Shown in pieces: positions 1 through 58,239 of a DNA stretch of 58,239 bases; position 1 is the first letter of the stretch; each line of letters opens with the position of its first letter. The notes under the pieces were generated by a model. That model ran no database searches, was not told the origin of the DNA, and saw only the letters and a program-made list of their open reading frames with translations. The position numbers and the translations under genes were made by a program. Origin of the DNA: Chloracidobacterium sp. (GTDB taxonomy: Bacteria > Acidobacteriota > Blastocatellia > Pyrinomonadales > Pyrinomonadaceae); the NCBI GenBank assembly GCA_025362075.1, contig JANYIL010000200.1:1-58239 (forward strand), in the 5' to 3' direction.

Positions 1-409
1 CATCCGCAAAAATATCAGCCTCGATCAGACGTTCGGTCGCTTCGTCAATCTTTCTCCCCGAGGGCAAAAATATCTTTATCCCATTGTCTTGAAACGGGTT
101 ATGCGATGCACTAACGACAATGCCGGCATCAAAATCAAATGCTTTGGTCAGGTACGCCACGCCGGGAGTTGTAATGACAGCAGCCGATTCGCAGACCGCG
201 TTTTCCGCGTGTGCCCCGGCGTGAAGGGCATTCTCGATCCATTCGCCCGACTCGCGCGTGTCCCTACCGGTCACAAAACGCGCGTCGCGGCCGAGCTTTT
301 CGCGGAACTGCCGCGCAAGCGACGCTCCGATGATACGTACAGTTTTCTCGTCGAGAGGAAATTCACCGGCGAGGCCGCGAATACCATCGGTTCCAAAGAG
401 TTTTTTCAT
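1..409 (-). CDS. glmM: Phosphoglucosamine mutase, N-terminal part (gene runs off the window)
   Basis: Reading the minus strand from the ATG at 409 gives 136 residues beginning MKKLFGTDGIRG, the hallmark N-terminus of phosphoglucosamine mutase. The family converts glucosamine-6-phosphate to glucosamine-1-phosphate for cytosolic UDP-GlcNAc synthesis. The phosphoserine loop is visible as SASHNP near residue 105. A complete family member has about 450 residues, so roughly two thirds lies outside the window. The gene is divergent from the transglycosylase at 623, with a 213-base spacer. A related phosphohexomutase is the only alternative, and the GTDGIRG start favours GlmM. Confidence 0.93.
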   Translation of the reverse strand, partial: MKKLFGTDGIRGLAGEFPLDEKTVRIIGASLARQFREKLGRDARFVTGRDTRESGEWIENALHAGAHAENAVCESAAVITTPGVAYLTKAFDFDAGIVVSASHNPFQDNGIKIFLPSGRKIDEATERLIEADIFAD

Positions 410-524
410 ACAAAAATGCCCGACGTGCGGCGAAAATGTAAGTTATACATTATGGACGCGAGCAAAACAATTGTGAAATATCCATAAGCTCTTTTTGTAT
501 ATGCAATAAATTATTTAAAAACTG

Positions 525-554
525 TTGACAACCGCGTTACATTTGAGAGAATCT
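525..554 (+). promoter_or_regulatory. Candidate sigma-70-type promoter before the transglycosylase gene
   Basis: A perfect TTGACA at 525-530 is followed after 18 bases by GAATCT (549-554), a weak -10 match. TTATAC at 554 is a better -10 but is too far away. It lies in the divergent glmM/transglycosylase spacer, about 70 bases before the ATG at 623. Confidence 0.3.
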
Positions 555-622
555 TATACCTGCTGAGCGGTAGCGACCGCGTGGGTCGAGTGTTTCCAAC
601 ATCAGTTCTCCGTCATAAATCT

Positions 623-1891
623 ATGAAAAAAAGTATCGTGCTTGGCCTTTTTGTCTTTGCAACTGCGGTTTTATCGACATTTGGACAGGTAAATCAGGTG
701 AAACCAGTCCCTACGCCCTCGCGTGTAGTGGTAACAAGCACGCTGCCACCAACGACCACGACTACAACACCAACTCGCACCCCGGTGCCCGCTCCGCTGC
801 CGGCCAAGACGCCCAATGTAGTTGGACAAAACCCGCCGGGACCTCTTACTCAGGCCAGCAATCTTAATTACAAAGGCCTCAGCTTTCCACAGATCAAGGC
901 CAAGATCGCCGAAGCAAAACGGCTTATGCAGACGCGTCCGCTGACCACGGCAATGACCGAGCCCGTCACCGCCTCAAGCCTTGTCCGCATCGCCTACTAT
1001 GATTGGAAAGACAAGCAGATCAACTACATCGTCATCAGCAAAGACGTATTTCTGACGGCCGATTCGCCGACATCCGCGATCTCGTCGAACGGACACGCGG
1101 TCACCGCACGAACGCTCAGGGTAAACGGCGTCAACACCCCGATCACCATCACCGATGAGAACGGTCAGGCCCAGCTGCCGCTGATGATCCAATATCCGGT
1201 CGAAAAGGGCGGACGGTTTATCGAAACGGCCTATTACATGTCAACGCACCCAGGGCTGGTCACGCCCGAGGTCGTCAGCGCCGGACGATTTTATGTTCAC
1301 AACGTGATCGATATCGCCCGCGACCAGCTTAAAAACAAAGGTTACTCCATCCAGCCCAAAGTAGCGGATATTGCCGAGCGGCTCGCCACTGTCGAGCACG
1401 TCGATCATCTGCGGTTTCGTACCGAGTTTCAGCCGAATATCTATAACGACATCTTTACGCTTTACGCCCTGAACGAGGGCCAGACCTACCGCTATTCGGT
1501 CAGCTCGGCCGGTGCCGGCGGCATGGTGCAAATGATCCCGTCGACATATGCCATGATTCGCCGATTGTACCCGAACGCGTCCCTAATGCCGGATTTTGTA
1601 GAGGGAATGCGTAACCATGTCAACGCCAGCCAGGCGATGCTGCTCTACATGCAGATGACGTGGAACGACCTCTCAGCCAGCCCGACGATAACCGGAGCGA
1701 TGGCGACCGGCATCGCCAGCCAGGAACATCTGATGGCCGCCGGCTATAACTCAAACCCGGCAAAGATCGCGGGCTACATCAATCGCGGCGGATCAAACTG
1801 GACAAGCCTGATCCCGCGCGAGACTCAAATATATTTGCAGATCTGGGATTCGCTCGACCGGGCGGTAACCTTGACGCCAAGAAAGCAATAG
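623..1891 (+). CDS. Secreted SLT-like lytic transglycosylase domain protein
   Basis: 422 residues from the ATG at 623, chosen because MKKSIVLGLF starts a good signal peptide ending near STFGQ; an upstream in-frame start would add 14 non-signal residues. A Thr/Pro-rich linker (about residues 25-70) follows, then a long region I do not recognise. The C-terminal part resembles lytic transglycosylases: SSAGAGGMVQMIPST matches the S-x-x-GA-x-GLMQ-x-P motif. Glu285 sits nine residues before the first motif Ser, the spacing of the catalytic Glu. The late AAGYNSNPAKIAGY resembles the AAYNAG motif. It probably cleaves peptidoglycan in the periplasm, but divergence leaves activity unproven. Confidence 0.75.
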   Translation: MKKSIVLGLFVFATAVLSTFGQVNQVKPVPTPSRVVVTSTLPPTTTTTTPTRTPVPAPLPAKTPNVVGQNPPGPLTQASNLNYKGLSFPQIKAKIAEAKRLMQTRPLTTAMTEPVTASSLVRIAYYDWKDKQINYIVISKDVFLTADSPTSAISSNGHAVTARTLRVNGVNTPITITDENGQAQLPLMIQYPVEKGGRFIETAYYMSTHPGLVTPEVVSAGRFYVHNVIDIARDQLKNKGYSIQPKVADIAERLATVEHVDHLRFRTEFQPNIYNDIFTLYALNEGQTYRYSVSSAGAGGMVQMIPSTYAMIRRLYPNASLMPDFVEGMRNHVNASQAMLLYMQMTWNDLSASPTITGAMATGIASQEHLMAAGYNSNPAKIAGYINRGGSNWTSLIPRETQIYLQIWDSLDRAVTLTPRKQ

Positions 1892-1969
1892 ATGCGGACG
1901 CCTGCGGGTAAGCAAGGGCGTAACAGCCAACTCACGAGTTACGCCCTTGCTTACGCTCGGGCTTCTGCA
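1892..1969. repeat. Palindromic repeat, GTAAGCAAGGGC family (copy 1)
   Basis: Inverted arms carrying GTAAGCAAGGGCGTAA (left, to about 1923) and its complement (right, 1939-1969) can form a long hairpin. The stop codon of the transglycosylase gene (1889-1891) abuts one edge, and the convergent CYTH gene stops 3 bases beyond the other. Related copies are at 6259-6335 and 14779-14893. It may act as a bidirectional terminator. Confidence 0.8.
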
Positions 1970-1971
1970 CC

Positions 1972-2532
1972 CTATTCATCGATAGTTTCCGCTGGAACCG
2001 GCGTATCGGAGCCAACCTTTGCCACCTCGGCCTGCACATCTTCAAATTTCTTTTCAACCAGGCTCACGCCGTCAAAAAACGGATCGTTTGTCACCTCAAA
2101 CACCGCAAATGGCGGTGGAACGAACGCCGCCATCTGCTCGCGATCTCCAAATTCGACCCTGGCCATCTTCAACCCCCACAGCGACCCGAGATATACATCA
2201 AAGGCGAACGATGTGCGGTCGAATTCGTGAAAGTACCGGTTTTTCCGTATCTCGCGGCCCTCAAACCCTTCAAAAGCAGCGTATTCCACGTCATTCAGAT
2301 ATATCTCCGCGAGTTTCGCGATTGCCAGTTCACCGTCGTGTACCGAAAACCTTTGCTGCAGGATGCGCGTCCAGATCTTCGAATACGGGTCACGTATCGA
2401 ACGCAGCCGCATTCGGGTGTTTTCGATGTAGTTATCAAAGAGCTGGAGGTGGCTGCTTGCCGGTGTTAACGGTTCGGGCAGGCCGTCGATCAGAAAAAGG
2501 CGGTGTAATTCAGTTTGAGCGGTTTTGTTCAT
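1972..2532 (-). CDS. CYTH domain-containing protein
   Basis: 186 residues from the ATG at 2532; a TTG nine bases upstream is a less likely start. The order of motifs fits the CYTH (adenylate cyclase-thiamine triphosphatase) fold: LFLIDGLPEP near the N-terminus, then TRMRLRSIRDPYSKIWTR with alternating basic residues, RILQQRF, a central EYAAFEGFEGREIRKNRY, then GLKMARVEFGDRE and VTNDPFFDG. CYTH enzymes bind triphosphate substrates in a beta-tunnel, and the particular substrate cannot be told from sequence. The gene is convergent with the upstream transglycosylase gene across a palindromic repeat. Confidence 0.75.
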   Translation of the reverse strand: MNKTAQTELHRLFLIDGLPEPLTPASSHLQLFDNYIENTRMRLRSIRDPYSKIWTRILQQRFSVHDGELAIAKLAEIYLNDVEYAAFEGFEGREIRKNRYFHEFDRTSFAFDVYLGSLWGLKMARVEFGDREQMAAFVPPPFAVFEVTNDPFFDGVSLVEKKFEDVQAEVAKVGSDTPVPAETIDE

Positions 2533-2586
2533 TTTCGTCAAATTTATTATACTCGTGCCTTCGATAATTTTAGGAGAGCCAGGATT

Positions 2587-3138
2587 ATGAAACGCAATTT
2601 TTTTCTATTTCTTTTGATAGCCGCCATGGCGTCGATGATAGCGTCATGCGGCGGTGGAGCACCGGGTAACGCCGGCAACACGGGCAACGGTAACGCAGCG
2701 GCTAATACTGCAAATGACCCGCTTGCAACCACAAAACCGGCTAAAGAGCCCACAACGAACAACGCACCGACGCTAACGCCGGTTTTCAAAGCCTATTGCG
2801 CAGCCTGGGTCAAAAACGACGAAGCGGGCCTGCGTAAGGTCTATTCATCGGATACGCTCAAGGTTTTTGAGAACGACATGAAGGCGGACAAGATCAAAAG
2901 CCTGATCAAATTCCTCGAAGATGACAAGATCTCAGGCACGCCATGCGAGGTTACAAACGAGCAAATAACCGGCGACAGCGCGGTTGGGAATATTATCTCG
3001 AACAAATACCCCAACGGTATTAAGATCATCTTTGTAAAAGAAAACGGCGAATGGAAAATGTCCAACCGGAGCCCGGTAACGGATTCGATGAAACCATCCC
3101 CCTCGAACTCGAACGCTGCGGCAAACACCGGAAAATAA
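2587..3138 (+). CDS. Putative lipoprotein with NTF2/DUF4878-like domain
   Basis: 183 residues from the ATG at 2587, preceded by AGGAG at about 2572; an upstream in-frame start was rejected because it lacks a signal. A lipobox (MIASC, Cys near residue 21) is followed by an Ala/Asn/Gly-rich spacer. A globular domain of about 100 residues then starts with FKAYCAAWVKNDEAGLRKVYS and ends FVKENGEWKMSNRSP. That pattern is typical of small SnoaL/DUF4878-like domains with a closing 'dGEWKi' strand. It is probably a membrane-anchored protein facing the periplasm. No enzymatic residues are evident and the function is unknown. Confidence 0.7.
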   Translation: MKRNFFLFLLIAAMASMIASCGGGAPGNAGNTGNGNAAANTANDPLATTKPAKEPTTNNAPTLTPVFKAYCAAWVKNDEAGLRKVYSSDTLKVFENDMKADKIKSLIKFLEDDKISGTPCEVTNEQITGDSAVGNIISNKYPNGIKIIFVKENGEWKMSNRSPVTDSMKPSPSNSNAAANTGK

Positions 3139-3155
3139 TTTGATCACGGATTTTT

Positions 3156-3233
3156 TAACCACGAAAAAACACGAAACGGCACGAAATAGGACCGACTCTA
3201 TTTTAGGTGTGATTTCGTGTTTTTTCGTGGTTA
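3156..3233. repeat. Palindromic repeat, CCACGAAAAAACACGAAA family
   Basis: Left arm 3156-3176 and right arm 3213-3233 are perfect 21-base complements (TAACCACGAAAAAACACG and its reverse). It lies between the convergent lipoprotein and acyl-CoA dehydrogenase genes and could terminate both. A single right-arm-like piece recurs at 5775-5804. Confidence 0.8.
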
Positions 3234-3247
3234 CTTCTCTTCTCGAT

Positions 3248-4459
3248 CTAACCTGCACTTGGTTTGTACGGCGGCAGGGTGACACGAGCCGCTTTTTCTT
3301 TCTTAAACCCGAGCGCCCAATCCGCCTGCATCAGCGTGTGGATATCCCGCGTTCCTTCATAAATCACCGCAGCCTTGCAATTACGCAGGTATCGTTCGAC
3401 CGGGTAATCGTTTGTGTAGCCGTTCGCCCCGTGGATCTCGATCGCCATCGAAGCGGCGGTCTCCGAGCGGACCGTCGCCTGCCATTTGGCAAGACTCGCC
3501 GCACGGCCCGAAGGCAGCCCCTGATTTTTCAGATAGCCCGTCTTTAACCACAGCAGATGGGCCATTTGGTAATCGGCCTCCATGTTCGCGATCTTCTGCT
3601 TTACGAGCTGAAAATTGGCGATCGTCTGTCCCTGCACCTCACGTGTGTTGGCATACGCAACCGATGCATCCCGCGCAGCCCGGATCACGCCCGTCGCACC
3701 GGAGGCAACCGTATAACGGCCATTCTCAAGCGAAAACATGGCGATCTTAAATCCCTCACCTTCCTGCCCAAGCATGTTCTCTTTAGGCACACGAACGTCC
3801 TGCAATGAGAAATAGCCTGTATTCCCTGCTCTGATACCTAGCTTGCCATGCAGCGTCCCGCTCGAAAATCCGGCCATCGTCCGCTCAACGATAAAGCAGC
3901 TCATCCCGCTGTGATCGCGAGCCTTCTGCTTCTCAAGATCGGTCCAGCAAAAAAATAGAAAATGATCGGCTACATCGCCAAGCGAAATCCACATCTTCTC
4001 GCCGTTCAAGATCCAGTCGTCGCCATCGCGTCGAGCATGCGACCGCATGCCGATAACGTCCGAACCGGCATTCGGCTCGGTCAACCCAAATGTCGCGATC
4101 TTTTCGCCCTTGGCCTGCGGCACGAGGTATTTTTGCTTCTGCTCCTCGGTGCCCCAGCTATAGACGCTTAAGCTGTTTAGCCCGACGTGTACCGACATCG
4201 CAACCCGCAAAAACGTATCGCACGCCTCAAGTTCCTCACAGACCAGCCCAAGCGAGATATAATCAAATCCCGCCCCGCCGTATTCCTCCGGAATACAAAC
4301 GCCCATCAGCCCAAGCTCAGCCATCTTCTCAAAAACCTTTGGTTCGAAATACGATTTTTCATCCCATTCTTTAATATATGGTGCGACTTCGCCCGCACAA
4401 AATTCGCGTACGGTTTTTTGTAAGGCAATGTGTTCTTCGGTCAATTCAAGTTCGATCAC
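3248..4459 (-). CDS. Acyl-CoA dehydrogenase
   Basis: 403 residues, the normal size for the family. The start is GTG at 4459, preceded by AGAGAGG about 13 bases upstream, and gives MIELELTEEHIALQKTVREF. All three domains are present: an N-terminal helical domain, a beta domain with TFGLTEPNAGSD and the WISLGDVADHF region, and a C-terminal helical domain with the catalytic glutamate in IYEGTRDIH near residue 370. The enzyme makes a trans-2-enoyl-CoA with FAD as cofactor and electron-transfer flavoprotein as acceptor. Chain-length preference cannot be assigned. It stands alone, divergent from moeA. Confidence 0.92.
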   Translation of the reverse strand: MIELELTEEHIALQKTVREFCAGEVAPYIKEWDEKSYFEPKVFEKMAELGLMGVCIPEEYGGAGFDYISLGLVCEELEACDTFLRVAMSVHVGLNSLSVYSWGTEEQKQKYLVPQAKGEKIATFGLTEPNAGSDVIGMRSHARRDGDDWILNGEKMWISLGDVADHFLFFCWTDLEKQKARDHSGMSCFIVERTMAGFSSGTLHGKLGIRAGNTGYFSLQDVRVPKENMLGQEGEGFKIAMFSLENGRYTVASGATGVIRAARDASVAYANTREVQGQTIANFQLVKQKIANMEADYQMAHLLWLKTGYLKNQGLPSGRAASLAKWQATVRSETAASMAIEIHGANGYTNDYPVERYLRNCKAAVIYEGTRDIHTLMQADWALGFKKEKAARVTLPPYKPSAG

Positions 4460-4574
4460 AGTTTGTAATTTTCCTCTCTAAAAATTAGGTATAATAAGAT
4501 TCGAAACATTAATTCTGAAGAGAATTTTATCACTTCGCAGCCGCTTCCGCGAAAACGGCGGTAACATTGCACCA

Positions 4575-5768
4575 ATGATCGAGATCTCAAAAGCTCTAAA
4601 ACTGATCGACCGCGAAACGTCAGCCATTGGCACCGAAAAGCTCGACCTTTCGGATTCCGTTGGCCGGGTTCTGGCCGAAAACATCGTCGCGGACAGTGAT
4701 CTGCCGCCATTCGACCGGTCGCAGATGGACGGGTACGCGGTCGTGGCCTCGGACACAATAAATGCCCCCGTAAAACTCAAGATAGTCGGCGAATCCGCCG
4801 CCGGACGCGGATGGCACAAAACGATGAAACCGGGCGAGGCCGTCAGGATCATGACCGGGGCCCCCGCTCCCGATGGAGCAGATGCGGTTCAAAAAGTCGA
4901 GGTGACCAAAGAATCCGATGGAGCGGTCGAAATACTCGAACCGGTCGAAAAAGGTCGGTCTATCGTCCGAAAAGGCAGTGAGATCGGAAGCGGCTCGATC
5001 GTTTTCAGATCTGGCGAGGTCATTACCGAAAACATGATCGCAGCCCCCGCCGCATTCGGCTACGCAAAAGTGAGTGTCGGCAAAAGCCCCCGTGTCGCGA
5101 TCCTCGGCACCGGCAGCGAGATCGTCGAGATCACCAAAAAGCCCGGTCGCGACCAGATCCGCAATTCAAATTCGATCATGCTCGAGGTTTTTTGCCGAAG
5201 ATTCGGGGCTCGGACCGAGATCCGCTCGATCGTGAAAGATGATATCTCAAATTTGAAATCTGAAATAAAAAGTGCGGTTAAAGGCTGCGATATTCTGATC
5301 CTCACCGGCGGCGTCTCGGTCGGAAAGTACGATCACACAAAAACCGCTTTGTCCGAACTCGGTGCCAAGATATTTTTTGAGAAAATACGACTCAAGCCCG
5401 GCAAACCCGCAGTCTTTGCGCGGCTGGGCACGACGCTTGTTTTCGGCCTTCCGGGTAATCCGGTTTCGGCGGCGGTTACGTTTCACCTGCTCGTCCGCAA
5501 AGCGATCCTCAAAATGCAGGCGGCGACATCGACCGATCTGCGAACAGGCCATGCCATTCTCGCGGCAGACGCCAAGGCCGCAAAAGACCGTGACACATAC
5601 TTGCCATCTCGACTCGAATCGAACGAATTGGGCCAACTAATCGCCCATCCGCTAAAATGGCACGGGTCGTCTGATTTTATCGGCTTTGCAAGGGCCGATT
5701 CGCTCGTTTATGTGCCGAGTGGCACGCATATTAAGAAAGATGAAGTCGCGAGCATCGCAATCCTCTAA
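4575..5768 (+). CDS. moeA: Molybdopterin molybdenumtransferase MoeA
   Basis: 397 residues, a standard length. Diagnostic segments are LPPFDRSQMDGYAV (about 42-55), IMTGAPAPDGADAVQ, the MoCF-domain motif LTGGVSVGKYDHTK, and KPGKPAVFARL followed by FGLPGNPVSA. MoeA inserts molybdate into adenylylated molybdopterin in the cytosol. moaC follows 36 bases downstream on the same strand, so the two probably form a molybdenum-cofactor unit. The stretch coding DISNLKSEI has an AATTTGAAATCTGAAA run like an intergenic repeat at 30.74 kb, but the protein aligns without an evident insertion. Confidence 0.95.
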   Translation: MIEISKALKLIDRETSAIGTEKLDLSDSVGRVLAENIVADSDLPPFDRSQMDGYAVVASDTINAPVKLKIVGESAAGRGWHKTMKPGEAVRIMTGAPAPDGADAVQKVEVTKESDGAVEILEPVEKGRSIVRKGSEIGSGSIVFRSGEVITENMIAAPAAFGYAKVSVGKSPRVAILGTGSEIVEITKKPGRDQIRNSNSIMLEVFCRRFGARTEIRSIVKDDISNLKSEIKSAVKGCDILILTGGVSVGKYDHTKTALSELGAKIFFEKIRLKPGKPAVFARLGTTLVFGLPGNPVSAAVTFHLLVRKAILKMQAATSTDLRTGHAILAADAKAAKDRDTYLPSRLESNELGQLIAHPLKWHGSSDFIGFARADSLVYVPSGTHIKKDEVASIAIL

Positions 5769-5774
5769 AATTTG

Positions 5775-5804
5775 ATGTAGTTTCGTGTTTATTTCGTGGT
5801 TACT
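5775..5804 (+). repeat. Half copy of the CCACGAAA repeat
   Basis: TAGTTTCGTGTTTATTTCGTGG resembles the right arm of the palindrome at 3156-3233, without a visible left arm. It fills the moeA-moaC spacer and touches the moaC start codon, so moaC has no recognisable ribosome binding site. Confidence 0.55.
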
Positions 5805-6278
5805 ATGAACGAACTTTCGCATTTTGATGAGGCGGGAAAAATAAAGATGGTCGATGTTTCGGACAAACAAACGTCTGTCCGCCGTGCCGTCGCCTCGGGA
5901 AAAGTGTTGCTTTCCTCTGCAACTCTCGAAACTCTGAAAACTCAGCCAACTCCCAAAGGCGACCCGCTCGAAATCGCCAGGGTAGCGGGGATCATGGCGG
6001 CCAAAAAAACGTCCGACCTGATTCCACTTTGCCATCAGATCAACTTGTCGAAGGTAAATGTCACGGCTGAGTTTACCGATTACGGTATTCATTTGACCGC
6101 CGAGGCCATCACAAATGCCCAGACCGGGGTCGAAATGGAAGCCTTGACGGCAGTTTCGGTCGCGGCCCTGACAATCTACGACATGTGCAAAGCCGTGCAA
6201 AAGGATATCGTGATTTCGGGCATTCGGCTCGAATCGAAAACTGGTGGCAAGACTTCCGACGCAGAAGGCCACGCGTAA
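5805..6278 (+). CDS. moaC: Cyclic pyranopterin monophosphate synthase MoaC
   Basis: 157 residues from the ATG at 5805 ([19 protein letters not shown]); a GTG three codons upstream falls inside a repeat arm and is less likely. Family motifs include [19 protein letters not shown] and [26 protein letters not shown]. MoaC converts the MoaA product to cyclic pyranopterin monophosphate in molybdenum-cofactor synthesis, as a hexamer. The C-terminus is odd. After GGKTSD the last residues (AEGHA) and the TAA stop are encoded by the left arm of a palindromic repeat, so the original end has probably been replaced. Confidence 0.95.
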
Positions 6279-6335
6279 GCAAGGGCTTATTCGAACGTTG
6301 TATATTACGCCCTTGCTTACGCGCGGGCCTCTGCA
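6259..6335. repeat. Palindromic repeat, GTAAGCAAGGGC family (copy 2)
   Basis: The left arm (about 6261-6287, containing CACGCGTAAGCAAGGGC) is complemented by the right arm (6308-6334). The moaC stop TAA at 6276-6278 lies inside the left arm, so part of the element is translated. Confidence 0.8.
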
Positions 6336-6396
6336 TTTTACGAACTTTCGTTTATAATAAACGTATTCGCTTGTAAGAATAAGGAGTTTTACGAAT

Positions 6397-7182
6397 ATGA
6401 AATACAAGCTCGCCGAGGACGCCCGACCGCAGGTGACCCTTTTGCTCACGGCCACGCTGATCAGCGTCGCGTTGTGGGTCGTGTCCTGGTATATGCCGTT
6501 TGTCGGTTATATCGTCTATCCGCTCCAGCTATTTGCGACGTTTGTCCATGAGAGCAGCCACGCACTGATGACGCTGATCACCGGAAATACGGTGATGAGC
6601 CTCACGGTTTCGCCGGATGGGAGCGGCGCGGTCTGGTCGCAATCGTCAGGCTTTTCGTCCCTGCTGATCTCAAGCGCGGGATATCTGGGCACGACCATTT
6701 TCGGCACGCTCCTGCTTGTCTGGATGCGATATGGATTCTCAGCGCGTCTTGCCCTGTATATCTCGTCGGGCCTCGTCGGCGTTATGACGGTCGTATTCGG
6801 TTTTGTGGTCCCGTTCTTTTACCTGCTCGCGAATGTCACATTTGGCAGCGTTGTATTTACCGTGCTTTCGGGAACCGTGTTGACGGCAGGACTTTTCGCC
6901 ATTGCTAAATTCGCACCGCAAAAGTGGGTAAATTTCTCGCTAGCGTTTCTCTCGGTTCAATGTCTCTTAAATGCGTTCTTTAGCCTGAAAGACCTGTTTT
7001 TCATCTCCGCCTCCGGCAGCCAGCCGACGGACGCGGCAAATATGGCAACCGCAACCGGTATCCCCGCCATGCTCTGGGTCCTGTTGTGGATCGGCATTTC
7101 GGTAGTGGTCATTATCACCGGCGTGAGGATGTACGCATCGGTCAAAACCGTGTCGGGGACCGAATCGCTTTTCGAAGACTAA
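6397..7182 (+). CDS. M50B-type membrane metallopeptidase
   Basis: 261 residues from the ATG at 6397, preceded by AAGGAG about ten bases upstream. An HExxH zinc motif lies at residues 51-55 (HESSH) in a hydrophobic segment. Several further membrane spans follow (about 95-110, 120-140, 150-170, 225-245). SSAGYLGTTIFGTLLL is like the second conserved helix of M50B peptidases. Such proteins cut inside or next to the membrane; the substrate here is unknown. The next gene begins 2 bases after the stop, suggesting co-transcription with the L,D-transpeptidase-like gene. Confidence 0.8.
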   Translation: MKYKLAEDARPQVTLLLTATLISVALWVVSWYMPFVGYIVYPLQLFATFVHESSHALMTLITGNTVMSLTVSPDGSGAVWSQSSGFSSLLISSAGYLGTTIFGTLLLVWMRYGFSARLALYISSGLVGVMTVVFGFVVPFFYLLANVTFGSVVFTVLSGTVLTAGLFAIAKFAPQKWVNFSLAFLSVQCLLNAFFSLKDLFFISASGSQPTDAANMATATGIPAMLWVLLWIGISVVVIITGVRMYASVKTVSGTESLFED

Positions 7183-7183
7183 G

Positions 7184-7945
7184 ATGAAGTTGCTTACGGC
7201 ATTTTTCGTTGGAGGTCTACTTGTGTCGGCTTCGCTGGCGCAGGTCAAAAAACCAGAGCCCGAGCCAGTCAAAGCCCCTTTTTCCAAATCTCTACAAATG
7301 GTCCTCGTAACGACCAAAGACTGGAACACGGTCGCGGGCAAAGCGCAGCTATTCCAGCGAAAAAACGAAAATTCGGAGTGGAAGGCTGTCGATGAAAGCT
7401 TTCCCGTCGTGGTCGGCCGAAATGGTCTTGCTTGGGGCGGCGACGTCGCAAATGGGTCGGCCGCAAAGATCAAAACCGAAGGCGACGGCAGCTCGCCCGC
7501 CGGAATGTTTCCGCTGACCGCGGCATTCGGCACGAGCACAAAACCGAGCAAGCTCATGCTGCCGTACACCAAGCTCGACCAATTCACCGAGTGCGTCGAC
7601 GATGTCAGATCGTCTCATTACAACCGGATCGTTAACCGGATGCAGGTCGGCAATTTTGACTGGAAATCGTCTGAAAAAATGCTTGCGATCGGCGAGGCCT
7701 ATGAGCTTGGCGTATTTGTGGGCTACAACTCGTTCCCTGTCGAAAAAGCCAAGGGCTCGTGCATCTTTTTGCATATATGGAAGGATGCATCGACCGGCAC
7801 CGAGGGCTGCACGGCGATGGAGCGGCGAAACCTTGAGCTGCTGACCAGTTGGATCTCCGCCGACAAAAATCCCTATCTCGTCCAGTTGCCCGAGGACGTT
7901 TACAACAGTTCGAGAAAATCTTGGAAACTGCCGAAGATCAAATAA
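7184..7945 (+). CDS. L,D-transpeptidase-like (YkuD-type) secreted protein
   Basis: 253 residues with a signal peptide (cleavage near SLAQ, residues 17-20). The catalytic region GSCIFLHIWKDASTGTEGCTAM carries His197 and Cys209 in the H-x-n-GC-[ST] arrangement of YkuD enzymes, which form 3-3 cross-links or attach proteins to peptidoglycan. DGSSPAGMFPL is the usual 'tPaG' strand. It starts just after the M50B gene. The spacing between motifs is larger than in classic ErfK/YcbB enzymes, so it may belong to the variant group sometimes called 'L,D-peptidoglycan transpeptidase-like'. Confidence 0.8.
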   Translation: MKLLTAFFVGGLLVSASLAQVKKPEPEPVKAPFSKSLQMVLVTTKDWNTVAGKAQLFQRKNENSEWKAVDESFPVVVGRNGLAWGGDVANGSAAKIKTEGDGSSPAGMFPLTAAFGTSTKPSKLMLPYTKLDQFTECVDDVRSSHYNRIVNRMQVGNFDWKSSEKMLAIGEAYELGVFVGYNSFPVEKAKGSCIFLHIWKDASTGTEGCTAMERRNLELLTSWISADKNPYLVQLPEDVYNSSRKSWKLPKIK

Positions 7946-8193
7946 CGCTCCAACATCTGGCCGTCGGCTCGCGTCTGATCGTTCGCTCTAAGCTCGACTG
8001 GCGGTTCGCCGCAGTGTCAAAGATCGTCGAGGAACGCGTCGTCCTGACCGTCTGTTCCCCCTCGGGACGCACCTACCGGCTGAGACGCGATCTTGACTGC
8101 GAGTTGATGATGGAGGGTACGATTCCGATCCTGGCTTACGACGAGACCGACAGTTGGCGGGACAATTTTAGCCGCTACGATCTCCGATGGTGA
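7921..8193 (+). CDS. Small hypothetical protein overlapping the transpeptidase gene
   Basis: In a different frame from the upstream gene, an open frame continues past it and encodes about 90 residues from TTG 7921 (TTG 7849 is another option). The portion beyond the overlap (about 7946-8193) reads as a compact basic protein, IVRSKLDWRFAAVSKIVEERVVLTVCSPSGRTYRLRRD. It has alternating hydrophobic strands and protein-like composition. No ATG is available and no ribosome site is clear. The product is not recognised. A real gene is plausible because the frame stays open through the whole spacer, but the start is uncertain. Confidence 0.45.
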   Translation: METAEDQITLQHLAVGSRLIVRSKLDWRFAAVSKIVEERVVLTVCSPSGRTYRLRRDLDCELMMEGTIPILAYDETDSWRDNFSRYDLRW

Positions 8194-8197
8194 TCTG

Positions 8198-9001
8198 CTA
8201 TGGCGTAATCTTTTTGACGCCAATTATCCGCAGAGTCGAGTTTTCCTGAACAAAGATAACGTATCGCAGATTCTCGGTCTTCCAACCCGAATTTTTTGGT
8301 AATGCCGCTTCAAATTTGCCGTTCGTTTGTCCGGCGTCAATCTTCCCAACTGAGCGCAGATCGCGGACAACCGATACATGCGAGAGACGCTGTCCGCCAT
8401 TTTCACCGCCGCTGACGCTGGAATTCAATCCATTTTCCGCAACCGCGAGGTACACGGTCGAAGCCTTTTTTGCTGGTATGTCCGAAATATCGACCGTGAT
8501 TTTATCGCCCGCAATTTCAGATGAGATCGCCGCTTTAGGGACAGAAATACGCGAGCTTATACCATTTTTCACAGCCCCGTCGTTACTTCCGACCGCCTCG
8601 ACCGTGCCGTCAATAACGGCCTCGGGGGTGTAGGTCGATCCCGATTTGAGGTGGCCCGCATATTCCTGCTGCCGTAGCGTAAATGCGGCCGAAGAAAACC
8701 TGTCCCGCCACTGGCGGCTGTCCCAATAATCGACGTGAAACCCCAACGTAATGATCTCGGCCCCGGCAACCGGCTGCTCGCGATCAAGTTCGATCAGCAG
8801 ACTGTCCGCCGGCGGGCAGCTCGAACACCCCTCTGACGTGAAAAGCTCGACCAGCACCGGTGTTTTGGCACCTTTTTCCTTATCCACGGGCTGATCTACA
8901 GTCATTACTTCGCTGTTGTTCGACCCCTGAACGCTCTGCATTGAGCAAGCTGGAAATACTACTGCCGCGACAAACGCGATAACCGCAAAAAATATATTCA
9001 T
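8198..9001 (-). CDS. DUF1223 family thioredoxin-fold lipoprotein
   Basis: 267 residues from the ATG at 9001. The N-terminus is a lipoprotein signal with Cys in FPACSM (about residue 19). After a linker, VLVELFTSEGCSSCPPADSL (about 50-70) is the signature of DUF1223. These are thioredoxin-like proteins with a CxxC-type pair (C-S-S-C). LGFHVDYWDS and TYTPEAVIDG are further family motifs. It is probably an anchored periplasmic protein. Redox activity is plausible but not established for the family. It converges on the small gene at 7921 and is divergent from uvrA. Confidence 0.85.
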   Translation of the reverse strand: MNIFFAVIAFVAAVVFPACSMQSVQGSNNSEVMTVDQPVDKEKGAKTPVLVELFTSEGCSSCPPADSLLIELDREQPVAGAEIITLGFHVDYWDSRQWRDRFSSAAFTLRQQEYAGHLKSGSTYTPEAVIDGTVEAVGSNDGAVKNGISSRISVPKAAISSEIAGDKITVDISDIPAKKASTVYLAVAENGLNSSVSGGENGGQRLSHVSVVRDLRSVGKIDAGQTNGKFEAALPKNSGWKTENLRYVIFVQENSTLRIIGVKKITP

Positions 9002-9104
9002 ACCCTGAATATATTACGCCCGACGACTGATTTATTCCCGTTTTTGTCCGCGAAAATTAGATTTGGTAGAATACTCTTTTGCCTTAGTGTCGGGATTTAC
9101 ATCT

Positions 9105-12038
9105 ATGCAGGCCGCGAAAACAAAAGAGGAACATATCGAGGTCCGCGGGGCCCGCACGCACAACCTCAAAAATATCTCGGTTTCGCTGCCCATAAATAAG
9201 CTGACGGTCATTACGGGCGTTTCGGGCTCGGGCAAGTCGTCGCTTGCATTCGACACGCTCTATGCCGAGGGGCAGCGTCGGTATGTCGAATCGCTGTCCG
9301 CCTATGCCCGTCAATTCCTTGAACGCATGGATAAACCCGATGTTGACGAGATCATCGGCATCGCCCCCGCGATCGCGATCCGGCAGAAGAACGCGACCAA
9401 AAATCCGCGTTCCACCGTCGCGACCCAGACCGAGATCTATGATTATCTGCGTCTGCTTTACGCCCGTGCCGGCCAAACGATCTGTCATGTGTGCGGCCGC
9501 GAGGTAAAGAAAGATTCGCCCGAGTCGGCGGCGGATGAGATATTGGCGGAGCTGGCCGAAGGGACGCGATTCTACGTGCTTTTCCCCATACAGGACGAGG
9601 TTTCGCGAGAGATAGTAAAAACCGCAAAGTTGCAGAAGCCCGCGCCTAAAGGAAGGCATAACGCAGTCTCCAATCTCAGCACTCAGGCATTCCTGATCTC
9701 GCTGCTCCAACAGGGGTTTTCGCGACTCTACCGCGACGGCGAAATGCTTGAGCTGCAAAAGCCGGAAGATTACAAATTCGACGATTTTGACAACACCTAT
9801 GTCATGATCGACCGCCTGAAAGCCGACACAGACATTCGCCAGCGGCTCGTCGATTCACTCGAGATCTGCTTTCGCGAAGCACACGCGGCCATCGTAGAAC
9901 AGGCTGCCGAGCCTGTTCATCAAGCTACGGAACGAGCAACGCCGGTCAAGTCCTCGAAAGCTGCCCAGACCCGCGTTGATCGACAGGCTCGGCAGCCTGT
10001 CGTACTCAAATTCTCCGACCAGTTCGTCTGCAAATACGACGGAACGCGTTACGAGCAGCCTGAACCGCATCTTTTCAGCTTTAACTCGCCTTTCGGGGCG
10101 TGTCCGACGTGTCAGGGTTTTGGCAACACGATCGGCATCGATTACGGCCTCGTTATTCCGAATCCTTTGATCTCGTTAAAGGATGGTGCGATCGAGCCTT
10201 TCACCAGACCCACGCACGCGTGGGCGCAGAAAGAGCTTGTAAAATACGCTGCGTCCGCCAATATCGACATGACGGTGCCGTTCGCCGATCTGCCCGACTT
10301 TCAGCAAAATTGCATCATCTACGGTGATGAAGGCTGGCGTGGATTGAAGGGCTTTTTCCAATGGCTCGAAACCAAAAAATATAAGCTCCACGTCCGCGTT
10401 TTCCTCGCGAAATATCGCGGCTACACAAAATGCCCCGACTGCAATGGCCAGCGTCTGCGCCAAGCGGCCCGCGACGTTAAGATCGGAATACTTTCGCTGC
10501 CTGAGATCGTCGCGATGTCGATAGCGGATGCTCAGGCATTTTTTGAAACGCTCGAAATGAGCGAGGAACGCATGAAGATCGCCGACAAACTGCTGATCGA
10601 GATCAGCCGCCGCCTTAAATTTCTCGTCGAGGTCGGCCTCGATTACCTGACGCTCAGCCGCCTCGCGGCGACGCTTTCAGGCGGCGAAGCTCAGCGAATA
10701 CAGCTTGCGACAAATCTCGGCTCCCTGCTCGTCGGTACGCTTTACGTTTTGGACGAGCCAAGCATCGGCCTCCACCCGCGTGACAACGCCCGGCTCATCA
10801 AGATCCTCGAAAATCTCCGCGACATCGGCAACACGGTCCTCGTCGTCGAGCATGATGAGGAAACGATGCGAGCTGCCGATCACATCGTCGATATCGGCGT
10901 TCACGCCGGGGAATTTGGCGGCGAACTGGTTTTCGAAGGCAATTTTACAAATCTGCTAAAAAGCAAAGAGTCGCTGACCGCCAAATACCTGCGGGGCGAC
11001 GCCGCGATCAAGGTCCCGCAAAAACGCCGTGCCGTCACCAAGCGTGCGATCGAGATCATCGGTGCCCGCGAGCATAATCTACGCGACATATCGGTTTCGA
11101 TCCCGCTCGATATGCTCGTCGCGATCACGGGTGTCTCCGGTTCAGGAAAATCGACGCTTGTTCACGACATTCTTTACGCAGGTTTAAAGAAGAAACGCGG
11201 CGAATGGAACAGCCACGTCGGATTTTTTAAGGAGATTACCGGGCACGATCAGGTCAACGACGTGATCCTCGTCGATCAATCCCCAATCGGCCGGACACCG
11301 CGTTCGAATCCGGTGACGTATATCAAGGCCTACGACGCGATTCGCGAGGTTTTCGCCGGTACAAATCTGGCAAAGACCAAGGGCTACAACGCATCACATT
11401 TCTCATTCAACGTCCCCGGCGGACGCTGTGAAATTTGCCAGGGCAGCGGCACCGTCACCATTGAAATGCAGTTCCTCGCCGATGTCGAGCTGACCTGCGA
11501 AGATTGTCGCGGCATGCGGTTCAAACAGGACATCCTCGACGTCAAATACAAGGGCAAAAACATCCACGAAACGCTGCAATTGACCATCCGCGAAGCAATT
11601 CTGTTCTTTAAGGATATTGCCAAATTGGTGACCCGGCTAAAGGTTTTGGACGCCGTCGGCCTCGGGTATCTCCGTCTCGGACAATCCGCCACAACCCTCA
11701 GCGGCGGCGAGGCCCAACGCGTCAAACTCGCCTCGCATCTGGCCCAGAAAACAACATCGAAAACGCTCTTCATATTCGACGAGCCGACGACCGGCCTGCA
11801 CTTCGACGACATCAACAAACTGCTCACCGCATTCCGTGCCCTGATCGACAACGGCGGCAGCATCCTCGTCATCGAGCACAACATGGACGTGATAAAAACG
11901 GCCGACTGGGTCATCGACCTCGGCCCCGAAGGCGGCATCGGCGGCGGCCATATCGTCGCCACCGGCACTCCTGAGGACGTGGTGAAGGTTGAAAGCTCGT
12001 TTACAGGAATGTATTTGGAGAAGGCCATCACAGCGTAG
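9105..12038 (+). CDS. uvrA: Excinuclease ABC subunit UvrA
   Basis: 977 residues from the ATG at 9105 (MQAAKTKEEHIEVRG); a frame extending 14 residues further upstream looks non-coding. UvrA recognises DNA damage with UvrB in nucleotide excision repair. Both ABC modules are complete: Walker A GVSGSGKSS and GVSGSGKST, signatures LSGGEAQRIQLA and LSGGEAQRVKLA, Walker B LDEPSIGLH and FDEPTTGLH. The C-terminal zinc module (CEICQGSG...CEDCRG) is intact. The first one has Cys309-x-x-Asp312, then Cys333-x-x-Cys336, so one ligand Cys is replaced. About 35 residues longer than usual, because a palindromic repeat (9894-10005) is inserted in frame. Confidence 0.97.
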   Translation: MQAAKTKEEHIEVRGARTHNLKNISVSLPINKLTVITGVSGSGKSSLAFDTLYAEGQRRYVESLSAYARQFLERMDKPDVDEIIGIAPAIAIRQKNATKNPRSTVATQTEIYDYLRLLYARAGQTICHVCGREVKKDSPESAADEILAELAEGTRFYVLFPIQDEVSREIVKTAKLQKPAPKGRHNAVSNLSTQAFLISLLQQGFSRLYRDGEMLELQKPEDYKFDDFDNTYVMIDRLKADTDIRQRLVDSLEICFREAHAAIVEQAAEPVHQATERATPVKSSKAAQTRVDRQARQPVVLKFSDQFVCKYDGTRYEQPEPHLFSFNSPFGACPTCQGFGNTIGIDYGLVIPNPLISLKDGAIEPFTRPTHAWAQKELVKYAASANIDMTVPFADLPDFQQNCIIYGDEGWRGLKGFFQWLETKKYKLHVRVFLAKYRGYTKCPDCNGQRLRQAARDVKIGILSLPEIVAMSIADAQAFFETLEMSEERMKIADKLLIEISRRLKFLVEVGLDYLTLSRLAATLSGGEAQRIQLATNLGSLLVGTLYVLDEPSIGLHPRDNARLIKILENLRDIGNTVLVVEHDEETMRAADHIVDIGVHAGEFGGELVFEGNFTNLLKSKESLTAKYLRGDAAIKVPQKRRAVTKRAIEIIGAREHNLRDISVSIPLDMLVAITGVSGSGKSTLVHDILYAGLKKKRGEWNSHVGFFKEITGHDQVNDVILVDQSPIGRTPRSNPVTYIKAYDAIREVFAGTNLAKTKGYNASHFSFNVPGGRCEICQGSGTVTIEMQFLADVELTCEDCRGMRFKQDILDVKYKGKNIHETLQLTIREAILFFKDIAKLVTRLKVLDAVGLGYLRLGQSATTLSGGEAQRVKLASHLAQKTTSKTLFIFDEPTTGLHFDDINKLLTAFRALIDNGGSILVIEHNMDVIKTADWVIDLGPEGGIGGGHIVATGTPEDVVKVESSFTGMYLEKAITA
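9894..10005. repeat. In-frame palindromic repeat inside uvrA
   Basis: Left arm 9894-9921 and right arm 9978-10005 are reverse complements over 28 bases with four mismatches, with a perfect 18-base core (ACAGGCTGCCGAGCCTGT). The 112-base element stays open in the uvrA frame and encodes a Gln/Ala/Thr-rich loop just before the first zinc module. Confidence 0.85.
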
Positions 12039-12494
12039 CTACTCGTTTACACGCCTTAAAACCTGTTCAATTAAATCTTCAGATAAGCGGAAGTTTGTCG
12101 CCTGTATTTTTTCGATCAATGGCTTGATCGCCGGAATATCGCCCGCGCGCTTGGCCTCGATCAGGACTCCCAGAGTCCCCGTAACCCGAATCCCGAATGA
12201 CTCGGCGACCAAACGCCCTCTTAAATCGTCAATTATCAAAAGACAATCGTCGAGGTCGAGAGCCAAAGCAATAGCGCTGATCTCGCCGGGATCGATTCGA
12301 TACCGGACGACCTTATCGTAGCTTTCGGTACTAGGGTCTTCAACATTAATCCAAGGCGGAAGCGTCGATCCGAATTCCGATGCAACCACCGAAGGTATGG
12401 TTATCTCGGAATATGCAGACCTGAGGAGTTCCAATGAGCCTATCTTCTCCAACAGGATCAGGCAGCTTGTATCAGAGACGATAGTTTTTTGCAT
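12039..12494 (-). CDS. PIN-like toxin, DUF3368 family
   Basis: 151 residues from the ATG at 12494. IVSDTSCLILLEKIG is the N-terminal strand with the first catalytic Asp (residue 8) of PIN-like nucleases. E-x-x-A-x-A-x-A-L-D and LIIDDLRGR supply later acidic residues, and the GTLGVLIEAKRAG segment is typical of DUF3368. Its start overlaps the end of the UPF0175 gene by 23 bases, the usual antitoxin-first order. The stop directly abuts the convergent uvrA stop with no spacer. It is probably an RNA-cleaving toxin held in check by its partner. Confidence 0.85.
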   Translation of the reverse strand: MQKTIVSDTSCLILLEKIGSLELLRSAYSEITIPSVVASEFGSTLPPWINVEDPSTESYDKVVRYRIDPGEISAIALALDLDDCLLIIDDLRGRLVAESFGIRVTGTLGVLIEAKRAGDIPAIKPLIEKIQATNFRLSEDLIEQVLRRVNE

Positions 12495-12924
12495 TGGCTA
12501 TGTCGCGGTCGAGGTCGGCGATCGGGTAGTTAAATATGGAAACGTCGAACTTGCCTAGCATTTCCATGAATTCCCTTTTTGATACACCGGCCACTTCAGC
12601 CGCCTGTCCGAGTGAGAGAGTACCTCGCTCGTAGAGTTTCGCCGCAACGTATTGCTTTAGGTCACAATCACCCCCAATAGCCATTTCAATATCTAAATCG
12701 GACGGTGAATATTGCCACGCTGAAACCTGATACTGCGCCAGGATGCCGGGAAACTCAGCCCTACTTACGCCCAGGATTTCCGACGCTTTTCCTTGGGAGA
12801 CCCTGCCAAGTTCGTACCATTTCACAACGGCCGCCGCGAGTATTGAGCGGCCCGCATCATCCGGTTCCCCAAATATTCCGCCCATAGATTCCGGCACTTG
12901 TATCGATAATGTATTCACATTCAT
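12472..12924 (-). CDS. UPF0175 antitoxin with two tandem domains
   Basis: 150 residues from the ATG at 12924. Two copies of the UPF0175 helix-turn-helix unit are visible: residues about 33-81 (KWYELGRVSQGKASEILGVS...) and about 94-141 (AKLYERGTLSLGQAAEVAGVS...), roughly 40% identical by eye. A normal member has one copy in about 80-90 residues. It overlaps the DUF3368 toxin by 23 bases, so the two are translationally coupled. The doubled unit may bind two operator half-sites within one chain or give two toxin-binding tails, which is inference. Confidence 0.85.
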   Translation of the reverse strand: MNVNTLSIQVPESMGGIFGEPDDAGRSILAAAVVKWYELGRVSQGKASEILGVSRAEFPGILAQYQVSAWQYSPSDLDIEMAIGGDCDLKQYVAAKLYERGTLSLGQAAEVAGVSKREFMEMLGKFDVSIFNYPIADLDRDIANAKNYRL

Positions 12925-12993
12925 TATTATACAGCCAATTTACCAATAAATTCGAATAATTCACCGATGGGGCTCTTAGGCGTTCGACTGCGG

Positions 12994-13299
12994 CTAATCA
13001 TCCCCAAATTTCCCACGCCAGATCGGGGCGATCTGCTCCAGGACTTTGCAGTCGCAGTAGCCGCCGTTTTCGTTTAGCCACGATGTGATCTTGCCGAAAT
13101 TGAGATGGTTTTCCATCATGTAACGCATTGCGAATTGGAGGCTGTGGTTACACTCCGACTCGGAAAGCTCGTCTTCGACATGGTCGATCAGTTCGCTGAT
13201 GGTGTCCTGCCCAGTAGGGAGCGAATCGATAAAAGCCTGCAATTCCTCGCCGCTAAGCTGTTCGAGATTTTCGATCTGACGTTTACGTACAATTGGCAT
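12994..13299 (-). CDS. DUF2695-like small protein
   Basis: 101 residues from the ATG at 13299. The C-terminal half contains CNHSLQFAMRYM followed by WLNENGGYCDCKVLEQI, the Cys/His pattern of DUF2695, suggesting a metal-binding site (Cys, His, and the CDC pair). The N-terminus is charged. No function is known for the family. A palindromic GTTCACT-type repeat begins 4 bases upstream of its start codon, leaving no clear ribosome binding site. Confidence 0.7.
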   Translation of the reverse strand: MPIVRKRQIENLEQLSGEELQAFIDSLPTGQDTISELIDHVEDELSESECNHSLQFAMRYMMENHLNFGKITSWLNENGGYCDCKVLEQIAPIWRGKFGDD

Positions 13300-13302
13300 A
13301 AT

Positions 13303-13421
13303 TTAGTTAATAGTGAACAGTGAATAGTGAATAGTGAAAAATATAGAATCGGGGCGACTCAGGTTTTTGCTTCGCTTTCCTCTCTTTAACTGTTCACTGT
13401 TAGCTGTTCACTGTTCACTAC
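13303..13421. repeat. Palindromic cluster of GTGAACA/GTTCACT tandem repeats
   Basis: The left arm (13303-13340) has tandem units like AGTGAACAGTGAATAGTGAA, and the right arm (about 13387-13421) has the complementary GTTCACTGTTAGCTGTTCAC. The MFS transporter stop at 13386-13388 lies at the right arm, so the last residues of that protein are encoded by the repeat. Confidence 0.8.
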
Positions 13422-14663
13422 TTCGCGTTCGGCCTCTTCGATCTCCCGCTGCTTGATTCCTTCGCGGCCGTCGTAGGTCGCAAATTTTGGCAGAAACAAC
13501 GCAGCTCCGGCAACCGCGACGATACACAGCATGCCGCCTGAGATCAATGCGGCCTTCACGCCGTAAAATTCGGCGACGATACCCATTTTAGCACTACCGA
13601 GCATCGGGCCGGTGAGATAGCTCATCATTTCGATGCTCGCCATGCGGCCGCGAATGTAGTTGGGGATCGTCTGATTCCATATCGCACCGCGAAAAATGCC
13701 TGAGATCATATCAAAAAACCCGGCCGCCCCGAGGAAAATAAGAGCTGGCACAATGCTGTCCATGAACCCAAACAAAACGATCGCCACGCCCCACAAAACC
13801 GCCGCGATCGTCACCATCAGGCCGTGACGATGTACATTCTTTGTCCAGCCCGACGTCAAACTCGCCGTCAAAGCTCCGACCGCGATCGCCGCCGGAAAGA
13901 ACCCGACGTATTTCGCACCGTAGATAACCGCTAACGCCGGATACAACGCCTGCGGAAACGCAAAAAACATCGCCGCGATGTCGATAAAGTACGTACCGAC
14001 CAGTTCCTGACGGCTAAAAGCATATTTCCACGCTTTCTTGATCCCCTGAAAACTGGGCTTTTCAGCATTCTCTGGCGATGGCACGGCCTGCAGCAAAAAT
14101 ACTGCGAGCAGCGACGCCGCAAACGTCACCAGGTCAATCGAATACGCTACCGACGGACTGAGCGTCGTCGCGATGATACCCGCCACGGCCGGCCCGACGA
14201 TCATACCGATGCTAAAGCGTATCGAGTTGAGAGCCATTACGGCCGACATCATTTCGGCGGGAATTACCTTCTGAATAAACGATTCGAAAGCCGGCCGCTG
14301 CAACGCCGCGAGTCCCGCGTGAAGCGCGACCGCGACGAACAATATCCAGATCTGCGGCTGCGGCAGCAGCGAATTCCCAAGCAGTATCGCCGTCACCAGC
14401 GTCTGCCCGAACTCGGTATATCGCAGCAGCCTTCGTTTGTCGAGATAGTCCGCCAACGCCCCGCCGACAAACGCCAGACACGTCATCGGCACAAACTCCG
14501 CCAACGAAATGTACCCCACCATCGCCGACGAATGCGTCAACTGATACATCTGCCACGGCACGACGATAAACGTCATCATCGAGCCAAAAAACGACACAAG
14601 CTGCCCGAAAAACAGCAGACGATAATCGCGTGAGGCTTTTAAAGGAGAGAGATCGAGGAGCAT
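13386..14663 (-). CDS. MFS transporter, MFS_3/EntS-like
   Basis: 425 residues from the ATG at 14663, with 12 predicted membrane spans. The N-terminus (SPLKASRDYRLLFFGQLVSFFGSMMTFIVVPWQMYQLT) and the GALADYLDKRRLL loop between spans 2 and 3 match the MFS_3 group, which includes the enterobactin exporter EntS and drug-export relatives. The substrate is unknown. The last residues (VVNSEQLTVNS) are encoded by the right arm of a GTTCACT repeat, an apparently neutral extension of the cytoplasmic tail. It stands alone in the operon sense. Confidence 0.88.
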   Translation of the reverse strand: MLLDLSPLKASRDYRLLFFGQLVSFFGSMMTFIVVPWQMYQLTHSSAMVGYISLAEFVPMTCLAFVGGALADYLDKRRLLRYTEFGQTLVTAILLGNSLLPQPQIWILFVAVALHAGLAALQRPAFESFIQKVIPAEMMSAVMALNSIRFSIGMIVGPAVAGIIATTLSPSVAYSIDLVTFAASLLAVFLLQAVPSPENAEKPSFQGIKKAWKYAFSRQELVGTYFIDIAAMFFAFPQALYPALAVIYGAKYVGFFPAAIAVGALTASLTSGWTKNVHRHGLMVTIAAVLWGVAIVLFGFMDSIVPALIFLGAAGFFDMISGIFRGAIWNQTIPNYIRGRMASIEMMSYLTGPMLGSAKMGIVAEFYGVKAALISGGMLCIVAVAGAALFLPKFATYDGREGIKQREIEEAEREVVNSEQLTVNS

Positions 14664-14778
14664 AACTACCTTAAAAATGAAAGGTTAGCATATCTATATC
14701 GTCGCGACATCTCGAAAGCTTTGGCTTCGTTGAATGTTTAATTTTGGGCGTCTCATATTTTTGTGGTGCCGAAAAACT

Positions 14779-14893
14779 GTAGAGGCCGCGCGTTAGCAAG
14801 GGCTTAACACTCAAGCTGGTTTAATAGTAGTCGCCCGCACGCTCCGCGTATCTACACTCTTGTTAGGTCCTTGCTAACGCGCGGGCTTCTGCA
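14779..14893. repeat. Palindromic repeat, GTTAGCAAGGGC family (copy 3), in a 320-base spacer
   Basis: Left arm (14779-14812, with CGCGTTAGCAAGGGC) and right arm (14865-14893) are inverted. It occupies the middle of the gene-free stretch 14664-14983 between the divergent MFS and PIG-V-like genes. Apart from AT-rich flanks that could hold promoters, nothing else is seen there. Confidence 0.75.
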
Positions 14894-14983
14894 CGATGAG
14901 GACCACTCCTTTAGGTCAAGACCTTTTATACCAAGACGAAGATTTTGTTTTAACTCGTAAGGACGCTACAATTTTTTACTCCA

Positions 14984-16210
14984 ATGAAAACTAAGAATGA
15001 ACCGAAGAATCTAAGCTCGGTACAAATCACGCCGATCGAGCATTCCGTCGAAGATGGCCGAGAGGAACCAGTGCCGAATGGCGTTAACCGTTTCTCAGTA
15101 AAGGGCTTCATCCGACAAATCGATTGGCCGCTGGTCAGAATGAATCTGGCGATAAAGGCTTTGCTCGTTGTCTTTGGGGCGATATGTTATAAGTTATTTG
15201 ACAACCAGAAGATCGACGGCTGGTATGGCTGGCTTACTATGTGGCATAGATGGGATTCGCTGCGTCATCTGCGAATCGCTCAAACCGGCTATGTAAATGT
15301 CGGGCCGGAACGAACTGATTTGGTCGGGCTTCCCTTGTATCCCTGGATCGTACGCGCGTTTGCATTTATCTTTCAGGACTATCTGATAAGCGGATTTATC
15401 GTGGCCGGCCTGGCATCCATTGCGGCGGCATTGCTCCTCTACAAGTTAGTTCGAATCGATCAACCCGAATCGGTCGCTCGAAATTCGGTTTGGTTTTTAT
15501 TGATTTTTCCAACGAGTTATTTTCTTCATATCAATTATACGGAAAGCTTATTTCTCGCCCTGGCGCTGGGCTGTCTCCTGGCCGCTCGGAAAGAAAATTG
15601 GATAGTCGCCGCCATTCTCGGACTCTTAGTATGCATGACGCGGGTCAACGGCCTGGTAATTATTCCTGTATTAATGGTCGAGGCGTTTCAACAATACTGG
15701 GAAACTCGCCGGTTGCGTTGGGAGTGGCTCTTAATTGCTCTCGCACCTTTGGGGTTTGTAGTTCATTTGCTCGTAAACTATCGTGTCGCCGGCGATGCAT
15801 TCGCGTTTTTGACGATTGGCAGCGTGGACTACCACAAATCGCTTTCTACACCCTGGGGCGGGATTATTGGCGTCATCAGCTGGTTTTCGAGCGATCAGCC
15901 CGCAACCGTGATAAACAGCGGCGTGCTGGAATTGATGTTTATTGCAATAGGGTTTGCCTGCATCATTGCCTGTGCCTGGCTGTTGCGCCCGGCTTACACC
16001 GCATGGATTGCGGGTAATTGGTTAATGTTCACAAGTGTGGGTTATGTGTTAGGGTCTCCCCGTTACACGCTGATGCTGTTTCCGATTTTTATCCTGTTTG
16101 CAAAACTCGCCGAACGACAGACATGGTTCACCATTATTACTGTCTGGTCGCTACTCTTTCTCGCTCTTTTTGCCGCCCAGTTTGTCCGTGGTCACTGGGC
16201 TTTTGGGTAA
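14984..16210 (+). CDS. PIG-V-like GT-C family mannosyltransferase
   Basis: 408 residues with a hydrophilic N-terminus of about 60 residues, then about nine to ten membrane spans. The first luminal loop carries WHRWDSLRHLRIAQTGY, the 'RWDSxHYxxIA..GY' signature of the PIG-V/GPI mannosyltransferase 2 group. The Asp there is the probable catalytic base of a GT-C enzyme using a lipid-linked sugar. LIFPTSYFLHINYTESLF is a second family motif. It is convergent with another GT-C gene 4 bases away. The acceptor is unknown. Codon use looks slightly more AT-rich than neighbouring core genes. Confidence 0.82.
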   Translation: MKTKNEPKNLSSVQITPIEHSVEDGREEPVPNGVNRFSVKGFIRQIDWPLVRMNLAIKALLVVFGAICYKLFDNQKIDGWYGWLTMWHRWDSLRHLRIAQTGYVNVGPERTDLVGLPLYPWIVRAFAFIFQDYLISGFIVAGLASIAAALLLYKLVRIDQPESVARNSVWFLLIFPTSYFLHINYTESLFLALALGCLLAARKENWIVAAILGLLVCMTRVNGLVIIPVLMVEAFQQYWETRRLRWEWLLIALAPLGFVVHLLVNYRVAGDAFAFLTIGSVDYHKSLSTPWGGIIGVISWFSSDQPATVINSGVLELMFIAIGFACIIACAWLLRPAYTAWIAGNWLMFTSVGYVLGSPRYTLMLFPIFILFAKLAERQTWFTIITVWSLLFLALFAAQFVRGHWAFG

Positions 16211-16214
16211 TGGT

Positions 16215-17786
16215 TTACTGAGCACGGTAAAGCAGATAGGTCCCTTCCTTTCGTATCATTTCGCAATTCGTGCAGGCCTGTTCAGTGCTTATGACAATCG
16301 CGCCGGGCGGCGGACGCCTGCCGTCTTCGACATGGAAAAACTCCGACGTGAACCGCGGTTCGAGCGTCGCATACCAAAGCGCATGTATATATGCGGGGCC
16401 CCAATAATTGTCGAGCAAATAGATCGGGCGCTCCGGCTCCCGGACAGCAGCGTCATAGAGCGTTTTGTACGCCGAATCGAAGACGTACCCGCGAGATGCT
16501 CCCTTTGTATAATACTCCCAGTGAAAATATGACGCTTCGACCAGCGTAAACATCAGAAGTACTATCGCCGCCACGTGTCGGATTTGCCACGGCAACGCGA
16601 CCCGGGGACGTTTCACGATCTCGTCCGATTCAGCATCCGGTTGTTGCTCCGGCTGACGCGAAGGGAGCAGCCAATCGAGCGCCGGAACCGTTAGCATAAT
16701 CAAAAAAACAGGGTATGCGATCATCCGCAGCGTATGAAATACGTCGACAGTCAGAGACGCGGGTATTACAGACGCGAATAATCCAAAAACAATAAATCGC
16801 CAATACGCATCCGTATGTTTCTTGATAATAACAACGATCAACCCGATAACTGCCAGCACGAAAACACCCAGGAAAAAACTGCCAAAAGCATCCGGTAAGT
16901 GGTGCCGCTGGTTAATATCCCCGCGATATATCATGGTGACGGGATTAAGGTCCTCGAGAAAACGCGGGATAAATTTAGAAATGATCTCGCCGTACGAACT
17001 GGTTGGCGTAATGTAGGACAAAAGATAAAATCGCGTGGTAAGGCCCGGATTATTTTTGTTAAATAAATACAGCGGTATCAGCGTCACCGCGTAAGCCAGC
17101 CACGTTGCGGCCACAGCGATAATCCGCTTTCTATTAACCGCAAAACTGATAAGCCCAAACGCGAGCAGCGGCCCCAACACCCGGCCGATCGTATAGCTGT
17201 AGGTCACGAGCGTCAACGCGAGGGCGATCGCGACGACATTCACCCAACCCCAATTCTCCTTCCGGTGCGCGCGGTAAATCGCCCACAGAAGCAGCATTAC
17301 CGCCATCGGATAAAAGAATGTTTCGAGAGCCAGACGGCCAACCTCAAAAAACCACGGCGTTATCAACGCCAGCACACCAACAATGATCCCGATTACGCGC
17401 CTACCGGAAAGCCGGGCCCCAAGCACCCCCAATAGCAGCCCCGATGAAAACATCGAGGCTGCCGCCAGCAGCCGGGCGATCACTATTCCCGGCCCAAATA
17501 GCCAGAAAACCGCCGCGAGCAAGTATATCTGCGTTGGATTGGAATACTGGGTAAAACCGCCCGAATATATCTGGAAAAAAAGTGGAAATTTCGACCCGAA
17601 TTCGCCCGCACCAGTTTTTGCGACAAGTAGCGCGTTATAACAAAGCGCCGATTCATCAACATAAAACCCCGGCGGGTTACTCGTTATTCCAAATGTATAA
17701 ATTACGAACAGAGCGACGATACCGGCGATGCATAATGCTGCATAGGTCAAATTCTCACGACTTAATTTTGAAAACAAAGAGAACAT
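16215..17786 (-). CDS. GT39-like membrane glycosyltransferase
   Basis: 523 residues from the ATG at 17786, with about 11-12 membrane spans. NPPGFYVDESALCYNA (about residues 32-47) is the 'DE' loop of the PMT/ArnT GT-C superfamily and provides the catalytic acidic residues. The YSNPTQIYLLAAVFWLFGPG repeat-like segment and RLLAAASMF match. The C-terminal soluble part ends NCEMIRKEGTYLLYRAQ. It probably transfers a sugar from polyprenyl phosphate to an unknown acceptor on the outer face of the cytoplasmic membrane. It lies just downstream of the broken GT2 gene, whose intact relatives could make the lipid-linked donor. Confidence 0.82.
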   Translation of the reverse strand: MFSLFSKLSRENLTYAALCIAGIVALFVIYTFGITSNPPGFYVDESALCYNALLVAKTGAGEFGSKFPLFFQIYSGGFTQYSNPTQIYLLAAVFWLFGPGIVIARLLAAASMFSSGLLLGVLGARLSGRRVIGIIVGVLALITPWFFEVGRLALETFFYPMAVMLLLWAIYRAHRKENWGWVNVVAIALALTLVTYSYTIGRVLGPLLAFGLISFAVNRKRIIAVAATWLAYAVTLIPLYLFNKNNPGLTTRFYLLSYITPTSSYGEIISKFIPRFLEDLNPVTMIYRGDINQRHHLPDAFGSFFLGVFVLAVIGLIVVIIKKHTDAYWRFIVFGLFASVIPASLTVDVFHTLRMIAYPVFLIMLTVPALDWLLPSRQPEQQPDAESDEIVKRPRVALPWQIRHVAAIVLLMFTLVEASYFHWEYYTKGASRGYVFDSAYKTLYDAAVREPERPIYLLDNYWGPAYIHALWYATLEPRFTSEFFHVEDGRRPPPGAIVISTEQACTNCEMIRKEGTYLLYRAQ

Positions 17787-17803
17787 TTATTCAGCAATTA
17801 GAA

Positions 17804-17938
17804 TTACGGTTTGGCTAGAGAACCCGCGCCCGCCCCAGCCAGCTCCGCACGCACATCTCGCAGCACGGCGCCGATCTGGTCAGCCTCACTAAAAACGGGC
17901 ATGACTATCGAAATGAGTTGGTTCGTTTTGTCCGTCAT
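17804..17938 (-). pseudogene. N-terminal remnant of a family 2 glycosyltransferase
   Basis: Reading from the ATG at 17938 gives 44 residues. They start MTDKTNQLISIVMPVFSEAD and continue QIGAVLRDVRAEL, the unmistakable first strand and helix of a GT2 (DPM1-like) glycosyltransferase. The frame then runs into AGAGAGSLAKP and a stop at 17804. An intact enzyme would have 230 or more residues, so over 80% is missing. It sits 17 bases upstream of the GT39-like gene and may now only act as its leader. The break could be a deletion associated with the neighbouring toxin-antitoxin pair. Confidence 0.75.
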
Positions 17939-18021
17939 CGTCAGCTACTCAATTTCAATTCTGCTCCAGCAAATGTCAGGTTCTGCGATGTCCGACCGCA
18001 CACGAGGTGAAATCTCGTTTA

Positions 18022-18339
18022 TTATTTTTGACTCTTATCAGACTGATTCATAAACGCCCCGACAATTCGAATAACGAGAACGTCTGGATCCTTTATAAGA
18101 AACAAAACCCTATATCGCCCCGCTATCAGATGGCGAACCTCCTGATCAAATTCCAAACTTTCGGGGGCTATCGAATATGCGAGAGGTATTGTTGAAAGGC
18201 GCAATTTAATGTACTGCACCATCTCATCGAACCACTTACCCGCGCGGTCGGCGCCCCAGTTCTCGATACCCCATTCCAAAGATACACCGAGGTCATCGAA
18301 AGCGTTGTCGCTAAGCTTTACAGAGTACTTGCTTTCCAT
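18022..18339 (-). CDS. RelE/ParE-family toxin
   Basis: 105 residues from the ATG at 18339. The order of elements fits ParE-type toxins: an N-terminal strand YSVKLSDNAFDDLGVSLEW, then a helix, then VRHLIAGRYRVLFLIKDPDVLVIRIVGAF with the Arg-Tyr-Arg strand. It starts 8 bases after the Phd-like antitoxin, so the two are an operon. Whether it poisons gyrase (ParE) or cuts mRNA (RelE) cannot be decided from sequence. Confidence 0.85.
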   Translation of the reverse strand: MESKYSVKLSDNAFDDLGVSLEWGIENWGADRAGKWFDEMVQYIKLRLSTIPLAYSIAPESLEFDQEVRHLIAGRYRVLFLIKDPDVLVIRIVGAFMNQSDKSQK

Positions 18340-18347
18340 CCTGAGTA

Positions 18348-18647
18348 CTAGGAAGGTAGATATTTATCCCTTATTTTCGCCGAGGCCTCATCAATCGAAA
18401 TCCATTTATCTGAATTATCAATATCCTTCAAACCCTCACGGAGAGCAGCAACAGTTTCCCAATATTCCTGATCCCTGACTATTGATTGATACATCGCGGG
18501 GTCTTGTATTACGACCGCAGGCTTGCCATTTACAGTTAGCACCAGAGGACGCTTGGTTTTCTGGACTTGTTTGATCAATCTGGAAGCATTTTTCTTAAAC
18601 TCGCTCAAGGTTTGGATATCTTCTATAAAATTCATACTTAATAGCAT
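18348..18647 (-). CDS. Phd/YefM-type antitoxin
   Basis: 99 residues from the ATG at 18647 (an ATG at 18635, MNFIEDIQTLSEF, is an equally possible start). The N-terminal half, DIQTLSEFKKNASRLIKQVQKTKRPLVLTVNGKPAVVIQDP, is the classic Phd/YefM fold that binds DNA as a dimer. The C-terminal acidic part would wrap the toxin. It precedes the ParE-like toxin by 8 bases. Autorepression is expected for the family, but no clear operator palindrome was identified upstream. Confidence 0.88.
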   Translation of the reverse strand: MLLSMNFIEDIQTLSEFKKNASRLIKQVQKTKRPLVLTVNGKPAVVIQDPAMYQSIVRDQEYWETVAALREGLKDIDNSDKWISIDEASAKIRDKYLPS

Positions 18648-18683
18648 ATCAAATTCAGACCTTATTTCAATACTTCTTTTAAG

Positions 18684-19979
18684 CTAAGCAGCATAAATCT
18701 TCAGCTTAAATTCGTCATTCGCGATATAGATTTCCGGCTTACGGCCCGAAAATCGGTTCGATTGCCTCAGGATCATCGGCAGGCCGCCATGCGGGACGTT
18801 TATGCCGTATTCGCGGCGGGTGAAGATCGCGCATATCTGCGGGTTGAGCCGCTGGGTGATGCCGTAGCGGATCGCCCGCGAGGCGGGTGGCGAAAACCCA
18901 TTCGTCCGGCGCGGGTTGATAAACTCGATGGCGTTGTCGTAAATATTGATCCGTGTCCGAATTTCGCGAAGAGCGAGATCGCGGTGCATCAGGGTGTTAA
19001 TGATCGCCTCGCTCACCGAGTAGAAATGGTAATGGCTGCGGGGCTTTACAACCGCGTCGGTCACGAGCGTCAATTTCTTTTTCGGCCGCTCCTTGCCGAG
19101 ATCGCTGTAACGTTTGACAAAATCGAGGATCGCTTCATATTGCGTCAGCATATTGCCCTTGACCTCGACCGCCTCGATCAATTGCGCCGTTCCGTTGTCA
19201 CCCGAAAAACGCGCTACCGTCACGTTCGAACGCGGGATCAATTCGGCAACACGCTCGTTTTTGCCAAAAAGCAGCAAAGCCGCGACCGTCGGGAAAAACT
19301 CATCGGCGTTACCCACTGCGAGCAGCAGGTCCTTTCGCAAAAAATCGCTGGTATTGTAAAGACTCAAATTAGGAGCGTTGTCATCAAAACCGCTCGCAAA
19401 GCTCCACAGCAAAGCGTCGTCAAAATCTTCTTCCGAGACGTCCTGGAGTGGAATATTCTCAAACCCCAGCGGCCTGACCTCGTCGAGCCAAAGCGACAAT
19501 TCTTCCCGCGCAACCTCGCGTTTTTCGGCCCCAAACCGCAGATAAAACCGCCCGTCCTTCGTTCTATATGGCCGACGCTTGCCGTCAATATCGAGCGCGA
19601 CTATCCGCTTGCCGCTGTCAAACGCGATCGTCTCAAGTATCGGCACGATCGGCGGCACGATGTCTTCGCGGCAGATGCGGGCGAGCTCCTGCTGGACCCA
19701 TTCGGGATTGCTGACGCCCTCGATCCGCAGCTGGTCGTTGACGCCAAATATGATCGTCCCGCCATCGGTATTCGCGAGCGCGACGATCCCCTGCATGATC
19801 CGCTCGCTGTTCGAGAGCTTGACCTTGAGCTCGAGATACGTATCTTCACCGCCCCGGATCAGGCGCAGCAACTCGGTGCGGGTCGTCGATTGGGTTGGCT
19901 GATTTAAAAGATATTCCTGAAAGGTCGGATCGTCGGAAGACTCGAAACGGGGGCTGTGACGAAATTTTCTTCGCGGCAT
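18684..19979 (-). CDS. Schlafen AlbA_2 domain / putative ATP-binding transcriptional regulator
   Basis: 431 residues from the ATG at 19979. The AlbA_2 module lies at about residues 45-160 (EDTYLELKVKLSNSERIMQGIVALANTDGGTIIFGVND). It is followed by an RFGAEKREV segment and a C-terminal GHKL-like region with SEAIINTLMHRDLALREIRTRINIYDN and IEFINPRRTNGF. This is the RecG-like/ATP-binding regulator arrangement commonly annotated as 'helix-turn-helix or ATP-binding protein'. Such proteins occur beside defence and mobile genes. Here it follows a Phd/ParE pair. The specific role is unknown. Confidence 0.8.
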   Translation of the reverse strand: MPRRKFRHSPRFESSDDPTFQEYLLNQPTQSTTRTELLRLIRGGEDTYLELKVKLSNSERIMQGIVALANTDGGTIIFGVNDQLRIEGVSNPEWVQQELARICREDIVPPIVPILETIAFDSGKRIVALDIDGKRRPYRTKDGRFYLRFGAEKREVAREELSLWLDEVRPLGFENIPLQDVSEEDFDDALLWSFASGFDDNAPNLSLYNTSDFLRKDLLLAVGNADEFFPTVAALLLFGKNERVAELIPRSNVTVARFSGDNGTAQLIEAVEVKGNMLTQYEAILDFVKRYSDLGKERPKKKLTLVTDAVVKPRSHYHFYSVSEAIINTLMHRDLALREIRTRINIYDNAIEFINPRRTNGFSPPASRAIRYGITQRLNPQICAIFTRREYGINVPHGGLPMILRQSNRFSGRKPEIYIANDEFKLKIYAA

Positions 19980-20188
19980 CAGTTTTTCGCGTACAATTTA
20001 TGTCAAGACGGCGACGCATGTATCCGCCCGAATGTCTGCGGGAAACATTACTGGTGTCAAAAATCCAACAAGGCTATTGAAACATTGAACGCGCGAAAAG
20101 TAAACATCCATGAGGTCACGGGGTAGCGTCTTATTTTGCGAAGTATATTCTGCCCAACACGACATTTTAAATTGAACGACTTAGCAAA

Positions 20189-20270
20189 CTCTGCGTCTTT
20201 CTCAGCGATCTCTGCGTTATAACCCAATTTAACGCAGAGGCCGCAGAGTATTTCGCAGAGTACGCAGAGA
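20189..20270. repeat. Palindromic repeat, CTCTGCGT family (copy 1), in a 405-base spacer
   Basis: The left arm carries CTCTGCGTCTTTCTCAGCGA-type sequence and the right arm the complementary ACGCAGAG units (to 20270). It lies in the gene-free stretch 19980-20384, which also holds the hairpin at 20313. A second copy is at 53046-53138. Confidence 0.75.
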
Positions 20271-20312
20271 GCCTTTTTCGATGGATTTATGACAGCTCAA
20301 ATTACGACACGA

Positions 20313-20342
20313 CCGGTCAGGGAGTAGCGACCGGGGTTTTTT
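20313..20342 (+). terminator. Hairpin with T-tract upstream of the threonine dehydratase gene
   Basis: CCGGTC (20313-20318) pairs with GACCGG (20329-20334) across a 10-base loop and is followed by TTTTTT (20337-20342). No plus-strand gene ends nearby, so it may be a dispersed repeat (GGGAGTAGCGACCGG) rather than a working terminator. Similar bases occur at the 3' end of the dehydratase gene. Confidence 0.4.
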
Positions 20343-20384
20343 CGAGTTACACTGCACACATCAGCAAAAGGAGAGTCACGACGG

Positions 20385-21413
20385 ATGTTATCAATTGCCG
20401 ATATCAATGAAGCCCGAACGACGATCGCGGGTTCTGCGATCCGAACACCGCTTGTAAGGCTAAACGTGCCGGACGCGCCGGCCGAGATCTATTTAAAACT
20501 TGAAAACCTGCAGCCCATCGGCTCGTTCAAGATCCGCGGTGCGGCGAACGCCATGGGTCATATGTCGCCTGAGACGCTGTCGCACGGCGTTCTTACGGCG
20601 TCGGCGGGAAACATGGCACAGGGCGTGGCGTGGCAGGCTCGCAAACTCGGCATTCCATGCACGGTCGTGGCTCCCGAAACCGCACCCGAAACAAAGATCC
20701 GTGCCATCGAACGCCTCGGCGGACGGGTCATCAAGGCCCCGCACGAAGTGTGGTGGCGGGCATTCGAAGAACGCTCTTTCCCCGGCGAAGACGGCGCCTT
20801 CATTCACGCATTCGACGATCCCTACGTAATGGCCGGCAACGGAACGATCGCCCTTGAAATAATGGAAGACCTGCCCGACGTTGACGCCATCGTCGTCCCA
20901 TGGGGTGGCGGAGGCCTCGCCTGCGGCATCGCCGCCGCGATGCGTGAACTAAAACCGTCGTGCAAAATCTACGCCGCCGAAGTCGCGACCGCGGCCCCGC
21001 TCGGGCCGTCGATGGCCGCCGGTTCGCCGCAGACAGCCGATTACCAACCGTCGTTTGTCGATGGGATCGGTGCCCGGACCGTATTTCCGCAAATGCTCGC
21101 TCTCGCCCAAACGCTCCTCGACGGAGCCCTCGTCGCCGAACTCGAAGAAGTCTCCTCTGCCCTCCGCCTCATCGCCGAACGCAACCGCGTCATCGCCGAG
21201 GGAGCCGGAGCAACCCCCGTCGCCTGTGTCCTCCGTGCGTTCGGTAACACCAAGAAGGGTGGTTTCTCTGCGGGCCATTCCTCAACTGTTCACCGTTCAC
21301 CGTTCACTGTTCACTCTAAGATCGTCTGCATCGTCTCCGGCGGCAATATCGACTTCGACAAACTCTGCTCGATCCTCACCGCGTCAGAACTGGGAGCGAT
21401 AGCGACTGGGTAA
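20385..21413 (+). CDS. Threonine/serine dehydratase-like PLP enzyme
   Basis: 342 residues, fold-type II PLP enzyme. The PLP lysine is K49 in GSFKIRGA, and the phosphate loop is WGGGGLACG near 174-182. LTASAGNMAQGVAWQARKLG contains the substrate-binding SxGN motif. It probably deaminates threonine or serine to a 2-oxo acid; it is shorter than biosynthetic IlvA because the ACT domain is absent. An insertion (SSTVHRSPFTVHS) encoded by GTTCAC repeats lies before KIVCIVSGGN, and the last residues resemble another dispersed repeat. A second copy of the C-terminal coding segment lies at 22239-22382. Confidence 0.88.
   Translation: MLSIADINEARTTIAGSAIRTPLVRLNVPDAPAEIYLKLENLQPIGSFKIRGAANAMGHMSPETLSHGVLTASAGNMAQGVAWQARKLGIPCTVVAPETAPETKIRAIERLGGRVIKAPHEVWWRAFEERSFPGEDGAFIHAFDDPYVMAGNGTIALEIMEDLPDVDAIVVPWGGGGLACGIAAAMRELKPSCKIYAAEVATAAPLGPSMAAGSPQTADYQPSFVDGIGARTVFPQMLALAQTLLDGALVAELEEVSSALRLIAERNRVIAEGAGATPVACVLRAFGNTKKGGFSAGHSSTVHRSPFTVHSKIVCIVSGGNIDFDKLCSILTASELGAIATG
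21288..21314 (+). repeat. GTTCAC tandem repeat inside the dehydratase gene
   Basis: Four GTTCAC units at 7-base spacing (21288, 21295, 21302, 21309) are translated as part of STVHRSPFTVHS. The same unit makes the palindromic cluster at 13303-13421. The duplicated gene end at 22239 lacks it. Confidence 0.8.
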
Positions 21414-21483
21414 TCCGTATTGGACTCACTATCGAAAGCCGAAATGTAATCAAACGCCTTCTGTTGTCTTTACGTGATACATA

Positions 21484-21933
21484 TCAGAGTTCCTCGACGC
21501 GCCTCAAAAAATCGGCGGGCTTCAATATTTCAAACTTGAACTTTTTCTTTTCGAGATCGGAAATATCCAATAAGTCGCGGTCGAGAGTAATCAGAAATTT
21601 GGCTTTACCAGCAATAGCGGTCGCGAGTACAAAATTGTCGTCATCATCGCGACTTGAGGTTGGAATTGTGCCTGGGCGCACGTGGGTCACAATCGGGTAT
21701 GTCGCCAGCAAAGTTTTCATATTTTCGATTCTTTTCTCTGATACCGAGAGCCTTTCCAAAACACCGAAATATTCCTCGGTCATCTCCCGGCTGGCAATCA
21801 GTTGGAGTTTTCTCAAGTCGCGCCACAAATGGAAAATGCGCGAAATTGCCGACTTTGAACTACGGCTCAGGTAATAACCGATGACGATGTTTGTATCCAA
21901 AACAACCGGAACTCTCTCTTTACGCGGAGGCAC
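21484..21933 (-). CDS. PIN-domain toxin
   Basis: 149 residues from the ATG at 21933. VPVVLDTNIVIGYYLS carries the first Asp (residue 13), EMTEEYFGVLERL the conserved Glu, SRDDDDNFVLATAI the central acidic cluster, and LITLDRDLLDI the last Asp. This is the PIN_3-type 'putative toxin component' pattern of a VapC-like ribonuclease. It overlaps the upstream RHH-like gene by 14 bases. The pair lies between the dehydratase gene and a duplicated fragment of that gene's 3' end. Confidence 0.87.
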   Translation of the reverse strand: MPPRKERVPVVLDTNIVIGYYLSRSSKSAISRIFHLWRDLRKLQLIASREMTEEYFGVLERLSVSEKRIENMKTLLATYPIVTHVRPGTIPTSSRDDDDNFVLATAIAGKAKFLITLDRDLLDISDLEKKKFKFEILKPADFLRRVEEL

Positions 21934-22168
21934 GATTATTTTTCTTCTCCAACCGGTATTTTTTAACGAGATCTACGGCGTCGGCATCCGTATAGCCGCT
22001 CTTCAACGCGTCCTTTCTTATTTTGCGGTCGAGATTTTGATGTTCCCAGATTTGCAGCGTCTCACGAATATATTCGGTCATTAGCCTCATCGGGTTCCGC
22101 CGATTTTTCTTCGCCGCCGATTCAAATTCACTCCAGAGGTCTTTATCGATCGTGATTTGCTCTTTCAT
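21920..22168 (-). CDS. Ribbon-helix-helix-like antitoxin
   Basis: 82 residues from the ATG at 22168, preceded by GGAG seven bases upstream; a TTG five codons earlier is rejected. KEQITIDKDLWSEFESAAKKNRRNPMRLMTEYIRETL has the strand-helix-helix pattern of a CopG/RHH DNA-binding protein. The C-terminal half (DADAVDLVKKYRLEKKNNRASA) would contact the PIN toxin, whose start it overlaps by 14 bases. Family assignment is by pattern only, but antitoxin order and coupling support it. Confidence 0.78.
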   Translation of the reverse strand: MKEQITIDKDLWSEFESAAKKNRRNPMRLMTEYIRETLQIWEHQNLDRKIRKDALKSGYTDADAVDLVKKYRLEKKNNRASA

Positions 22169-22238
22169 ACGAAACTCTCCCAATTCTTATTCAGTTTATC
22201 ACTCATCCCACCGCTTTTTGAATTTTTTTGATTTTGAG

Positions 22239-22382
22239 GATAGCAACCCCGTCGCCTGCTCCATCTCCGACAAAGCCGGCTGCGGCAAAATAGTGTGCAT
22301 CGTCTCCGGCGGCAATATCGATTTTGATAAACTTTGCGCGATCCTCACCAAGTCAGCAGCGACTGGATTCCGTGTCATCTAG
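22239..22382 (+). pseudogene. Orphan 3' end of a threonine dehydratase gene
   Basis: The bases encode SNPVACSISDKAGCGKIVCIVSGGNIDFDKLCAILTKSAATGF. This closely matches the C-terminus of the dehydratase at 20385-21413 (TPVACV...KIVCIVSGGNIDFDKLCSILTASE), with many silent differences. No start codon or N-terminal catalytic part precedes it. It lacks the GTTCAC insertion seen in the full gene. It is either a relic of a tandem dehydratase copy or the gene's original end, displaced when the PIN/RHH pair arrived. It overlaps the end of the convergent XRE gene by 8 bases. Confidence 0.8.
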
Positions 22383-22683
22383 CAGTATTTCTTTTGTTCT
22401 TACCGAAGCTCTTTTCATCGCTTGGGATCATATCCGGCAGATTATAGGCGTCATCTACCAGAACTTCTAAATAAACATTGGCCAGGTTGGAATAGGCGTA
22501 AAGCACTAATAATGGCGGTTCGCGTACTCCCAGCTCAAATCCCGAAATACTGCTCCGATTGATACTCGAATCCTGGTATCCCAGTTTTATCAGAATCCCG
22601 TCTTGAGATAATCCGAGGGCTTCTCTGATCCGTTTCAGTTTTTCGGCCAACCTTAAAGGTTTTTCTCGAGAAGCCCTGCCCAT
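22375..22683 (-). CDS. XRE-family helix-turn-helix regulator
   Basis: 102 residues from the ATG at 22683. The Cro/C1-type unit spans about residues 12-65: AEKLKRIREALGLSQDGILIKLGYQDSSINRSSISGFELGVREPPLLVLYAYS. The tail ends with KSFGKNKRNTAR. No partner gene is attached. Two palindromes upstream (22693-22705 and 22736-22753) could be its operators. It may control itself and the divergent secreted-protein gene at 22861. Confidence 0.82.
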   Translation of the reverse strand: MGRASREKPLRLAEKLKRIREALGLSQDGILIKLGYQDSSINRSSISGFELGVREPPLLVLYAYSNLANVYLEVLVDDAYNLPDMIPSDEKSFGKNKRNTAR

Positions 22684-22692
22684 AACAAAGTT

Positions 22693-22705
22693 GTAACCCT
22701 GTTAC
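22693..22705. promoter_or_regulatory. Palindrome next to the XRE start codon
   Basis: GTAAC-CCT-GTTAC, 10 bases before the XRE ATG (22683), is a likely position for autorepression. There is no experimental link. Confidence 0.4.
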
Positions 22706-22735
22706 GGCGTGCGTTCTTGTTCAGACAATTGAAAA

Positions 22736-22753
22736 TAGCACTAATTAGTGCTA
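22736..22753. promoter_or_regulatory. Perfect 18-base palindrome between divergent genes
   Basis: TAGCACTAATTAGTGCTA reads the same on both strands. It lies 53 bases from the XRE start and 107 bases before the secreted-protein gene. It is a good candidate operator for the XRE protein. Confidence 0.5.
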
Positions 22754-22860
22754 CGCTTCACGCAATTATGGTTGGGTAGTTCGGAGGCTGCCGTGAAACG
22801 AGCCCCTGGCAGGCTTTACCTCGCCCTTTAGTTAGCACTCTAATCAATGTAGGAGGCACA

Positions 22861-23991
22861 ATGAAAACTTTATTAATTCTCGCAAGTATGATGGTCGTTC
22901 TTTTTCTAGCCATACCGTATAAAATAAATGCCCAAGAAAGAAAACCAATTACAAACGCTGATGTCGTCAATATGGTAAAGGCCGAATTGCCGGAAAGTAA
23001 TATCATTAAGGCAATCCAGCAATCCATTACAAACTTTGACATGTCTCCTCAAGGGCTTATCGAACTAACTAAGCAGGGTGTAAGTTCAAAAATAATTGAT
23101 GCAATGCAGCAGGCAGGAGCACTAACACCAACTCAAACACCACAACCGCAGACAAACAATCCAGTCTCTAATCAGCTAGCCCTCGCTAATGGAATGGGAA
23201 TGGGCGAGGTAGTATTTATAGATGCTGCGGGCCGGACAGAGATGAAAATTACCAACGGCGAAATTCCCTTTAAGATCGGATTGAAGGATATTGTTCCTTT
23301 TGGTTCAAGTAAAACGATGCGAGAATTCAAGGGAAATCGAGCCAAGCTCCGCACCACAACAACCTCTCTTACCTTTGAAGTGAGCGCTTTAAACAATCGC
23401 TATGTAAACGAGCAAATTGGTCTTGTTATACTTACACCAAAATCGGATATACGCGAAATTCAAGTTGGAAAAGAGGCAAATGGTTTAGGTAAGGATTCGA
23501 GCGGTTTTAGAAAGCAGGATGTAGCCCGAATCGAAATAACAGAAATTAAGGAACAAAGTGCGCCGGGATCATTCTATAAACGATATAGCATTAAGCCAGT
23601 AAATCCCTTGCCGCCAGGAGAGTATGCGTTGATAGCAAATGGAACCTACTATGCCTTTGGCGTTGATCCTGTAATGGTCGCTTCGAGCGAGGCCAGGATC
23701 AAGTGGACGAACGCTCCAAAGCTACTCATAGGTAGTTGGCGATTTGACAACAGCGTAATAACCTATAATGCGGATGGAACAAAAATTGACACATATGACA
23801 GCGGCAACTCCTCGAAGGGCGTATGGTCAATTGATGGAGATATTATCACTCTGGGAATTGCTGAGTCTAATGGGAAACGATTAGAAGCGAACCGGCAATC
23901 CCAATTCCAAATTATCGAACTCACTGCAGAAAATTTCGTATCGAAGGGGACCGACGGAAAGCAATGGCGTGCAGTCAGGGTCAAGAAATAG
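22861..23991 (+). CDS. Secreted hypothetical protein
   Basis: 376 residues; GGAGG lies a few bases before the ATG. The signal peptide ends near NAQE (residues 28-31). ITNADVVNMVKAELPESNIIKAIQQSITNFDMSPQGLIELTKQGVSSKIIDAMQ is an amphipathic N-terminal module I associate with Acidobacteria. A Thr/Pro/Gln linker follows, then a region of about 150 residues rich in strands. A C-terminal domain with SWRFDNSVITYNADGTKIDTY and GVWSIDGDIITLG resembles lipocalin-like 'new allele/DUF' repeats. The gene is visibly more AT-rich than its neighbours, suggesting transfer. Function unknown; probably exported. Confidence 0.7.
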   Translation: MKTLLILASMMVVLFLAIPYKINAQERKPITNADVVNMVKAELPESNIIKAIQQSITNFDMSPQGLIELTKQGVSSKIIDAMQQAGALTPTQTPQPQTNNPVSNQLALANGMGMGEVVFIDAAGRTEMKITNGEIPFKIGLKDIVPFGSSKTMREFKGNRAKLRTTTTSLTFEVSALNNRYVNEQIGLVILTPKSDIREIQVGKEANGLGKDSSGFRKQDVARIEITEIKEQSAPGSFYKRYSIKPVNPLPPGEYALIANGTYYAFGVDPVMVASSEARIKWTNAPKLLIGSWRFDNSVITYNADGTKIDTYDSGNSSKGVWSIDGDIITLGIAESNGKRLEANRQSQFQIIELTAENFVSKGTDGKQWRAVRVKK

Positions 23992-24139
23992 AGCAAAGGA
24001 AGTCTGATCCGACTCGCGTTCAATAGATCTCTGCCAACAACGCCGCTCGATGTACGGAAAATCGGCTAAAGTTGCCTTGAAACCGCTGACCACTAATATT
24101 CTTTACTTTCAACACAATGTTCCTCATAATTATTTCGAT

Positions 24140-24355
24140 ATGATTCAAACGCTTGAGGCAGTTGTGAGTGAGACCGGGACAGTCAGACTTCTTTCGGAAA
24201 TTCATCTAAAAGAGAGCCGCCGGGCGCTCGTAATGATCCTTGAGGAAGAGCCGAAGGTTTCTGAAACTGAGTTTCTCAGCGAACAGTCTCTTGCCACCGA
24301 CTGGCTTAGAGACGAAGAAGACGAGGCATGGTCACACCTACAGTTGGAGCAGTAG
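24140..24355 (+). CDS. Small antitoxin-like protein, partner of PemK-type gene
   Basis: 71 residues from the ATG at 24140 (MIQTLEAVVSETGTVRLLSEIHLKESRRALVMILEEEP...). A short strand-rich N-terminal part of DUF2281/AbrB-like character is followed by a Ser/Glu-rich tail (LSEQSLATDWLRDEEDEAWSHLQ). This is the form seen in antitoxins that precede PemK/MazF genes. It overlaps the next gene by 28 bases. An in-frame extension upstream (to 24050) lacks coding character and was not used. Confidence 0.72.
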   Translation: MIQTLEAVVSETGTVRLLSEIHLKESRRALVMILEEEPKVSETEFLSEQSLATDWLRDEEDEAWSHLQLEQ

Positions 24356-24531
24356 TCTTAGTTCCCTTCCCATTTTCCGACCTTTCAAATTCAAAACTGC
24401 GGCCGGCTGTGGTTCTGGCCGACGCCGGTCGCGGTGACTTTGCCCTTTGCCAAATCACAAGTAACCCCTACGCCGATAGCCGGTCTGTTGAGATCAGCCT
24501 CGTTCACGAGGCTTTCCCGCAGGGCAGATAG
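24328..24531 (+). pseudogene. PemK/MazF-like toxin truncated by a palindromic repeat
   Basis: From the ATG at 24328 the frame gives 67 residues: TVGAVVLVPFPFSDLSNSKLRPAVVLADAG, then FALCQITSNPYADSRSVEIS. These are the N-terminal strands and the RPAVV and ITSNP motifs of PemK/MazF. Normal relatives have about 110 residues. Here the stop TAG (24529-24531) is supplied by the left arm of a repeat at 24527-24685. The missing part includes the C-terminal strands, so the toxin is probably inactive, leaving an orphan antitoxin. Confidence 0.75.
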
Positions 24532-24685
24532 CCACGTCGTTTACGCCGTGGTAATGTCCGACAAGATTAGCAAGGGCGTTTGAACGTCCTTACCTCCTTC
24601 GGCTTAAGCCAGTCCAATTTAAGCCCGTTGAAACGGGCTAAAATCACATTCCGCTTCCTACCACGCCGTGAACGGCGTGGCTATC
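24527..24685. repeat. Long palindromic element truncating the PemK-like gene
   Basis: Left arm 24527-24553 (GATAGCCACGTCGTTTACG...) and right arm 24659-24685 are complementary at 24 of 27 bases. Inside are a second palindrome, AGCCCGTTGAAACGGGCT (about 24621-24638), and a piece resembling the GTTAGCAAGGGC repeat. The 247-base spacer to the next gene holds nothing else. Confidence 0.75.
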
Positions 24686-24778
24686 TGCCGCCAAAGGCGG
24701 AAAGACGGTTGAGGCCGCCTCGAAACCTGTGGAACCTTAACCGCCTTGGAAACGTAAAGGTTTGAGAAGCAGGTCATT

Positions 24779-25306
24779 ATGTTTTGTCCAAAATGCGGAT
24801 CGCAAAATGCCGATGAAACCAAATTTTGCCGCGGCTGCGGGGCGGATGTGAGTAATGCGCTTGCTCCTGCAACCAACGCTCGCGGCCGGCGTTTGTCCGG
24901 CAGGACGGAGGCCGCTCCGATGTCCATTGCTGAACAACAGATCGAGCTTTTTAGCCGGGGCATAAGAGGCCTGATAATGGGCGGCGGGTTGTTTGTCGTT
25001 TCGGCCTTGGCTTTTGTACTTTCGGAGCGCGGCCTGACTTTCTCACTGTTTATGCTGGCGTTTGGATTCCTGCTGGTCGGAACAGGGATTTCGCGTCTTA
25101 TTCACGCAAAGGGACTCAAGGCTCTTGATAAGAGAGGCGGGCCGGCGGCACTCCCGCCGGGACAGGCCGACTATCTCCAGCCCCGGCGATCATTTTACGA
25201 AACGGATGACCTGATCGGGCGGCCATTAAGTGTTACCGAACACACGACGACCCATCTCGAAATGGATACGGATCGCAACATGTTTCCCTCGCCGAAAAAG
25301 CAATAG
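24779..25306 (+). CDS. Zinc-ribbon membrane protein
   Basis: 175 residues. The N-terminus MFCPKCGSQNADETKFCRGCGADV is a double-CxxC zinc ribbon. A basic linker follows, then two membrane spans (about 63-80 and 85-105: GLIMGGGLFVVSALAFVL and FSLFMLAFGFLLVGTGI) and a cytoplasmic tail ending DRNMFPSPKKQ. This arrangement is common among small bacterial membrane proteins of unknown function. No catalytic residues are present. It is followed by 661 bases without a gene. Confidence 0.78.
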   Translation: MFCPKCGSQNADETKFCRGCGADVSNALAPATNARGRRLSGRTEAAPMSIAEQQIELFSRGIRGLIMGGGLFVVSALAFVLSERGLTFSLFMLAFGFLLVGTGISRLIHAKGLKALDKRGGPAALPPGQADYLQPRRSFYETDDLIGRPLSVTEHTTTHLEMDTDRNMFPSPKKQ

Positions 25307-25385
25307 TCGGAAATCGCACAGTCGGTTAGCCCATTCACGCAAGATATTCGGTTGGCGATCGTTTTCAGTCAGCGAAGCTGACGCC

Positions 25386-25556
25386 ATATTTGTAGCCCAC
25401 AGTGCAAACTGTGGGAACCGCGAACATCCCGAAAACACGAGCGTTGAAAACGGCGGCATAAATTGCATTGGATGTTCGGGCTTTATGTCACCGTCTTCGA
25501 CGGTTCTGTTTGTTGGTTGTGACGAGCCCACATCTTGCGATGTGGGCTGCAAATAT
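25386..25556. repeat. Palindromic element, TTTGTAGCCCACA family
   Basis: The left part (25386-25420, TTTGTAGCCCACAGTGCAAAC) is roughly complementary to 25524-25556, and each contains its own small hairpin. A CACCGTCTTCGACGGTT unit occurs twice (about 25489 and 25560). It lies in the gene-free stretch 25307-25967, which otherwise holds the GGGACA array and a promoter. Confidence 0.65.
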
Positions 25557-25771
25557 TCCACCGTCTTCGACGGTTCCGAAACTTACGAACCCAGCGATCG
25601 GCAAAATCCGCAAAATACGTCAAAGCCCGCAAAATAGCATTTAAATCTGTTTCGATACATGCAAGGATGTAGAACCGGTAGCCGTACCTTGGCGTACGGC
25701 GACCTTGTTCTTTGAAAATATCCTGTTTTGCAAGGTCCGGATCTGGAGCCGAAAAGTTTTTTTCGAAAACT

Positions 25772-25912
25772 CGAGGGACAAGGTGGGACAGCGGGACACG
25801 ATCGCGGTTCGCAAAAAAACGTTGGGACAGTGGGACAGTTGGGACAACAGGGCACAAGCCGTTTGTTTACAACGCTAAGCCTGTCCCACGAAATTTCGGA
25901 CAGTTGGGACAG
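25772..25912 (+). repeat. GGGACA array upstream of folK
   Basis: Seven direct GGGACA units and one inverted TGTCCC unit occur here, irregularly spaced 8 to 60 bases apart. The frame through it stays open toward folK but reads as low-complexity sequence, so it is treated as non-coding. Confidence 0.7.
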
Positions 25913-25923
25913 CGAAACGTGCG

Positions 25924-25952
25924 TTGACAATGCGGGCGTTTCGTTCGATTAT
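25924..25952 (+). promoter_or_regulatory. Candidate promoter for folK
   Basis: TTGACA (25924-25929), a 17-base spacer, and GATTAT (25947-25952). The likely transcription start would leave only a very short leader before the GTG at 25968. Confidence 0.4.
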
Positions 25953-25967
25953 TATCCAGCAACCCAA

Positions 25968-26471
25968 GTGGACAATGACTTTACAATCGCATACATAGGC
26001 CTCGGGTCAAACCTCGGCGACCGGGCGGGCAATCTGCTGATGGCCGTTCGCGGGCTGATGGAGGCGAGCTTTCACGTCAATAAGCTGTCCGGGATATACG
26101 AGACTGAGCCGGTCGAGATCGAGAGCGACTCATATTTTCTAAATATGGTCGCCGAGATACACGTAAAAAACGTGACGCCTTCGCAAATGATGGCCCGGCT
26201 TCTGCGTATCGAATACCTGCTCGGGCGTACGGATAAGGCCTTGAATAAACCGCGTACGGCCGATCTGGACATCCTTTTTTTCGGGCATACGCAGATGGAA
26301 AGCGATTTTCTGATCATTCCTCATCCGCGGCTGCATTTGCGGCGATTTGTCCTCAAACCGCTGTCCAAGATCGCACCGAATTTTGTCCATCCCGTTCTCC
26401 AAAAGGAAATAGCCGATCTCCTGGCCGAATGCGAAGACACGAGCGAGGTGATACGGTGGAAGCCGGTTTAG
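25968..26471 (+). CDS. folK: 2-amino-4-hydroxy-6-hydroxymethyldihydropteridine diphosphokinase
   Basis: 167 residues from the GTG at 25968 (VDNDFTIAYIGLGSNLGDR), the start that gives the family's normal length of about 160. The frame extends 80 codons upstream, but only through the GGGACA array. GLGSNLGDR is the HPPK signature, and PRTADLDILFFG with IIPHPRLHLRRFVLKPL completes the ATP and pterin site. It makes the pyrophosphorylated pterin for folate synthesis. panB follows after 163 bases, a coenzyme-synthesis grouping. The stop codon abuts a palindromic repeat. Confidence 0.92.
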   Translation: MDNDFTIAYIGLGSNLGDRAGNLLMAVRGLMEASFHVNKLSGIYETEPVEIESDSYFLNMVAEIHVKNVTPSQMMARLLRIEYLLGRTDKALNKPRTADLDILFFGHTQMESDFLIIPHPRLHLRRFVLKPLSKIAPNFVHPVLQKEIADLLAECEDTSEVIRWKPV

Positions 26472-26586
26472 CAGTCCGCAGTCGGCAGTCGGCAGTAGCG
26501 CTTCGCTTTTTGGTATTGGATTTTGGGTTTGAATTTTGGTTTTGGCTGCTGAGTGCTGACCGCTGATCGCTGATTGCTGCTTCGCC
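26470..26586. repeat. Palindromic cluster of GCAGTCGGCAGT / GCTGACCGCTGA repeats
   Basis: Tandem GCAGTC-type units (26470-26505) face inverted GCTGA units (26544-26586). The folK stop TAG (26469-26471) overlaps its first bases. It fills most of the folK-panB spacer. Confidence 0.75.
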
Positions 26587-26634
26587 TAATAGCTAGACTA
26601 AAACCCACCGAAACGCTATTCTTGATAGAACTTT

Positions 26635-27495
26635 ATGGCGTATCTTCAACCCGACAAAGAAGGCAAAGTTTATCTCCCGGCTATCCGCACGGCCAAGGAA
26701 AATGGGCAAAAACTCGTCTGTCTGACGGCGTATGATTACCCGACGGCCCGTATCGTCGATGAGGCCGGAGTCGACATTATCCTGGTCGGCGACAGCATCG
26801 GGAACGTCATCCACGGCTACGGCAACACGATCCCTGTGTCGATCGAGGAGATCCTTTCGGCCTGCATCGCCGTCAAACGCGGCACCGAGCGGGCGATGGT
26901 CGTGTGCGATATGCCCTTTGGCACGTATCACGTCAATGAGGACGAAAGCGTCCGCAACGCCCTGCGGCTGATGAAATACGGCGGTGCCGAGGCCGTCAAG
27001 CTCGAAGGCGGTCGCAACCGCGTGCCGCTCGTAAAAAGGCTGGTGAGCGAGGAAATCCCCGTCGTCGCCCACATCGGATTAACGCCCCAATCGGTCTATA
27101 AAATGGGCGGTTACCGCGTGCAAGGGCGTACGGCCGAGCAGGCAAAACTGCTGATCGAAGACGCCAAAATGCTTGAGGAGGCGGGAGCGTTTGCCATCGT
27201 TCTCGAACTGGTCCCCCGCGAGGTTGCGGCAATGATCAGGGGGGAGCTTTCGATCTCCACGATCGGCATCGGTGCCGGGCTCGAATGCGACATTCAGGTG
27301 CTGGTGCTTCACGATTTGATGGGCATGACGTTCGGCCGCCAGCCGCGATTTGTCCGCCAATACGCAAACCTTCGGCAGGTAATGACCGACGCCATCCATA
27401 CATGGACCGCCGACGTAAAATCCGGCGCATATCCTAGCGACGACGAGTCATACGGCCTGACGGCCGAGACGAAAAAGGAAATGGCAGCAAAATGA
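26635..27495 (+). CDS. panB: 3-methyl-2-oxobutanoate hydroxymethyltransferase
   Basis: 286 residues, a normal size. LTAYDYPTARIVDEAGVDIILVGDSIGNVIHGY holds the metal-binding and ketopantoate-site Asp and Ser, and VKLEGG and HIGLTPQSVYKMGGYRVQGRT are the next conserved blocks. GIGAGLECDIQVLVLHDLMGM completes the barrel. PanB makes ketopantoate from 2-oxoisovalerate for pantothenate and coenzyme A synthesis. The stop overlaps the start of the MNT gene (ATGA), so the inserted MNT/HEPN pair is translationally coupled to it. Confidence 0.96.
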   Translation: MAYLQPDKEGKVYLPAIRTAKENGQKLVCLTAYDYPTARIVDEAGVDIILVGDSIGNVIHGYGNTIPVSIEEILSACIAVKRGTERAMVVCDMPFGTYHVNEDESVRNALRLMKYGGAEAVKLEGGRNRVPLVKRLVSEEIPVVAHIGLTPQSVYKMGGYRVQGRTAEQAKLLIEDAKMLEEAGAFAIVLELVPREVAAMIRGELSISTIGIGAGLECDIQVLVLHDLMGMTFGRQPRFVRQYANLRQVMTDAIHTWTADVKSGAYPSDDESYGLTAETKKEMAAK

Positions 27496-27791
27496 TGCAG
27501 TTTTGTGCAGAGACAAAAAGAAAGATCGCCGAACTTTGTAAAAAGAACAAAGTTCGCGAGCTTTGTCTTTTCGGCTCGCGAGCCCGCGGGGATGCTCGTG
27601 CAGACAGCGATTTTGATTTAATGGTTGAGTTTATCCCGAATTCTGGCATCACATTATTTGAGTATTCGCGAATGCAGATTGATTTGGAAGAAATAATCGG
27701 GACGAAAGTCGATCTCGTTACTAAAACCGGGCTCAAGCCTAGGATAAAAGCTGCAGTTCTGGCAGAGGCACTTCCAATATATGAGGGATGA
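27492..27791 (+). CDS. MNT-type nucleotidyltransferase (antitoxin)
   Basis: 99 residues. VRELCLFGSRARGDARADSDFDLMVEF contains the minimal nucleotidyltransferase motif: Gly28-Ser29, then Asp40 and Asp42. The rest, MQIDLEEIIGTKVDLVTKTGLKP, is the usual MNT end. In characterised MNT/HEPN pairs this enzyme adds AMP to a Tyr of the HEPN toxin and so disarms it. It overlaps panB by ATGA and the HEPN gene by 11 bases. It lies inside the panB-panC unit, an unusual location for such a pair. Confidence 0.9.
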   Translation: MMQFCAETKRKIAELCKKNKVRELCLFGSRARGDARADSDFDLMVEFIPNSGITLFEYSRMQIDLEEIIGTKVDLVTKTGLKPRIKAAVLAEALPIYEG

Positions 27792-28134
27792 CCGCAACTT
27801 CTTGCTCGATATTGCAGATGCAGCAGACTTAGTCGCGAGTTACGTCGAGGCCGTTTCCGAGCAAGAGTTTCTCGTTAATACCATGCTTCAGAACGCCATA
27901 AACTATAATTTTGCAATAATTGGCGAAGCGGCCTCAAAACTTACTCCCGAGACAAAAGAGCGGTACGGGGATATTGAATGGCAGACAATGACCTCATTTC
28001 GTAACGTCATTGTTCATGCGTATTTTTCACTTGATTTGGACATCATTTGGGGTGCTGCGACTACCAAAGTAAAGCCGCTTTCAGAACGAATTCATCAGAT
28101 TATTGACAAGGATTTTCCGGAAACCCAAGAATAA
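27781..28134 (+). CDS. HEPN-family toxin (HepT-like)
   Basis: 117 residues. RNVIVHAY is the HEPN RNase motif RX4HXY (Arg74, His79, Tyr81). The NFAIIGEAASKLTPETKERY helix before it and the YFSLDLDIIWGAAT segment after it match HepT (DUF86). Tyr81 is the expected AMPylation site for the MNT partner. The start overlaps the MNT gene by 11 bases, and the stop overlaps the panC start (TAATG). Likely a ribonuclease toxin, kept in check by its neighbour. Confidence 0.9.
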   Translation: MRDDRNFLLDIADAADLVASYVEAVSEQEFLVNTMLQNAINYNFAIIGEAASKLTPETKERYGDIEWQTMTSFRNVIVHAYFSLDLDIIWGAATTKVKPLSERIHQIIDKDFPETQE

Positions 28135-29012
28135 TGGAAATCATCAACCGCCGGCAACGAATGTTCTCGATCTCGCGCAAGCTGCGGCGTGACGCGAAAA
28201 CTGTGGCGCTTGTGCCGACGATGGGGTCGCTTCACGCCGGACATTTGAAGCTGGTCGAGGAGGCCAGGCAGCGATGTGACATTTTGATCGTTTCGATTTT
28301 TGTAAATCCGACGCAGTTTAACGATAAATCGGACCTCGAAAAATATCCCCGCGATTTGACCTTTGATGCTGCTTTACTGGCCGAGTATGACGTAGATTAC
28401 ATTTTTGCTCCCGATGTCGAAGAGATTTACCCAACAGGTTTTTCGACCTATGTAAATGTCGAGGGCGTAACCGAAATGCTCGAAGGCGCGTCACGGCCCG
28501 GACATTTTCGCGGCGTCGCGACCGTGGTCACGATATTGTTCAATACCGTTCGCCCGAACCTCGCATTCTTTGGACAAAAAGACGCGCAGCAGGTCGCCGT
28601 GATCAAACGTCTGACGCTCGACCTTGGCTTTGAGACTGAGATCGTAGTTATTCCAACGGTCCGCCAAAAGTCAGGTCTCGCCCTATCGTCTCGCAACACA
28701 TTGCTGTCCGAAGAGGAATTTCAAAAGGCATCCGTCATCATCGATGCATTACGCGAGGCCAAGATCGCTTTCAAAAAAGGCGAACGAAATGCCGCGATTC
28801 TGACTGAAATCGTCAGAAATCGCATTTCCGGCGAGCCGCTTGCCAAAGTAGACTATGTTGCCGTCGTTGACCGCGAAACGCTGCAACCCATTGAAAGGGT
28901 TGGAGATGAAGAAGCGTTAATAGCAACCGCCGTAGTTTTGGGGGGCGTTCGGTTGATAGATAATGTCATCCTAAACCGCAAAGCAGTAGATTGGTCTCAA
29001 AGTTGCATCTAA
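28134..29012 (+). CDS. panC: Pantothenate synthetase
   Basis: 292 residues. VALVPTMGSLHAGHLKLVEEA carries the HIGH-like motif, and SIFVNPTQFNDKSDLEKYPR and FFGQKDAQQVAVIKRLTLDL follow. RQKSGLALSSRN is the KMSKS-like loop. PanC joins pantoate and beta-alanine using ATP. The start overlaps the HEPN stop by TAATG, so panB, MNT, HEPN and panC appear to be one coupled transcript. No panD is seen in the window. A short extra tail (VILNRKAVDWSQSCI) follows the usual LIDNVIL end. Confidence 0.95.
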   Translation: MEIINRRQRMFSISRKLRRDAKTVALVPTMGSLHAGHLKLVEEARQRCDILIVSIFVNPTQFNDKSDLEKYPRDLTFDAALLAEYDVDYIFAPDVEEIYPTGFSTYVNVEGVTEMLEGASRPGHFRGVATVVTILFNTVRPNLAFFGQKDAQQVAVIKRLTLDLGFETEIVVIPTVRQKSGLALSSRNTLLSEEEFQKASVIIDALREAKIAFKKGERNAAILTEIVRNRISGEPLAKVDYVAVVDRETLQPIERVGDEEALIATAVVLGGVRLIDNVILNRKAVDWSQSCI

Positions 29013-29052
29013 TTACCAGTGAACGGCACCGGTGTGTGCGGTTCGTGAAATT

Positions 29053-29559
29053 ATGAGAACGATAAAAGGTTTCATTGCAGTTTTGAGTCTCACGATCATG
29101 TTTTCAGCCGCCGCCGCCGCACAGACCGTTTTGATGACGCTCGACGGTGGACGCGTCGATCTCGACAACCAGCGGGGCAAGGTAGTTGTCCTGGCCGTCG
29201 GTGCCGCATGGCTTCCGTTATCGGCCAAGCAGGCTGACTATACCAATGCCCTGATCAAGAAATATGCTGGTAAAGATGTGGTTTTTTACTTTGTTGCGAC
29301 TGACTCAACAAATGCAAAATCGAGAAACTTTAAAGACACAGAAGACATCCGCAAATTCGCGGCTTTGAACAAGCTAGGCATCCCCGTCCTTCGCGACTCG
29401 GATGGTGCGGTGACCCTGAGAAAATACGATATTGATCAGGTCCCGTCGTTTGTGATACTTGATAGGACCGGAAAGCAAGTCGGCGAGCCCTTTGGCGGCA
29501 TCGACCCAAAATTCGACGTGACGATCCCTATCTCAAAGGCGATAGACAGAATTCTTTGA
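29053..29559 (+). CDS. Secreted thioredoxin-fold protein lacking the active-site cysteines
   Basis: 168 residues from the ATG at 29053 (seven codons inside the longest frame; it gives a clean signal MRTIKGFIAVLSLTIMF). The mature part has a redoxin/TlpA-like fold: DNQRGKVVVLAVGAAWLPLSAKQADYTNAL, VVFYFVATDSTNAKSRNF, GIPVLRDSDGAVTLRKYDIDQVPSFVILDRTGK. The usual W-C-x-x-C is replaced by WLPLS and no cysteine remains in the mature protein. It cannot be a thiol oxidoreductase and may bind a partner instead. The cis-Pro (VPSF) is kept. It follows panC by 40 bases. Confidence 0.82.
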   Translation: MRTIKGFIAVLSLTIMFSAAAAAQTVLMTLDGGRVDLDNQRGKVVVLAVGAAWLPLSAKQADYTNALIKKYAGKDVVFYFVATDSTNAKSRNFKDTEDIRKFAALNKLGIPVLRDSDGAVTLRKYDIDQVPSFVILDRTGKQVGEPFGGIDPKFDVTIPISKAIDRIL

Positions 29560-29562
29560 TTA

Positions 29563-29584
29563 CGACAGATTGCCAAGTCTGTCG
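29563..29584. repeat. Small palindrome CGACAGA...TCTGTCG between convergent genes
   Basis: The arms CGACAGA (29563-29569) and TCTGTCG (29578-29584) flank an 8-base loop. It lies between the thioredoxin-fold gene and maf and could terminate either. It resembles half of the uvrA-inserted repeat (GACAGGCT...). Confidence 0.5.
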
Positions 29585-29634
29585 CCCGGTCTCGGTAAAA
29601 CTCAACTTGAATATGCCCCGGCCGGATGAACAGG

Positions 29635-30207
29635 CTAGTCAGCGTGTTCTACGACAAGGCGATATACCAGGCTGACCGGCAGCCCGACGACATTCCAATA
29701 GTCGCCCTCTATGCCCTCGATAAATAGCGCCGCCTGGGCCTGCACGGCATAGGCTCCGGCTTTATCCAGTGGGTCGCCACGTTCGGCGAGGAAAGCGATC
29801 TCGGCGTTAGTCATTCGCGCGAATTTGACCCGGGTCCGTTGCAGTGCGGAGCGGGTCTCGCCATTTTCGACAATGGCGACGCCGGTCAGGACCTCGTGCC
29901 AGTTGCCGGCCAGCATCGTCAGCATTCGCCTCGCGTCATTGAGATCAATTGGCTTGCCGATTATCTGCTCATTGATGACCACGGTCGTATCGGCGCCAAG
30001 TACTATCGCGTTTGGAAAATTCGCGGCCACCGCCTCGGCCTTTTCACGCGCGAGGCGGAGAACATAATCATCGGGTGCCTCGCCCGCCAGTTCGGTTTCG
30101 TCGATGTCGGCGACATGTTTGGTAAATTTCCACCCGACCGAGTTCAAAATCTCCGAACGCCGCGGGCTGCCCGATGCGAGCACCAGTTTTGGTAGATCTA
30201 TCATCAT
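29635..30207 (-). CDS. maf: Maf-family nucleoside triphosphate pyrophosphatase
   Basis: 190 residues from adjacent ATG codons at 30207/30204. LVLASGSPRRSEILNSVGWKF is the Maf N-terminal signature. IVLGADTTVVINEQIIGKP carries the catalytic Asp, and GAYAVQAQAALFIEGIEGDYWNVVGLPV matches the C-terminal substrate motif. The enzyme hydrolyses noncanonical or dTTP/UTP nucleotides to monophosphate and pyrophosphate, probably guarding the nucleotide pool. The gene is divergent from the DciA-like gene, with a 66-base spacer. Confidence 0.92.
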   Translation of the reverse strand: MMIDLPKLVLASGSPRRSEILNSVGWKFTKHVADIDETELAGEAPDDYVLRLAREKAEAVAANFPNAIVLGADTTVVINEQIIGKPIDLNDARRMLTMLAGNWHEVLTGVAIVENGETRSALQRTRVKFARMTNAEIAFLAERGDPLDKAGAYAVQAQAALFIEGIEGDYWNVVGLPVSLVYRLVVEHAD

Positions 30208-30273
30208 TTATTCGGTTTTCGCATTTCGGCGAAATCTCGTCTAAAATGATAGTTGATTGGCGGTAAATCACAA

Positions 30274-30735
30274 ATGGAGCAGCTTTTTGGTGCAATTCCT
30301 GCTGTTTTAAGCGGATTGGGAGCGAACGAAAGCATTGACAAGGCTGTCGTATTCGCCGCATGGCAAAGATGCGCGGGCCAACTGTTACGTGAGCGGATTT
30401 CACCGATGGAGTTTTTTGAAAATCGATTAGTCGTCGCCGTCGCCGACCAAACATGGCAGCGGCATCTGGAAGATCTGAGCCCGCAGATGCTCGCTAAGTT
30501 AAACGGCTCGCTCGGTCAGGGAACCGTAAAGTTTATTGAGTTTCGGATCGACAAAAAGGCCGTAAATTCCGATCTTGCTTCAAGGGAGAAAGCCGATACC
30601 AACAAAGATCGGTCGTTGAAAGTATCGCCGTCGCTCGTGGCCGCAGCCGACGTGATAGCTGATGAAAAGCTGAGGGAACAATTTTTGAGTGCTGCCAATG
30701 TTTACTTGGCAAAACAAAGTGAAGCCGATAGCTGA
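30274..30735 (+). CDS. DUF721/DciA-like protein
   Basis: 153 residues from the ATG at 30274. KAVVFAAWQRCAGQLLRERISPMEFFENRLVVAVADQTWQRHLEDLSPQMLAKLNGSLGQGTVKFIEFRI is the DUF721 core (a W-x-x-[IV]-[AV]-G-type motif, then the RLVVAVADQTWQRHL strand). It resembles DciA, which works with DnaB helicase loading in many bacteria. A disordered, charged tail of about 50 residues follows. Role by family only. gatC lies 40 bases downstream. Confidence 0.75.
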   Translation: MEQLFGAIPAVLSGLGANESIDKAVVFAAWQRCAGQLLRERISPMEFFENRLVVAVADQTWQRHLEDLSPQMLAKLNGSLGQGTVKFIEFRIDKKAVNSDLASREKADTNKDRSLKVSPSLVAAADVIADEKLREQFLSAANVYLAKQSEADS

Positions 30736-30748
30736 TCGCAAATCTGAA

Positions 30749-30764
30749 ATTTGAAATTTCAAAT
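30749..30764. repeat. Perfect 16-base palindrome, TTTGAAATTTCAAA family
   Basis: ATTTGAAATTTCAAAT reads the same on both strands and follows the DciA-like stop (30733-30735) by 13 bases. Related AATTTGAAATCTGAAA runs occur inside moeA (about 5250). It may be a dispersed repeat or a promoter-region element. Confidence 0.55.
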
Positions 30765-30775
30765 CACTTATTCAT

Positions 30776-31057
30776 ATGGACGTTAGAAAAATAGCAAAGC
30801 TCGCTCATCTCGAGATATCGGACGAAGAAGTAGCCCTTTACACACCGCAGATGGTGGATATCGTCAAGTACATTGAGCAATTGAACGAGCTCGATACGGA
30901 TAATATCGAACCGATGCTCGGCGGTTTGACGGCCGAAGGCGAGGCTACGAAAACGATTCGAGAAGATGTCGTTATCGACTCGCTCGGCCAGCAGGCAGCT
31001 CTTAGCGAGGCTCCGTCGGCTGTTGCGGGTCATTTTCAGGTTCCGAAAGTGCTTTAA
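30776..31057 (+). CDS. gatC: Asp/Glu-tRNA amidotransferase subunit C
   Basis: 93 residues, the typical length. VRKIAKLAHLEISDEEVALYTPQMVDIVKYIEQLNELDTDNIEPM is the GatC signature, ending with REDVVIDSLGQQAALSEAPSAVAGHFQVPKVL. It stabilises GatA and GatB in the complex that converts misacylated Glu-tRNA(Gln) or Asp-tRNA(Asn). gatA lies downstream after a lipoprotein gene, and gatB is not in the window. It is probably co-transcribed with both. Confidence 0.94.
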   Translation: MDVRKIAKLAHLEISDEEVALYTPQMVDIVKYIEQLNELDTDNIEPMLGGLTAEGEATKTIREDVVIDSLGQQAALSEAPSAVAGHFQVPKVL

Positions 31058-31059
31058 CA

Positions 31060-31133
31060 ACGCAAAATGTATAATTCACAATGCAAAATTAAGAATCGTC
31101 TCCTTCAATTGTGCATTGTGCATTGTGCATTCA
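31060..31133. repeat. Palindromic repeat of ATTCACAATGCAAAA / TTGTGCATTG units
   Basis: The left arm (about 31060-31092) and the right arm with tandem GTGCATT units (31110-31133) are inverted. It covers the start codon and the first 22 or so codons of the lipoprotein gene at 31067. Confidence 0.75.
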
Positions 31134-31537
31134 TCATTGCCGGGTGCAGTATTCCAAGCCTCGAAAAGCCTGAATGCACGCAGGCGCGTGACGCGGTGAA
31201 ACAGTTTTACTCGTTCCATTTTGGCAACGACATGCATCCGACGGCGGAGAATTTAAAAATGCGTCAGCGATACTTAACAGAAAATTTTTACAAGAAACTC
31301 ATGGTTGACGCAACTGGTTTGCCGCCAACGAAAATAGACTATTTTACATTTTCGGAAGAGCCTCCTAAAACGTTCAAGATTGGAAAATGCGAAGCTGCCC
31401 AGCCAAATAAAGCGAATGTGCAGGTGCAGATCTATTGGCGAGACGACACCAAAACAGTGCAAAAAGAAGTAAACGTTGAGGCCGTGAATCAGAAAGACGT
31501 CTGGCTAATTGATGATGTCCACCAGGTTTCTAATTGA
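31067..31537 (+). CDS. Lipoprotein with repeat-derived signal peptide
   Basis: 156 residues. The signal peptide [27 protein letters not shown] ends in a lipobox (IIAGC, Cys27). This whole signal except the lipobox is encoded by a palindromic GTGCATT repeat. The mature part has no recognised family: [22 protein letters not shown], then [30 protein letters not shown], and a final strand pair ending [12 protein letters not shown], like a small NTF2/DUF3828-type fold. It lies between gatC and gatA and was probably inserted there. Confidence 0.7.
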
Positions 31538-31542
31538 TATTT

Positions 31543-32940
31543 ATGTCCGTTGTTTCAGATATAGAAAAGGTTCTCGGCAATGCCGAGAAACTCAACCCCG
31601 AACTTAACTCGTTCCTCTCGATCGAGCGGGAAAATGCTTTGGCACGCGCTGCCGAGATCGATTCTAAGACGGGCGAACAGAAACTTCGCGGCCTGGCCGT
31701 CGCCGTTAAAGACAACATCTGCACCAAAGGCATGCGCACGTCGTGCGGGTCGCGCATCCTGCATAATTACAGGGCTCAATATGACGCGACCGCGATCTCG
31801 CGGCTGAATGCGGCAGGGGCGATCGTGGTCGGCAAGACGAACATGGATGAATTCGCCATGGGTTCGTCGAACGAATCGTCAGCATTTGGGCCGGCCAAAA
31901 ACCCGTGGGACGTGACGCGTGTGCCGGGCGGCAGTTCCGGTGGCTCGGCTGTAGCCGTTGCTTCGGGTGTTGTTCGAGTGGCTTTGGGTTCTGAGACCGG
32001 CGGCTCCGTCCGTCAGCCGGCTTCGTTGTGCGGCATAGGCGGCCTTAAACCGACATACGGCCGCATTTCGCGATACGGCCTTGTCGCGTTTGCGTCATCT
32101 CTCGATAGTATTGGTATTTTTGGCAAAACTTCGCGTGATATCGCTGAGGTGCTGGGTGTGATTGCGGGACGGGATCCGCTCGACTCGACCTCGGCGGATG
32201 TTCCCGTGTCCGATTACATCGCCAACATAACAAATAGCATCGAAGGCAAAACTATCGGCGTGCCGCGCGAGCTATTGGGCGACGGGATGGATGCTGATGT
32301 CCGCGAAAAGGTTTACGCTGCTATCGATAATTTTGTGAGTCTCGGTGCCAAAAGGGTGGATATTGAACTTCCCTACGCCAAATACGGCATCGCCGTTTAC
32401 TACATCATCGCGACCGCCGAGGCGTCGTCAAATCTTGCCCGATACGATGGCGTCCGTTACGGTTTTCGTGCCGATGAGTCGGACGAGTTGCGAAAAATGT
32501 ACTTCAAAACTCGCGAGGAGGGTTTCGGGCCCGAGGTCAAGCGCCGCATCATGCTCGGCACGTATGTGCTGTCAAGCGGGTATTACGACGCCTATTATTC
32601 AAAAGCGCAGAAGGTCCGGGCATTGGTCAAACGCGATTACGTTGCGGCATTTACAAAATGCGACGCGATCCTGACGCCGACCTCGCCATCGGTCGCGTTC
32701 AAAATAGGTGAAAAATCGGACGATCCGCTCGCGATGTATCTGAACGATATCTATACGGTATCGGCTAATCTGGCCGGTGTTCCAGCCATCAGCATACCGT
32801 GCGGGCTCTCGAATGACGGATTGCCGGTCGGCGTCCAGCTGGTAGGTAATTTCTGGTCCGAGGATGCCCTGTTAAATTTTGCCCACACGTACGAAACGGC
32901 CTACCCACTTAATGAGAAGCCGCCCGTTTACGCAGATTGA
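31543..32940 (+). CDS. gatA: Asp/Glu-tRNA amidotransferase subunit A
   Basis: 465 residues from the ATG at 31543 (a TTG at 31534 is less likely). The amidase triad is visible: Lys in [10 protein letters not shown], Ser in [10 protein letters not shown], nucleophile Ser in [45 protein letters not shown] and [17 protein letters not shown] complete the family pattern. It releases ammonia from glutamine for the GatCAB complex. The gene starts just after the lipoprotein stop (31535-31537), within an apparent operon gatC-lipoprotein-gatA. Confidence 0.95.
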
Positions 32941-32949
32941 AATCTTAGT

Positions 32950-35175
32950 CTACTGTGCCAGTCTAAGTTGAGAAACTTCCCGGGACTGCGGCACTACTGT
33001 TGCGTTGCTGGCGGGCAATATGTTCTGCCAACGCGTATTATCGTCAAGCAAACGTTCGATCTCAGCGACGGGCAGCGGTTTAGAAAAAAGGTAGCCCTGG
33101 CCATATTCGCAGCCCAAGATCCGCAATTGGTGAAACTGGTGAACGCTCTCGATACCTTCGGCAACCACCTTTAGTTTCAATGCTTTGGCCAATGCAATGA
33201 CCGTCCTGACGATTTCGCCATTTTCGGTATTTTCCTCCATCGCGCTAACAAAGGATCGGTCAACCTTGAGCAGGTCGATCGGGAACCTGTGCAGATAGCT
33301 AAGGCTTGAATACCCAGTTCCAAAATCGTCGATGCTGATCTGTACGCCAGTCTCTTTGATCTGCTTGAGCATCAGGATGGCGGTTTCGGCGTTTTCCATG
33401 ACCGCGCTTTCTGTCAGTTCCAGTTTGAGATATGACGGATCGATACCGGTTTCCGAGAGAACTGTCTTTATCTGTTCGACCAGCGCAGGATGCCCAAAAT
33501 GTTTGCCCGATAGATTTACGGCGATGCTCAGCGGTTTACCGCTTGGGCTTCGATGCTGCCATGCGACGACTTGCTTACAAGCCGAATTCAGGATCTGAAC
33601 CGTCATGGGAATTATCAGGCCGGTGCTCTCGCTGATCGGAATAAACTCATTTGGCGGAACTAATCCACGTTGCGGGTGGTTCCAACGGACAAGGGCCTCA
33701 AAGCCGACAAGCGAAGAATCATCAAGCCCGACTATCGGCTGATAGTAAAGCTCAAACTCATTTCTCTCGATCGCAAACCGAAGGTCGGTCTCAAGCTGTA
33801 GCCGCGTGACCGCCCGGATGTGCATCTTTTGGTCGAAAATAACGTAGTTTTCCTCGTGATCTTTCGAATGATACATCGCAATGTCGGCGTCGCGAATGAT
33901 ATCCTCAGCCTCGGGATACTTTGAGTTGCCGTAGGCTATACCTATCTTGGCGCTCGTAAAAACCTGCCGTCCATCGAGCGTGTACGGCTCAGCCAGACGC
34001 CGGGCCAACCGGTCGGCAAAACTGGTGGCTTCTTCCTTACTCAAAAGATCGCAGAGAATAACGCCGAACTTATCCCCGCTAAAACGGGCGACCATGTCCT
34101 CGTCGCGGACCATGCCGGACAACCGTTTTGCAACATTTTTGATCAGCCGGTCGCCTATCGAATGCCCAAGACTGTCATTGATCGTCTTAAAACGATTGAG
34201 ATCCAGAAACAGTACGGCAAAATTGCTCTCCAGATTTTCTCGGCTCTTTTGAAGCAATTCTCTCAGCGTATCGATGAAAAAGTTTCTGTTCGGCAGACCG
34301 GTGAGAGCATCGTGATAGGCTGCGTGCCGAAAATTTTCGTGACTCTCCCGCAATGCCGAGCCGCTGCGTTCAAGCTCGGCGACGTAATGCTCAAGCTCGT
34401 GTACGTGCCCCTCGGCTTGTTCGGCCCGCGCGCGCTCGGCCTGCTTGGCCTTCTCGACGGTTTTCTTGACATCTTCGACAAAATGGCGAAACGTGAGATA
34501 GACGATGCCAAACCCACCGATAACGGCGGCGAACAGTGTTAAATTGTTTTGATCGACAGCTTTTACAAGAAAGCCCGCAATCACCGCCCCCGATAAATAC
34601 ATCATGACGGAATCCGAACAATTTCCCGTCCATACGCGCCAAAACGGTCTCTCGCTCTTAATCGACGAATAGATCGCGACAAGTATCGAATTAACAAGGA
34701 ATAGCGACAATCCCATCACGCCGAGAATCCAAATGAGGCTAGTCAGCTCCCCACGCTGTAGTATGAGTTCGGGAGACGGAAATATCAGCGTGACTGCCTT
34801 GGCCGCGGCAAAAACCGCTAGCGTCGCGACGGAAACATTTATAAGGTGAGTCTTAACCCGAATGGCGACGCCTTGCCGCATTAGGTTTACCGATGCAGCC
34901 GCCGTTTCGATGACCGCAATCATGACCGCTATCTCGCCGCCGTACATGAGTATCGCGAGCATTATCAAAGCATCGGAGATAGTTAAATATATGCTTACTC
35001 TCGGCAATTGGATGCGAAGGTAGCAACTACAAAAAACAGTTAAAACCGTCAGAGTAATGACACCTGATTCGATACGTGCGGAGCCAATACCGGAAGCAGC
35101 CCACCAAACCGCTCCGAGAGCAAGCGGCGTTAGCACGGCGAGCATGATATTAACGTAGGTGTCTTTTCGCTGCAT
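32950..35175 (-). CDS. Membrane c-di-GMP phosphodiesterase with degenerate GGDEF and intact EAL domain
   Basis: 741 residues from the ATG at 35175. Residues 1-230 hold six to eight membrane spans of a sensor-like domain, then a coiled coil (about 235-280). The GGDEF domain starts at HDALTGLPNRNFF (about 288-300), but the active loop reads SGDKF (366-370) instead of GGDEF, so synthesis is unlikely. The EAL domain keeps GFEALVRW (493-495), ELTESAVMEN, DDFGTGYSSL, KVDRSFV and EGIES, all expected for hydrolysis. Probably degrades c-di-GMP, with the GGDEF part possibly sensing GTP. Convergent with gatA. Confidence 0.88.
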   Translation of the reverse strand: MQRKDTYVNIMLAVLTPLALGAVWWAASGIGSARIESGVITLTVLTVFCSCYLRIQLPRVSIYLTISDALIMLAILMYGGEIAVMIAVIETAAASVNLMRQGVAIRVKTHLINVSVATLAVFAAAKAVTLIFPSPELILQRGELTSLIWILGVMGLSLFLVNSILVAIYSSIKSERPFWRVWTGNCSDSVMMYLSGAVIAGFLVKAVDQNNLTLFAAVIGGFGIVYLTFRHFVEDVKKTVEKAKQAERARAEQAEGHVHELEHYVAELERSGSALRESHENFRHAAYHDALTGLPNRNFFIDTLRELLQKSRENLESNFAVLFLDLNRFKTINDSLGHSIGDRLIKNVAKRLSGMVRDEDMVARFSGDKFGVILCDLLSKEEATSFADRLARRLAEPYTLDGRQVFTSAKIGIAYGNSKYPEAEDIIRDADIAMYHSKDHEENYVIFDQKMHIRAVTRLQLETDLRFAIERNEFELYYQPIVGLDDSSLVGFEALVRWNHPQRGLVPPNEFIPISESTGLIIPMTVQILNSACKQVVAWQHRSPSGKPLSIAVNLSGKHFGHPALVEQIKTVLSETGIDPSYLKLELTESAVMENAETAILMLKQIKETGVQISIDDFGTGYSSLSYLHRFPIDLLKVDRSFVSAMEENTENGEIVRTVIALAKALKLKVVAEGIESVHQFHQLRILGCEYGQGYLFSKPLPVAEIERLLDDNTRWQNILPASNATVVPQSREVSQLRLAQ

Positions 35176-35322
35176 TATTTCGAAAGCCAGAGCGGCTATG
35201 TAACGGCGGGCGGCGGTAGTCGCATGTAAACGTGAAACTTACCGACAGAGAGATCGGCAAGAATCATTATGAAGTAAACTTTGTTTTTTTTCAACCAAAA
35301 TCTTTGAGCCTCTTCATCTGTT

Positions 35323-35547
35323 CTATTTTACGATGTCGTCAAGATATATCGCCATCTTACCTTTGGATACCACCGCATATCTCAATATCCCGTCCACGAT
35401 GACACCTAATTCTTTATCATCGCGCGCGGCTCCAACTACAGCGTTCCAATTGACGCGGTACAATCGCTTGCCGCTCGCACCTTCCGCGAGACGTGTCGCA
35501 ACGGCTTGAATGACGGCTTCGCGAGCGTAGCCTTGATCGTCAATCAA
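35323..35547 (-). CDS. Small hypothetical protein (possible second half of a split gene)
   Basis: 74 residues from TTG 35547. REAVIQAVATRLAEGASGKRLYRVNWNAVVGAARDDKELGVIVDGILRYAVVSKGKMAIYLDDIVK reads as a folded protein. No ATG is present and no ribosome site is seen. The frame continues upstream (35548-35590) with coding-like ALASSAGKSPVLIDDQGYA. It overlaps in the +1 sense the end of the secreted protein at 35574-35798. The two could therefore be one gene broken by a frameshift, or this could be a separate gene. Confidence 0.4.
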   Translation of the reverse strand: MIDDQGYAREAVIQAVATRLAEGASGKRLYRVNWNAVVGAARDDKELGVIVDGILRYAVVSKGKMAIYLDDIVK

Positions 35548-35573
35548 TACCGGGCTTTTACCGGCAGATGACG

Positions 35574-35798
35574 CTAAGGCACGCTGATCGCCTGAACTTC
35601 ACGGGTGTAGCCCTGACCGGCCTCGATAGTGCCGGCGACCTCCATAAAAAACGCCGAGTACGGCGTTTCAGTTTGGCTGGTATCGGTATTATCCGCCGAA
35701 ACACGCCGTTCCTCGGCCTGGCCGAATGCCAGCGTCGAGAAAAGCAATGTCCATATCAGCAAGTAGGTCACTACAATCGGTAGTCGTTTGGTGCTCAT
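35574..35798 (-). CDS. Small secreted hypothetical protein
   Basis: 74 residues from the ATG at 35798, which gives a strong signal peptide (MSTKRLPIVVTYLLIWTLLFSTLAFG). A frame starting eight codons upstream was rejected. The mature part, AEERRVSADNTDTSQTETPYSAFFMEVAGTIEAGQGYTREVQAISVP, is short and acidic. It stops just where another frame becomes coding-like, so a frameshift joining it to the 35323-35547 frame is possible. No family recognised. Confidence 0.45.
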   Translation of the reverse strand: MSTKRLPIVVTYLLIWTLLFSTLAFGQAEERRVSADNTDTSQTETPYSAFFMEVAGTIEAGQGYTREVQAISVP

Positions 35799-35955
35799 AA
35801 ATTTCGGTGCTCTATCGAGCATTCTAAATTCAAGTGGGGCGAACCCGCAGTTCCTTTTGCAATGACCATGCCAAGAACCAAAAGTACGCTATTAGCCCAT
35901 ATCTATTGGGTTTGAGGAGAAATGAGGATATTCGGCCCTCGCCATATTATCGGTT

Positions 35956-35972
35956 TCGGTCAGTCTGACCGA
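35956..35972. promoter_or_regulatory. Perfect palindrome TCGGTCAG-T-CTGACCGA
   Basis: It has 8-base arms in the 289-base spacer (35823-36111) before the small membrane protein gene. A smaller palindrome, ATTGA-G-TCAAT, follows at about 35979. It is a plausible operator or hairpin with no known binder. Confidence 0.35.
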
Positions 35973-36037
35973 CTTAAATTGAGTCAATCTGAACTGGGCT
36001 GGCGATTCCGCTGCCGCGAGGTTCGAATGGTTTTGGC

Positions 36038-36064
36038 TTGACTTGCCAATGTTTCGGGTATACA
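36038..36064 (+). promoter_or_regulatory. Candidate promoter of the small membrane protein gene
   Basis: TTGACT (36038-36043) and TATACA (36059-36064) are separated by 15 bases, slightly short. It lies 47 bases before the ATG at 36112. Confidence 0.35.
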
Positions 36065-36111
36065 AAGTGAGAATCCGTTAGTCCAACAAATCAGATCTTA
36101 GGAGGTTCGAA

Positions 36112-36513
36112 ATGGGACGTAAGATACTTGCCGTTGTCGTCGCGTGGATCGTTGCCGTCGCGATCATGATGATCGTCGAAATGGGCAATTCTATTGTTTT
36201 AGCACCGCCTGGCGATGCCGTTATGAAGGACCCGGCCGCTCTTCGTGAGTATATGGCAAACGGGCCGATGACCGCCTACGTCATTGTGCTTGTCGGTTAC
36301 ATTCTGGCGTCATTTGTCGGCGGATTTATTGTCACCAAAATGAGCCGCCGCGAGAGCCCGGGCCTTAGCTTGCCAATTGTCATCGGAGTTCTCCTCGAGC
36401 TTGGAATGGTCGCAAATATCTTGATGCTGCCGGGCCAGCCAATGTGGTTCATTGTTGTAGGCTTGCTAATCTTTATCCCCGTAACGCTGCTCGGGCATCG
36501 ATTCGCCAGATAA
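36112..36513 (+). CDS. Small four-span membrane protein
   Basis: 133 residues with AGGAGG 8-10 bases before the ATG. Four hydrophobic segments (about 5-28, 55-80, 90-110, 112-130) suggest an integral membrane protein. Charged residues (KMSRRESPG) lie in the loop after span 2. No family recognised. The stop codon TAA is the first triplet of a CCACGAAT palindromic repeat, and the convergent M28 gene ends at the other side. Confidence 0.7.
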   Translation: MGRKILAVVVAWIVAVAIMMIVEMGNSIVLAPPGDAVMKDPAALREYMANGPMTAYVIVLVGYILASFVGGFIVTKMSRRESPGLSLPIVIGVLLELGMVANILMLPGQPMWFIVVGLLIFIPVTLLGHRFAR

Positions 36514-36587
36514 GAATTAGCCACGAATAGACGAATACGGATAGCCTTTCCGGTGGCTTCATTCGTGCATTCGTGGCTAATTTCTTA
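36511..36587. repeat. Palindromic repeat TAAGAATTAGCCACGAAT family (copy 1)
   Basis: Left arm 36511-36536 and right arm 36561-36587 are inverted. Each end is the TAA stop of a flanking gene (36511-36513 for the membrane protein, 36585-36587 for the M28 peptidase). It probably forms a terminator hairpin for both. Confidence 0.8.
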
Positions 36588-37976
36588 TGGCTTTCCGCCG
36601 GCGTTCCACGCGGGCTTAAAGTCTGAGTTAATTAGCCACTGGACGGGCTCGACCATCGAGTTGATCGACCGTGTCATATGAACGAAATCGATCGTCCTGA
36701 TCTCGTCACTCGCTTTGTGATAATCGGTATGTAGGCCAAAACTCGAAACGGTGTGAGCAATGACCCCTGCCCTCGCAAGCTGGATATTGTCCGACCGCTG
36801 AAAGAAATTCTGGTCGGGATGCGGGTCCCGAACGAGCTTGGCCCCGCGTTTCGCAAGTTCCGGCCCCAGGTTTGAGCGCTCGTAGCCCGTCAGCCAAAGT
36901 TCATCAGGCTTGACCTTGTCATCCGGCCGCCCGATCATTTCGAATTCCAGATTGGCAACCAGCTTGTCTTTGGGAAACGGCATATTGTTGACGAACCACC
37001 CGGCTCCATAGCCACCCGCCTCTTCGCTGCCGAAACAGACAAAATAGACCGTACGCTTCGGCTTTTTGCCGGAACCGAGCACGCGGGCCATTTCGAGGAC
37101 CGCGACCGATCCCGACGCGTCGTCGTCGGCTCCGTTGAAAATCTTGTCATCCCCTGGTGCGTTAGCACGTACTCCCAAATGATCAAGATGCGAGGTCAAC
37201 AATATTATCTCCGAGGACAGGCTTGGATCGCTGCCGGTAATTTTTCCCATCGCATTCCATGTATGAGTTCTCTCTGGTTCGCCAAACTTGGCGTGAACCG
37301 CAATGGGAGTTCCGTCGGCGAAATTAGACACTACCCCGGCGGCATCATCGCTTAGTACCAGAACATTACCCCTTTGAGACATCGCGGGCTTTCTATCAGA
37401 CAGTTGCGACCACCGTTCCTTCATGTCGCTACTGGCCCTTACCAGCACCGCAGATGCGCCTTCTTTAAAAAATTCGGCGATTTTAGGCTGGATTGATTGC
37501 TGCGTGTCCGTATCCGACAGATTGACGAAGACAATCTCACCGGGGGAAACGCTACCTGCCAAAGTAATTTTTCTCAAAGGACCGCTAATATCGGCGGATG
37601 AGATAGTTAAGGCGAGCCAATCTTTGCCAAGCGTAAATGGGCTTGTTTCAGTTGGACCCCACTTTAAGGCGTCTAGTCGAGGTGGTCTCTTCACCTCGAC
37701 CGTTTGAACATACGAAGGCTTTCCATCCCAGCCCGGTTCACCTGCCGGATCGAGTCCGAACTGGTAAAACTGCGATCCGATATACTCCGCCGCGATCCGC
37801 TCGTACCCCGTGCCGCTGCCGCGTCCCTGCATCGCGTCACTTGCGAGAAATCCCATTTCGGCACGGACGTTTTTCTCATCGATGAGCGATTTGCCCGTCG
37901 TTTGAGCAAACGCGAGCGAACTTGCAAACAGAATGAGAACAATGAGTTGGAGATATGTAGGTCTTAAGTTTTTCAT
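36585..37976 (-). CDS. Secreted M28 family metallopeptidase
   Basis: 463 residues from the ATG at 37976, which gives a signal MKNLRPTYLQLIVLILFASSLAFAQ; an upstream start was rejected. The M28 metal ligands are visible: LTSHLDHLG, NGADDDASGSVA, CFGSEEAGGYG, EFEMIGRPD and LHTDYH. A protease-associated-like insertion (about 120-240) precedes the catalytic domain. It is probably an exported amino- or dipeptidase for protein degradation. Its TAA stop begins a palindromic repeat. Confidence 0.9.
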   Translation of the reverse strand: MKNLRPTYLQLIVLILFASSLAFAQTTGKSLIDEKNVRAEMGFLASDAMQGRGSGTGYERIAAEYIGSQFYQFGLDPAGEPGWDGKPSYVQTVEVKRPPRLDALKWGPTETSPFTLGKDWLALTISSADISGPLRKITLAGSVSPGEIVFVNLSDTDTQQSIQPKIAEFFKEGASAVLVRASSDMKERWSQLSDRKPAMSQRGNVLVLSDDAAGVVSNFADGTPIAVHAKFGEPERTHTWNAMGKITGSDPSLSSEIILLTSHLDHLGVRANAPGDDKIFNGADDDASGSVAVLEMARVLGSGKKPKRTVYFVCFGSEEAGGYGAGWFVNNMPFPKDKLVANLEFEMIGRPDDKVKPDELWLTGYERSNLGPELAKRGAKLVRDPHPDQNFFQRSDNIQLARAGVIAHTVSSFGLHTDYHKASDEIRTIDFVHMTRSINSMVEPVQWLINSDFKPAWNAGGKP

Positions 37977-38018
37977 GATTTTGAGTGCGTATATCTTACG
38001 CACAATAAGAAAAAATGT

Positions 38019-38480
38019 TTAGCCGTACAAAAGTTGGATGGTCTTGATATACAAACGCTTATTTTTGTAGCCGTAATATATCCTTTTAAGATAAACGTGG
38101 TTATGCGAAATGCCGCCGTCCTCGAAGAAAGTGCATCGTCCATTGCGGCATCCGGTCAGCGGCCACCCAATACGTACCGGAAATCCAGGCTGACGCTCTT
38201 CTTTTTTCATCCACCTTTCAAAGGCCGAGAACGAGCGGAAATATCGCGACTCAAACTCTTTTCCGCCGCTCGCGGTGTCGTAGATCGAATGTTCGATTAG
38301 CAGTTTAAAGCGGCCGTTGATGAGATGCTTTGAATCGTAACTTCTAAGGCTTCCGAGCGAGAATTCCGTCGCAATCTGATCACAAATCTTTGCCGCGCCG
38401 CTCAATTTTGAATGCCGCTGTGCCTGAGCAACTGAGGCAATCGAAATGATCAATAGCGTAAATATAAGTGTTGGTTTCAT
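38019..38480 (-). CDS. Small secreted hypothetical protein
   Basis: 153 residues from the ATG at 38480 (MKPTLIFTLLIISIASVAQAQ signal); a start nine codons upstream was rejected. The mature part has SAFERWMKKEERQPGFPVRIGWPLTGCRNGRCTFFEDGG and a C-terminal YLKRIYYGYKNKRLYIKTIQLLYG. A Cys pair (C-R-N-G-R-C) may form a disulfide. No family recognised. The neighbours are peptidase genes. Confidence 0.6.
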   Translation of the reverse strand: MKPTLIFTLLIISIASVAQAQRHSKLSGAAKICDQIATEFSLGSLRSYDSKHLINGRFKLLIEHSIYDTASGGKEFESRYFRSFSAFERWMKKEERQPGFPVRIGWPLTGCRNGRCTFFEDGGISHNHVYLKRIYYGYKNKRLYIKTIQLLYG

Positions 38481-38515
38481 GTAAGGTATAACGGTAGTCA
38501 ACCGCATTCTTGCAG

Positions 38516-40261
38516 TTAATTCCCCCGTTCCTTATAGAAACGCCAATTTGTCTTAAAATCCTTCGTCAGTTTCTGGTTCGTCAGGATCGCCCGCACCATC
38601 TCGACCGGAATCTGGCCTTCGTGCAGGATCGCGTCGTGATACTGCTTGTTCGTCATCTTTTTCGAATCGACCAGTTCGCGGTGCATACTGTAAAACTGCT
38701 GCCCGCCCATCATATAGGCAAGCTGATATAGAGGCCCGTAATCGCCGCCGAACGAACGCCGGACCTCGGCGGCGGCATTGTCGCGTTCGTGGCCGACGCG
38801 GTCGACGAGGAAATCGACACATTCCTGAGGCGTCATCTTCTCCAGGTGAAAATTGAGCGAAAAAATGATGCGGGCACAGCGGTGCATACGCCAAAACAGA
38901 GCACCGATCTTGTCCTCCGGCGATTTGTCAAAGCCCATATCCCACAGCAGAAATTCCCAATACAACGCCCAGCCCTCGACCGAGAACGGCGTACGAAAAT
39001 CTCCGCGATACGGCCTGTAACGCTGGCTCATATATCCCTGCAATTCATGACCGGGTATGAGTTCATGAAAAACGGTCGCGTGCGAAAAATGCGGATTGTT
39101 ACCACGCATCGACATCATTTTTTGCTCGTGCGTCATGCCGTCCGTCGGATATGAAACAAGGATCGTCTCGCCGCCTAAAAAGAACGGCGAAACTAATTGC
39201 CGCTCCGGCGTCATCATCTCCATCCGCCAACCGTCGCGGGCGACCTTAGGAACGGTGACCAGATCATTTTTCTCGACAAAATCTATCGCCTGATAGGCCA
39301 GATCGCGGATCATCGCCGGCTGTTTCCCGGGTTCGACGTATTTTTGTTTAACGGCTTCGAGAGCCTTTTTCCAGTCGTCGCCATAGCCCAACTCGCGCGA
39401 AGCCTTTTTCATCTCGGTCTCGCACCATGCAAATTCCTTATTCGCGATCTCGATCAGTTCCTCGGGCGTGTACGGGATCATCTCGTACTGCAATTCCTGA
39501 ATCAGAGCGTCACGACCGATCGGGTCGCCAATGATCGTCACCTTGTCGTCCGGTGCGATGCCGACAAGCTTGGTAGTAATAAACGCCGAATATTTACCCA
39601 GCGCGTCGTCAACCGACTTGTACGGTGACGAACACCACCACGTAAAGACCGGATCGTAAAGGTTATGGAACGTGTACCAATTTCGCAGCGTACGCTTGAG
39701 GCCGTCAACCGTGCGGACCGCCCGGTTTGCAACCGTCCGTTTGGGCTTTGCCGCATTCGGCCCCGAAAACGCAGCCTGCGTAGCCGCGATCTGCTTCGCC
39801 ATGTCATTTAACGTCGCAGCCATTTTCGCCGGGTCGATGTCCTTGAGCGACCGCCGAGTGTCCTCAAGATCATTGATCGTCGCTGCAAAAGGGATGAGGC
39901 TAGCCATCTCAGCAAGCTGCGCCGTAGCCCTTTCCTGCTCTTTTATTTCGTGATCGAGATAATTTTTGAAAAGAATGTAATCGACCTGCTCGTCATGATT
40001 TAGTGCGTCAAAATTCAACCCCGCAAGCAGCGCCAGTTCGTCCGAATAGATCTGCTTAAACCGCGCCGCCCGCTTTGGCGACGTCTGAGCCGAATAAAAT
40101 CGGTTGAGAAACCCAACATCGTCGTCATACTTCTCGATCACCCCCCGCAGCCGTGAAGGCGGGTCGTTGTAAGCCGCAAGCTCGTCCTTCGCTCCTTGCG
40201 CAAAGGCCGACTGGATAATTATCGAAAGGACAAAGAACAGACTGATAGCTCTACGCATCAT
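38516..40261 (-). CDS. DUF885 family secreted metallopeptidase-like protein
   Basis: 581 residues from the ATG at 40261, with a signal peptide (MMRRAISLFFVLSIIIQSAFAQ). HELIPGH at residues 399-405 is the zinc-binding HExxxGH motif of DUF885. SVEGWALYWEFLLWDMGFDK supplies the second part of the site. LEKMTPQECVDFLVDRVGHERDNAAAEVRRSFGGDYGPLYQLAYMMG completes the family pattern. The family resembles M3/M32-type helical peptidases, and its substrates are mostly unknown. Likely periplasmic. Confidence 0.85.
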   Translation of the reverse strand: MMRRAISLFFVLSIIIQSAFAQGAKDELAAYNDPPSRLRGVIEKYDDDVGFLNRFYSAQTSPKRAARFKQIYSDELALLAGLNFDALNHDEQVDYILFKNYLDHEIKEQERATAQLAEMASLIPFAATINDLEDTRRSLKDIDPAKMAATLNDMAKQIAATQAAFSGPNAAKPKRTVANRAVRTVDGLKRTLRNWYTFHNLYDPVFTWWCSSPYKSVDDALGKYSAFITTKLVGIAPDDKVTIIGDPIGRDALIQELQYEMIPYTPEELIEIANKEFAWCETEMKKASRELGYGDDWKKALEAVKQKYVEPGKQPAMIRDLAYQAIDFVEKNDLVTVPKVARDGWRMEMMTPERQLVSPFFLGGETILVSYPTDGMTHEQKMMSMRGNNPHFSHATVFHELIPGHELQGYMSQRYRPYRGDFRTPFSVEGWALYWEFLLWDMGFDKSPEDKIGALFWRMHRCARIIFSLNFHLEKMTPQECVDFLVDRVGHERDNAAAEVRRSFGGDYGPLYQLAYMMGGQQFYSMHRELVDSKKMTNKQYHDAILHEGQIPVEMVRAILTNQKLTKDFKTNWRFYKERGN

Positions 40262-40507
40262 ATTTTTTTATATGGTTCCTTTTCTGGTTTTTATTGTTGT
40301 TCGATTCTAAACCAATTTGGTCTTTGGCGATAATCGAAATGGCCACATGTCAAGACCGCGAGCGGTGGTCAGCACGAATGAGACATATACCGTCACTATC
40401 GGGTCGAGACTCTATCGTTATGCTCCGCGAACCGTGTTCGTTGATAGCGATTCGGCCTTGGCGGATTTTGTGGGACTTAAATAGAGGTTTGTTAGCCGTG
40501 AGATTGA

Positions 40508-40756
40508 TCAAACAAACGCCGCAACGGGCACGCAGCGTGTCGATGCAACCTTTGAACGGTTGCGTTTGATGTTATCGATCCCGCGAAGCGTCCGGGCGGT
40601 CAGATAACTCTCGCCACATTGCGGACATGAAACAACAGGAACGTTCTCGATCACTAAAAGATCCCTTCCCGTTCCATAGCTTCGGCTGACATAAATAACT
40701 CTTGCCCCCGATTTACCACAATTATCGCACTTCATCGTTTCAGTTTTCGTATTCAT
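40508..40756 (-). CDS. YgiT-type zinc-finger antitoxin-like protein
   Basis: 82 residues from the ATG at 40756. MKCDNCGKSGARVIYVSRSYG and VVSCPQCGESYLTARTLRGIDNIKRNR carry two CxxC pairs, the zinc-binding N-terminus of MqsA/YgiT-type antitoxins. The long helix-turn-helix of MqsA is missing, so it is a short form. It overlaps the DUF4258 gene by 17 bases, in toxin-then-antitoxin order. An internal ATG at 40735 is another possible start. Confidence 0.78.
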   Translation of the reverse strand: MNTKTETMKCDNCGKSGARVIYVSRSYGTGRDLLVIENVPVVSCPQCGESYLTARTLRGIDNIKRNRSKVASTRCVPVAAFV

Positions 40757-41039
40757 CTTCTTCTCGATAGACAGTAATAATAACCAACTTGCCCGTAGGC
40801 CCTAATTTTGCCACAACCGTGATGTCTAAGTCATCAAGAGTTTTGCCCACGACGAGATATTTCGATTCGGCGGTATTTTCGTCTCGTTGACGTTCGATGA
40901 TCTCGCCGGTGAGTATGGCATTTTCAACATCAAGTATCGAGAGTTTGTCATTCTCCATTTCCTCTTCGCCGTGAATCGTCATCACGTATTCCAGCGAGCG
41001 AATCAGATCACGCATTTTGTCACGTATCTTCTCAAACAT
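40740..41039 (-). CDS. DUF4258-type toxin-like protein
   Basis: 99 residues. YVMTIHGEEEMENDKLSILDVENAILTGEIIERQRDENTAESKYLVVGKTLDDLDITVVAKLGPTGKLVIITVYREE has the basic-helix then strand pattern of DUF4258, a RelE-like fold commonly paired with YgiT zinc fingers. The start codon overlaps the deoB stop (TAATG), so it is translationally coupled to deoB. The role as a toxin is inferred from its partner. Confidence 0.78.
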   Translation of the reverse strand: MFEKIRDKMRDLIRSLEYVMTIHGEEEMENDKLSILDVENAILTGEIIERQRDENTAESKYLVVGKTLDDLDITVVAKLGPTGKLVIITVYREEDEYEN

Positions 41040-42217
41040 TACGTCAATTCCTGCAAAAAGCTAACGCCGTCAGCGATTCGCAGGCCGAAATTCTCCGCAA
41101 CCGTCTGCCCTATGTCCGAAAGAGATTGGCGAATTCCGAGATTGACTCCGGCTTTCGCGGATTTGCCATAGACAACCAGCGGTACGTATTCGCGGGTGTG
41201 GTCACTTCCCTCTTTCGTCGGGTCGTTGCCGTGGTCGGCGGTCATGATGAGGAGGTCGTCCGCCCTTAACGCGTCGATGATCTCGGGTAGACGGCTGTCG
41301 AAGTGTTCGAGGGCCTTTGCATATCCCTCGGTATCGCGGCGGTGGCCGTAGAGCATGTCAAAATCGACCAGATTGCTGAAAATCAATCCCGTGGAGTCCG
41401 CGTTGAGGGCATTGATCGTCTGATCGATCGTCTGCTCATTATTCTTGGCGGACAGGTCCTGTGTGACGCCCATTCCATTGTAAATGGACGCGATCTTGCC
41501 GATGCAGACAACATCAAGCCCTGCATTTTTCAATAACGGCAATAGATTGTCGGATGGCGGTGGCACAGCGTAATCGTGGCGATTTTCGGTGCGTTTGAAA
41601 TTTGCCGCGTTTTCGCCGAGGAAAGGGCGGGCTATCACGCGGGCCACCTCGTCGTCGCCACGCAGTATGTTCCGGGCGATCTCACAGATCTCGTAGAGGC
41701 GGTCAATAGGCACGATGTACTCATGGGCGGCGATTTGAAAGACCGAGTCGGCTGACGTGTAAACGATCGGTTTGCCCGTTCGAATATGTTCCTCACCTAG
41801 CTCTTTGATAATTTCAGTGCCGCTCGCCGGGTAATTGCCGAGAACGCCCGGAACAGAAGTTTTAGCCACGAATTCATGAATAATGCGCGGCGGAAAACCA
41901 TCGGGAAAAGTCGGGAAACCTGTTTTCAATATAATTCCGGCCATCTCCCAGTGCCCGGTCGTCGTGTCCTTGCCATCGGATTTGAGCGTGCATTTGCCGA
42001 ACGAACCGGTTGGATGCTCGACAGCGGCAAGGCCCTTGAGCGGGGTGATGTTACCGATCCCCATCGCTTGCAAATTGGGTAAATTTACCCGGCGCGACTC
42101 AAATATATGCCCGAGCGTGTGCGCTCCGGCGTCGCCCCACGCCGCCGCGTCCGGCATCTCGCCGATGCCCGCCGAATCCAATACCATCAAACAGATGCGT
42201 CCAAATTTCGTTGTCAT
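41039..42217 (-). CDS. deoB: Phosphopentomutase
   Basis: 392 residues from the ATG at 42217; the frame extends six codons further, but MTTKFGRICLMVLDSAGIGEMPDA is the family start. Metal and catalytic residues lie in DSAGIGEMPDA, KDTTTGHWEMAG (the phosphorylated Thr), SADSVFQIAAHE, DFDMLYGHRRD and MTADHGNDPT. It interconverts (deoxy)ribose-1- and -5-phosphate in nucleoside salvage. A palindromic repeat lies directly upstream, with no good ribosome site. The toxin-like gene is coupled to its end. Confidence 0.94.
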   Translation of the reverse strand: MTTKFGRICLMVLDSAGIGEMPDAAAWGDAGAHTLGHIFESRRVNLPNLQAMGIGNITPLKGLAAVEHPTGSFGKCTLKSDGKDTTTGHWEMAGIILKTGFPTFPDGFPPRIIHEFVAKTSVPGVLGNYPASGTEIIKELGEEHIRTGKPIVYTSADSVFQIAAHEYIVPIDRLYEICEIARNILRGDDEVARVIARPFLGENAANFKRTENRHDYAVPPPSDNLLPLLKNAGLDVVCIGKIASIYNGMGVTQDLSAKNNEQTIDQTINALNADSTGLIFSNLVDFDMLYGHRRDTEGYAKALEHFDSRLPEIIDALRADDLLIMTADHGNDPTKEGSDHTREYVPLVVYGKSAKAGVNLGIRQSLSDIGQTVAENFGLRIADGVSFLQELT

Positions 42218-42230
42218 AAGTAAAGATTTT

Positions 42231-42309
42231 GCCACGAATTACACGAATGTCACGAATACGGAAGGATCTTCATACGTGCAATTTGTGTAATTCGTGGCTA
42301 AATTTCTTA
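42231..42309. repeat. Palindromic repeat TAAGAAATTTAGCCACGAAT family (copy 2)
   Basis: GCCACGAATTACACGAAT (left, from 42231) faces its complement (to 42300). The right end contains the TAA stop of the VWA gene (42307-42309). It separates the VWA and deoB genes, both on the minus strand. Confidence 0.8.
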
Positions 42310-43416
42310 GTTGGCCGGGGCGGTATAGCCCTCGCGGGCCCTGACCTGCGTGCCGGCCGGTACGGATTTCAGTTCGACCTTGATCCTGCGGTAGGTTCCG
42401 TCGCGTTTATCGTTGGATGGGTAATAGCCGAGCGTATATTTAGTGCCGATCTCGTCCGCAACGCTTCTGAAAGCGCTCCGGGCCTGGCTCAGGTCGTCAA
42501 CGGGAAAAACACGGCCTCCGGAGAGGCGGGCGAGTTCCGCCATCTCGGTGTCGGCCACCTCGTACAACTTTTTGCTGATGGCCAAACGCTCAAAATCGCC
42601 GAGCCCGCAAAAATTTACGGCTTTTTCGACGTTGGCTCCTCGGCCAAAGCTGCGGTAATAACGGCGTATCTGAGCATCCGAAAACCTGATCGCCGTCCGG
42701 CAATCGCCCAGCAGGCTGTTTTCAAAGAATTCACGTGTATCGACCTTGATAAAAAATGAAATGATACCCGCCTGCCCAAGTTCCTGTCTGGCAGAGGAAA
42801 AATCTGCCGCGCTGGTCGAATCGACGCCGTCAGTCAAGGCGACTAACGCGCGGCGACCGCGAAACTCTTCTTTCGGGGCGTCGCGAAAAACTTTCTCGAC
42901 GACCTGTAGCAGCGAGTCGTAATATGGCGTCCCGTTACTCGTCCTGACCCGGGCGATCGCGTCGTTAAGTTTTTTTCGGTCATCCGTCAGCGGCGATAAG
43001 ATCTCGCTGACCGCATAGGCCTGTGTCGATGTTCGCTCGGTGTTGAACGCAATGATCGACACTCGGTCGCCCGGTCGCAAACTCGCCACAAAATCCTGGG
43101 CGGACCGCTGGATCAATTGAAGGTCCCCTCGGGCCGACCCGGAGGTGTCGAGCAGCAAGGCCACCTCGAACGGGGCCGCAGTCGCCGAAAAATCGACCGT
43201 TTCCTGACGCTTGCCGTCCTCGTAAATTATAAAGTTAGTGGCGTTCAGGCCGCGAACCGGCGAGCCGTTGGGTGAGTTGACGGCGATCGGAACGTCCACG
43301 AGCTGCGTGTCGACGCGAATCACGTCGTCCTTGCCGCCGGGCTTAGTCTGGGCCTCGACAGCAAAGCAAAAACCCAATCCGACGATCGACAACAGAATCA
43401 CATACAACGTCCGCAT
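42307..43416 (-). CDS. VWFA-related acidobacterial-domain secreted protein
   Basis: 369 residues from the ATG at 43416 (signal MRTLYVILLSIVGLGFCFAVEAQ); a long upstream frame extension is unsupported. VPIAVNSPNGSPVRGLNATNFIIYEDGKRQETVDF precedes VALLLDTSGSARGD, the MIDAS Asp-x-Ser-x-Ser motif of a von Willebrand A domain. ALVALTDGVDSTSA and LGYYPSNDKRDGTYRRIKV close the domain. This arrangement is the 'VWFA-related Acidobacterial domain' family. Probably an exported adhesion- or interaction-type protein. Two further Cys (about GDCRTAIRF and VNFCGLGD) could form a disulfide. Confidence 0.88.
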   Translation of the reverse strand: MRTLYVILLSIVGLGFCFAVEAQTKPGGKDDVIRVDTQLVDVPIAVNSPNGSPVRGLNATNFIIYEDGKRQETVDFSATAAPFEVALLLDTSGSARGDLQLIQRSAQDFVASLRPGDRVSIIAFNTERTSTQAYAVSEILSPLTDDRKKLNDAIARVRTSNGTPYYDSLLQVVEKVFRDAPKEEFRGRRALVALTDGVDSTSAADFSSARQELGQAGIISFFIKVDTREFFENSLLGDCRTAIRFSDAQIRRYYRSFGRGANVEKAVNFCGLGDFERLAISKKLYEVADTEMAELARLSGGRVFPVDDLSQARSAFRSVADEIGTKYTLGYYPSNDKRDGTYRRIKVELKSVPAGTQVRAREGYTAPAN

Positions 43417-43634
43417 CGAATACAACCTCTCAGTACGGAACCTAGTGTAGCAAAATAAATTGCAGATAATGGAACTTTTTTGAATTTTAGGTATAGCAAA
43501 TTGGTAATTTATGGTATCCTTTTCAGAAGGTTCGTTATTTCGTCGGGTTACGTTTGCATCCATTTGAAATCGGAATGTTTGTAAGGGGTTCCCAAAGTCT
43601 AAACTGCAAATTCTAAATCGGTCGAGTAAGAGTC

Positions 43635-45068
43635 ATGAAAAATAAATCTATCCTGAGTTTTTTGGTGTTAACACTTTCTTTGAGTTTGGCGCTCGTCATA
43701 CAAGCGGTTGCGCAGGACGGTAGTTCGGATACCCTGAAGGACGCTCAGTCACCTCAGGCTCCGGAAGCGGCAAACTCGAAAGTTTTCATCACTTATTTTA
43801 GTGGTCGAAATGAAGTCCCTAATGCTAACGCATCGGCGGCCACTGGCTTTGGCCGCGTTGTACTTAACGATGCCGAGACCCAGATCACCGCATCTTTTTA
43901 TTGGACTGGCATAGGCCCCGGCTCGACAAGCGGACATATTCACGGACCGGCGGCGGTTACTGCAACTGCTCCAGTACTTTTCAACTTAGCACCGGCAACG
44001 GGTACGAATGGCTCAACTGTCGACCAGGTTTTTACTGTGACCGCCACGGACGTATCAAATTTAAGGGCCGGATTGTTTTATATGAACATCCACTCGGCGA
44101 CAAATTTCCCGGGCGGCGAAATTCGCGGGCAATTGGTAGCGGCTCGCGCAAAGGGCGACTATGACGGCGACGGCCGTAGCGATTATGGTGTTCTTAGACA
44201 AGGAGCGGGCGCTAACGGAAATGTTCAATGGTATATTAAGCCGAGCAATGGAAATTCAGAAATTCAGCGTTTATTCGGACTGAATTCGGACACAGCAATT
44301 CCGGCCGATTACGATGGCGACGGCAAAACGGATATTGCGGTCTGGCGTTATTCACCCTCACCGGCTATATTCTACGTTCTCAGGAGCAGCGACAGCACGC
44401 TACAGACCTTTGTTTTCGGTGTAGCTGGCGACCAGGTGATCACGGGTGATTTCACGGGCGATGGCAAGGCGGATCCCGCCGTCTACCGGCCGCCTTCAAC
44501 CAGCACCGGAACCGGCACTTTCTGGTATTTCCCGACAAGCGGTCCGTTCGCCCTTCGACCTGTCGCCGTTCCGTTCGGAGTATCGGGTGATTTCCCTGTC
44601 CCCGGAGACTTTAACGGCGACGGTAAAGCAGATTTTTGTGTTTTTCATAACACCAACGGTATCGCGACCTTTAACGTCCGTTATGGTACCGATACTCTGC
44701 TGTCAGGACCTCCTGACACAACCACCTATTTTGGTAGGTTTGCGACCGACTCGTTTATTCAGGGAGACTTTGATGGCGATGGCAAGGCCGACCCTGCCGT
44801 AACGCGAGTCGAATCCGGGCAGCTTGTTTGGTACTATCTGCCTAGTTCGGGCGGTAGCTTCTCACGAATAGTTTGGGGCATTGGGGCGACAGATTTCCAG
44901 GTTCCCGGCGACTATGACGGCGACGGTAAAACTGATCAAGCTATCTGGCGTCCGAGCACCACCGCTGGGGCTACCGCATTCTACGTTCTTAAGTCGTCGA
45001 GCGGGTTCCTCTTCCAACAGTGGGGTATCAACTCGGATACGCCGCTTAGTTTTGACGTGGCTCAATAA
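43635..45068 (+). CDS. Secreted CHRD-domain protein with FG-GAP-like repeats
   Basis: 477 residues with a signal peptide ending near VIQAVAQ. Residues about 48-150 form a CHRD domain (VFITYFSGRNEVPNANASA...GHIHGPAAVTATAPVLF...PGGEIRGQL). After it come at least six D-x-D-G-D-G-x-x-D calcium-binding repeats in the FG-GAP/VCBS style (YDGDGRSD, YDGDGKTD, FTGDGKAD, FNGDGKAD, FDGDGKAD, YDGDGKTD), each with a short strand-rich module. Likely an exported, calcium-dependent beta-propeller. A strong terminator follows at 45087. Confidence 0.88.
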   Translation: MKNKSILSFLVLTLSLSLALVIQAVAQDGSSDTLKDAQSPQAPEAANSKVFITYFSGRNEVPNANASAATGFGRVVLNDAETQITASFYWTGIGPGSTSGHIHGPAAVTATAPVLFNLAPATGTNGSTVDQVFTVTATDVSNLRAGLFYMNIHSATNFPGGEIRGQLVAARAKGDYDGDGRSDYGVLRQGAGANGNVQWYIKPSNGNSEIQRLFGLNSDTAIPADYDGDGKTDIAVWRYSPSPAIFYVLRSSDSTLQTFVFGVAGDQVITGDFTGDGKADPAVYRPPSTSTGTGTFWYFPTSGPFALRPVAVPFGVSGDFPVPGDFNGDGKADFCVFHNTNGIATFNVRYGTDTLLSGPPDTTTYFGRFATDSFIQGDFDGDGKADPAVTRVESGQLVWYYLPSSGGSFSRIVWGIGATDFQVPGDYDGDGKTDQAIWRPSTTAGATAFYVLKSSSGFLFQQWGINSDTPLSFDVAQ

Positions 45069-45086
45069 GTGCACGCCACCTAAATC

Positions 45087-45124
45087 GAAGAAAGAGGCCG
45101 TCTGAAAAGACGGCCTCTTTCTTC
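45087..45124 (+). terminator. Strong terminator after the CHRD gene
   Basis: GAAGAAAGAGGCCGTC (45087-45102) pairs perfectly with GACGGCCTCTTTCTTC (45109-45124) over a 6-base loop. The T-rich right arm suits rho-independent termination. Confidence 0.85.
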
Positions 45125-45231
45125 GCACAAAGAGTAGCAGTGGACATTTAGATTTGAGGGGGAGAAGGAGATGGAAAGTGCGTACGCTAACTTCAATCCG
45201 CAACCATTGACAACTAACTTCAGATCAAAAT

Positions 45232-45266
45232 AAAAAGGCCGCCTGAAAATAAGTTCCCAGACAGCC
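45232..45266 (-). terminator. Terminator of trxA
   Basis: On the minus strand GGCTGTCTG pairs with CAGGCGGCC (two wobble pairs) over a 12-base loop and is followed by TTTTT (45232-45236). It lies 30 bases after the trxA stop. Confidence 0.65.
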
Positions 45267-45298
45267 CAGTTTATTTGGTTGTTAATGTTCGCAAAATA

Positions 45299-45625
45299 TC
45301 AAACGTACTTTTCGATCACTTTGGCGATCGCGTCACGTGAAACCGCACCGACTATCCGCTCCTGTTCCTGGCCGCCTTTAAAGAGGACAAGCGTCGGGAT
45401 GCCGCGAATGCCGTACTGCTGCGGGACGTTGAGATTTTCGTCAACGTTCATCTTAAACACCCCAGCTTTGCCATCGTATTCCTCAGCAACGGCCTCGACC
45501 GACGGAGCGATCATGCGGCAGGGGCCGCACCATTCGGCCCAAAAATCCACGAGGACCGGTTTGTCCGATCCTAAAACATCGGCTTCAAATGCCGAATCCG
45601 TTACTACTTTTGTAAAATTTCCCAT
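45299..45625 (-). CDS. trxA: Thioredoxin
   Basis: 108 residues, standard thioredoxin size. VLVDFWAEWCGPCRMIAPSVEAVAEEY has the WCGPC active site, and GIRGIPTLVLFKGGQ has the cis-Pro loop. It reduces protein disulfides in the cytosol. The gene stands alone and its terminator is at 45232. It lies upstream of a group of redox-related genes on the same strand, but 339 bases apart. Confidence 0.96.
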   Translation of the reverse strand: MGNFTKVVTDSAFEADVLGSDKPVLVDFWAEWCGPCRMIAPSVEAVAEEYDGKAGVFKMNVDENLNVPQQYGIRGIPTLVLFKGGQEQERIVGAVSRDAIAKVIEKYV

Positions 45626-45800
45626 TATTGCTCCTTTTTAAGTAATATTTATATTAACTTTTTCATCAAACTTTTGCCAAATTCGGGTAGTCGGTCAGTA
45701 TGAAATCACAAACCTTTTCGTGCCTGCGGAGCAGCCTTAATAGCGTTAACTACACATGAAGCCGAAAGCGGAATGTGTAGTCGGGGCCACCGCAAAGTCC

Positions 45801-45861
45801 GAAGCCTGTGAAACAGGCGAGACTATTTTGTCGGCGTCCTGTCGCCTGTTACACAGGCTCC
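45801..45861. repeat. Palindromic repeat GCCTGTGAAACAGGC in the trxA-osmC spacer
   Basis: Left arm 45801-45820 and right arm 45842-45861 match at 18 of 20 bases (GAAGCCTGTGAAACAGGCGA / complement). Another hairpin, CCCCAGGT...ACCTGGGG, follows at about 45879-45908. These fill the 338-base gene-free stretch 45626-45963. Confidence 0.7.
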
Positions 45862-45963
45862 AAAACCTTATCGTCAACCCCCAGGTTTCGCTGCGGCTCC
45901 ACCTGGGGCTAAAGTTATGTCGCTGCTTTGCAGCTAACAACCCCGAGTTTCCGCAGTCCGATT

Positions 45964-46401
45964 TCAAGCTGATCCACTACTCAAACTCGCCTTGAGATTG
46001 ATTGTCACCGCAGCCAAAGCCTTGCTGATCGGACAACCTTTCTTGGTTGCCAGTGCCAGTTCCTGAAATGCTGCATCTTCTATTCCGTCAACATCGGCTT
46101 TTGTTTCAAGATCGATATGTTTGATGACGAACCCTGCGTCGTCCTTGCCTAAAAACACCCTGGCCTCGGTATGAACGCTGTTCGCCGGCGTCCCATTTTT
46201 CTCGAGCGTGGCATTGAGCGCCATCGTATAACAGCCCGCGAGCGATGCTCCTAAAAGCTCCTCCGGATTCGTCCCCGGCTCGTCGCCCATTCGGGTGTTG
46301 AACGAAAACGCCCCCTCAAATAACCCGCTGCCAAGGGCCATTTTGCCCTTGCCGTCTAACAAACTTCCCGTCCATTCTGCTTTTGCACTTCTTTCCGGCA
46401 T
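45964..46401 (-). CDS. OsmC-family peroxide resistance protein
   Basis: 145 residues from the ATG at 46401. The N-terminal RSAKAEWTGSLLDGKGKMALGSGLFEGAFSF precedes PEELLGASLAGCYTMALNATLEKNG with the first reactive Cys (about residue 57). KKGCPISKALAAVTI holds the second (about 122). OsmC proteins reduce organic hydroperoxides through these cysteines. It is the last gene of the Rrf2 - nitroreductase - MDR - NADP oxidoreductase - OsmC series. Confidence 0.9.
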   Translation of the reverse strand: MPERSAKAEWTGSLLDGKGKMALGSGLFEGAFSFNTRMGDEPGTNPEELLGASLAGCYTMALNATLEKNGTPANSVHTEARVFLGKDDAGFVIKHIDLETKADVDGIEDAAFQELALATKKGCPISKALAAVTINLKASLSSGSA

Positions 46402-46435
46402 ATTTTTTCCCCTTTTTCTTTTTTAATATTCAACC

Positions 46436-47074
46436 CTATCGTTTCAAAAACTTGAAAGCATGTGTCCAGGTATTATTCTTGAATCCGTAATTTATCCAAA
46501 GCGAAGCTAACGTTTCGAGGAAAAATGCTTGTTCAATGTCCCCAAGATCTTCGACATCCCATCCAAACTCCTTAATTAGCCCTGTCGCCTCCGCCTTGGC
46601 AACCTCGTCATTTCCGGCAATAAACTGAGTTGCGGTGTCATCTCCAAACTTTGGATCGACCATAACCGCCGCTCCTATCGTATTGAACGCCTTGACTACA
46701 TTCGCCTTCGGAAGTTCTCGCTGGATCTGCTCACCCAGCGAATTTCCAACTGTCGCCGAAAATTTTGGCGGCACGCCCGATGAAAAATCGAGCGAGTTCG
46801 TCACGTCGATAACCGTCTTACCACTAAAATTATCCTTTCCAGCAAGATCGATGGCAGTGAGGGCCGCTTCGCCAAGTACGATGATACTGACAACATCGCC
46901 GAACGCCGCTGCGTCTTCAAAAGTTCCGACAGATGCTTTTTCGGAGGCAGCCGCCAGCCATTCCGATAGTTTGCTCGCGTCCCTCGATCCGAGCTTGACC
47001 TCGTGGCCGTGTGCAAGAAAGCCGCTTCCTAATGTCTGTGCCACTCCGCCCGAACCTATTATTCCTATTTTCAT
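46436..47074 (-). CDS. NADP oxidoreductase (F420-dependent reductase-like, NAD-binding)
   Basis: 212 residues from the ATG at 47074; a frame 16 codons longer covers an AT-rich spacer and is rejected. MKIGIIGSGGVAQTLGSGFLAHGHEV is a Rossmann start (GxGxxA/G), with VKLGSRD as the NADPH 2'-phosphate site. ASVGTFEDAAAFGDVVSIIV and KTVIDVTNSLDF follow the F420:NADP oxidoreductase/NADP_oxidase pattern. The redox partner is unknown. It lies between OsmC and the MDR gene on the same strand. Confidence 0.8.
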   Translation of the reverse strand: MKIGIIGSGGVAQTLGSGFLAHGHEVKLGSRDASKLSEWLAAASEKASVGTFEDAAAFGDVVSIIVLGEAALTAIDLAGKDNFSGKTVIDVTNSLDFSSGVPPKFSATVGNSLGEQIQRELPKANVVKAFNTIGAAVMVDPKFGDDTATQFIAGNDEVAKAEATGLIKEFGWDVEDLGDIEQAFFLETLASLWINYGFKNNTWTHAFKFLKR

Positions 47075-47088
47075 TTTTTCCCTCCTTA

Positions 47089-47099
47089 TTTGTATCAAA
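47089..47099. promoter_or_regulatory. TTTGTATCAAA motif before the NADP oxidoreductase gene
   Basis: TTTG-N3-CAAA lies 15 bases before the gene start (47074). The same 11-base word (reverse orientation) is at 48944-48954 in front of the nitroreductase gene, so it may be a shared operator. AT-rich composition makes chance possible. Confidence 0.35.
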
Positions 47100-48102
47100 T
47101 TTTGACGACGATTTTCCCACAATGCGAACCGCTCTCCATATATTTCAACGCCTCTCGCACAGCTTCAAATTCAAAAACCTTATCGATGGCGGGCCGCAAT
47201 TTATGCTCCCCGATCGCCGAGTTCATATGTTCGAACATTTCACGCGACCCGACAAAAATACCCTGAACGCGGATTCCCTTCATAAATACCGGTATCGGAT
47301 TGAATTCGCCCGCCATGTCGAGGGCCCCGATCAACGCGATATGCCCACCGACCCTAACCGCTCTAACCGATCTGGGAAGCGTGCCCGGACCGCCCACCTC
47401 TATGACATGATCGACTCCTTGGCCATCCGTCAATTCCACAACCGCCTTGTCCCAGTCTTCGCGAGAGCGATAATTTATCGTTTCGTCAGCACCCAACTGT
47501 CTTACTTTTTCGAGCTTTTCATCGCTGCTCGATGTGGCGATGACCTTGGCTCCGAAAAGCTTTGCAAGTTGAATGGCAAAGACGGAAACCCCGCCAGTAC
47601 CGAGTGTCAGAACCGTGTCACCGGCCTTAACCTTTCCCGATACAACCAATGCGTGCCAGGCGGTCACCGCCGCACACGGCAGCGTTGCGGCCTCTTCGTA
47701 AGATAGGTGCTCGGGAACCGCAACGACGGAATCCGTCTTAAACGGCGCGTATTCGCGTAAAACTCCGTCGCATCCGCCCGCACCGATAGCGGTCTTTGCT
47801 TTTTCGGCGGTCGGGCCACCGTTGATCCAGCCCGGGATGACGGTCGAGCAGACGCGACTCCCAACCTTCCATTTTGTAACCTCCGAACCGACCTCGACAA
47901 CCTCGCCGGCACCGTCCGAAAACGGAATAGCGGGCAGCTTCATTCGCGGGTTGTACAGTCCCTTAACGACCATCACATCGCGAAAATTCAGCGAGACGGC
48001 ACATAGTTTGACCAACACCTCATCCGCCGCCGGACGAGGCCTCTCTTTTTCGACCGGTCGAAGATCGTCTATCCCGAATTGTTCTATCTCGTATGCCTTC
48101 AT
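47095..48102 (-). CDS. Zinc-independent MDR-family NAD(P)-dependent oxidoreductase
   Basis: 335 residues, typical of quinone oxidoreductase-like medium-chain reductases. LPAIPFSDGAGEVVEVGSEVTKWKVGSRV is the N-terminal catalytic part, GDTVLTLGTGGVSVFAIQLAKLFGAKVIATSSS the Rossmann fold. The structural zinc Cys cluster is missing, and DHVIEVGGPGTLPRSVRAVRVGGHIALIG follows. It probably reduces a carbonyl or quinone with NADPH. It is flanked by redox genes on the same strand and separated from nitroreductase by 153 bases. Confidence 0.85.
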   Translation of the reverse strand: MKAYEIEQFGIDDLRPVEKERPRPAADEVLVKLCAVSLNFRDVMVVKGLYNPRMKLPAIPFSDGAGEVVEVGSEVTKWKVGSRVCSTVIPGWINGGPTAEKAKTAIGAGGCDGVLREYAPFKTDSVVAVPEHLSYEEAATLPCAAVTAWHALVVSGKVKAGDTVLTLGTGGVSVFAIQLAKLFGAKVIATSSSDEKLEKVRQLGADETINYRSREDWDKAVVELTDGQGVDHVIEVGGPGTLPRSVRAVRVGGHIALIGALDMAGEFNPIPVFMKGIRVQGIFVGSREMFEHMNSAIGEHKLRPAIDKVFEFEAVREALKYMESGSHCGKIVVKI

Positions 48103-48255
48103 ATCGTCAAATGCCTGGGGTTGTACGTCTATATACTATAATGCCTCCTTCAAAGCCCCCAAAATCGCAATACCAATCGAATAAACTCTACCGCCCTCGG
48201 CGTCCAATTTATGAATCGCGTAGTCACTTCACTCCCTCCTTGTCAGACCAGCCGC

Positions 48256-48909
48256 TCACACCCGCTGGATGATCTCATTGTCCGGCTTTCGCACCTTTGC
48301 CAGCGGCTCGAGCCAGTCGTTTGGGGCATCGCGATAACCGACGGCCGCGAGTGCAGTCACCGAAAAATCGGTCAAACCGAGAATTTCGTTAAACTGCGCC
48401 GGGTCAAACCCTTCCATCGGCGTCGCATCAATGCCCAGCAGAGCTGCCGTGTAGAGTAGGAAACCGAGCGGGATGTAAGCCTGTCGCGAATTCCATGTCT
48501 CGACGTAACCGCCGTCGACTGCCCTCTTTGCCGAGCCTTTCATCGTGTTTTCGTAATCGAACAGCGTCGCACGCGGAGTACCGCGAACCTCGGCGATGCG
48601 TTCGACAAAATGCTCGATATCGCTGTCCGAAAGTGTCTTTTTATATGCAAATGCAACAAGGTGCGATGCTTCGGTGATTGGCGTTTGGCCATAGGCGGCC
48701 GGTTTTAGCTTTTCGCGGACGGCCGGATCGGTGATCACGATAAATTTGTACGGCTGAATGCCAAAGCTCGACGGAGCCAGCGAGATCGCCTCTTCGATCG
48801 TCGCCCAATCGGCATCCGACACCTTACGATTCGGGTCGTACTGCTTAGTGGCGTAACGCCAATTCAACCCCTCGATCAATGCCTCATTTTCAATTAGTCT
48901 TTTTCCCAT
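48256..48909 (-). CDS. NAD(P)H nitroreductase family protein
   Basis: 217 residues from the ATG at 48909; the longer frame starts inside the promoter region. NWRYATKQYDPNRKVSDADWATIEEAISLAPSSFGIQPYKFIVIT is the FMN-binding start of the nitroreductase family. HLVAFAYKKT, AYIPLGFLLYTAALLGIDATPMEGFDP and VTALAAVGYRDA fit the NfsB/NfnB-like group. It reduces nitro compounds or quinones with NAD(P)H. It lies directly downstream of the Rrf2-family regulator. Confidence 0.9.
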   Translation of the reverse strand: MGKRLIENEALIEGLNWRYATKQYDPNRKVSDADWATIEEAISLAPSSFGIQPYKFIVITDPAVREKLKPAAYGQTPITEASHLVAFAYKKTLSDSDIEHFVERIAEVRGTPRATLFDYENTMKGSAKRAVDGGYVETWNSRQAYIPLGFLLYTAALLGIDATPMEGFDPAQFNEILGLTDFSVTALAAVGYRDAPNDWLEPLAKVRKPDNEIIQRV

Positions 48910-48943
48910 TTTTTCCCTCTTACGTAATAGATTTGTAACTCTT

Positions 48944-48954
48944 TTTGATACAAA
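48944..48954. promoter_or_regulatory. TTTGATACAAA motif and promoter region of the nitroreductase gene
   Basis: It is 35 bases before the ATG at 48909. On the minus strand TTGTAT, 18 bases and TATTAC resemble -35/-10 boxes. The motif is the same as at 47089-47099 (reverse), suggesting shared control, perhaps by the Rrf2 protein. Confidence 0.35.
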
Positions 48955-48969
48955 TACGATCAAAAAATT

Positions 48970-49395
48970 TTAGGCGTAAGCCAATTCGATCTTTGCGATC
49001 ACATCGCGAAGCGTATACTGCCGCAGTTTTTCGCCGACGCTCTGATCGATCTCTTTCTGCAAGTTGCACAAAAATGCCTCTATATTTTTGCCGACCGGAC
49101 AGTCCTGATTTGGCGATTTTGGATGAAGTGCGAACACCTCGCCGCAACATACCGCCTTGTAGATCTCACATAGACTGATGTCCTCAGGCTGACGAGCAAG
49201 CCGCGTCCCGCCAAAGGCCCCGGTCTGCGAAACGACAAGATTTGCATTGTTCAATTGGCCGAGCAGACGCCGAATCACGACCGCGTTAGTATTGACGCTG
49301 CCCGCTATACATTCCGACTTAACGTTCTCGTCGCCCGACCGGGCAAGCATCGTCAAAATGTGTACTGCCATTGCAAATTGACTGTTAGCTGCCAT
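48970..49395 (-). CDS. Rrf2-family transcriptional regulator
   Basis: 141 residues from the ATG at 49395 (MAANSQFAMAVHILTML); a frame 13 codons longer crosses an operator-like palindrome. The winged helix-turn-helix is SECIAGSVNTNAVVIRRLLGQLNNANLVVSQTGAFGGTRLARQPEDISL. The C-terminal half contains CCGEVF...CPVG...AFLC, cysteines that could bind an Fe-S cluster or sense oxidants or NO. It is the first gene of a likely redox-stress unit on the minus strand. Confidence 0.88.
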   Translation of the reverse strand: MAANSQFAMAVHILTMLARSGDENVKSECIAGSVNTNAVVIRRLLGQLNNANLVVSQTGAFGGTRLARQPEDISLCEIYKAVCCGEVFALHPKSPNQDCPVGKNIEAFLCNLQKEIDQSVGEKLRQYTLRDVIAKIELAYA

Positions 49396-49398
49396 ATC

Positions 49399-49417
49399 TG
49401 TAACAAGTATAGTTACA
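49399..49417. promoter_or_regulatory. Operator-like palindrome TGTAAC-N7-GTTACA before the Rrf2 gene
   Basis: Six-base arms separated by AAGTATA lie directly upstream of the Rrf2 ATG (49395). The spacing suggests autoregulation. Confidence 0.5.
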
Positions 49418-49441
49418 ATTCCCCTTACTGTCAAGCCCGGC

Positions 49442-49502
49442 GGAACGCGGACACTCCTGTCCGCTTGTTTGGCAAAAGAGCGGACAAGAGTGTCCGCGTT
49501 CC
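49442..49502. repeat. Palindromic repeat GCGGACACTCTTGTCCGC family
   Basis: Left arm 49442-49464 and right arm 49480-49502 are complementary at 22 of 23 bases (GGAACGCGGACACTC...). It lies 1-2 bases after the tricorn-like stop (49504) and ahead of the Rrf2 region, so it may terminate the tricorn transcript. Confidence 0.8.
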
Positions 49503-49503
49503 G

Positions 49504-52500
49504 TCACGGTTTCCGCGTGCCCCACGTCGGTGACGGCGGCTCCTTGTCCATTCGCTGGACTGGTTTTGCCTTGAGCATCTTCATCGCTTCTTCGACAGCT
49601 TTTTCAAGTTGCGGGTCGTGGCCGGCGATGACCTCTTTGGGCCAGTTTTCGACGTCAATGTCGGGTGCGACGCCTTCGTTTTCAACCGCCCATTTACCGT
49701 CCTTGCTAAAGAAACCGCCACGAGGAGCGATCGCAGATCCGCCGTCGACAAAGACAGGTGTGTCGGCCGTATGGACCAGACCACCCCAAGTACGTTTGCC
49801 GACCAGCGTGCCGATCTTTCGGAATTTGAACATATACGGCATCAGGTCGCCGCCCGAACCGGCCATCTCGTTGACGATCATGACCTTTGGCCCCCAGATA
49901 CCCGCCGCCGGACTGGTGAACGGATATCGGTCGCCCGCGACGTTATTAAAATAACCGTCAAAATCACGCTGTAGCACGTCGATAATGTAATCCGCCCCCG
50001 AACCGCCGCCATTATAGCGTTCGTCGACAACCGCACCTTTTTTGTCCTGCTGCGAAAAATAATACCGGTTAAAGCTCGTATAGCCGGGCTGGCCGGTATT
50101 TGGCAGATAGACATAAGCGAGTTGGCCGCCCGAAAGCTCGTCGACCTTTCGTCTGTTGTACTCAACCCACGCCCGCGTGCGAAGCGCCTGTTCGTTCGCA
50201 ACCGGAACGACCGTGTATGAACGCGCTCCTTCCATCGAAGGCTTGTCGTTGACAGTGATCTGTGTCTGCCGGTTGGCCGTGCCATCGAGCAGACGATAGA
50301 TGTTGTCCGGCGCCTTAAGCTCGACGCCATTGATCGCGACGAGGTAATCACCAGCATTTACATTCACGCCCGGAACCGACAGCGGCGAGCGTAGATCGGG
50401 GTTCCAATTTTCATTGTCGTAAATGCGAGTGATCTTGTACCGGCCGTTTTCGACAGTGAAATCAGCTCCGAGCAACCCGCCATTCGCGTTCGGAACGTCA
50501 GGCATGTCGCCGCCGCGTACGTAACTATGGCCGATCGATATCTCGGCTCCCATCATATCCATCAGGTAATTGAGATCGGCCCGGTGCATAACATAGGGCA
50601 GGAGGGCACCGTACATTTCCTTGTCCTTTTTCCAATCGGTGCCATGCATGTTTGGCACGTAGAGGTAGTCTCTCTCCTGCCGCCACATCTCGTTAAAGAT
50701 CTGCTTGTACTCCGCCTTGGGGTCGAGGTACATGCGGAGGCTGTAGTTCACGCGGCCCGTACCAGACTGCGGCGCAGCCTTGCCGTCCGCATCAACCACA
50801 AAAAGCGAGGGTGCCGGTGTATTGGCTCCACCACCACCGCCACCGCCAAAGCCGCCACCGCCACCGGCCCCGCGATAAACCAGTTTTTTGCCGTCGGCAC
50901 TAACCGAGTACGACGCAACGCCCGGCAAATAGGTGATCGCACGTCGGTCGCTGAGCTTGTACCTGACAAGCTCGCTGCCGCCACCTCCGCCACCCTGACC
51001 TCCGCCGCCACCGGCACCGGCCTGGCCAGCCTGTAAATAAAAGACCGTGCCGTCGGTACCGGCCTGAAGGCTGGAATATTGCCGCTCGGGAACTGCCGGG
51101 ACCGAGAGAATACGCTTTGCCAGCCCGTCCCAATCGATCGTCACCGTCACCGGTCCACGAGCCCGATTCTGACCAGCCGGACCACCCGCCGGAGTCTCAC
51201 CGCCGGCAGCACCGCCACCGCCGCCACGATTAGCACCGGGAACCGGAACGCCTGTGTCCTCGTCGCTCTCAGGCAGCAGCGGACTCGGGTCCTTCTTCGA
51301 AAGCACCGCCATGTAGAGGCCGAAGTTTTCGTTGAACGGGTAATTGGTCATGTCGAGCCATTGCGATTTCAAACCAAAATCGGTCGAGGCAAAGAACCAC
51401 AAATACTTACCGCTTGCATCCCAGACCGGCCACGCCGCGTCGGATAGTCCGTCCGTAACCTGTTTGGTCTCACCCGTTTCCGCATTCCCTATAAAGATCG
51501 CCTTATATAGAGATTTTAGATGGGCCGAATAGGCAACCCATTTCGAATCAGGGCTCCATGTCGGGTTGAGCGTACGCGTCGGGACCATGGTCGGATCGTT
51601 GCCGACCTGCTTCATAGAACCTGTGGTTGTGTCGATGACCCAGACTTTCAGGTCGGTGTCGTGACAGAGAATCTTCCTGGAATCGGGCGACCACGAAACG
51701 GTGTAGTAATGTTTCGGATTCTGAATCGTGATCTCTTTTGCCGGCGTCAGACCATCGGGGTTCTCGACATACAGCTTATATTCGCCCGATCGGTCGCTAA
51801 AATAGGCGATCGACTTGCCGTCGGGCGACCACGAGGGGTCGTGGTCGGCAGCGGAGCTGGAATTTGTAAGATTTCGGACATCGCCCTTTTCGACCGGGAT
51901 CGTAAAAATCTCGCCGCGTGCCTCAACCAAAACACGCTTGCCGGTCGGCGAAAGCGAAATGCTGCTCGCGCGGCTGGAAACGTCCTCCCAACGCGGCATC
52001 ATCCACGGAAAATCACCGGTGGCCGTGATATTGACCACGTGCTCCTTGCCGGATTTCGGGTCGAGCTCGTGAATATACCCGGCTTGTTCAAAAACAACGA
52101 CCCCGGCCCCGGAGTCCATAGTTTTCACATCAAAATCGCGAAACTTTGTTAGTTCCGTCAGCTTTTTTGAGGCCGCTTCATAGGCCCAGACGTTTTCTAC
52201 GCCGTCGCGATCAGAGATGAAATAAACAGTGTCGCCCAACCAGACCGGATCGATGTCTTTAGAATCGGTCCACGGCGGCGAGACAAGGTCCCAGGTTTTC
52301 ATATCCACTATCCAGATCGGTCGATTTTGTCCGCCCCGATAATTACGGCGTTCGTCATCCCAGGAGTTGTTCATACGATAAGCGATCTTGCCGCCGTCAG
52401 CCGAGATCTTGCCCTGAAATCCGCGCGGCAACGCCATCGGTTCCTCAACGCCGCCCTCGGCCGGAACCGTCCAAAATCGCGGTGCGCCGCTCGGCGTCCA

Positions 52501-52920
52501 TGTTGCCCGGGCCGACGAGAACATGATCGACTTGCCGTCCGGCATCCACCCCTGCACCGAATCGGCTCCCGGATGCCACGTCAGACGCTTAGGCTCCCCC
52601 CCCTCAGCCGCGACAACATAAACATCCTGATTGCCCGCGTATTCACCCGTAAAGGCGATCCATTTCCCGTCCGGCGAAAAATGCGGATTCGATGTTTGCC
52701 CCTGGAAAGTGGTTATCCGCCGTGCCGGCCCACCCGCGCGGGGCACCGTCCATATATTCTGAGCGTAGGCAAAGGCGATCTGCGTCGCACTAACCGTCGG
52801 CGTCCTCAGCAGACGTGTCCCGGACTGGGCCACAGCCTCGATAAACAGGCCCGAGACAAAAATAGCGGCTAACAAAAACAGAAACCGGCGGCAGACCGCC
52901 TTCGGGGTGCGATAGGACAT
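49504..52920 (-). CDS. Tricorn-like secreted protease (beta-propellers, PDZ, S41)
   Basis: 1138 residues with a signal peptide (LFLLAAIFVSGLFIEAVAQ). Residues about 40-700 are WD40-like/TolB-type strand repeats (NPHFSPDGKWIAFTG, DPSWSPDGKSIAYFSDRSG) forming two propellers. Then come a tricorn core (about 730-800), a PDZ domain (GLLGADFTVENGRYKITRIYDNENWNPD...GDYLVAINGVEL) and an S41 protease domain with NEMAGSGGDLMPY (catalytic Ser1022) and ENEGVAPDIDVE for the acidic residue. IGHSYV is the likely His motif. Three poly-Gly loops (about 600-720) are unusual. It likely degrades peptides in the periplasm. Confidence 0.9.
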   Translation of the reverse strand: MSYRTPKAVCRRFLFLLAAIFVSGLFIEAVAQSGTRLLRTPTVSATQIAFAYAQNIWTVPRAGGPARRITTFQGQTSNPHFSPDGKWIAFTGEYAGNQDVYVVAAEGGEPKRLTWHPGADSVQGWMPDGKSIMFSSARATWTPSGAPRFWTVPAEGGVEEPMALPRGFQGKISADGGKIAYRMNNSWDDERRNYRGGQNRPIWIVDMKTWDLVSPPWTDSKDIDPVWLGDTVYFISDRDGVENVWAYEAASKKLTELTKFRDFDVKTMDSGAGVVVFEQAGYIHELDPKSGKEHVVNITATGDFPWMMPRWEDVSSRASSISLSPTGKRVLVEARGEIFTIPVEKGDVRNLTNSSSAADHDPSWSPDGKSIAYFSDRSGEYKLYVENPDGLTPAKEITIQNPKHYYTVSWSPDSRKILCHDTDLKVWVIDTTTGSMKQVGNDPTMVPTRTLNPTWSPDSKWVAYSAHLKSLYKAIFIGNAETGETKQVTDGLSDAAWPVWDASGKYLWFFASTDFGLKSQWLDMTNYPFNENFGLYMAVLSKKDPSPLLPESDEDTGVPVPGANRGGGGGAAGGETPAGGPAGQNRARGPVTVTIDWDGLAKRILSVPAVPERQYSSLQAGTDGTVFYLQAGQAGAGGGGGQGGGGGGSELVRYKLSDRRAITYLPGVASYSVSADGKKLVYRGAGGGGGFGGGGGGGANTPAPSLFVVDADGKAAPQSGTGRVNYSLRMYLDPKAEYKQIFNEMWRQERDYLYVPNMHGTDWKKDKEMYGALLPYVMHRADLNYLMDMMGAEISIGHSYVRGGDMPDVPNANGGLLGADFTVENGRYKITRIYDNENWNPDLRSPLSVPGVNVNAGDYLVAINGVELKAPDNIYRLLDGTANRQTQITVNDKPSMEGARSYTVVPVANEQALRTRAWVEYNRRKVDELSGGQLAYVYLPNTGQPGYTSFNRYYFSQQDKKGAVVDERYNGGGSGADYIIDVLQRDFDGYFNNVAGDRYPFTSPAAGIWGPKVMIVNEMAGSGGDLMPYMFKFRKIGTLVGKRTWGGLVHTADTPVFVDGGSAIAPRGGFFSKDGKWAVENEGVAPDIDVENWPKEVIAGHDPQLEKAVEEAMKMLKAKPVQRMDKEPPSPTWGTRKP

Positions 52921-53045
52921 TGACTTTTCCTCCAGATCGAATTCAGATGGGTTTACTTGAATTGTTTTAGCACGAAATAGCGGTAAGAGTAAAACGCTTG
53001 AAATTGGATTGCCAATGGGAACAATAGGAAATCAATATAAAAAAT

Positions 53046-53138
53046 CCCTCTGCGGTCTCTGCGTCTTCCTCAGCGCGCTCTGCGTTGAAAATGAATTAAA
53101 CGCAGAGTTCGCAGAGGGGGACGCAAAGAACGCAGAGG
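53046..53138. repeat. Palindromic repeat, CTCTGCGT family (copy 2), in a 329-base spacer
   Basis: Left part (CTCTGCGGTCTCTGCGTCTTCCTCAGCG) faces AACGCAGAGTTCGCAGAGG and related units to 53138. It occupies the gap 52921-53249 together with the MltD terminator. The remainder shows AT-rich promoter-like sequence only. Confidence 0.75.
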
Positions 53139-53198
53139 ACCGTCATTCCGTAATGAAATTAAGACGACCAGAGCAGCAAGCGTCTCGCTTGCTCGAAT

Positions 53199-53224
53199 AA
53201 AAAAAGCAGCCTTTTCAGGCTGCC
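53199..53224 (-). terminator. Terminator of the MltD-like gene
   Basis: On the minus strand GGCAGCC-TGAAAA-GGCTGC is followed by TTTTTTT, about 25 bases past the gene's stop (53250). Confidence 0.8.
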
Positions 53225-53249
53225 TTTTGAAGTCCCACTAGTTAATATC

Positions 53250-55058
53250 TTATTTCGAAGGTATCTTGATCTCGCGTCCGGCACCCAAAACGGAGTTTGG
53301 CAGCAGGCCGTTGTATTTGGCTACTTCGGTCGGGTCGGCACCAGCACGCTCGGCTACCTTTTGAACGGTGTCGCCGGCCTTTGCCTTGACGACGCGGACG
53401 TTGCTCGGCAAGGCCGCAGCACCGGAGTTGGTCGGACGCTGGTAGACGATCGTATTGACGTTATTGCCGCTGACCGGAACAAAAACCTTGCCCTTTGGAG
53501 CAGCCATTCCGGGATTCGCCGCTATCAATTCATTGACGCTGACGCCCGTGCGGTTTGCGATCGTCTGCCAGGTTTCGCCTGACGAGGTATTCGCGAGATT
53601 GGTGTTATTGACCTTCGACGCCGGGATGCGGCGGAAAACCGCAACGACCTCGTTCGCTTTTCCGGCTGGGACATTAATAACGTAAGGCTCGGGCGGCGTG
53701 ATATTGCCGCGAAGATGCGGATTCAAATAACGCAAATACTGCACGCTCGTATCGGCGGCCTGAGCGACAATACTCAGATTGGTCGAAGCTGGTATGCGGA
53801 TCCGGTCATATGTCAGCGAAGGTGCCGGACGAATGTGTCCGAAACCATATTGATTTGGGCTGTTGGCAACCAGAATGACCGCCAGAATGTTTGGCACGTA
53901 ATTTCGGGTTTCCTGCGGCAAATAATTATAAGCTGCCCAGAAGCTTTCAACCCCGGCTCGTCGAATTGCCCGATCTACGTTCCCTTCACCGGAATTATAT
54001 GCGGCCATCGCAAGTTCCCAGTTGCCGTGATAGCGGTTCGCGAGGAACTTCAAATAGCGGGCCGATGCATGCGTCGCCTCGTCAAAACTGTTGCGTTCGT
54101 CGACGTAAGCATTGTGGTTCAAACCAAATCTGGCTCCGGTCCCGGGTATAAACTGCCACAAGCCCGAAGCTGCCGCCGTGGAATAAGCACTCGGCTTCCA
54201 CGCGCTCTCCACCTGGCCCAGCCAGGCGACGTTTTCCGGCACACCCTCTTCCTTAAAGATACGGCGGGCCATCCGCATGAACATTCCCGAGCGGTACAGC
54301 CCGACTTCCATCGTCGTCCGCCCGCGCCCACGGTAATAGTTGATGTACTGTTGGATGCGTCCATCAACCTCGAATGTAAATCCGAGCGATTTGTTAGCTA
54401 CGGCGACCTGTATGTACTGATATTGCTGTTGGGCGATGGGGTTGTTGTCGATCTGCTGTTCGTCGGGTGTGAGTTCGAGTTTTGAAAGCTCGTCGAGCGG
54501 CGAGGGCTCAAATTCCTGCGAGTTAAACCCGGCTTTCGGGGGCGTCGCGGATGGCGTACCGTTAGATGCCACGGTGGAGGTGCCGTTGGTTTCGGCCGGT
54601 TTGGTTATCGTCTCCCGCGCGACACGAGTCACGTTATCGGCGACCAAATTATCAATATTTGTCCAACTGCATGTCTGTGCCAGATTTCTGACCTGTGGCA
54701 ACTGGTTGTCCGACGGAAACTCGATGCGGTAGATCGTCTCGATCAACTGGTTGTAGCAGCCCTGCAATTTCGCATCCTTCTGGATGTTCAGGGTCGAGTA
54801 AAGAAATACCTCGACCGACCTGTTAAATTTCTCGCCGGCTACCGAACGATTATTGCTGGTGTAAGCGTCGATACCTTCTCTAAAAGAGTTTCCCGAATCG
54901 GAAAGCACCTTATTTATCGCGACCTGTGCCGCCGCAACCTCGGCCGTGCGCGTGCCGTTGCTCGATGTCGAACTCGTTACCTGAGCCGTCCCGATCGAGC
55001 TGAATATCAAAAATATAAATGCCGTAAGACTTAGAGATCTATAAATATTTATTTTCAT
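53250..55058 (-). CDS. MltD-like lytic transglycosylase with LysM domains
   Basis: 602 residues from the ATG at 55058, with a signal peptide (SLSLTAFIFLIFSSIGTAQ). After a helical, Asn/Thr-rich region (about 30-230), the SLT domain reads WLGQVESAWKPSAYSTAAASGLWQFIPGTGARFGL, with catalytic Glu284. It continues with AMAAYNSGEGNVDRAIRRAG and FWAAYNYLPQETRNYVPNILA. Two LysM-like modules follow (about 490-530, ETWQTIANRTGVSVNELIAANPG; about 555-600, DTVQKVAERAGADPTEVAKYNGL). It cuts peptidoglycan in the periplasm. A terminator follows at 53199. Confidence 0.92.
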   Translation of the reverse strand: MKINIYRSLSLTAFIFLIFSSIGTAQVTSSTSSNGTRTAEVAAAQVAINKVLSDSGNSFREGIDAYTSNNRSVAGEKFNRSVEVFLYSTLNIQKDAKLQGCYNQLIETIYRIEFPSDNQLPQVRNLAQTCSWTNIDNLVADNVTRVARETITKPAETNGTSTVASNGTPSATPPKAGFNSQEFEPSPLDELSKLELTPDEQQIDNNPIAQQQYQYIQVAVANKSLGFTFEVDGRIQQYINYYRGRGRTTMEVGLYRSGMFMRMARRIFKEEGVPENVAWLGQVESAWKPSAYSTAAASGLWQFIPGTGARFGLNHNAYVDERNSFDEATHASARYLKFLANRYHGNWELAMAAYNSGEGNVDRAIRRAGVESFWAAYNYLPQETRNYVPNILAVILVANSPNQYGFGHIRPAPSLTYDRIRIPASTNLSIVAQAADTSVQYLRYLNPHLRGNITPPEPYVINVPAGKANEVVAVFRRIPASKVNNTNLANTSSGETWQTIANRTGVSVNELIAANPGMAAPKGKVFVPVSGNNVNTIVYQRPTNSGAAALPSNVRVVKAKAGDTVQKVAERAGADPTEVAKYNGLLPNSVLGAGREIKIPSK

Positions 55059-55265
55059 TAACTATCGTAAAATATTGCGTTTTGCCCACTTATGCAGCCA
55101 AAGAAATCACTTTCCGCCAAATTACTTTAACGCGGCGGAGTACAAAAAGTTCCAAATGGCACATAAAAGCGCCAACTTACCACTGTCAGACTATCATTTT
55201 TGAAAACCAACGTCAAAGCTAAAAACGTCCATAAAATAAGGACATGCCGCGTGTTCGCGGCCACT

Positions 55266-57695
55266 TTAGGCGGCCTTTACCGTGCGCAATTTCGGCTTTT
55301 CAACGGACAATCTACTCTCGCGAAGTGCGGCGTCGAAAACCTCCCGCACGTTCTCTACAAATATAAATGTCAAATCATCGCGAACTTCCTGTGGAAGATC
55401 TTCTAGATCGCGCTCGTTCGGCGCCGGTAAAATGACGGTCTTGATCTTTGCACGGCGTGCAGCGAGCAGCTTTTCTTTGACGCCGCCGACCGGCAGCACG
55501 TTGCCGCGAAGCGTGATCTCGCCCGTCATGGCGACATCTTTTCGCACCGGACGCTGCGAAAGCACGGAGACCAAAGCCGTCGCCATCGTAATACCCGCGC
55601 TCGGGCCGTCCTTTGGTATAGCGCCTTCGGGCAAATGGATATGAATATCAAAATTATCCAGCACGGTTTCGTCAATGCCTAATTCCAGCGAACGCGCTTT
55701 TGCGTAGGAAAACGCCGCCTGAGCCGATTCCTGCATCACTTCGCCAAGCTGTCCGGTCAGGAGCAGCTTTCCCTTTCCCTTAGTTTTCAGGGCCTCTATA
55801 AAAAGAATATCGCCACCGACGGCCGTCCACGCAAGGCCCGTAACTGTGCCAATCTCGTCTTTTTTGAGGGCGCCTTCATTAAAAATGCGCGAAACACGTA
55901 GGAAATCTTTCAGATTGTCGACCGTGATCCGCATCGGCTTGAACTTATCCTCAAGCTCCGCTTTGGAACGGGCGACCTTGCGAAAAACCTTACCGATCTC
56001 GCGTTCAAGCTGGCGAAGGCCTGCTTCCTGCGTATACTCGCTGATCGTTTTTGCCAGAGCCTTTCGGTCGAATTTGACGTCGTCTTTCTCAAGCCCGTTT
56101 TCGTCGATCTGTTTCGGCACAAGATGCCGCTTGGCGATCTCAAGCTTTTCTTCCTCGGTATAACCCGACAATGAAATAATCTCCATTCGGTCGCGCAATG
56201 CAGGCTGGACCGTGTCGAGGACGTTGGCCGTGGTCATAAACATCACATTCGACAGGTCAAATGTAACGCCGAGATAATTGTCGCGAAATGAAGAATTTTG
56301 CTCCGGATCGAGCACCTCAAGCAGAGCGCTCGAAGGGTCGCCGCGAAAATCGGCCCCGACCTTGTCGATTTCGTCGAGCATAATCAGCGGATTGTTCGTG
56401 CCGCCCTGCTGGATGGCCTGGATGATACGGCCCGGCATGGCACCAACGTATGTCCGGCGATGACCGCGAATTTCGGCTTCGTCATGCAAACCGCCGAGGC
56501 TGAGGCGTACAAATTTGCGGTTCAACGCTCTGGCTACCGAACGACCCAAGCTGGTTTTGCCAACTCCCGGGGGGCCGACGAGGCAGAGGATCGATCCCTT
56601 CGGCTTTTCGCGCAGCTTGCGGACGGCGAGCGATTCGACAATGCGTTCCTTGACGCGTTCGAGGCCGTAGTGGTCTTCGTCGAGTATCTTTTCAGCCTTT
56701 TTGAGGTTGAGATTGTCCTTTGACGCATTCGACCATGGCAGGTCGGTCATGATGTCGAGCCAGTTTCGCAGGGTCGCGGTTTCTGCCGTGTCCGGATGCA
56801 TCCGCTCCAGTTTTTTTAGCTGCCGAAGGCTTTCTTCCTCTGCATTTTCCGGCATTTTGCATTTTAGGATCTTATCGCGATACTGCTCGACCTCTTCGTA
56901 AAGTTCGTTCCCCTCACCCAGCTCACCCTGGATTGCTTTTAATTGCTGCCGCAGAAAATACTCTCGCTGCGAACGATCGATATCCGAACGCGCCTGGGTA
57001 TTTATCTCTTGCTGAACGGTTAGTACATCGATCTCACGGCTCAAGAGATCGTTTACCCGTCTGAGGCGGGGGACGGGATCGGCGATGTCCAGCACGCTTT
57101 GAGCGTCCTCGACCTTTAGTTCCAGATTTGACGCCGCGAGATCCGCGAGACGGCCGGCGTCATCGAGATTGGCTATGATCGCCAGCACCTCGGGCGAGAT
57201 ATTTTTACCCAGATTGCTGGCACGATCCATTGAGCCGCGGACATTCCGTACCAGAGCCTCGACCTCAAGCGAATTTTCCGGAGCCAGCGGCTCCGAGATC
57301 GGCGTCACACTTGCCTTAACGTATTCGCCGCTGCCGGCGACAGTATCGACATAGCTACGAGAAAGCCCCTGAATCAAGATCCGGATGCGGCCGTCAGGCA
57401 GCTTGAGCATTCGCATTATGATCGCGACCGTGCCCACAGTATAAAGATCATTTTGCTCCGGTTCCTCCTTGTTTACGTCCTTTTGGGAGACGAGCAATAT
57501 CATCCGGTCGTTTTTGAGGGCTTCTTCGACAGCCCTGATCGAGCGGTCGCGGGACACAAACAGGGGAACGATCATGAACGGATAAATAACGATGTCCCTG
57601 AGCGGCAGGACCGGCAACTCCGGCGGGATCTGCATCATGGACTCAATTGCGTCCGACTCGGCCAAAGCGACCGGAAAGTCTTCGAGATCAACCAT
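55266..57695 (-). CDS. lon: Lon protease
   Basis: 809 residues from the ATG at 57695 (MVDLEDFPVALAESDAIESM); a frame 14 codons longer covers non-coding sequence. The N-terminal substrate domain starts ELPVLPLRDIVIYPFMIVPLFVSRD. The AAA+ part has GPPGVGKTSLGRS (Walker A) and NPLIMLDEIDKVG (Walker B). The protease part carries KDGPSAGITMATAL with catalytic Ser699, and GGVKEKLLAARRAKIKT with the Lys. It degrades damaged and regulatory proteins in the cytosol. The short hairpin-rich gap upstream (57696-57818) separates it from nrdR. Confidence 0.97.
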   Translation of the reverse strand: MVDLEDFPVALAESDAIESMMQIPPELPVLPLRDIVIYPFMIVPLFVSRDRSIRAVEEALKNDRMILLVSQKDVNKEEPEQNDLYTVGTVAIIMRMLKLPDGRIRILIQGLSRSYVDTVAGSGEYVKASVTPISEPLAPENSLEVEALVRNVRGSMDRASNLGKNISPEVLAIIANLDDAGRLADLAASNLELKVEDAQSVLDIADPVPRLRRVNDLLSREIDVLTVQQEINTQARSDIDRSQREYFLRQQLKAIQGELGEGNELYEEVEQYRDKILKCKMPENAEEESLRQLKKLERMHPDTAETATLRNWLDIMTDLPWSNASKDNLNLKKAEKILDEDHYGLERVKERIVESLAVRKLREKPKGSILCLVGPPGVGKTSLGRSVARALNRKFVRLSLGGLHDEAEIRGHRRTYVGAMPGRIIQAIQQGGTNNPLIMLDEIDKVGADFRGDPSSALLEVLDPEQNSSFRDNYLGVTFDLSNVMFMTTANVLDTVQPALRDRMEIISLSGYTEEEKLEIAKRHLVPKQIDENGLEKDDVKFDRKALAKTISEYTQEAGLRQLEREIGKVFRKVARSKAELEDKFKPMRITVDNLKDFLRVSRIFNEGALKKDEIGTVTGLAWTAVGGDILFIEALKTKGKGKLLLTGQLGEVMQESAQAAFSYAKARSLELGIDETVLDNFDIHIHLPEGAIPKDGPSAGITMATALVSVLSQRPVRKDVAMTGEITLRGNVLPVGGVKEKLLAARRAKIKTVILPAPNERDLEDLPQEVRDDLTFIFVENVREVFDAALRESRLSVEKPKLRTVKAA

Positions 57696-57758
57696 AACCT
57701 TATATGTTAGGTAAATTGGCCGGAAAGGGCAAAGCACAAAGAAAAGGGGAAAAGTAAA

Positions 57759-57814
57759 AAGTAAAAAGGCAAAAGTAAAAAAATAAGCCCTCTTCTATTT
57801 TTGCCTTTTTACTT
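57759..57814. repeat. A/T-rich palindrome between lon and nrdR
   Basis: AAGTAAAAAGGCAAAA (57759-57774) and its exact complement (57799-57814) flank a 24-base loop. It could terminate nrdR on the minus strand, 5 bases past its stop, or be a dispersed repeat. Confidence 0.6.
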
Positions 57815-57818
57815 AGTC

Positions 57819-58239
57819 TTACTTCTTCTTTTTCTTTTTAGCTGCGGCGGTGGCTGAGCGCGAGCCGACCAATACTTTCAGTTCAGACATAAATTCGGAC
57901 ACGTCGGCGAATTCGAGATAAACGGACGCAAACCGGACGTATGCAACCTTATCGAGAGCTTTGAGACGCCGCATGATTATCTTGCCAATCTCGCTGGTCG
58001 CTAATTCGCGGTCGAGCGAATCCTGCACGTTCTTCTCGACCTCATCGACTACGTTTTCCAATTGGCCGGTCGAGACGGGGCGTTTTTCGGCGGCCCGAAA
58101 CAGCCCCGACAGCACCTTGGTGCGATCCCAGCTTTCTCGTTTGCCGTCTTTTTTGACGACCATGTAGGGGATCTCGTCAATGCGTTCGTAGGACGTGAAT
58201 CGGCGGCCGCAACCGAGGCATTCGCGCCGGCGGCGAATC
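57819..58239 (-). CDS. nrdR: Transcriptional repressor NrdR (N-terminus beyond the window)
   Basis: The minus-strand frame is open to the window edge and starts IRRRRECLGCGRRFTSYERIDEIPYMVVKKDGKRESWDRTKVLSGLFRAAEKRPV. That is the second CxxC of the NrdR zinc ribbon and the ATP-cone domain. About 24 N-terminal residues with the first CxxC are outside. The tail ends in a run of lysines (KKKKKK), longer than usual. NrdR represses ribonucleotide reductase genes using (d)ATP as signal. A start at 58163 would omit the zinc ribbon and is rejected. Confidence 0.92.
   Translation of the reverse strand, partial: IRRRRECLGCGRRFTSYERIDEIPYMVVKKDGKRESWDRTKVLSGLFRAAEKRPVSTGQLENVVDEVEKNVQDSLDRELATSEIGKIIMRRLKALDKVAYVRFASVYLEFADVSEFMSELKVLVGSRSATAAAKKKKKK

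Follow-up and report, generated by a model that had tools for sequence, protein, structure and literature searches.

An inverted repeat built of 7-nt units appears to have become, and to be inherited as, the coding sequence of the type II signal peptide of an older lipoprotein, a reading to which we assign a probability of roughly 0.7. The repeat lies between gatC and gatA in a 58,239-nucleotide stretch of a Chloracidobacterium sp. genome (contig JANYIL010000200.1; the whole stretch is referred to here as the window). On the plus strand, the 156-aa lipoprotein gene (31067..31537) is preceded by gatC (30776..31057; Pfam GatC, E 6e-17) and followed by gatA (31543..32940; Pfam Amidase, E 1.5e-151), with 9 nt separating the gatC stop from the lipoprotein ATG. 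The left arm of the repeat (31066..31090) is A-rich, holds the ATG and encodes the polar and basic n-region MYNSQCKI, the 16-nt loop (31091..31106) supplies the last n-region residues, KNRLL, and the right arm (31107..31131) repeats the heptamer TTGTGCA three times in tandem and specifies the hydrophobic core LCIVHCAF. The arms are 25 nt each, are 84% complementary, and cover codons 1 to 8 and about 14 to 22. A first-pass annotation of this DNA had proposed that a palindrome coincides with about the first 22 lipoprotein codons and that its arms encode a basic N terminus and a hydrophobic core, and both proposals were borne out. The ORF and the alignment place the end of the signal-peptide coding stretch (31067..31147, 27 codons) at the lipobox IAG↓C, whose Cys is codon 27 (31145-31147).

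The repetitive character of this region is pronounced. Between the gatC stop and the Cys codon, dinucleotide shuffles gave p = 0.002 for 7-nt autocorrelation and p = 0.005 for the inverted repeat, with a fold z of -3.2. The 16-mer TTGTGCATTGTGCATT occurs exactly at 31109-31124 and 31116-31131, and when up to three mismatches were allowed it had five sites in the window, all inside the palindrome (shuffle mean 0.41, maximum 4). Our array survey recovered a 7-nt array covering the right arm (31103-31142) and a second heptamer array directly 5' of gatC, outside the signal peptide (30723..30765).

Read from the ATG at 31067, the leader has a basic n-region, a hydrophobic core and IAG↓C, and so conforms to the lipoprotein (type II) signal-peptide pattern, the lipobox having been judged against its usual form. 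In-frame TTG and GTG codons are present in the right arm, and starts there would leave a very short leader without a basic residue, so that translation beginning downstream, which the first-pass annotation had named as a point against its own reading, is unlikely. Among the in-frame starts, a basic n-region results only from the ATG in the left arm, and translation likely begins there; the product is predicted to be exported and lipidated. Across seven aligned species, this one included, the coding frame of the element contains no stop in 7/7, and the other two frames are stopped in 4/7 and 2/7; the inverted repeat lies in frame within a conserved gene, as do the protein-coding mobile palindromes of the RPE and YPAL kind. 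In the same seven species, pN/pS was 0.79 in frame, with a bootstrap interval that includes 1 (0.56-1.11), compared to 1.04 and 1.07 out of frame; purifying selection on the peptide encoded by the repeat is weak, a point against our main reading.

Homologs of the lipoprotein were found in 52 of 117 sampled relatives and in 62 of 119 family genomes. We read 63 loci, of which 58 include gatC; the five without gatC in the stretch (L035 and L047-L050) were left out, and places in G040, G080 and G099 and two in G120 lie outside the 63. The mature part is weakly like DUF3828 (E 0.0045, below the curated cut-off), a family matched by 6 of 12 orthologs with a best E value of 6e-7. Searches of NCBIfam and PADLOC gave no match, no relative was retrieved when GTDB contigs were searched with a degenerate pattern, and AlphaFold2 run on the single lipoprotein sequence returned a pLDDT of 37. 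The lipobox Cys is invariant in 12/12 aligned orthologs, whose mature part is conserved too, and a Cys stands ahead of the conserved mature part in 58/58 gatC-linked orthologs. In the main test set, 53 of 55 orthologs have an in-frame start within -6 to +30 nt of the gatC stop.

Many of the orthologs between gatC and gatA have ordinary leaders of unrelated sequence that end in the same lipobox. Since the Cys is kept in all 58, many of them with ordinary leaders, we concluded that the lipoprotein and its export predate the repeat. The first-pass annotation had seen here the birth of an export signal, a description that does not survive this comparison, given that most of the Cys-bearing orthologs have ordinary signals. 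Its further suggestion that an earlier signal had been replaced fits these orthologs well: the distance from the gatC stop to the Cys has a median of 80 nt in repeat-bearing orthologs versus 81 nt in the others (p = 0.84), and because the stretch is no longer when it carries the repeat, replacement fits better than plain insertion. Orthologs with non-repeat signals at the same position had been expected to count against the whole idea; many orthologs do have such signals and others have repeats, which points to replacement rather than to an artifact. The ortholog junctions are too diverged for an empty site to be defined.

The 7-nt periodicity recurs at this junction across relatives. We scored autocorrelation at 7 nt from the gatC stop to the Cys in 55 orthologs, calling it significant at p < 0.01 against 300 composition-preserving shuffles. 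It was significant in 24/55, and in none of three orthologs left out of the 55 by the motif filter and tested separately (L127, with p 0.04, L130 and L137), for a total of 24/58. The same stretches were periodic at 6 nt in 0/55 and at 8 nt in 2/55. Elsewhere at the locus, 7-nt periodicity was found in 0/55 gatC 3' ends, 2/55 mature lipoprotein regions and 0/54 regions between the lipoprotein stop and the gatA start; the 85 nt 5' of gatC were periodic in 9/55. In 1.58 Mb from ten genomes, 3 of 182 further genes with signal peptides and 7 of 1,082 other gene starts had it (Fisher p about 1e-14 and about 2e-28, respectively, against the junction; the 182 are a hand count of 68 + 117 minus three true junction copies in G000, G012 and G033). 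The units vary by ortholog and include TTGTGCA, TTTTGCA, TTCTGCA, TTTTTAC, TTCTGTC, CTTACTG and others. Most repeat-bearing junctions are purine-rich in their left part and pyrimidine-rich in their right part.

These comparisons bear on the simplest alternative, that this is an ordinary T-rich signal peptide whose repeat is a chance result of coding for a hydrophobic core. Any hydrophobic core is T-rich, and several cases with a single T-rich arm (L006, L007, L021, L025 and L026) are near the threshold and may be plain T-rich signals. However, the periodicity is specific to 7 nt under shuffles that preserve composition, other signal peptides rarely have it, left arms are often periodic and complementary as well, and TTGTGCA is dispersed elsewhere in this genome, so we regard chance as extremely improbable.

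The position of the palindrome also suggests that what is selected could be an RNA stem near the lipoprotein start that couples its translation to gatC, with the signal peptide a by-product. The ATG sits within the left arm just past the gatC stop, the predicted RNA fold of 31040-31160 (-30.7 kcal/mol) is stronger than that of shuffles (z = -3.04), and many orthologs have a start that overlaps the gatC stop and is followed directly by the left arm. Nevertheless, the repeat is absent from 34/58 orthologs, the inverted repeat is significant in only 7/45, the left and right parts are noncomplementary at several repeat-bearing junctions (L014, L031 and L133), and covariation in the seven aligned species, assessed in one pairing register, was not above shuffles (95/500 as high). 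Rfam had no match in the window. We therefore consider selection for a stem improbable; a role for the hairpin in coupling the lipoprotein to gatC is possible, unsupported by covariation.

With regard to history, the element is not recent in this genome, since six other species share it. Two of the seven sequences have the same 3-nt deletion and the alignment is otherwise free of gaps, so that inheritance of a single element within this group is favored. On a tree of gatC plus gatA, with repeat state labeled at p < 0.015 (26 rows), we counted at least 13 changes of state, six of them forced by the starred branches. The unrelated heptamers at the same junction in other lineages imply that the event happened more than once or that units were wholly replaced. 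Tree distances are large, and a 7-nt periodicity that is not maintained would be expected to decay. Right-arm units have a similarity of 0.837 within species, compared to 0.771 for the same unit across species (p = 0.0006), and left-arm units 0.745 compared to 0.704 (p = 0.005). As units are more alike within than across species, they have been homogenized in place.

Homogenization in place, together with a unit length not divisible by 3, raises the question of a contingency locus, in which the lipoprotein would be switched off or on by frameshifts as units are added or removed, as happens with the pentamers of Neisseria opa. The account of opa in PMC3960869 places CTCTT tandem repeats in leader-peptide DNA, a likeness to the present locus; those repeats are direct pentamers serving phase variation, whereas here the unit is a heptamer, in many cases inverted, and frame switching is not evident. 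An in-frame start lies within -6 to +30 nt of the gatC stop in 25 of 26 repeat-bearing orthologs; in the remaining one, L126, an in-frame ATG comes a little later. The one 3-nt deletion is the sole difference of length among the seven aligned species, and no frame-changing variants in unit number of the opa kind were found in the orthologs or in those species. Three repeat units are, moreover, short for fast slippage. Taken together, these points make frame switching very unlikely.

Whether units were copied from elsewhere in the genome appears to differ among genomes. Exact TTGTGCATTGTGCATT occurs in 3/41 genus genomes, the same three that have TTGTGCA at the junction (G000, G024 and G025), and in each of them the 16-mer is also present away from the junction, for the most part between genes and frequently as hairpins. 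Similarly, TTTTTAC has 46 matches in G066, whose junction bears this unit. In contrast, CTTCTGTC in G124, G133 and G134 and CTTACTGC in G036 occur at the junction only, and copying from a dispersed family is therefore not general. Some genomes have likely exchanged units with dispersed copies, and in others no such exchange is visible. We also observed that G041, G063, G066 and G117 each have at least 40 exact matches to a single heptamer motif (overlaps counted) and that most relatives have none.

How a palindrome could serve as a signal peptide can be seen from the code. A signal peptide requires a basic beginning and then a hydrophobic segment. In the genetic code, most codons rich in T specify hydrophobic residues, and most of those rich in A specify polar or basic ones. 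Because of this bias, a palindrome whose first arm is A-rich and whose second arm is the T-rich reverse complement of the first reads as an n-region followed by a core. We infer that, in an ancestor of the clade, the DNA between the gatC stop and the lipobox came to be occupied by a heptamer palindrome. Its A-rich left arm would have supplied the polar, basic n-region and its T-rich right arm the hydrophobic core, and the final residues ahead of the Cys may be a remnant of the older signal. Slippage, which we likewise infer, or conversion among the 7-nt units would then have rewritten them in step within each species while export was kept.

Such repeats do not seem to be specially suited to this role. 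Heptamer arrays are common in these genomes, with 49 in 1.22 Mb from seven genomes compared to 13 at 6 nt and 6 at 8 nt (two N-runs excluded). Of 94 surveyed arrays, 16 gave a hydrophobic open stretch from the pyrimidine-rich strand and none from the purine strand, no more than random noncoding DNA (262/1,855), so that a repeat is permissible as a signal and not favored. We accordingly rejected the idea that heptamer hairpins are ready-made signals, on this lighter test and on a stricter one (3/35 versus 36/675 random noncoding sequences) that was too strict, in that it missed the junction locus itself. Inheritance and self-homogenization explain part of the preference for this junction over other signal peptides.

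A bolder extension, which we hold tentatively and at somewhat less than even odds, is that the junction harbors a long-lived, self-rewriting coding palindrome whose units are homogenized and sometimes swapped wholesale, so that across the family the signal has been replaced repeatedly with its function surviving. Function could survive replacement of the sequence because a signal needs only its basic start and hydrophobic core. If true, concerted evolution would be at work within the coding sequence of a signal peptide belonging to an essential operon.

Several described systems share features with this junction. At Yersinia locus YPO1552, the passages on YPAL/RU-2 in PMC2229807 describe a small palindromic element that partly forms a predicted signal peptide, and the likeness lies in a palindromic repeat contributing to the signal peptide of an exported protein; there, a mobile element fused to a chromosomal segment was proposed to give a new protein, whereas here the signal of an old lipoprotein is rewritten by heptamers repeatedly across species. 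Rickettsia palindromic elements (RPE) are likewise palindromes read in frame inside real genes, according to the parts of PMC2229807 and PMC10969869 that treat them; they form families of about 105-150 bp with their own sequence and scattered targets, in contrast to a 7-nt unit that varies by genome at one junction repeatedly. The TAACTGA repeats of Beggiatoaceae, Cyanobacteria and Bacteroidetes are also dispersed 7-nt tandem units, often beside start codons and occasionally inside ORFs; they consist of one fixed heptamer, nearly always direct and mostly upstream of starts, and the relevant sections of PMC4679880 describe no signal-peptide role. As far as these sources go, signal peptides made from repeats (Yersinia YPAL and Neisseria opa) are already known, and what looks new is that a single operon junction has been rewritten recurrently and in concert. 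Titles and abstract beginnings in the open-licence literature yielded no report of a signal peptide rewritten in several species by heptamer palindromes.

At this locus, repeat turnover of a noncoding style continually rewrites a stretch of protein that nevertheless survives. Signal peptides are said to evolve easily, in that almost any basic-plus-hydrophobic stretch works, and dozens of species with many units at one gene position form a natural series for testing this claim. For annotators, starts inside repeats can be real.

We also noted other heptamers and palindromes in coding DNA. In the window, a PALP-domain enzyme (CDS 20466-21413) has close to its end an in-frame heptamer array (21276-21325) that encodes SSTVHRSPFTVHS just before KIVCIVSGGN, and an MFS transporter on the minus strand (CDS 13386-14663) has its C-terminal tail, VNSEQLTVNS, encoded by one arm of a heptamer hairpin of GTGAACA units (13304-13424). 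A second, unrelated family of dispersed palindromes, with GTTACGCCCTTGCTTACGC, occupies 1892-1969, 6258-6336 and 14783-14893. Outside the window, an AIR carboxylase (PurE-like; L082 8975-9505, G000 contig C17) has an N-terminal extension, MPQKKESKITDQRSKID, encoded by GATCAAA heptamers, and another signal-peptide gene (L169 about 1007-1099, in G045) has the heptamer-like core MSKGKFDIKVLVLISHFSILIFFC.
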